Program-made: the position numbers and the translations under genes
Source of the DNA: a virus
Virus record (IMG/VR): IMGVR_UViG_3300003324_000283
Coordinates: 1 to 23,193 of that record
DNA: 23,193 nucleotides
Direction: 5' to 3' (one strand)
The notes under the pieces: generated by a model
The model's input: the letters and a program-made list of their open reading frames with translations, nothing else
Database searches by the model: none
Told to the model about the DNA's origin: nothing
Shown here: positions 1 to 23,193 of the stretch, piece by piece
Layout of the letters: every line of letters starts with the position of its first letter
How positions within the stretch are numbered: the first letter of the stretch is position 1

Positions 1-15
1 TTCAAAAAATGTCAT
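1..15 (-). CDS. Start of a further minus-strand gene, cut by the window edge
   Basis: Downstream of the 126-aa gene on the minus strand, an AGAGG Shine-Dalgarno sequence (about 20-24) is followed after six bases by an ATG at 15-13 and then codons for T-F-F-E before the window ends. The 10-base gap to the stop of the upstream gene suggests an operon. Only five codons are visible, so no function can be given, and the call rests only on the ribosome binding site and spacing. Confidence 0.35.
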
Positions 16-25
16 TAGGGACCTC

Positions 26-406
26 TTATTTGTATATTCCGTACTGCTTCAACAGAATATTTATACATTCCTTGTCTTTTTCTTTGAGAAATGGTTTCTT
101 GCCTAACTTACCAGTTTTATCCACTACGAATAGCTTTTGACGAGTTGAAAGGATGTCCGTGTTACCGCAGAACCCATAGAATGACAAAAGCTTTTTTATA
201 GCTAGTGACTTGGTTTTGGAATCGTCAGTAGACGCTATCAAGTAGCCAACCAAATCAAGCATTGGCTTCATGTCCGTGTCTATCTTCTTGAAGATATTCA
301 AAACTTCATGAATGACAGTATCGGGAATAATCTCAATAATGTCTTGCTCAATTTTCAATATCTCTTGGTCGAGCTTGTTTTGTACGTTATTTGAGTTTGC
401 GTTCAC
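26..406 (-). CDS. Hypothetical protein, 126 aa
   Basis: I do not recognise this protein. It is soluble-looking, with no signal peptide or membrane segment; the first 50 residues are acidic and predicted helical, and the C-terminal 40 are lysine-rich. The start is a GTG (406-404), chosen because AGGGGA lies five bases upstream on the minus strand. It is transcribed divergently from uvsY, whose promoter lies just beyond its start, so this 60-base gap must serve both directions. In T4 the neighbourhood of uvsY holds baseplate genes (25, 26), but nothing in the sequence lets me assign it to either. The reading frame is intact and the codon use looks like that of its neighbours. Confidence 0.75.
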   Translation of the reverse strand: MNANSNNVQNKLDQEILKIEQDIIEIIPDTVIHEVLNIFKKIDTDMKPMLDLVGYLIASTDDSKTKSLAIKKLLSFYGFCGNTDILSTRQKLFVVDKTGKLGKKPFLKEKDKECINILLKQYGIYK

Positions 407-425
407 GATTATCCCCTAATAGGTA

Positions 426-434
426 TGCTATAAT
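426..434 (+). promoter_or_regulatory. Extended -10 promoter of uvsY
   Basis: TGcTATAAT is a perfect extended -10 element; no -35 hexamer is evident 16-18 bases upstream. Transcription would begin near 441, about 28 bases before the uvsY ATG. Its position shows that the longer in-frame ORF opening at 391 cannot be the real start. In T4, middle promoters also use TGnTATAAT, together with a MotA box; I see no clear MotA box here. Confidence 0.6.
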
Positions 435-468
435 TAATACTTATTATTTTATCAGAAAGAAAACTTTT

Positions 469-957
469 ATGACAGAACCATTAGAAAACGATAAGAAAAG
501 CCAAGAACAAAAGATGGAAGAGTTCTTAAAGCAGATGGACGAAATTGACGATAACGTTCTTCAGCAAATAGCAGAAATCTCCAAATCAGCAGAAAAATGC
601 CATAACATTGACAAAAATGATTTAGACATGGAATCTGTTAGAGCTATATCCGACATGCACCGCTATAATACCATGTTAGCTGAGCATAGAGCTAATCTAG
701 CCGTGTTGAGCAGAAAGAAAGATGTTATTCATGGCGAACTTTATGAGAAGTATAGCCGCAACTCTCAAGTAAGACTTGAAACCAAATACGAAGTTGAAGA
801 GTGGATTAATAGAAATCCTAAGTGGCAAAAAATCGTTTCGTATTACAACAATCAAAAAATTCTCGTAGATTATCTTCAAGATATCGTCAAAGCTCTTCAT
901 ACAAAAACTTTTGCGATAAAATATATCATAGAAAATAAGAAGATAGAGCTTAGATAA
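469..957 (+). CDS. uvsY: UvsY-like recombination mediator
   Basis: UvsY loads the UvsX recombinase onto gp32-coated single-stranded DNA during recombination-dependent replication. The 162-aa product is slightly longer than T4 UvsY (137 aa). The best match is C-terminal: a segment reading LVDYLQDIVKAL, then FAIKYI, lines up with LLDFCSGALDAI and FAIKHI of T4 UvsY as I remember it. The middle (AEHRANLAVLSRKK, then an aromatic/basic stretch) also follows the family pattern, and the first 45 residues are an acidic, probably helical extension. I start at ATG 469 because the -10 element lies at 429-434, inside the longer ORF. The ribosome binding site is weak (AGAAAG). The stop codon overlaps the uvsW start (TAATG), so the two are translationally coupled, and uvsY lies close to uvsW in T4 as well. 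Confidence 0.8.
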   Translation: MTEPLENDKKSQEQKMEEFLKQMDEIDDNVLQQIAEISKSAEKCHNIDKNDLDMESVRAISDMHRYNTMLAEHRANLAVLSRKKDVIHGELYEKYSRNSQVRLETKYEVEEWINRNPKWQKIVSYYNNQKILVDYLQDIVKALHTKTFAIKYIIENKKIELR

Positions 958-2459
958 TGCGAGAGAATGTCATAACAATTGTTAAATTGGATGAGGTATG
1001 GGGCAAAGTATTAGCCACAGACTCAGGAGTAATGGAAGCGCTCTATAAAGAGTTCTCTATCTACAAATTTAACCATTGGTTTGACCCTAAAGTAAAATTA
1101 GGAGTTTGGGACGGAAAAATTCATTTCGTAAAACATAATGGTGAATTCCCATTAGGTTTATTCAAAGATGTTCTGAAATTCTGTGAATGTCAGCGTGGAT
1201 ATGAACTCCAGATAGACCCTTGGTTTGGTCCCGAGATACAAGATAAAGACGAATTCATGGCAGACTACTTGAAGGTATTAGACGAAACAGAAAACTTACC
1301 GTTTATTCCTAGAAAATACCAAATAAAAGGCTCAATGAAGGCTATTTACCACAAACGCGCAATCATTGAGCACGGTACCGGTTCTGGTAAGTCTTTCACC
1401 ATATACCTCACTCTAAACTATCTTAGAAAGAAAAACCCGGATCATAAAGCGCTTATACTGGTTCCTAAACTAGACTTGATAACTCAATTCTATGACGATT
1501 TGATAAACTACGGCGCTGACCCAGCTTTACTCGGTAAGTATTACGGGGAAGAAAAAGATTTAGATGCTGCTATCACAATAGGCACATGGCAGTCGCTAAA
1601 GAACAACAAAAATTTCTTGAAAAAGTTTACTATTCTCATCGTTGACGAGTGTCATGGACAAAAAGCTGACGTTGTTCGCTCAGTAGCCGAAGGTGCTATC
1701 AATACCCAATACAGACTTGGTTTTACTGGAACCATGCCGGAAGAAGATAGAAAAGCAGACACCGCACAAATAATAGGTACCCTCGGTCCAGTTGTTGATA
1801 AGATAACAACTGAAGAGCTTCAAAAACTGAAAATGGTAAGCCAGTTGAAGATAAACATTCCGTACATCAGTTATCAAGACGAAGAAATAAAAGAACTCAA
1901 ATCATCTATTCGTATTCTCATGAAACAGAAAAAGCCAAGAGAAGCTTACCAGTTAGAAAAGACTTTCACTCAGAAACACGAAAAGAGAAACGCTTTTATT
2001 GGCAAAATAACCAAGAAAATGTTAGATTTGGATAGAAACGTATTGATATTGGTGAATAAGTTGGACCACGTTGATACTATAGTGGAAGCTTTGAAAGCAA
2101 TTAATATAAATCCATTTGTTGTTACTGGACAAGTAAAAGATACAGATGAAAGAAATGAAGTTAGAAAGAAAATGGAACTTTCTGGCGGAAATGTGATTGT
2201 GGCAACTAGTGGTGTATACTCTACTGGTATTTCTATAAATCGTCTTCACTGTGTTATATTTGCCGATCCTGGTAAATCTAAAATTACCACTTTACAATCC
2301 GTAGGTCGTGGTTTAAGATTACATGAGACAAAAGATAAGTTATACTTATTCGACGTTTCTGACAATCTTGTGTTTGGAAACAAGCACTTGGAGAAGAGAA
2401 TGGAATTCTATGCGAGAAATAATTTTGACGTTGAAATAAAGGAGATATCCTTTGCCTAA
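957..2459 (+). CDS. uvsW: UvsW-like superfamily 2 DNA/RNA helicase
   Basis: UvsW remodels branched recombination and stalled-fork intermediates and unwinds R-loops, which in T4 shifts replication from origins to recombination. The 500-aa product has a small N-terminal domain (about 1-110, containing KIHFVKHNGEFPLG) like the UvsW DNA-binding domain, then RecA-like domain 1 with Walker A GTGSGKS (140-146), motif II DECH (230-233) and motif III TGT (258-260). RecA-like domain 2 follows, with motif V near 415-426 and motif VI QSVGRGLR (447-454). It is somewhat shorter than T4 UvsW (587 aa, from memory), but all helicase motifs are intact. It overlaps uvsY by one base and the next gene by eight. 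Other SF2 helicases share these motifs; the N-terminal domain and the uvsY neighbour decide for UvsW. Confidence 0.92.
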   Translation: MRENVITIVKLDEVWGKVLATDSGVMEALYKEFSIYKFNHWFDPKVKLGVWDGKIHFVKHNGEFPLGLFKDVLKFCECQRGYELQIDPWFGPEIQDKDEFMADYLKVLDETENLPFIPRKYQIKGSMKAIYHKRAIIEHGTGSGKSFTIYLTLNYLRKKNPDHKALILVPKLDLITQFYDDLINYGADPALLGKYYGEEKDLDAAITIGTWQSLKNNKNFLKKFTILIVDECHGQKADVVRSVAEGAINTQYRLGFTGTMPEEDRKADTAQIIGTLGPVVDKITTEELQKLKMVSQLKINIPYISYQDEEIKELKSSIRILMKQKKPREAYQLEKTFTQKHEKRNAFIGKITKKMLDLDRNVLILVNKLDHVDTIVEALKAININPFVVTGQVKDTDERNEVRKKMELSGGNVIVATSGVYSTGISINRLHCVIFADPGKSKITTLQSVGRGLRLHETKDKLYLFDVSDNLVFGNKHLEKRMEFYARNNFDVEIKEISFA

Positions 2460-4431
2460 GTTTCGTAATGTAAGCCAAAAACAGATTAACATAATTTCTA
2501 ATGGTAGAAAAATACCAGTTCCGCCAAATGGTGAGATAGATGGTCCTGCTGAATTTGTTATGTACGCGGGTTTGCGTGCCATCAACCATAGCGTTGATAG
2601 GAAATCCGTAGATGTTAATAAGAGCGTTCTAATGAACAAAAATCTCATGGAAAACAAAAACGCATTACCAAATAACGTTGTTAAAAACGTTTTCAAACCG
2701 CCAACTCAATCAGCAACTCGCGTAAACTCATCTATGATACCTATTCCGGATATATTTCCAGTAGATGACGGGTTTGATAAAAACAGAGAAATAGATAACA
2801 CTATTCGCCATTTAGAATCCTATCCAAAACATTTACCTACTATTGGTATTTGTATTCTAACTAAGAATTCATTAGAACTTATTCGTGACTGTTGCGATTC
2901 TATTTTAGAACACGTTGCCTATCCTGGTACAAAACTGTATATATTTGATACCGGTACTACAGAAATACCAGTATTGAACTATTACGAAACTCTAAAGAAA
3001 AACGGTAAGTATCCTGTAGAAGTAATCAACGTCGGCGCTTTCCACTTTTCAGCTAATTACAACGTCGGTATTGATAAAGTAAATACTGATTACGTCATAA
3101 TTCAAAATAACGACACGAAAGCAATAAACGATTATATTTCAAGATTGATGCGTGTTGCCATTATTGAAAAAGTAGGTTTATCTGGTCCTCGCATGTTGTT
3201 TACCAATGGTACTATTCAACACGATGGGCAACAACTCTATAACGATAGAGGTAAATTAGAAAACCCAGGACACGTAAATTTCGGTGCGCCTAGAGAAATA
3301 GCCGGCGGTAGACACGTTGTAGACGGTATTACCGCTGCAGGTGTTCTATTGAAAACCGCATGGTTCAAGGAACTAAACGGATTTGACGTTGGTTTCAAAG
3401 ACATCTATCAAGACGTTCACTTTTGTATGAAAAACAAGATGAACGGTAAGATGTCCGTATGTGATAGAGATGCGCTTATCTACCATTATGATAATACGTC
3501 TCGTAAGAAGTTATGGAACGATCCAGCTAAAATAGCCGACATGCGTAAAGACCATAACTATCTTTATAGAAAAGTAAATGAGGGCGAACTACAAATCAAG
3601 ATTAGAAAAAAGAAAAAATTCAGTCTTATTACGCTAGTCAACAACAACACTCAGTATTTTGATTTCTTAAACGATATACGAAACCAGAACAGTAAAGATA
3701 GTTTTGAAATAATAGCTTTACCTAACTATAACAACGAATACCGTTCTTGCGCTCAAGCGCTAAATGTGGGTATGGATATATCCGAAAGTGAATATTGTAT
3801 TCTATGTCACCAGGACTTGAGAATGGGTCCGGATTGGCTTAGTGGTATTTCCAAACATATTGACGATATGAACGCCAGAGGTATCAATTGGGGAACAATT
3901 GGTATGGCCGGAAGTTATCGCTATAGTAAGACCCATGACGTTGGTATAACGTATTTGGACAACAATGACGAAGCAAACCCAGGAAAAAGATGCGTTGATA
4001 CCTACAGAGAAAAATATGGTCAACGTGTAGAGGTACAAACTCTAGATGAGCTTTGTATTGTCACCAAAACCAATATCGGAATAAGATTTGACGAACAAGC
4101 ATTTAACCATTATCATTGGTACGGTGCCGATTTCTGTCTCAATGCGTTATCAAGAGGATATAAGAATTACGTCATAGACGCATCTTGTACTCACCTTTCT
4201 GATGGATTCAGCAATCTTATAAAGGAAGAACATAAAGCGAAGTATTTAGAAGGTGCCGCATCATTATTCAATAAGTGGAAATTAGTTTTCCCTCATTTCA
4301 GAACAATGACTGCTATCTTCTCGAAACAAACTAACAACGAAGGTAAAGAGGTATATCTAGTACATTTTTACGTAGCCGACGAACTAATAAAACGTGGACA
4401 TCATTTCCCTAAAGGGATTAGCATATCATAA
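2452..4431 (+). CDS. Tandem-domain family 2 glycosyltransferase
   Basis: This 659-aa protein probably transfers sugars from nucleotide-sugar donors. An N-terminal region (1-125) begins with a short beta-rich segment (about 1-50) and continues into a low-complexity linker. The first GT-A domain (about 128-350) has the GT2 opening PTIGICILTKN and a metal-binding position reading NND (219-221), followed by GVLLKTAWFKELNGFD, a typical acceptor-side GT2 motif. The second domain (about 389-600) opens with FSLITLVNNN and has CHQDL (452-456) in the equivalent place. No membrane segment is seen, so it should be cytoplasmic. The start is TTG (2452), supported by AAGGAG six bases upstream and inside the end of uvsW (8-base overlap). 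Donor and acceptor cannot be read from sequence; the rml genes at 18.8-21.2 kb could supply the donor. Confidence 0.85.
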   Translation: MPKFRNVSQKQINIISNGRKIPVPPNGEIDGPAEFVMYAGLRAINHSVDRKSVDVNKSVLMNKNLMENKNALPNNVVKNVFKPPTQSATRVNSSMIPIPDIFPVDDGFDKNREIDNTIRHLESYPKHLPTIGICILTKNSLELIRDCCDSILEHVAYPGTKLYIFDTGTTEIPVLNYYETLKKNGKYPVEVINVGAFHFSANYNVGIDKVNTDYVIIQNNDTKAINDYISRLMRVAIIEKVGLSGPRMLFTNGTIQHDGQQLYNDRGKLENPGHVNFGAPREIAGGRHVVDGITAAGVLLKTAWFKELNGFDVGFKDIYQDVHFCMKNKMNGKMSVCDRDALIYHYDNTSRKKLWNDPAKIADMRKDHNYLYRKVNEGELQIKIRKKKKFSLITLVNNNTQYFDFLNDIRNQNSKDSFEIIALPNYNNEYRSCAQALNVGMDISESEYCILCHQDLRMGPDWLSGISKHIDDMNARGINWGTIGMAGSYRYSKTHDVGITYLDNNDEANPGKRCVDTYREKYGQRVEVQTLDELCIVTKTNIGIRFDEQAFNHYHWYGADFCLNALSRGYKNYVIDASCTHLSDGFSNLIKEEHKAKYLEGAASLFNKWKLVFPHFRTMTAIFSKQTNNEGKEVYLVHFYVADELIKRGHHFPKGISIS

Positions 4432-4447
4432 ACGCCATAAACAACAT

Positions 4448-4476
4448 TTGAATTAATTGAAACGATACCGTATAAT
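4448..4476 (+). promoter_or_regulatory. Sigma70-type promoter opening the 4.4-4.9 kb intergenic region
   Basis: TTGAAT (4448-4453), a 17-base spacer and a perfect TATAAT (4471-4476) make one of the best sigma70-like promoters in the window. Transcription should begin near 4483, directly at the left arm of a 7-bp hairpin. No gene with a ribosome binding site follows on this strand before 4933, which points to a noncoding transcript. Confidence 0.65.
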
Positions 4477-4482
4477 TACAAA

Positions 4483-4908
4483 CTGAGGTTCCTAAGTTAG
4501 TCCAACCTCACAAATATAAAGGACAGCAGAAAACAGATATTAAAAGTCGCATTTTACTTTTATTGTCTGGCAAACAAACGAAAGAATGTTTGAGAAAAGA
4601 AGAATGCAGCCGAAAACATAAGATACTCTTACGGTAAAATAAGAGAGAAGCCTTGGCTCTTTATCACATATTGACTTTAGCCACTTATTTTTGGGATACC
4701 AAAAGTGAGATTAGGAATACTTGTGTCTATGTGAAAAATAAGCCAATTTATCGCAGAAAAGAAAAAATATTCATACAAATTAATTATGCGGAGTGACGAT
4801 AGTCACGACGCAGAACGAGCAACGAAGTTGTAAGTTCATGATCAATATAAGTTAATTAAAGTTAATACACCAAAACAAAAAAGCCACGTAATTTAATTTT
4901 ACGTGGCT
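4483..4908 (+). ncRNA. Candidate structured noncoding RNA, about 425 nt
   Basis: This 500-base gap (4432-4932) holds no convincing ORF but begins with a strong promoter and contains a string of hairpins. They are: TGAGGTT/AACCTCA (4484-4490 with 4504-4510); a 14-position stem with one mismatch (4534-4547 with 4556-4569, core TAAAAGT/ACTTTTA); CAAAC/GTTTG (4575-4592); CTCTTA/TAAGAG (4626-4645); TTTTGG-GATA-CCAAAA flanked by CAC/GTG (4682-4707); TGCG-GA-GTGAC-GATA-GTCAC-GA-CGCA (4787-4812), with a symmetric GA/GA internal loop; and GAAC-GAG-CAAC-GAA-GTTG-TAA-GTTC (4813-4837). A final 10-bp hairpin (4882-4908) may end it. I do not recognise tmRNA, RNase P, 6S or tRNA features. The strand is set by the promoter; the extent is inferred. 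No covariation can be judged from one sequence. Confidence 0.5.
4877..4908 (-). terminator. Rho-independent terminator of the gp55-gp47-gp46 unit
   Basis: A perfect 10-bp stem (AGCCACGTAA 4882-4891, TTACGTGGCT 4899-4908) with a 7-base loop is followed on the minus strand by TTTTTT and then another T run. It lies 25 bases past the gp46 stop. On the plus strand the bases after the stem are only moderately T-rich, so it may be a weaker terminator for the candidate RNA in that direction. Confidence 0.85.
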
Positions 4909-4932
4909 AATCTAGTTTAATTGTTTGAGAAA

Positions 4933-6711
4933 CTACTTACTGCTTATACCCTCTATAGAAGTAAACCCGTCTCTCTTTACGAGATTGATTATGCTATCGA
5001 AGTGTTCTTCTCCTAGTTCTTTTCTATGAGTAATAACGTAGATAGCTTTATCCGGATAAGCGACTTTGAAAGCTGTGTTAAGATGTTCCATAAAGCATTC
5101 AACACCATCAGCATCCATAGACGTATCTAAAATTTCATCTAATATGAGAATATTAGTATCTATAGAGTTCTGTAACTTAGACACATCAATAAGAGCAAGT
5201 AAAAGAGCTAAGTCAATTCTTCTTTTTTCACCACCGGAAAACGATGCGTATGGCATTGGATCGCGATTACGAGAAATAAGTTTTTCTGTAAGCTCAGAGT
5301 CAAAGATAATAGTATAGTCACTTCCTAAAACACTCAAATAATGGTTTGCTTTCTTGTTTAAGAAAGGAAGAACTTTTTTAACCACATACTTACTTACACC
5401 TTCTTCACCAAGTATATTACGTATAAACTTATGATAGTCAAATTTAGTAACAGATGACTTGAATTTATCTTCAAATCCTTTTACTTCGTTTTCTTGTTTA
5501 ATTAGAACTTCATCTGAAATGATATTTGCTATATCTAAGGTTCTCAAACTCTCTTGCTTACCTGCTTCTTTTTTAGCTTCAATCTTTTCATTCAAAGAAT
5601 TGATTTGGAGATTATACTTATTCAAATTTTTCTCTAAAGAATATACTTCATTGTGTAAAGACAGTCTTTTATCTTCTAAGCTAGATGTTTTTTGTTTGTT
5701 CAAAGAAATCTTAGTTTGACATTCAATAACATTCTTTTTTTCGGCTTCAATATATTCTTTTATTTTCGGATTATCTGATTGGCTAGTTTTACATAAAGGA
5801 CAATGTGGGGAGTTGTCTAATTTACTGATAACTTCCTTACTATTCTTTATGGAAACCTCAAGTTCACGATTTTCAAGATTTATTTTTGAAACTTCATCAT
5901 TAACAGCATCTCTTTCCGCTGTCACTTGTTTAATTTTGTTTTCAAAATCACTTTCTTGAATCAATGTTTCAATGGTTTTCTTTTCAAGAACAAGAGCTTT
6001 ACCTTCTTTCTTTATTCTTTCAATATTTTCTTTCTTTTGTTCTTCAAACTTCTGACTTTCCTTCAAAAGACTTTCACGTCTTTCTTTCGTAACTTTCAAA
6101 GCTTCCAGTCCGTTCTTCAAAAGACTTTCATAGTTCTTCACGTCACTCTTGGCTTCAAGGTGCTTATCCTTGGCAATGTCAGACATCTTTGCGAATATTC
6201 CTAAAGAAAGAATATCCTCAAGCACTGGTCTTTTTTCTTGTGGAGTCATTTCGAGGAATGGTTTTGAATGATTTACGTTTAATACAATCATGTTAGTGAA
6301 AGCTGTATAACTAATACAAATCTTTTCTTCTAACCATTTTTGAGTTTCAGACATGGATGAGAATTCAACTTCTTTACCGTTTTCCCAAATCTTAAGATAA
6401 GTAGGTCCAATTCCTCTTTCAACCTTATAGTCTATTCCTCTAATTTCAAATTCAGAAGAAACGACACAATCCTTACCGTTGTTTACGGAATTAGCTATTT
6501 TGTCTTTAGCTACTTTTCTAATAGGTTTTCCGAATACAGCAAAGGCAATCGAATCGCTGAGCAAGGATGACTTACCTACACCGTTTCTCTTGTTTCCTGG
6601 TTCTACTTTACCGGAAACGGCATGGATACCGTTTTTGTACTCAAAAACAGTCTCAACATTTCCGAAACTAAGGAAGTTCTTAACGGTTACGTTCTTAAAT
6701 ATTATCTTCAC
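4933..6711 (-). CDS. 46: gp46-like recombination nuclease subunit (Rad50/SbcC family ATPase)
   Basis: With gp47 this forms the Mre11/Rad50-type complex that resects DNA ends to start recombination-dependent replication. The 592-aa protein has an N-terminal ABC half with Walker A in NGVGKSS (43-49). Two long charged helices (about 175-300 and 315-420) flank a zinc hook, CPLC (304-307). The C-terminal half has the ABC signature SFSGGEKRR (490-498), Walker B ILILDE (521-526), the D-loop LDTSMD (528-533) and an H-loop His (about 562). The usual first Gly of Walker A is Lys41, a minor variation. Length is close to T4 gp46 (560). The start is GTG (6711), with AAAGGG upstream. It follows gp47 by 32 bases, and an extended -10 in that gap gives it its own promoter. 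Confidence 0.95.
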   Translation of the reverse strand: MKIIFKNVTVKNFLSFGNVETVFEYKNGIHAVSGKVEPGNKRNGVGKSSLLSDSIAFAVFGKPIRKVAKDKIANSVNNGKDCVVSSEFEIRGIDYKVERGIGPTYLKIWENGKEVEFSSMSETQKWLEEKICISYTAFTNMIVLNVNHSKPFLEMTPQEKRPVLEDILSLGIFAKMSDIAKDKHLEAKSDVKNYESLLKNGLEALKVTKERRESLLKESQKFEEQKKENIERIKKEGKALVLEKKTIETLIQESDFENKIKQVTAERDAVNDEVSKINLENRELEVSIKNSKEVISKLDNSPHCPLCKTSQSDNPKIKEYIEAEKKNVIECQTKISLNKQKTSSLEDKRLSLHNEVYSLEKNLNKYNLQINSLNEKIEAKKEAGKQESLRTLDIANIISDEVLIKQENEVKGFEDKFKSSVTKFDYHKFIRNILGEEGVSKYVVKKVLPFLNKKANHYLSVLGSDYTIIFDSELTEKLISRNRDPMPYASFSGGEKRRIDLALLLALIDVSKLQNSIDTNILILDEILDTSMDADGVECFMEHLNTAFKVAYPDKAIYVITHRKELGEEHFDSIINLVKRDGFTSIEGISSK

Positions 6712-6737
6712 GGAATAAACCCTTTCATATAAGTAAT

Positions 6738-6746
6738 ATTATATCA
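6738..6746 (-). promoter_or_regulatory. Extended -10 promoter of gene 46, built on the gp47 stop codon
   Basis: On the minus strand TGaTATAAT is a perfect extended -10; its first three bases are exactly the TGA stop codon of gp47. No good -35 is present. Transcription would start near 6731, about 20 bases before the gp46 GTG, leaving room for the AAAGGG ribosome binding site. Confidence 0.5.
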
Positions 6747-7817
6747 CTCATTGTTTTCTGAAGTTGCTGCTTGGTGGAGTTCTGTTAGGAAACTCAGAAG
6801 CTTCTTTTCTTCAATATTATCTTCAAGTTTGATGTTTTTAACGTATTCACCTAGGAACGATAAAGTATCGGTCATGGTAATATCTAAATCATCGTTTTCG
6901 TCTATCTCTTCTATGAACTCATTTTCAACATCAAGCTTTATAGGCGATAACCCCTCAAGCTTTGTCATTGATTTGACAATATCCACTTCATCGTATTTTT
7001 TGTCAATGACGATTTTGATTGAATTACCTTTGACTCTTTCGAGCAAAGTGCTGTCATCTAAAACGTCTTGAATTGTAATCTTTATGAAGGTAGGACTATC
7101 TGTGTTTTCAATGAATTCAGTCTTGCCTTCGTCAATATCATAAACATGGATTCCTTTAGCGTCACCGTAGTCGCCCCATGTGATTTGATAAGGGCATCCC
7201 AGGTATGAGATTTGATTCATGGTATTACGTAAGTGGTAGTGCCCAGTGAAGACACGCTTGAAGTTCTTGAACTTACCTTTTTCGAGTCCGAAATCGTCAA
7301 ATTGTCCTTTAGATATTTCAAATCCTTTGATTTCAAAATGTCCTAAGCATAAATCAAACTTTTCTTCGCCAGCGCATATAGCGTTGAAATCGTGAAGAGT
7401 TTTGCTTTCTTCTACTAACCATGGGAAAGTTATGATTTTCTTTCCGTTTATGGTTTCTTTGACTATATCGTCAATGATGGTAACGTTTTTGAATCCTCTA
7501 AGGATTTCCAAAGAGTTAACGTCTATTCTGTTTTTATAGTAGATGTCATGATTACCAAGAAGTATCTTGAAATGTACATTTTTATGATTGGATTCGTACC
7601 ATCTGAAAATTTCAAGTACAGTGTTAAACGTTCTTACGTTTATGTGATTACGACAATCAAACAAATCACCTAATATTCTTACGTCAGTGATATTTCTTGT
7701 ATCAATGGCTTTAGCAAGAGTCTTAAGGAAGAAGTCTTTGATAATTTCAAGATATCGTTCACTGTTGTTCTTTACTCCAAAGTGAATATCGCTAATCATT
7801 AAAATCTTATGACCCAT
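6744..7817 (-). CDS. 47: gp47-like recombination nuclease subunit (Mre11/SbcD family)
   Basis: This is the metal-dependent nuclease partner of gp46. The 357-aa product (T4 gp47 is 339) shows all Mre11 phosphoesterase motifs in order: DIH (10-12), GDLFD (50-54), GNHD (88-91), GH (159-160) and GHYH (192-195). The rest (about 240-357) is an acidic, helix-rich region in the position of the Mre11 capping and partner-binding part. It lies between gp55 and gp46, as in T4, where 55, 47 and 46 are also neighbours. The ATG at 7817 has AAGGAG seven bases upstream, but both are enclosed in a 10-bp hairpin (7813-7835), so translation is probably controlled. Confidence 0.95.
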   Translation of the reverse strand: MGHKILMISDIHFGVKNNSERYLEIIKDFFLKTLAKAIDTRNITDVRILGDLFDCRNHINVRTFNTVLEIFRWYESNHKNVHFKILLGNHDIYYKNRIDVNSLEILRGFKNVTIIDDIVKETINGKKIITFPWLVEESKTLHDFNAICAGEEKFDLCLGHFEIKGFEISKGQFDDFGLEKGKFKNFKRVFTGHYHLRNTMNQISYLGCPYQITWGDYGDAKGIHVYDIDEGKTEFIENTDSPTFIKITIQDVLDDSTLLERVKGNSIKIVIDKKYDEVDIVKSMTKLEGLSPIKLDVENEFIEEIDENDDLDITMTDTLSFLGEYVKNIKLEDNIEEKKLLSFLTELHQAATSENNE

Positions 7818-7835
7818 AAGGAAGCTCCTTATGGG
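7813..7835 (-). promoter_or_regulatory. Hairpin enclosing the gp47 ribosome binding site and start codon
   Basis: On the minus strand CCCATAAGGA, a GCT loop and TCCTTATGGG form a perfect 10-bp hairpin. The left arm holds the AAGGA of the Shine-Dalgarno sequence and the right arm holds the ATG. No T run follows on either strand, so it is not a terminator. A transcript reading through from gp55 would carry the whole hairpin and should translate gp47 poorly. One starting at the promoter just upstream (near 7830) would lack most of the left arm. T4 genes e, soc and 49 are known to be controlled this way. Confidence 0.65.
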
Positions 7836-7836
7836 T

Positions 7837-7864
7837 ATTATAAAGCCAAATACGTATTAGTCCA
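7837..7864 (-). promoter_or_regulatory. Probable internal promoter of gene 47
   Basis: On the minus strand TGGACT (7864-7859), a 16-base spacer and a perfect TATAAT (7842-7837) lie between gp55 and gp47. The -35 overlaps the end of gp55. The spacer begins with the 10-bp palindrome AATACGTATT (7849-7858), an operator-like sequence. The predicted start, near 7830, falls inside the left arm of the downstream hairpin. The -35 is imperfect (4 of 6). Confidence 0.45.
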
Positions 7865-8303
7865 CTTTATCCATGATGGAGAAGTGATTGCTTTCTTTGT
7901 GAATTCCTGGTTGATTTTTTATTAATCTGTCTTTTATGATACTATGTTTCTTCTCTTTAGCAATTACTTGTAAGAAAGCATTGTGAATCATTTGAGTACA
8001 GTATGCGAAAGCGTCTGGTTCTTTACCGTTCTTTCTTTGCTTCTCAGGATTGAAGTTGTGGCTGTACTTCAAAAGGAAATAAAGAGCTTGGCTTTCCATT
8101 TCTTGACGATAAGTGTAGTTTTTGAAGTTAGCAGCGGACGCACATCTGTTAACGTGTATGATGAACAACTCTCCTAAACGATCGCTGGCTTTTCCAGACT
8201 TCGCAAAGTGAATAAGTTCTTTGTTGTACTCTTCCTTATCTATATACCATTTTGACTTGTCTGTAAACTTTCTTCTCTTTCTTGGTTGCTTTGGTACAGC
8301 CAT
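7857..8303 (-). CDS. 55: gp55-like late transcription sigma factor
   Basis: gp55 is the small sigma-family factor that lets host RNA polymerase recognise TATAAATA late promoters. The 148-aa product (T4: 185) has a basic N-terminus and a central region that follows T4 gp55 as I remember it: NFKNYTYRQEMESQAL against NFSGYTQSWKQEMIADGI, then HNFNPEK against HNFDETK, then AYCTQMIHNAFLQVIAKEKK against [20 protein letters not shown]. Two TATAAATA sites in the window fit this call. The C-terminus is shorter than T4's and ends in HFSIMDKVD rather than the SLDFLYE-type sliding-clamp motif, so clamp binding may be weaker or use other residues. ATG 8303 follows AGGAGA at good spacing. Confidence 0.85.
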   Translation of the reverse strand: MAVPKQPRKRRKFTDKSKWYIDKEEYNKELIHFAKSGKASDRLGELFIIHVNRCASAANFKNYTYRQEMESQALYFLLKYSHNFNPEKQRKNGKEPDAFAYCTQMIHNAFLQVIAKEKKHSIIKDRLIKNQPGIHKESNHFSIMDKVD

Positions 8304-8315
8304 ATAAATCTCCTA

Positions 8316-8343
8316 TTAGAAACCCATAGTAATGATGTATAAT
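8316..8343 (+). promoter_or_regulatory. Probable promoter of the GT-B glycosyltransferase operon
   Basis: A perfect TATAAT (8338-8343) sits 16 bases after TTAGAA (8316-8321), a -35 with four of six consensus bases. Transcription would start near 8350, giving a leader of about 40 bases that contains ATTGGCTTATTTTT and a good ribosome binding site (AAGGAG). It is back to back with the gp55 promoter, the two -10 boxes being one base apart on opposite strands. Confidence 0.4.
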
Positions 8344-8344
8344 T

Positions 8345-8353
8345 ATTATAACA
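8345..8353 (-). promoter_or_regulatory. Extended -10 promoter of gene 55
   Basis: On the minus strand TGtTATAAT is a perfect extended -10 without a clear -35. Transcription would start near 8338, about 35 bases upstream of the gp55 ATG. It is the same TGnTATAAT type seen before uvsY, gene 46 and uvsX. Confidence 0.55.
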
Positions 8354-8389
8354 ATAATTGGCTTATTTTTGTAATAAAAAGGAGAACGC

Positions 8390-9568
8390 ATGAATGCGCC
8401 TGTGATCCCACCTATCCCACAAACAAGATATATTCCACCTGCAGAGTTGCCAGATCATTTGAAAGGTTCTGCCAATAGAAACTTAATGGCTGCTGGCGTT
8501 AACGTGGGGGCTCACCCAAACAATGCTCCAGTTCGTAAGGCAGACCCTAAGTCTGTTCTTTTATTCCCATCGGATAGAAACGGATGTGGATTCTACAGAA
8601 CTATAGTTCCATTCAGCCATCTTATTTCTAAGTATGAATACGATGCTCCTACTTTGTTTTCATTCGTATTTGACTTGAATTTCATCACAAAATCCAAGTG
8701 GCTCCGTTTCCAACGTCAAGTTACTAAGGACCAAAAGAAGGTTATCGTTGAGTACAGAAAGGTAATCAAGAAGATAAACGCAGAAACTAAAATGGCGTTT
8801 GAATTGGACGACCTTGTTCACGCTATTGAACCATCTAACATTGTCGCTTATCAGTTCTATACTGAAACCAGAAAGCAAAACCTCATTGACGTTATGAAGA
8901 TGTCTGATGTTGTAACTTTTAGCACCGAATTCTTGAAAGACTTCTATAAGCAGAATTTTGGCATTACTCATTCTGTAGTTGTGCCAAATTTCTTACCTAA
9001 GTACCTTTGGCAAGATAAAGGTAAGCGTAACAAGAGAAATAAGGGTTCAAAGCCAAGAATACTATGGGCTGGTTCTTCTTCTCACGTAGGTAAGAATGGT
9101 GACTTGGAATTCATGATTCCTCTTATCAGAAAGACTAAGAATGAATTTGAATGGGTATTCTTAGGTGTTATGCCTCCGGAATTGAATGGACAATTTGAAT
9201 TCCACGAATGGGCTGATTTCTATGCTTATCCACACGCTTTGGATTCTATAGATGCTGATGTTGGTATCTGTCCAATCGTTGATAATACTTTCAATTATGC
9301 TAAGAGCGACTTGAAGTTGTTGGAATATACAGCTATCAATATGCCAGGTATATTCTCAACTATTGGACAAGGTATGGGTCCGTATGATTTGGTTGACGGT
9401 ATTTGTACTGTAAACAATCAAGTAGACGATTGGTACAATGCCATTAAGAAAGTAATAAGCGATGAGTCTTACAGAGAATCCATCATGAACGCTCAACGTG
9501 CGGAATTGAATGGTAGATGGTTGGAAGACGAAAAGAATATTGGGCATTATCTCAATATCTACAAGTAA
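8390..9568 (+). CDS. GT-B fold glycosyltransferase (GT4-like)
   Basis: The 392-aa protein probably transfers a sugar from a nucleotide donor. A proline-rich, disordered N-terminus (1-50) precedes a first Rossmann domain (about 53-200) with a CGFYRTIVPF motif, an ELDDL (138-142) and a segment FSTEFLKDFY typical of this family. The second domain opens at KPRILWAGSSSHVGKNGDL (221-239), a GT4-like donor-site start. It continues through VGICPI (291-296) and KSDLKLLEYTA (305-315), the region where the E-x7-E motif contacts the nucleotide sugar in GT4 enzymes. No signal peptide or membrane segment is seen. A GGAG ribosome binding site lies before ATG 8390. The donor is unknown; the phage rml genes are an obvious candidate source. 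Two small unknown genes follow in the same unit. Confidence 0.85.
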   Translation: MNAPVIPPIPQTRYIPPAELPDHLKGSANRNLMAAGVNVGAHPNNAPVRKADPKSVLLFPSDRNGCGFYRTIVPFSHLISKYEYDAPTLFSFVFDLNFITKSKWLRFQRQVTKDQKKVIVEYRKVIKKINAETKMAFELDDLVHAIEPSNIVAYQFYTETRKQNLIDVMKMSDVVTFSTEFLKDFYKQNFGITHSVVVPNFLPKYLWQDKGKRNKRNKGSKPRILWAGSSSHVGKNGDLEFMIPLIRKTKNEFEWVFLGVMPPELNGQFEFHEWADFYAYPHALDSIDADVGICPIVDNTFNYAKSDLKLLEYTAINMPGIFSTIGQGMGPYDLVDGICTVNNQVDDWYNAIKKVISDESYRESIMNAQRAELNGRWLEDEKNIGHYLNIYK

Positions 9569-9577
9569 GGGATTTTT

Positions 9578-9970
9578 ATGTCAAACGAAGGAAAAGAACC
9601 AGAGCCAGTCGTAACGAATATAAACGATATAGTACGTAATCGTCTTGAAAGAGACGCTATGGAAGGTGTTAATAAGCTTCTTGAGACGGAAAAATCTTCT
9701 GGTGTCGTTAGAGATAAAGACGATATGTCACGCCCATTGACTTACGGGGAAGCTCGCAAGTTAGTGGGTGAAATAAATGGTTCTTTTGACAAAATAACTA
9801 AATGGGTAACTGAGGTTAATCAAATTATCACTAACCAAGGAACCTATATTCAAGATTTAGAACAACGTTTGAAAGCTCAAGAACTAAAGTTGAATGAGCT
9901 TATTTTGAATGGCGGTAAAGCCAATCCAATTCCTCTTCCAAATTCACCGTTTGCCACTAAGCATCCATAA
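9578..9970 (+). CDS. Hypothetical protein, 130 aa, with coiled coil
   Basis: I do not recognise it. The protein is acidic at the N-terminus, has a helical middle, and residues about 75-112 show a heptad pattern (ITKWVTEVNQIITN, then YIQDLEQRLKAQELKL) that suggests a dimeric coiled coil. The tail (113-130) is short, rich in proline and probably disordered. It begins nine bases after the glycosyltransferase stop, with AAGGGA before the ATG, so it is very likely cotranscribed with that gene. No signal peptide or membrane segment is present. A role as partner of the glycosyltransferase or a small structural protein is possible, but nothing in the sequence decides it. Confidence 0.8.
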   Translation: MSNEGKEPEPVVTNINDIVRNRLERDAMEGVNKLLETEKSSGVVRDKDDMSRPLTYGEARKLVGEINGSFDKITKWVTEVNQIITNQGTYIQDLEQRLKAQELKLNELILNGGKANPIPLPNSPFATKHP

Positions 9971-10033
9971 AGTATTTGTTTTTGGCTGCGTAAGGTGTAA
10001 GATTGTTCCTGTACTTCAATGAAAGGAATACAG

Positions 10034-10411
10034 ATGGGTAGAAAAAAAGACGACGGTGAAGGTACTCCACCACCACCAAAACCAAAGAAGCTCTTCAAGA
10101 TGGAATTCATAGTTTGGGATGACCATGAAGTTACCTCAGACTTGATAGAGATGGTTTACGGAGAACGTGGCGCTCCAAAGGGATGGAGAGTGAATCCAGA
10201 AGAGTTGAATCGTGGCTTAACACAAACATGTGGCGACGTGAAGCTTGTATTGGATGAACTTCTCAAGTCACTTGATATATCAGAAGAACAGTTAAGAATA
10301 GCTTTCGCTAAGAAAGACAAAGCTGCCAAACAAGCATCAGCAATTGGAAACGCAATAGCTAATGCTTCAGAGGACCCAACTGAATCTGAATTGGAATTTG
10401 ACGACAAGTAA
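10034..10411 (+). CDS. Hypothetical protein, 125 aa
   Basis: I do not recognise it. A lysine- and proline-rich N-terminus (MGRKKDDGEGTPPPPKPKK) leads into a compact alpha/beta region (about 20-90) containing FIVWDDHEVTSDLIEMVYG, followed by a helix rich in lysine and alanine and an acidic tail ending in SELEFDDK. I place the start at ATG 10034 rather than the in-frame ATG 10019, because AAAGGA sits seven bases before it and nothing suitable precedes the earlier ATG. It is the last gene before the terminator at 10441. The acidic tail and the position next to DNA polymerase could suit a small replication or transcription accessory protein, but this is only a guess. Confidence 0.75.
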   Translation: MGRKKDDGEGTPPPPKPKKLFKMEFIVWDDHEVTSDLIEMVYGERGAPKGWRVNPEELNRGLTQTCGDVKLVLDELLKSLDISEEQLRIAFAKKDKAAKQASAIGNAIANASEDPTESELEFDDK

Positions 10412-10440
10412 TTGATGTTCAAATAAAGGAACTAGATACG

Positions 10441-10466
10441 CCCCGAATTTATGATTCGGGGTTTTT
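10441..10466 (+). terminator. Rho-independent terminator before the DNA polymerase gene
   Basis: CCCCGAAT and ATTCGGGG form a perfect 8-bp stem around a 5-base loop (TTATG), followed directly by TTTTT. It ends the glycosyltransferase unit 30 bases after its last stop codon and separates it from the polymerase gene. Confidence 0.92.
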
Positions 10467-10469
10467 CTA

Positions 10470-10498
10470 TTGGTAGTATCCCTATTTGGCTGTAGAAT
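10470..10498 (+). promoter_or_regulatory. Probable promoter of the DNA polymerase gene
   Basis: TTGGTA (10470-10475), a 17-base spacer and TAGAAT (10493-10498) lie just after the terminator. Transcription would begin near 10505, about 19 bases before the polymerase ATG. The 14 bases ending in the -10, TTTGGCTGTAGAAT, match 12 of 14 positions of the sequence ending in the gene 47 -10 (TTTGGCTTTATAAT), so a shared regulator is possible. Confidence 0.4.
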
Positions 10499-10523
10499 TG
10501 AAGGATTAGAAGAGGTAAGTGTA

Positions 10524-13394
10524 ATGTATAGCAGTGTTTATTTCGCAAAGAACAAGTCTCTCATTCATTATTGGGAATATAATGAAGAGGGTGAGAAAGT
10601 ACACAAGACTGCGCCTGCTCCTTTGTATTTCTTCGTAAAGAAAGAAGAGGGTGAATATAAAACCATCTTCGGAGATAAAGCTAAGAGGGTTGATTGTGAT
10701 AGATACGGTGAATACAAAGAAAAGATTGAGAATTACAAGTCAATGGAAATGGATTTGTACGAATCTGATGTGCCAATTGAAACGAAGTTTATAGTTAATG
10801 AGTATCTTGGTAAAGAACTAAAAGTTCCAAAGTTCAACATTCACTACATTGACATCGAAGTTCACTCTACGGAAGGATTTCCGAAGCCGGAAGATGCTAA
10901 TTACCCAATAGTCATCATAACCATTTGGTCAACTAAGCATAACAAGTTTTTCGTATTTGCGGAAAAGGACTTTGACACTACCGCGATGGAAAAGGAGCAC
11001 GGTGAAACTTTTGAGAAGTTCATCTATGCTAAAGAGTCAGATTTATTGAAATCATTTGTAAAGTTCATTTATGATGAACACCCTGACATTATTTCCGGTT
11101 GGTTCAGTAACGCATTCGATATTCCCTACATTATCAACAGAATAACTAAAGTTCTTGGTGAAAAATGGGCTAAGAGATTGAGTCCATTGGGAATTATCAA
11201 AGAAAGAGAATTCCACGTTACTGAAACGAAGATGGAAAAAAGATACGACATTATAGGTATTGCTCTTTTGGACATGCTTGAAGTTTATCAGAACTATACG
11301 TTCTCTGATAGAGAAAACTACAAGTTGGGATATATTGCTAAAACAGAATTGGGTGATGGGTTTACTAAGAAAGAATACGAAGGTTCAATTGCTGAATTCT
11401 ACGAAAGAGATTGGCAAGGATATTCCGAATATAACATTCAAGACACCCGTTTGTTGAGATTCCTTGAAGATAAGCTTGGTTATATCAAGATGCTCATTAC
11501 GTTCTGTTATGGATGTAGAGTGCCGTTTGAGTTCTATCAAAAGACAACCAAGGTACTTGACGGTGCTTTCATTGCTGAACTCACGAAGGAAGGCATAGTC
11601 CTTCCAGACGTAAATAGAGATTTATTGGACGGTACGTATCCAGGTGGTTATGTAAAGCCACCTATTACCGGTTTACACGATTGGGTTGTTTCATTTGACG
11701 CAACTTCTCTTTACCCTTCTATCATGATGGGCTGGAACATATCTCCAGAAACTAAGGTAGCTGTGTTTAACAAAGGATCACTTGAGAATATCGTAAAAGC
11801 GCATCAAGGTGGTCAATATTACGAAGAAGACATCACGTACAACGGTAAAGTTTACAGCATCAAAGATTTCATTGATTACGTCAACGTAGTTCAAATTAAG
11901 ACTATTAATGAAGACGGTGGTTTCCATACTATTGTTAACGGTAAGTATGTTGATAACATCATGAAGTGTATAAATGGTAAGGAATATGAGAATTTGTCAT
12001 TCAAATGGAACGATGAAGATATTGACGTTGCTACCGCTACTCAGAGAATAAAAGATAACAACTATTGTATGGCAACTAACGGTGTTGTTTATTCTCAGGA
12101 TTCCAAGGGTGTTATACCTCGCTTCGTTGAAACATGGTTCAATGATAGAAACAAGTACAAGAAGCTCATGTTGAAAGCTGAAAATGAGAAGGATGACGGG
12201 TTAGCTAAGTATTATCATCTTCTCCAATTGAACTTCAAAATCCTAATCAACTCAGTATACGGTTATTTGGGTACTATTCACTCCAGATTCTACGATTATG
12301 ATAACGCAGTAGCCGTAACTATTACTGGACAAAGTATCATCAAGGAATGCGGTAATTCCACTGAAAGATATTTCAGTAAATGGGCTGATACTGATTTAGG
12401 TAAGAGATACAATGCCAAGAACGTTGAGAATTTCGTTATCTATAACGATACCGACTCAAGCTATTTCTCGTTTGGTAAGTTGTTCGAAGCTATAGGTTAT
12501 GATTACAAGAATAAGGACCCGGAGATAGTCAAGAATTACATAATGTTCGGAAAAGAGCTTCCAAATTTGGAAATATTCGGAACAGAAGTGGATAAGAAGC
12601 AAGTTGGTGGTATTCCAAAGGAAGAACGAAAGAAGCTTGAGGAAGAAAGCAAAACCGTTCAAAACTTGATAGCTTCTTTCATTGATAAATTGATGGTTAG
12701 ATTCTCAAAGTCTTTGAATTGTCAATCTAACAGAATATCATTCAAGCGTGAAGCAATTGCGGCTAGAGCTATATTCCTTGGACGTAAGAAATACGTCTAT
12801 TGGGTATTGAACTCCGAAGGTGTTGAAATGAACAAACTCAAATCTACTGGTGTAGAAATGGTTCGTTCAAGCACTCCATTACTAGTTCAGAAGTATCTAA
12901 AGAACATTGTATTTGATATTATTAAGAAGTTGGATCAGAACGCCACTGAAAAGCAAATAAGAGAGTTCAGAGATATATTCATGAAGTCTGAGCCGGAAAA
13001 GGTAGCTTTCCCTAAGACGGTAAACAATCTGGACCAATACACTAAGAAGATGGAAAGTGCCGGTGGTGCTAAATCAATGCCTATTCACGTTAGAGCGTCA
13101 ATGGTATACAATAATGTCATCAATTCTAATGCTAAGCTGAAGACTATCTATGATTTGATATACGAATCAGATAAGATGAAATTCGTATATATGAAAACAA
13201 ATACGGATTGGCAAGAAAATGTACTAGGATTCAAGGATAAGTGGCCAAAAGAATTGGGACTTGAGTCGCACATTGACTATCAAGCACAATTTGAAAAGAC
13301 ATTCTTGGGTCCAATTGAGCGTTTCTACGCATTGCTCAATTGGCAATTACCTAATTTGGAAAACGAGAATGTTACCGAAATGTTTGAGTGGTAA
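10524..13394 (+). CDS. 43: Family B DNA polymerase (gp43-like)
   Basis: This is the replicative polymerase with proofreading exonuclease. The 956-aa chain is longer than T4 gp43 (898). Numbered from ATG 10524, the exonuclease motifs are DIE (110-112), the NAFDIPYI motif (Asp near 199) and YNIQD (Asp near 307). The polymerase motifs are FDATSLYPS (Asp 392), KILINSVYG (Lys 572 to Gly 580) and YNDTDSS (Asp 642 and 644). The gap between motifs A and B is about 180 residues, some 28 more than in T4 by my count. The C-terminus ends NVTEMFEW, resembling the clamp-binding tail of RB69 gp43. I reject the TTG start at 10470 because the probable promoter lies in that stretch. GAGG precedes ATG 10524. 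The 3' end abuts a convergent gene by one base. Confidence 0.97.
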   Translation: MYSSVYFAKNKSLIHYWEYNEEGEKVHKTAPAPLYFFVKKEEGEYKTIFGDKAKRVDCDRYGEYKEKIENYKSMEMDLYESDVPIETKFIVNEYLGKELKVPKFNIHYIDIEVHSTEGFPKPEDANYPIVIITIWSTKHNKFFVFAEKDFDTTAMEKEHGETFEKFIYAKESDLLKSFVKFIYDEHPDIISGWFSNAFDIPYIINRITKVLGEKWAKRLSPLGIIKEREFHVTETKMEKRYDIIGIALLDMLEVYQNYTFSDRENYKLGYIAKTELGDGFTKKEYEGSIAEFYERDWQGYSEYNIQDTRLLRFLEDKLGYIKMLITFCYGCRVPFEFYQKTTKVLDGAFIAELTKEGIVLPDVNRDLLDGTYPGGYVKPPITGLHDWVVSFDATSLYPSIMMGWNISPETKVAVFNKGSLENIVKAHQGGQYYEEDITYNGKVYSIKDFIDYVNVVQIKTINEDGGFHTIVNGKYVDNIMKCINGKEYENLSFKWNDEDIDVATATQRIKDNNYCMATNGVVYSQDSKGVIPRFVETWFNDRNKYKKLMLKAENEKDDGLAKYYHLLQLNFKILINSVYGYLGTIHSRFYDYDNAVAVTITGQSIIKECGNSTERYFSKWADTDLGKRYNAKNVENFVIYNDTDSSYFSFGKLFEAIGYDYKNKDPEIVKNYIMFGKELPNLEIFGTEVDKKQVGGIPKEERKKLEEESKTVQNLIASFIDKLMVRFSKSLNCQSNRISFKREAIAARAIFLGRKKYVYWVLNSEGVEMNKLKSTGVEMVRSSTPLLVQKYLKNIVFDIIKKLDQNATEKQIREFRDIFMKSEPEKVAFPKTVNNLDQYTKKMESAGGAKSMPIHVRASMVYNNVINSNAKLKTIYDLIYESDKMKFVYMKTNTDWQENVLGFKDKWPKELGLESHIDYQAQFEKTFLGPIERFYALLNWQLPNLENENVTEMFEW

Positions 13395-13395
13395 C

Positions 13396-13917
13396 TTATT
13401 TGTCCATGTATTTTTGAGCTTGAGATGAACCAAGCGCCAATGCTCCTGCAGTAGCGGCACCCGCTCCTAGTCCAATACCTTTGGTAATTTTCCATCCAAG
13501 TTTGGCTAGTTTGACTACAGCTTTGAGAAGAGCTTGTGGTACTTCTTCTTTTTTCTTTATGATGTGACAGTCTTTCATAAGAACTTCAACTTTTTCTCCG
13601 CTAAGTCCCCATTTTGTTTTATCGTTATTAGCGACACTTCTGCCTCTGTTTTCGAGGACACCGATAGTTACTCTTTTGTTTTTGTTGTTAACTTTTACAA
13701 CAACTCCCATGCCTTTTTCAAAATCTCTCAATGGTACTTTTGGCGGTGGTGGTAATTGACCAGGCGCAGTCGGTGTTGATTGTGGTTGAACAGGTGGTGC
13801 TTTATATTCAACGATGTCGCCAGGGATAACATCGGTTGAGTTTGTTCTTGTAGGTAACTCGTATGTCTTCTCTTTGATAGTGATATTTTCTTTGAGTATT
13901 TTTCTAAGGTTTTCCAT
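13396..13917 (-). CDS. Hypothetical late protein, 173 aa, with hydrophobic C-terminus
   Basis: I do not recognise this protein. Residues 1-40 are polar, 40-65 are a proline-rich linker (PPVQPQSTPTAPGQLPPPPK), and 66-120 look like a small beta barrel of SH3/KOW type (GMGVVVKVN, then VTIGVLE, then EKVEVLM). The C-terminal 45 residues form a basic amphipathic helix and then a Gly/Ala stretch, GIGLGAGAATAGALALG, which could enter a membrane or pack in a capsid. It alone in this area runs against the polymerase gene. It has a T4-type late promoter upstream and GAGG before ATG 13917, so it is probably made late, unlike its replication neighbours. A structural or membrane-associated role is likely but unproven. 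Confidence 0.75.
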   Translation of the reverse strand: MENLRKILKENITIKEKTYELPTRTNSTDVIPGDIVEYKAPPVQPQSTPTAPGQLPPPPKVPLRDFEKGMGVVVKVNNKNKRVTIGVLENRGRSVANNDKTKWGLSGEKVEVLMKDCHIIKKKEEVPQALLKAVVKLAKLGWKITKGIGLGAGAATAGALALGSSQAQKYMDK

Positions 13918-13934
13918 TTTTATTGCCTCTTAGC

Positions 13935-13942
13935 TATTTATA
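13935..13942 (-). promoter_or_regulatory. T4-type late promoter TATAAATA
   Basis: On the minus strand TATAAATA, the exact T4 late promoter -10 consensus, lies 17 bases upstream of the ATG of the 173-aa gene. It reads TATATAAATAGC in context. Recognition by gp55-bearing RNA polymerase is expected from T4 biology. No -35 is needed for this class. Confidence 0.6.
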
Positions 13943-13963
13943 TAAAGCCAGATAATATAAACC

Positions 13964-13992
13964 TTTACACCTAAAAACGCGAATGATATAAT
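13964..13992 (+). promoter_or_regulatory. Promoter of the uvsX-41-33-59-32 operon
   Basis: TTTACA (13964-13969), a 17-base spacer and TATAAT (13987-13992) with an extended TGa in front make a near-consensus sigma70 promoter. Transcription would begin near 13999, about 18 bases before the uvsX ATG at 14017. The element overlaps the GTG at 13996 that opens the longer ORF, so that start cannot be used from this promoter. Confidence 0.75.
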
Positions 13993-14016
13993 GATGTGAT
14001 ACCATGGAGAAAATAT

Positions 14017-15195
14017 ATGGCCAAGAAAACCGCAGAACCAAAAGATGAACAACCAAAGAAGAAAGCGCCAGCTAAAGACAGTTTAGCCAAGAGATTCTTA
14101 GAGAAAACTAAAATAGCTGGAATGGAACTCGCAGCAACGTTAGATCAAAGCAAGCTTTCGAATATTGATGAGTGGGTTTCCACTGGTTCTTATGCGTTGA
14201 ACAGAATTATATCTGGTTCATATTTCAAGGGATTGCCAAGAGGAAGAATAGTTGCTTTGGCCGGTCCATCTGGTGTAGGTAAATCGTTTATTTGCGGTAA
14301 CGCCATAAGAGAAGCACAAAAAGTTGGATATACAGTTGTTGTGTTTGACTCAGAAAACGCAATTGATAAAGATTTCTTGGAAAGAATCGGTGTTGATGTT
14401 GGTGAAGTAATTCACATTCCAGTAACCACTATTCACGAAGTAAAGATGAAAGCTACCAAGATGATGCGTGAAATGCGTGAAATGGATAAGGACGCTAAGA
14501 TATTCATAGTTATAGACTCAATCGGTAATTTGCTCACTGAAAACGAATTTAATGAACAGATTGAAAAGGGTAGCACAGCAATGGACATGGGACTTAGAGC
14601 AAAGCAACTAAGAGTTTTGTCAAAGATTCTTACTGCAGAAGTTGCGTTGAGTAAGGCTGTCATGTTAGTAACTAATCACACTTACGAACAGGCAGCGTCT
14701 AACCCACAAGCAGCCCCAACCATAAAGATGGGTGGTGGCGAAGGCTTCATATACGCAACATCTGCTATTATTCACTTAAGAAAGACTCTTGAGAAGGAAG
14801 AAGAAGAGAACCTTGTCACTGGTAAAACAGAAAAGAACGTAAAAGGTGCCATTCTCAAGGCGCATACAGAGAAGAATAGGTTTATCCCTCAAGGTGCCAA
14901 GGGTGAAATTTACATTTCATTTGAGCATGGTGTCAATAGATGGTATGGTATGTTAGAAGACGCTATGGAATTTGAAATGGTGAAAGTTGAATCTCAGGGT
15001 TGGTATACACTTCCTGGTGGAAAGAAAGTCAGAAAGAAGGATTTATATAAACGTGATGTGTGGATGCCAATGCTTGATGAATTGAACAGCAAAGTAGAGA
15101 ACAGTTACAAGTTTGCCTCATATAAAGACCCAGATGAAATTTCTGCTGAGCTTGACGATACTTCTGACGAAGACATTGAGAGCCCAAATTCATAA
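14017..15195 (+). CDS. uvsX: UvsX RecA-like recombinase
   Basis: UvsX polymerises on single-stranded DNA and performs strand invasion for recombination-dependent replication and repair. The 392-aa product matches T4 UvsX in length (391). A lysine-rich N-terminus (1-25) precedes the RecA fold, with Walker A GPSGVGKS (83-90), then VVFDSENAID, Walker B IFIVIDSIG (Asp near 167), a DNA-binding loop region around 180-200, and VMLVTNHTYE. The tail is acidic (DDTSDEDIE), as in many RecA-family proteins. I start at ATG 14017, which has GGAG eight bases upstream. It heads an operon in T4 order with the gp41 helicase next, and UvsY at 469 is its expected loader. Confidence 0.95.
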   Translation: MAKKTAEPKDEQPKKKAPAKDSLAKRFLEKTKIAGMELAATLDQSKLSNIDEWVSTGSYALNRIISGSYFKGLPRGRIVALAGPSGVGKSFICGNAIREAQKVGYTVVVFDSENAIDKDFLERIGVDVGEVIHIPVTTIHEVKMKATKMMREMREMDKDAKIFIVIDSIGNLLTENEFNEQIEKGSTAMDMGLRAKQLRVLSKILTAEVALSKAVMLVTNHTYEQAASNPQAAPTIKMGGGEGFIYATSAIIHLRKTLEKEEEENLVTGKTEKNVKGAILKAHTEKNRFIPQGAKGEIYISFEHGVNRWYGMLEDAMEFEMVKVESQGWYTLPGGKKVRKKDLYKRDVWMPMLDELNSKVENSYKFASYKDPDEISAELDDTSDEDIESPNS

Positions 15196-15251
15196 TTCCT
15201 TTTTGACAAAGGGGTTTGGATGAAATAGAATTAAAGGGTAAGGAAATTAGA

Positions 15252-16745
15252 ATGTCTCAACTCGTAGAAGAGAACATAGAATTGTACATAATAAAGGGGT
15301 TGCTATCCATGTCGGATTACGCAGCCCGATTTATTGATTTGATTGATCCTACCCATTTTTCTGTCGCGGCACAGCCTTCAATAAAAGTAACTAAAGCGTT
15401 CTTCGCTAAGTATAGAAAATGTCCAACGCCGGCGATATTACTTGATAATCTTTTACCAAAGTATCATGGTGGTAAAGAAGACGACTTGAAGAAGTCTGAT
15501 GAGATAATCCAGTCAGCGTTGGCAATTACTATAAGCAAGGAAAACTTCTATGACTTCTTAGTTGAAGAAACTAAGACATTCATAAAGTACAACAAAATCC
15601 AATTTGCTTTGATGGAAAGCGTTGAGCTAGTCAATCAAGGTAAGATGGATGAAGCCGTTAAGAAGATAAACGAATCGTCTAATCTTAATTTTGACGATAA
15701 TTTAGGGTTAGACTACTTTGAAGACTTAGAAGCTAGAATAGAACGCATGAAACAAGGTGTTCATATCATTCCAACTGGTTTATCTATTTTGGATAGCAAG
15801 ATAGGTGGTGGTTGGCACAATAAATCATTGGTTATATTCGGTGCCGCTACCAACGTCGGTAAGACGCTTATTCTTGGTGACGTTGCCTATAAGCTAGTTA
15901 AGCAAGGTAAGAATGGTATATACATTACTCTTGAAATATACCAAGATTTGTTAGCTAATAGAATTGATGCTAACTTATCTGATATTGAGATGAATGAATT
16001 GAATACCGACCCTGACACTCTTTTCAAGATTATCGTTGATGAGAAGAAGAGAGCGGAAGACGCTGGTGAACCATTCGGTAGATTCATCATCAAGGAATAT
16101 GCTCCTAACTGTTTGAATTCCAATCAAATTCTCAGCTTTGTTAGAGAATTGAATGTAAAGAGAAATGGGTTCAAACCTGACTTCATTGCCGTTGACTATA
16201 TTGGTTTATTGGCACCAAATGGTAAGTCATTCGCTGACAATACCTATGGTAAATTGAAGACAGTAGCAGAAGAACTCAGAACTGTTGCTTCTGTATTAGA
16301 TATTCCAATATTCTCTGCAGTACAGGTAAACAGAGATGGTATGAACTCAAGTCACGTAGGTATGGAAAACACTTCTGACTCGGTTGGTATTCCAATGACA
16401 GCCGACATCATGATAATGGTAACACGTGACGACGATATGAACGCAGAAAGCAAGATGCGTTGGTTCATTGCTAAAAGCCGCTATAGCAGAAATGGAGACC
16501 ATTTCTTCGTAGATGCTGACTACAATCACATGAGAATCACATCAAGTGAAGATGATAAGAACGAAGTTAAGATGAAACAAGTCGCAAGAGCTGTTTCGCC
16601 AAATAAAACCGTAACAAACAACGTAAACAAAACCGTAACTAATGCCGCTGGTAAAAATATAGGAGATGAAGAAGCCGAAGATAATACAAAGGACAATCAA
16701 AATGAAGAATCGAAATCAACAAAGAAACAGACCCTTAACCTATGA
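15252..16745 (+). CDS. 41: gp41-like replicative DNA helicase (DnaB family)
   Basis: This hexameric 5'-3' helicase unwinds the replication fork and works with primase. Numbered from ATG 15252 (497 aa; T4 gp41 is 475), it has an N-terminal helical domain (about 1-145), a linker, and the RecA-like DnaB core. Walker A is GAATNVGKT (197-205), followed by YITLEIYQDLLANRIDAN, Walker B FIAVDYIGLL (Asp near 315) and IFSAVQVNRD. The C-terminal 70 residues are low-complexity and acidic, with NKTVTN twice, encoded by an 11-base direct repeat (16605-16615 and 16629-16639). I prefer ATG 15252 (AAGGA upstream) to the TTG at 15216, where the Shine-Dalgarno is too close. It overlaps the next gene by 44 bases. 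Confidence 0.93.
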   Translation: MSQLVEENIELYIIKGLLSMSDYAARFIDLIDPTHFSVAAQPSIKVTKAFFAKYRKCPTPAILLDNLLPKYHGGKEDDLKKSDEIIQSALAITISKENFYDFLVEETKTFIKYNKIQFALMESVELVNQGKMDEAVKKINESSNLNFDDNLGLDYFEDLEARIERMKQGVHIIPTGLSILDSKIGGGWHNKSLVIFGAATNVGKTLILGDVAYKLVKQGKNGIYITLEIYQDLLANRIDANLSDIEMNELNTDPDTLFKIIVDEKKRAEDAGEPFGRFIIKEYAPNCLNSNQILSFVRELNVKRNGFKPDFIAVDYIGLLAPNGKSFADNTYGKLKTVAEELRTVASVLDIPIFSAVQVNRDGMNSSHVGMENTSDSVGIPMTADIMIMVTRDDDMNAESKMRWFIAKSRYSRNGDHFFVDADYNHMRITSSEDDKNEVKMKQVARAVSPNKTVTNNVNKTVTNAAGKNIGDEEAEDNTKDNQNEESKSTKKQTLNL

Positions 16746-17040
16746 GGATTTGGCACGTCGTTACGATATGACTCCAAACAAAGCTCATTCGGTAGTCAAG
16801 AGCGCCTATAACAAGATAATAAAAAGTCTCATAGAAGGTGACGCTACTGATCCAGAGGGAAAAAAGATTAATATTTTTGATGCGGTAATGGCTCTTAGAG
16901 AATATTTCAACATGACAGAAATAGAAGCGGTAGAGAAACTGAATGATGAGCATAGAGAAATGCTTACTAAATACGCATCAGAAGAATTCAATATAAAGAA
17001 AGATAAAAATAGTTCATTCTCAGACCTATTTGGTGAATAA
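16702..17040 (+). CDS. Small HTH protein in the gene 33 position; possible late co-activator
   Basis: In T4, gp33 bridges RNA polymerase and the sliding clamp to activate late transcription, and its gene precedes 59 and 32. This 112-aa protein has the same size and place. The C-terminus SFSDLFGE resembles the hydrophobic clamp-binding tails of T4 gp33 and gp43. Residues about 52-75 (AVMALREYFNMTEIEAVEKL) loosely resemble a gp33 segment. The N-terminal half, however, reads LTYEDLARRYDMTPNKAHSV followed by a lysine-rich helix, a helix-turn-helix like sigma region 4 that I do not recall in T4 gp33. I take ATG 16702 (AAAGGA upstream). It could instead be an unrelated HTH regulator; the gp33 assignment rests mainly on synteny, size and tail. 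Confidence 0.5.
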   Translation: MKNRNQQRNRPLTYEDLARRYDMTPNKAHSVVKSAYNKIIKSLIEGDATDPEGKKINIFDAVMALREYFNMTEIEAVEKLNDEHREMLTKYASEEFNIKKDKNSSFSDLFGE

Positions 17041-17046
17041 AACATA

Positions 17047-17679
17047 ATGAATCCATATCAAATATTCAAATTTAGCCAGATAAGAGCAGGCAAGGGTTAT
17101 AACGGTACCAAGGGTATGTTTGACTCTAGTCAGTATTTTCCATATTTCTCTAAAGTAGCTAAGTTTCTAAATGAATATGTTGGCTCTGATGATAATAAAC
17201 AGAAAGAGTATATAGCTGTTTGTGCTAAGCAATTTGGCAATGGGTTTAGTCCGTTCTCTTTAGATACGGAATCATACAAAGCAGAATATGAGAAATGGAT
17301 AAAAGTAAATGGTTCTCTCTTTTCATATAAAGAGAACATCATGATGTCTTGTAGATATATCTATGGTTTTTGTAAGAATAATGAGATTTATACGCTGAAA
17401 GAATATATAGAAAAGTGGGGAGTTACGCATCTCATAAGCGGTAGGCTCAATGAGAATTTGGCAGTTCACTTAGGTTTACATGAGATAAATATGAGTAAGC
17501 CAGAAAAGGCCATTCTGAAGAGAAAGTTCTTTAACAATTTACAAATAATACAAGAACGTATTGAGCGAGAGGTTCACATAAAGCAATTTATGGAGAGCAA
17601 GGTAGCCAAAATTCAACAGAAGTTGACGCTTCTGGACAAACGTGATAAACTAATAAACGACAACAGCTTAGATAACTAA
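17047..17679 (+). CDS. 59: gp59-like helicase loader
   Basis: gp59 loads gp41 helicase onto gp32-coated forks and D-loops. The 210-aa product matches T4 gp59 in length (217), is basic and helical, and sits directly before gp32, as in T4. Sequence similarity is weak but follows the family pattern: YEKWIKVNGSLFSYKENI, then SCRYIYGFC, lines up with YREYIGRLKQIKFKFEEDI and RNIYYFS of T4 as I remember it. Next come KEYIEKWGVTHLISGRL and a short stretch resembling the C-terminal half. No signal or membrane segment is present. The ATG lies six bases after the previous stop with little Shine-Dalgarno, so coupling is likely. Assignment depends partly on gene order. Confidence 0.65.
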   Translation: MNPYQIFKFSQIRAGKGYNGTKGMFDSSQYFPYFSKVAKFLNEYVGSDDNKQKEYIAVCAKQFGNGFSPFSLDTESYKAEYEKWIKVNGSLFSYKENIMMSCRYIYGFCKNNEIYTLKEYIEKWGVTHLISGRLNENLAVHLGLHEINMSKPEKAILKRKFFNNLQIIQERIEREVHIKQFMESKVAKIQQKLTLLDKRDKLINDNSLDN

Positions 17680-17681
17680 GC
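17666..17681 (+). promoter_or_regulatory. Hairpin in the gp32 leader
   Basis: GCTTAG, an ATAA loop and CTAAGC form a 6-bp hairpin overlapping the gp59 stop codon. An A-rich leader of about 34 bases with little structure, carrying the AGGAG ribosome binding site, leads to the gp32 ATG. T4 gp32 represses its own mRNA by binding from a folded upstream nucleation site across an unstructured leader; this layout is similar. I do not see a pseudoknot. Confidence 0.35.
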
Positions 17682-17715
17682 AATAACAACGTACTAAAAA
17701 ACGTAGGAGAAAAAC

Positions 17716-18687
17716 ATGAGTAAATTCGATAAATTTAGCAATAGCAGCTTCGATGAATTAAGAAAGAAGCTTCAACAAAAGAGAGACGATCAGGAAAAGA
17801 AGAACACCGGTTCTTCCTTTGATGATAGCTGGAAGTTCAAGGCGAACTTACCAGAAAAACAACAAAAGATAACATATGAGATAAGAATACTTCCAAACGT
17901 ACATGGTTCAACTGGTGAACCTTGGACCCTTGGTTTGTACCACATGTATAGAAAGCCATCAGGCCAATTCGTATACACTCTATGTCCAACCACATTCGAC
18001 AAGAAGAATCCATGCCCATTCTGTGAAAAAGCAGCACAATTGTTTGCTACTAAAGACAAGATGGACGAAGAAGAAGCAAGAAAGATTTACAAGAAGAAGA
18101 GATACTTCGCTAACGTATTAGTCGTAAGAGACGAACGTAAGGGTGAAGAGAACCAACAGGGTAAGGTACTTGTTTGGGAATTCGGTGCGCAAATCTTTGA
18201 TAAGTTTGCTGACGCACTTCTTGACCAACACATCAACTTCTTCCATCCAACCGAAGGAAGAAACTTCATCGTGTCAGTCAAGAGAAAGGGTGAATATCCA
18301 GACTATTCAATGTCTACATTCTCAATCAATGAAACTCCAGTAGCAGAAAGCGAAAAGGAGTTGAACACTATCTTTGATAGTATTTACAACCTTGAAGAGA
18401 AGGTATTCGGTGGTAAGCTCTATACTTACGACAAGCTCAAGGACATTATGACTAAGGATAAAACCGCACAGTCAAATGGAGATGAAGAAGTCGTAGTAGC
18501 TGTAGACAAGAAGACAGTTAGAGATACTTCAACCAAAGCTCCAGTAGCGGAAGTTTCTGAAGATGATGTGGTTGCGGAAGCAAAGAAGCCATCGGCACCT
18601 TCTCCTGCAGCAAAGGCTCCAGCTAAAGCAGCAAGCGCATCAGCCAAAGATGATGATGACTTTGACTTTGACTTTGAAGAGACCTGA
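17716..18687 (+). CDS. 32: gp32 single-stranded DNA-binding protein
   Basis: gp32 coats single-stranded DNA at forks and recombination intermediates and organises the replisome. The 323-aa protein (T4: 301) has a basic N-terminal region (1-30, with FDELRKKLQQKR) for cooperative binding, then the OB-fold core. The zinc ligands are His76, Cys90, Cys100 and Cys103 (spacing H-x13-C-x9-C-x2-C, close to T4's H-x12-C-x9-C-x2-C). The tail (about 255-323) is a long Ala/Pro/Lys linker ending in DDDDFDFDFEET, the acidic partner-binding end. A strong AGGAG site precedes ATG 17716. It is the last gene before a strong terminator, consistent with high expression, and the leader hairpin suggests autoregulation. 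Confidence 0.96.
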   Translation: MSKFDKFSNSSFDELRKKLQQKRDDQEKKNTGSSFDDSWKFKANLPEKQQKITYEIRILPNVHGSTGEPWTLGLYHMYRKPSGQFVYTLCPTTFDKKNPCPFCEKAAQLFATKDKMDEEEARKIYKKKRYFANVLVVRDERKGEENQQGKVLVWEFGAQIFDKFADALLDQHINFFHPTEGRNFIVSVKRKGEYPDYSMSTFSINETPVAESEKELNTIFDSIYNLEEKVFGGKLYTYDKLKDIMTKDKTAQSNGDEEVVVAVDKKTVRDTSTKAPVAEVSEDDVVAEAKKPSAPSPAAKAPAKAASASAKDDDDFDFDFEET

Positions 18688-18711
18688 TATTGTGATAAAA
18701 TAAGTAGAGTG

Positions 18712-18745
18712 ATAAGGGGAGGCGAATAACCTCCCCTTATTTTTT
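18712..18745 (+). terminator. Strong rho-independent terminator after gene 32
   Basis: ATAAGGGGAGG and CCTCCCCTTAT form a perfect 11-bp stem around a 7-base loop and are followed by a T run. It closes the uvsX to gp32 operon 24 bases after the gp32 stop and 14 bases before rmlB, so rmlB must use read-through or a promoter I do not see. Confidence 0.95.
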
Positions 18746-18758
18746 ATAAGGAGTTTCT

Positions 18759-19775
18759 ATGGCTATTGTTGGTTTACTTGTTACTGGTGGTGCTGGTTTT
18801 ATAGGGTTGAATTTCTTAGAGAAGATTAATCCGCATGCCTATGATTTCATTATTTCAGGGGATAAGATGGGTTACGCTACCGAATACAATAAGGAGCGTT
18901 ATTATGAAATTTGTAAGCAGAAGAATATCCAAGCTATTGATTGTGACTTGAATGATGTTGATAAGCTGACTAACTTGGAAAACATTGCTGAATTATGTTG
19001 GTCACATTTGGACATTATAGACTTTGCCTCGGAATCCCATGTTGACAATAGCATCAAGGACCCATTTTCTATCTATAATTCAAATGTTTCTATACCTGCG
19101 AATATATTGAAGTGGATTGGTAGAGCAGCATGGCCGGATATAAAGAATTATTACCACATTTCAACTGATGAGGTATATGGTCAGATAACTCTAGAAGATG
19201 CTAAGGATAGAAACAAGTGGTTCAAGACTACTACCAACTTCGCGCCAAGTAATCCGTACTCAGCTTCTAAGGCCGCTCAAGATTGCTTCCTTATGTCGAT
19301 GAGACATACTTTCGGTATTCCAGTCAAGTTCATTAGGATGGCTAATCAATTTGGTAAGTATCAACACAAAGAAAAGATGATACCTGCTAGTATTTTGAGA
19401 ACACTTAATGACGAAACCATAAAGATATATGGTGAAGGTAAAAATATACGTCAATGGACTCCGGTAGAAGTTACAGCACAGATAATATGCGATATACTCT
19501 ATGGTAAGGTGAAGTATGAAGACGTTATCCATCTTTCAAATTATTGGGGATTGTACGATAACAACTATATCGTTGATAAGTTGACTACCTCATTAGCGAA
19601 GTTTGGTTTTGAGACAAATAAGGAATACGTTGAAGACAGAAAGGGACATGACTTGTGCTATGCGCTTGATTCGTGTCTGTTAGTTGACGAATACTTCTCA
19701 AAGTTTGATTTTGATGCGTATTTTGACGAAACCGTTAAGTTCTACATAGACAATAGGGATTTGTATAGAAAATGA
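18759..19775 (+). CDS. rmlB: dTDP-glucose 4,6-dehydratase (RmlB-like)
   Basis: RmlB converts dTDP-glucose to dTDP-4-keto-6-deoxyglucose, the branch point of many deoxysugars. The 338-aa protein is an extended short-chain dehydrogenase. It has TGGAGFIG (9-16) for NAD, an ASESHVD segment, the catalytic STDEVYG with the Thr-Asp-Glu of true dehydratases, and YSASK with Tyr and Lys. A segment near 225-235 reads YGEGKNIRQW, as in RmlB. Length is typical (about 340-360). AAGGAG precedes the ATG. The stop codon overlaps the next start (ATGA), so the two sugar genes are translationally coupled. UDP-sugar dehydratases are close relatives; the neighbour with RmlC and RmlD parts favours the dTDP route. 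No RmlA (nucleotidyl transferase) is in the window. Confidence 0.88.
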   Translation: MAIVGLLVTGGAGFIGLNFLEKINPHAYDFIISGDKMGYATEYNKERYYEICKQKNIQAIDCDLNDVDKLTNLENIAELCWSHLDIIDFASESHVDNSIKDPFSIYNSNVSIPANILKWIGRAAWPDIKNYYHISTDEVYGQITLEDAKDRNKWFKTTTNFAPSNPYSASKAAQDCFLMSMRHTFGIPVKFIRMANQFGKYQHKEKMIPASILRTLNDETIKIYGEGKNIRQWTPVEVTAQIICDILYGKVKYEDVIHLSNYWGLYDNNYIVDKLTTSLAKFGFETNKEYVEDRKGHDLCYALDSCLLVDEYFSKFDFDAYFDETVKFYIDNRDLYRK

Positions 19776-21202
19776 ATACTGTAAACCATAAAGAGATTTG
19801 TAATTGGTGGGATGGTAAGGTGATAATTGACGAAGTAAGGGAGTATGTTGATTCCCGTGGTTCGTTGATTGAGACTTGGAGAACCGATGACGGTAAGTAC
19901 AAGGACTGTACTCCGAAGATGTCGTATTCTTCTTTCAGCTTGCCGTATGTTATGCGCGGCCCGCATCAGCACAAAGACCAAACAGATTGGTTCTATACGT
20001 TCAAGAATAAGATGGTATATCATCTCTATAATCCTGAGACTCAGGAAATGAAACTCCATTTCACTGACCCAACCAAGATAACTAGGGTCAAAGTAGCGCC
20101 TCCTATTATTCATTCATATAGAAATCTTGAGAATCATCAGATTTTCACTTCAAACTTCCCAACTTCTCTTTTCATGGGAGAAAATAAGAAAGAGGAAATA
20201 GACGAGGTTAGATTTGAGCATAAGTGCGTAGATAATAATACGTTTGTCATATTAGGTGCCAACGGTAGACTCGGAAAAGCTATAACCAATAGATTTTTTG
20301 AAGGCATGGGCTTCCATGAATATGATGTTGTTCCTGTTGATAGGAAGTTGAATTCTTTAGAAGAGATAGTGAAGTTGTTTTCTGAGTTAGATAACGCATT
20401 CAAAGATGAGAAAACTCACAGACATGAAAGAAAGATATGCGTCATAAATTGTTGCGCTTTCTCAAATGTTCAAGAAGCCGGTAAGTATAAAGAAATAGTT
20501 GAATGGGTAAATACTCAAATGCCATTTCAATTAGCTACGGAATGTTCTAAGAGAGATTGGAAGTTTATTCAATTCTCGTCTGATTATGTCTATCAGAGTG
20601 TTAGAAGAAATAACTTTTATGCTGAATTGGGTGAATACACTCTATCTAAACAAAAAATGGAGAGGTTGTTTAGGGAATGCCCAAGTGAAAGAGTAAAGAC
20701 TACTCTTATGGTTAGAGTTGCTAATCTTTATAGTGATGACGTTAATGATGGTCATACGGTAATAGGTAAATTCAATAAGATAGTCAGTGGTTTGGGAACA
20801 ACCGGTACCGAAAAAGTAAGAGTGGTGAAAGACACTTTCGTTATGCCGTCTAATGTGAAATACATAGCTGACATTATCTATAAGATGGTAACTACTATGG
20901 GTGACGCTAGTTTCTATAGCCAGATTGGTAGAAAGAATTTCAATTTCTGGATAAAGGATGAGTTCTGCGCTATAAACTTGGTACCAACGTCAAGGTATTC
21001 ACTTGAGAACTTTGTTACTAAATTCTTCAATGTTGACAAGAAAGACATCGACATGAAAGAATGTCAAATTTATGATTGGACTTCTGAGTTTCATTTTGGC
21101 GGATATGATAGAAGTGAATTCCCTGGTTTTGTCATAGATTTTGACAATGATGAAGAAAATATAAAGAATCTTATTGTCAATTTGAATAACAACAAACCAT
21201 AA
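19772..21202 (+). CDS. RmlC-RmlD-like fusion: sugar epimerase and 4-ketoreductase
   Basis: This 476-aa protein joins two steps after RmlB. Residues 1-150 resemble RmlC (3,5-epimerase, cupin fold), with DSRGSLIE (27-34), MRGPHQHKD with the probable catalytic His65, and PPIIHSY (110-116). Residues 155-476 resemble RmlD (4-reductase, SDR fold), with nucleotide-binding GANGRLG (162-168), an NCCAFSNVQ segment near 226, SSDYVYQ (269-275) and Y289-x3-K293. The likely product is a dTDP-6-deoxyhexose such as dTDP-L-rhamnose, though several RmlC positions are atypical, so the exact sugar is uncertain. The frame is continuous across the join (about 150), with no stop or frameshift. It overlaps rmlB by four bases. 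Confidence 0.8.
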   Translation: MNTVNHKEICNWWDGKVIIDEVREYVDSRGSLIETWRTDDGKYKDCTPKMSYSSFSLPYVMRGPHQHKDQTDWFYTFKNKMVYHLYNPETQEMKLHFTDPTKITRVKVAPPIIHSYRNLENHQIFTSNFPTSLFMGENKKEEIDEVRFEHKCVDNNTFVILGANGRLGKAITNRFFEGMGFHEYDVVPVDRKLNSLEEIVKLFSELDNAFKDEKTHRHERKICVINCCAFSNVQEAGKYKEIVEWVNTQMPFQLATECSKRDWKFIQFSSDYVYQSVRRNNFYAELGEYTLSKQKMERLFRECPSERVKTTLMVRVANLYSDDVNDGHTVIGKFNKIVSGLGTTGTEKVRVVKDTFVMPSNVKYIADIIYKMVTTMGDASFYSQIGRKNFNFWIKDEFCAINLVPTSRYSLENFVTKFFNVDKKDIDMKECQIYDWTSEFHFGGYDRSEFPGFVIDFDNDEENIKNLIVNLNNNKP

Positions 21203-21204
21203 AT

Positions 21205-21212
21205 TATAAATA
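21205..21212 (+). promoter_or_regulatory. T4-type late promoter TATAAATA
   Basis: An exact TATAAATA lies just after the RmlC-RmlD stop. With T4 spacing, transcription would begin near 21218, about 15 bases before the ATG at 21233. It would drive the two membrane-type genes that follow. Confidence 0.65.
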
Positions 21213-21232
21213 CTTCATGGCAGGGTGCCGCC

Positions 21233-21871
21233 ATGCAGTTAAAATTAGATAGATTTTTACCAGTCGCTATCGTCCTAATAGTAGGTTTTGCTGTTTGGTT
21301 TAACGCATTTGACCCACCTGCAGTCTATAATAATCAAGTTTTAGTACCAACAACAACCACGCCTCATTTTGTTAGAGACGTTGGGGAGGTAGATGGAAAT
21401 GTCAAGATTACTCACAAACCTTCTGGCGATATTCTTGATCTTGACGTGTTTGACAACTACCTCATGTTCCCGCCTGGAGTCGAAGGGTCCGAAAGAAAGC
21501 TCAACCCAAATACAGGAAAAGAGGATGAGGTATGGAAAATCTCATATGAGAGAAAGAGATACTTCCTTGACTATGGCTTCGACATCGGTACCTACGCCGG
21601 CTACCTCTCCGGAGATAAAGAAGGAACCGAAATTAGTGACTTCGACGTTGGAATCAGAATCTCCCCAGCAAGATGGGCTTTTGGGTCAGTTTCTTTTCCT
21701 GACGGATTGGTATCAAACCAAGGCCTCGGATTGGGAATATCTGTCTATCCAGAGCCCATACATTTTGGAAATTTTATTGATCATATCGGCGTCGGTTATG
21801 GTCGTTTTTACACTTTGGAAGATGACCAACAAAGAAATCTCTTCTATATCTCGTTCTCGACAAGATTTTAA
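21233..21871 (+). CDS. Anchored or exported beta-rich protein, 212 aa
   Basis: I do not recognise a family. Residues 8-24 (FLPVAIVLIVGFAVWFN) are a hydrophobic signal or anchor segment after a basic start, so the rest should lie outside the cytoplasm. Residues 30-100 are polar. From about 105 on, alternating strands appear (RYFLDYGFDIGTYAGYL, DFDVGIRISP, WAFGSVSF, GLGLGISVYP, IGVGYGRFY) and the chain ends FYISFSTRF. A C-terminal Phe after an aromatic strand is typical of outer-membrane beta barrels. A late promoter lies directly upstream and AGGG precedes the ATG. Possible roles are outer-membrane protein, surface exclusion or lysis. A long second ORF lies inside it in another frame. Confidence 0.7.
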   Translation: MQLKLDRFLPVAIVLIVGFAVWFNAFDPPAVYNNQVLVPTTTTPHFVRDVGEVDGNVKITHKPSGDILDLDVFDNYLMFPPGVEGSERKLNPNTGKEDEVWKISYERKRYFLDYGFDIGTYAGYLSGDKEGTEISDFDVGIRISPARWAFGSVSFPDGLVSNQGLGLGISVYPEPIHFGNFIDHIGVGYGRFYTLEDDQQRNLFYISFSTRF

Positions 21872-21878
21872 ACCATAA
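21399..21878 (+). CDS. Possible embedded lipoprotein-like ORF (159 aa), overlapping the 212-aa gene
   Basis: In another frame inside the 212-aa gene, an ORF runs past its host's stop. Its ATG at 21399 has GGGGAGGT (21383-21390) nine bases upstream, a strong Shine-Dalgarno match. The product begins MSRLLTNLLAIFLILTCLTT followed by TSC, which looks like a lipoprotein signal peptide, though the lipobox is not ideal (Thr at -3). It continues with a Ser/Thr/Pro-rich stretch and a second hydrophobic segment (LEILLIISASVMVVFTLW). Embedded lipoprotein genes are known for phage o-spanins (Rz1 within Rz), but this ORF is much longer and its host is not a typical i-spanin. It may be a chance ORF. Confidence 0.25.
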   Translation: MSRLLTNLLAIFLILTCLTTTSCSRLESKGPKESSTQIQEKRMRYGKSHMRERDTSLTMASTSVPTPATSPEIKKEPKLVTSTLESESPQQDGLLGQFLFLTDWYQTKASDWEYLSIQSPYILEILLIISASVMVVFTLWKMTNKEISSISRSRQDFKP

Positions 21879-21888
21879 GGAGCAACAC

Positions 21889-22215
21889 ATGTCAAAACTC
21901 ACAGATACCGTCGAAAAGATGGAAAACTTCGTAAAAAATGTAAAGTCGTCAACTGATTCCGGTTGGAAGTCTAGAAAACTCTGGACAACCGTTGGTTCAA
22001 TAGTCGCTTTCGTTTTCTTATTCAAAACAGCATTACCGTTGATAGTTTGGCCTATCACGTTGATAGTTATCGCTTATCTCTTCTCTCAAGCTATAGTTGA
22101 TATAGAAAAGGAAAAGACAAAGAGAGAGGTAAAAACTACATTGTTAACCAAGCTATCTGAAGATGGTTTAACAAAAGAAGAACTTGAAATAGTTCATAGA
22201 GCGGTTGAAGAATAA
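21889..22215 (+). CDS. Small two-helix membrane protein, 108 aa
   Basis: Residues 1-30 are polar and charged. Two hydrophobic helices follow, about 31-48 (LWTTVGSIVAFVFLF) and 50-70 (PLIVWPITLIVIAYLF), joined by a very short turn. A charged, helical C-terminus (72-108) completes it. A two-helix hairpin with both ends charged is compatible with a class II holin, and its place after the exported protein in a late unit would fit a lysis cassette, but no lysin is visible here and many small phage membrane proteins look like this. AAGGAG precedes ATG 21889, 17 bases after the upstream stop. I make no firm functional call. Confidence 0.7.
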   Translation: MSKLTDTVEKMENFVKNVKSSTDSGWKSRKLWTTVGSIVAFVFLFKTALPLIVWPITLIVIAYLFSQAIVDIEKEKTKREVKTTLLTKLSEDGLTKEELEIVHRAVEE

Positions 22216-22237
22216 TTTTACTGAATTCTCAGAAGTT

Positions 22238-22271
22238 AGAAGGGTTGCCTAACAAAAGGCAATCCTTCTTT
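22238..22271 (+). terminator. Hairpin terminator after the late cassette
   Basis: AGAAGGGTTGCC (22238-22249) and GGCAATCCTTCT (22258-22269) form a 12-bp stem with one G-U pair around an 8-base loop. The following T run is short (TT, then CGTTT), so termination may be partial. It lies just upstream of the gp39 promoter. Confidence 0.65.
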
Positions 22272-22274
22272 CGT

Positions 22275-22302
22275 TTGATAAGGCTTTCTCATAGAGTATA
22301 AT
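22275..22302 (+). promoter_or_regulatory. Promoter of gene 39
   Basis: TTGATA (22275-22280), a 16-base spacer and a perfect TATAAT (22297-22302) form a good sigma70-type promoter. Transcription would begin near 22309, about 14 bases before the ATG, with AAGGAAG as ribosome binding site. Confidence 0.65.
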
Positions 22303-22322
22303 ATAGGTTCAGAAGGAAGTTT

Positions 22323-23193
22323 ATGACAGACGCCAAAGATGTAAAAGTATTAAATGACATAGAGCACGTTCTTACACGTCCTGGTATGTACATCGGCTCA
22401 GTGAATACAGAAAAGCAAACTTTTTGGTTGCCAGAGAAAGACAAGATGGTTCTCAAGGAAATTGAATATATTCCTGGCTTATACAAGATATTCAATGAAT
22501 TATTAGACAACGCAGTAGATGAAGGTGTTCGTGGCTTCTGTACTGAAATTTGGGTTGAAGTAGATACTGAAAAGAACATGTATTCCATAAGGGATAACGG
22601 TAGAGGTATTTCCCCTGAGAAGCATTCGTCTGGTAAGTATTTGCCGGAATTGTTATTCTCAACTCTCCGTTCTGGTTCAAATTTTGACGATACAAAAAGA
22701 GAAACCATTGGTATGAACGGTGTTGGTGCCGCATTGAGTAACATATTCTCAAGTAAGTTCGTGGTTGAAGTCTATAGAGATGACAAACTCTACCTACAGA
22801 CATTTAGGAACAACTGTAAAGAGATAGATGAGCCAATCATAAAAAAAGAGAAGACTGGTGATAAGAGAGGAACTAAAGTTAGTTTCATTCCCGATCAAAA
22901 GGTATTCAAGAAGAAGCTGAATCTAGCTTTGATATACAAGCGTTGTCTTGAGCTTTCTTACGCTTTCCCTGAGTTCACTTTCAATCTCAACATAGACGGT
23001 AAGAAGAAGACATTTGAGGGTAAGAAACTTGAAGATTTCGTCAAGATGTTCGGTAGTCTATATGAAATAATAGACGAAAAGAAAGACGGATTCAGAATGG
23101 CAATAATGAATTCTGAGTATGAACAGTTCACTCATTATTCAAACGTAAACGGCGCTGATACATGGCGTGGCGGTACTCATATTGAGTCTATAA
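22323..23193 (+). CDS. 39: Type II DNA topoisomerase ATPase subunit (gp39-like), 3' end outside window
   Basis: This subunit supplies ATP-driven strand passage for the phage topoisomerase. The 290 codons visible are open to the window edge. The GHKL ATPase motifs are in order: ELLDN (59-63), DNGRGIS (91-97) and GMNGVGAALSNIF (130-142). A later RGTKVSFIPD matches the next conserved block, and GGTHIES at the end is the start of the transducer region. The N-terminus, VKVLNDIEHVLTRPGMYIGS, follows T4 gp39 (IKILSDIEHIKKRSGMYIGS, from memory). The gyrase B subunit shares these motifs, but the T4 context favours gp39. T4 splits the enzyme into several genes; whether the partner gp52 follows cannot be seen. 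Confidence 0.93.
   Translation, partial: MTDAKDVKVLNDIEHVLTRPGMYIGSVNTEKQTFWLPEKDKMVLKEIEYIPGLYKIFNELLDNAVDEGVRGFCTEIWVEVDTEKNMYSIRDNGRGISPEKHSSGKYLPELLFSTLRSGSNFDDTKRETIGMNGVGAALSNIFSSKFVVEVYRDDKLYLQTFRNNCKEIDEPIIKKEKTGDKRGTKVSFIPDQKVFKKKLNLALIYKRCLELSYAFPEFTFNLNIDGKKKTFEGKKLEDFVKMFGSLYEIIDEKKDGFRMAIMNSEYEQFTHYSNVNGADTWRGGTHIESI

Follow-up and report, generated by a model that had tools for sequence, protein, structure and literature searches.

A candidate noncoding RNA headed by a pseudoknot between the glycosyltransferase and gp46 genes of a T4-like phage lineage

To our knowledge, few structured noncoding RNAs have been described from lytic T4-like phages, and almost none of these has an assigned function. 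In T4 itself, the gene 32 mRNA carries an H-type pseudoknot which is bound by a phage protein. The manA and wcaG RNAs of T4-like cyanophages are covarying structured RNAs that constitute 5'-UTR elements of metabolic genes (PMC2864571). GOLLD and ROOL, both encoded by phages, are large, structured and pseudoknotted noncoding RNAs, the function of which is unknown (PMC12286853). Finally, the pseudo-ToxI of phage PhiTE is an RNA pseudoknot that is made during infection and occupies a host defence protein, an RNase (PMC3475682).

The 23,193-base virus record analysed here (hereafter, the window) comes from a T4-like phage encoding homologues of uvsW, gp46, gp47, gp55, DNA polymerase, uvsX and gp41, of which gp55 and gp41 were named by context and homologues, without a Pfam match. 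The gp46 and polymerase are only ~30-33% identical to those of any GenBank phage. A gap of 501 nt (positions 4432-4932), located between two recombination-gene operons, separates the convergent genes for a glycosyltransferase (GT) and gp46 (Table 1). The earlier note had described this gap as devoid of a credible gene, and this assessment holds: only one open reading frame (ORF) inside it reaches 40 aa, a 47-aa frame with a TTG start, for which no counterpart was found in the homologous gaps of the relatives described below, and no conserved small ORF is present in those gaps. The predicted fold of positions 4483-4915 has a free energy of -104.7 kcal/mol, compared with -73.1 +/- 5.1 kcal/mol for shuffled sequences (z = -6.2; none of the 100 shuffles was as good).

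Table 1. Positions of the features discussed in the text (window coordinates unless a relative is named)
Feature	Position	Strand	Description
GT gene	2452-4431	+	Two glycosyltransferase domains
Sigma70-type promoter TTGAAT-N17-TATAAT	4448-4476	+	TTGAAT 4448-4453, TATAAT 4471-4476; 10/12 consensus
Conserved core of the noncoding RNA (P1/PK1, P2, P3, PK2/P4, P5)	4483-4734	+	Homologues in L171, L172, L176; covariation
P1 hairpin	4484-4510	+	Stem 4484-4490/4504-4510, loop CCUAAGUUAGUCC
PK1	4496-4529	+	Loop GUCC (4500-4503) pairs with GGAC (4521-4524); H-type pseudoknot
P2 hairpin	4534-4569	+	14-nt arms, 86% complementary
P3 hairpin CAAAC/GUUUG	4571-4592	+	Loop AAACGAAAGAAU
PK2/P4	4609-4645	+	GCCG (4609-4612) pairs with CGGU (4632-4635) in the loop of P4 (4626-4631/4640-4645)
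P5 long-range stem UCACAUA/UAUGUGA	4664-4734	+	4664-4670/4728-4734; encloses inner hairpin 4684-4709
Two strong hairpins with tandem G-A mismatches	4787-4837	+	z = -5.8 for 4780-4880
Intrinsic terminator, mainly of the gp46 operon	4882-4908	-	10-pair stem, then TTTTTGTTTT on the minus strand
gp46 gene	4933-6711	-	Converges with GT
Second RNA type	L174:6443-6714; L181:10655-10929; L182:10644-10918	+; -; -	5' pseudoknot, four-way junction

None of the 4227 Rfam models, including those of GOLLD and ROOL, matched the window or the relatives L171, L172, L174, L176, L181 and L182 at the gathering cut-off, and the best sub-threshold match of the window gap scored 23.9 bits against a cut-off of 60. 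The proposal of a structured RNA belonging to no known class is therefore upheld, given also the covariation described below and the lack of a conserved small ORF. Group I and group II introns and known riboswitches were rejected for want of an Rfam match, and tRNA or tmRNA because none was found, a tRNA search of the window being negative. Among phage RNAs, GOLLD and ROOL are the nearest in kind, being structured and pseudoknotted; however, the window RNA is shorter, occupies the GT-gp46 site rather than the vicinity of tRNA genes, and has different helices. With manA and wcaG it shares covarying structure and a T4-like phage as its source, but the Rfam models of these RNAs find no match here and the window has no gene for the RNA to control. 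Similarly, the likeness to the T4 gene 32 mRNA is that of an H-type pseudoknot in a T4-like phage RNA, although the window pseudoknot precedes neither gene 32 nor any other ORF. The resemblance to the PhiTE pseudo-ToxI and the type III antitoxin RNAs likewise resides in an H-type pseudoknot of phage RNA. A 5' H-type pseudoknot with an A-rich loop, together with the PhiTE precedent, would be in keeping with a decoy that binds a host RNase of a type III toxin-antitoxin or abortive-infection system. Pseudo-ToxI and type III antitoxins, however, consist of tandem 36-nt repeats, whereas here a single pseudoknot heads a longer RNA, most of which lies outside the pseudoknot and which contains only scattered short direct repeats, so that we consider such a decoy unlikely.

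Using short signature peptides of gp46, GT and gp47, we identified eight metagenomic relatives with the same gene block (L088, L171, L172, L174, L176, L177, L181 and L182), the GT or gp46 of which show ~41-50% protein identity to those of the window. At this level of divergence, unconstrained DNA should be saturated. Single-protein scans of viral contigs with gp46 and GT yielded no matches, and an alignment of distant gp46 homologues contained only relatives of ~30% identity without this gene arrangement. In the data searched, RNA of the window type (hereafter, the first type) is present in four phages, namely, the window phage, L171, L172 and L176. The DNA pattern CTAAGTTAGTYN{10,30}RACAGCAG matched 40 viral stretches across all of IMG/VR, but the matches continuing into the rest of the RNA were confined to the three phages already known, with no further phage among the hits inspected, and the other matches look like chance. 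The 84,980 cellular genomes scanned with a stricter signature pattern contained no match. Blastn of the RNAs against GenBank phages yielded chance-level matches only, and a homologue there was rejected.

The promoter predicted in the earlier note is present in the window, with an equally good match in 4 of 200 shuffles of the region following the GT stop codon. Promoter-like sites occur in seven phages, with the -10 box ending 23-45 nt past the GT stop; those of L174 (TTGAAG-17-TATAAT), L176 (TTGACA-16-TCTAAT) and L177 (TTGAAA-17-TATACT) are, like that of the window, rare in shuffles (0-7 of 200), whereas the weaker sites of L088 (27/200), L171 (170/200) and L172 (153/200) are not rare by themselves. 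In L181 and L182, the search past GT found no good promoter. In agreement with the earlier note, in which the first hairpin starts at the predicted first base, P1 begins 6-9 nt past the -10 box in all four phages with the first RNA type, so that transcription from this promoter should start at P1.

The first-type RNA opens with a 5'-terminal H-type pseudoknot formed by P1 and PK1, in which CUAAGUUAGUC and GACAGCAG are invariant in the window, L171, L172 and L176. The signature shared by the four phages comprises the -10 box, a spacer of 6-9 nt, a hairpin with CUAAGUUAGUCY in its loop, an A-rich linker (4511-4520 in the window) and RGACAGCAG, which includes the invariant CAG following the pseudoknot. 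The P1 pairs are in register in all four sequences, and each of the six pairs counted displays double compensatory changes. In PK1, all 16 cells are paired, and a C-G pair is replaced by U-A in L171 through changes of both strands (GUCU/AGAC); RNAalifold further proposes an extension of this helix, GUU/AGC, around a bulged A. The central C-G pair of PK2 in the window is replaced by G-C in L171, L172 and L176. The remaining helices were matched by eye, P2-P4 having been misaligned by MAFFT and compared by hand, and constitute weaker evidence than P1, PK1 and PK2. At the place corresponding to P2, hairpins of differing sequence are found in L171, L172 and L176; the P3 stems of L172 and L176 differ in sequence but carry similar loops; and P5, predicted in the window, has a comparable predicted stem in L171 and tentative ones in L172 and L176. 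Overall, the part of the RNA common to the relatives spans ~250 nt (4483-4734). The picture of a hairpin-rich RNA offered by the earlier note is correct in essence, also as regards P1 at +1, but a series of independent hairpins misses the pseudoknots. The RNA core also contains a near-repeat, CAGCAGAAAACA (4524-4535) and CAGCCGAAAACA (4607-4618), which overlaps PK1 and PK2. Downstream of the core, the two hairpins at 4787-4837 were not seen in L171, L172 or L176; very stable hairpins with tandem G-A mismatches of this kind (cGAGC...GCGAg type) occur also in L088, at ~8338-8375.

In L174, L181 and L182, the same place just after GT is occupied by a second RNA type, unrelated to the first in sequence. 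It also starts with an H-type pseudoknot (in L182, CUUCCU/AGGAAG with UCAAUG/CAUUGA), followed by a four-way junction, the arms of which include a GGAG tetraloop hairpin and a UGGAG-loop hairpin, and by a GNRA hairpin. A covariance model (R1) built from its 3' part matches only L174, L181 and L182, whole records included, and finds no match in the window, L088, L171, L172, L176 or the whole records behind these loci, so that a single model for both RNA types was rejected. The presence of GGAG in the loops of two hairpins might point to CsrA or anti-Shine-Dalgarno binding in the second type; a CsrA-sponge reading was not retained, as the window RNA lacks these loops. By eye, a plausible pseudoknot built in the same way is present in L088, where CACAGU/ACUGUG is combined with GUCG/CGAC (the pairing was checked) and an AGUUGGUC resembles AGUUAGUC. 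In L177 (3504-3850), where the gene order is rearranged, a hairpin and nine consecutive T stand ~100 nt beyond the promoter-like site after GT and may belong to a third, short RNA. In L180, the sequence downstream of gp46 (~8400-8761) includes part of a gene that, by eye, looks like a TnpB-type protein at its zinc-ribbon end.

Covariation in homologous intergenic regions, by which the earlier note had proposed to judge the RNA, is present in both types. In the first, 8 of the 14 in-register pairs carry double compensatory changes and 87.5% of cells are paired, a count that is conservative at PK2, where the alignment places L171 one column off; sliding the partners by 1-3 columns lowers double changes to 0-1 pairs and paired cells to 29-38%. 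In the second, double changes are found in 24 of the 52 pairs, with 99.4% of cells paired, compared with 36-47% for slid partners. The sequences behind these comparisons are few, four of the first type and three of the second, and the sequences counted are also those from which the structures were derived, which favours these structures over the slid controls; nevertheless, double changes in 8/14 and 24/52 pairs are hard to obtain from such circularity. At the level of sequence comparison, the analysis shows that the pseudoknot helices are maintained by compensatory changes. The plus strand is the selected one, as shown by the G-U pairs kept in P2 and PK2 and, in the second type, in helix 3. 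That the folding is a chance property of AT-rich spacer DNA is favoured by the sub-segments of L171, L172 and L176, which fold no better than shuffles; however, the z-score of the window and the disappearance of compensatory changes with slid partners make this extremely improbable, and for the conserved core it is refuted by the covariation of both RNA types against the slid controls. Pairing within the RNA being under selection also speaks against an origin transcript priming phage replication via an R-loop, as at T4 origins, since such priming needs unpaired RNA. A promoter with noncoding sequence behind it would suit this role, as would the neighbouring recombination genes and uvsW, the T4 homologue of which unwinds R-loops, but we regard such a transcript as very unlikely.

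Sequence at the site downstream of GT is noncoding whatever comes next. In the window, L088, L174 and L176, gp46 follows directly, whereas in L171, L172, L181 and L182 an ORF intervenes before gp46, its start codon being separated from the RNA by a T4-late-type TATAAATA box of its own. The insertion of dissimilar late-promoter ORFs at one site gives the interval the look of a cargo-gene hot spot. In the window itself, TATAAATA boxes are found just upstream of genes at 13942 (-) and 21205 (+), and correspond to T4-type late promoters, suggesting that the phage probably keeps the gp55 late system. The plus-strand ORFs that follow the RNA in four relatives would be compatible with a cis-acting leader (riboswitch or translational operator), the downstream gene of which the window phage would have lost. 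However, these ORFs look mutually unrelated except for those of L181 and L182, each is separated from the RNA by its own late-type box, and the RNA is retained in the window, L174 and L176, which have no downstream plus-strand gene but only the convergent gp46. The RNA is thus not tied to a particular downstream gene, and a cis-acting leader is an unlikely explanation. With its own predicted promoter, no coding frame and a covarying structure, the locus instead has the attributes of a stand-alone noncoding RNA gene.

The terminal hairpin reported in the earlier note does exist, at the 3' side of the gap, but its role as terminator of the RNA is not supported as stated: TTTTTGTTTT follows it on the minus strand only, the plus-strand tail being AATCTAGTTT, and the same minus-strand arrangement of hairpin and U-run is found in L176, so that it reads mainly as a terminator for the gp46 operon. 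Accordingly, the proposed RNA length of ~425 nt is not established. A good minus-strand terminator between converging genes might indicate that the whole gap is a structured 3' UTR and termination zone of the two operons, with no RNA of its own. A terminator, however, has no need of two pseudoknots with invariant loop sequence, and in several phages a sigma70 promoter stands right where P1 begins; we judge such a zone improbable.

The likeliest reading, which we put forward tentatively from the sequence data, is that of a stand-alone RNA, transcribed early from a host sigma70-type promoter and acting in trans, probably by binding a protein. The promoter would produce a transcript starting at P1, and the RNA would be made early by the unmodified host polymerase, as suggested by the contrast between its host-type promoter and the T4-late TATAAATA boxes on the inserted genes of the relatives. 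The 5' pseudoknot may protect the 5' end and present a fixed surface. In trans, the RNA would then bind a protein and keep it occupied, host proteins of RNA binding, RNA processing or defence being the likeliest targets; for this step, architecture and precedent are the guides. Occupation of a protein in the course of an arms race would explain the persistence of architecture and location alongside a divergence, below the pseudoknot, into types unrelated in sequence. It is possible, although less probable than the reading above, that these RNAs form a new class of early phage RNAs at a fixed site in this lineage, with a constant 5' pseudoknot cap and a body that is repeatedly swapped for unrelated folds, serving as arms-race RNAs that sequester or inhibit a host defence or RNA-processing protein.

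The finding adds a predicted pseudoknot-headed RNA, without a match among the Rfam families, to a little-known T4-like lineage. At least two sequence-unrelated RNA types share one address and begin alike with an H-type pseudoknot, which points to strong selection for the presence of an RNA at this place. Together, the covariation support, the predicted start site and the constant genomic address make the 5' end, the partner and the effect of this RNA directly testable.
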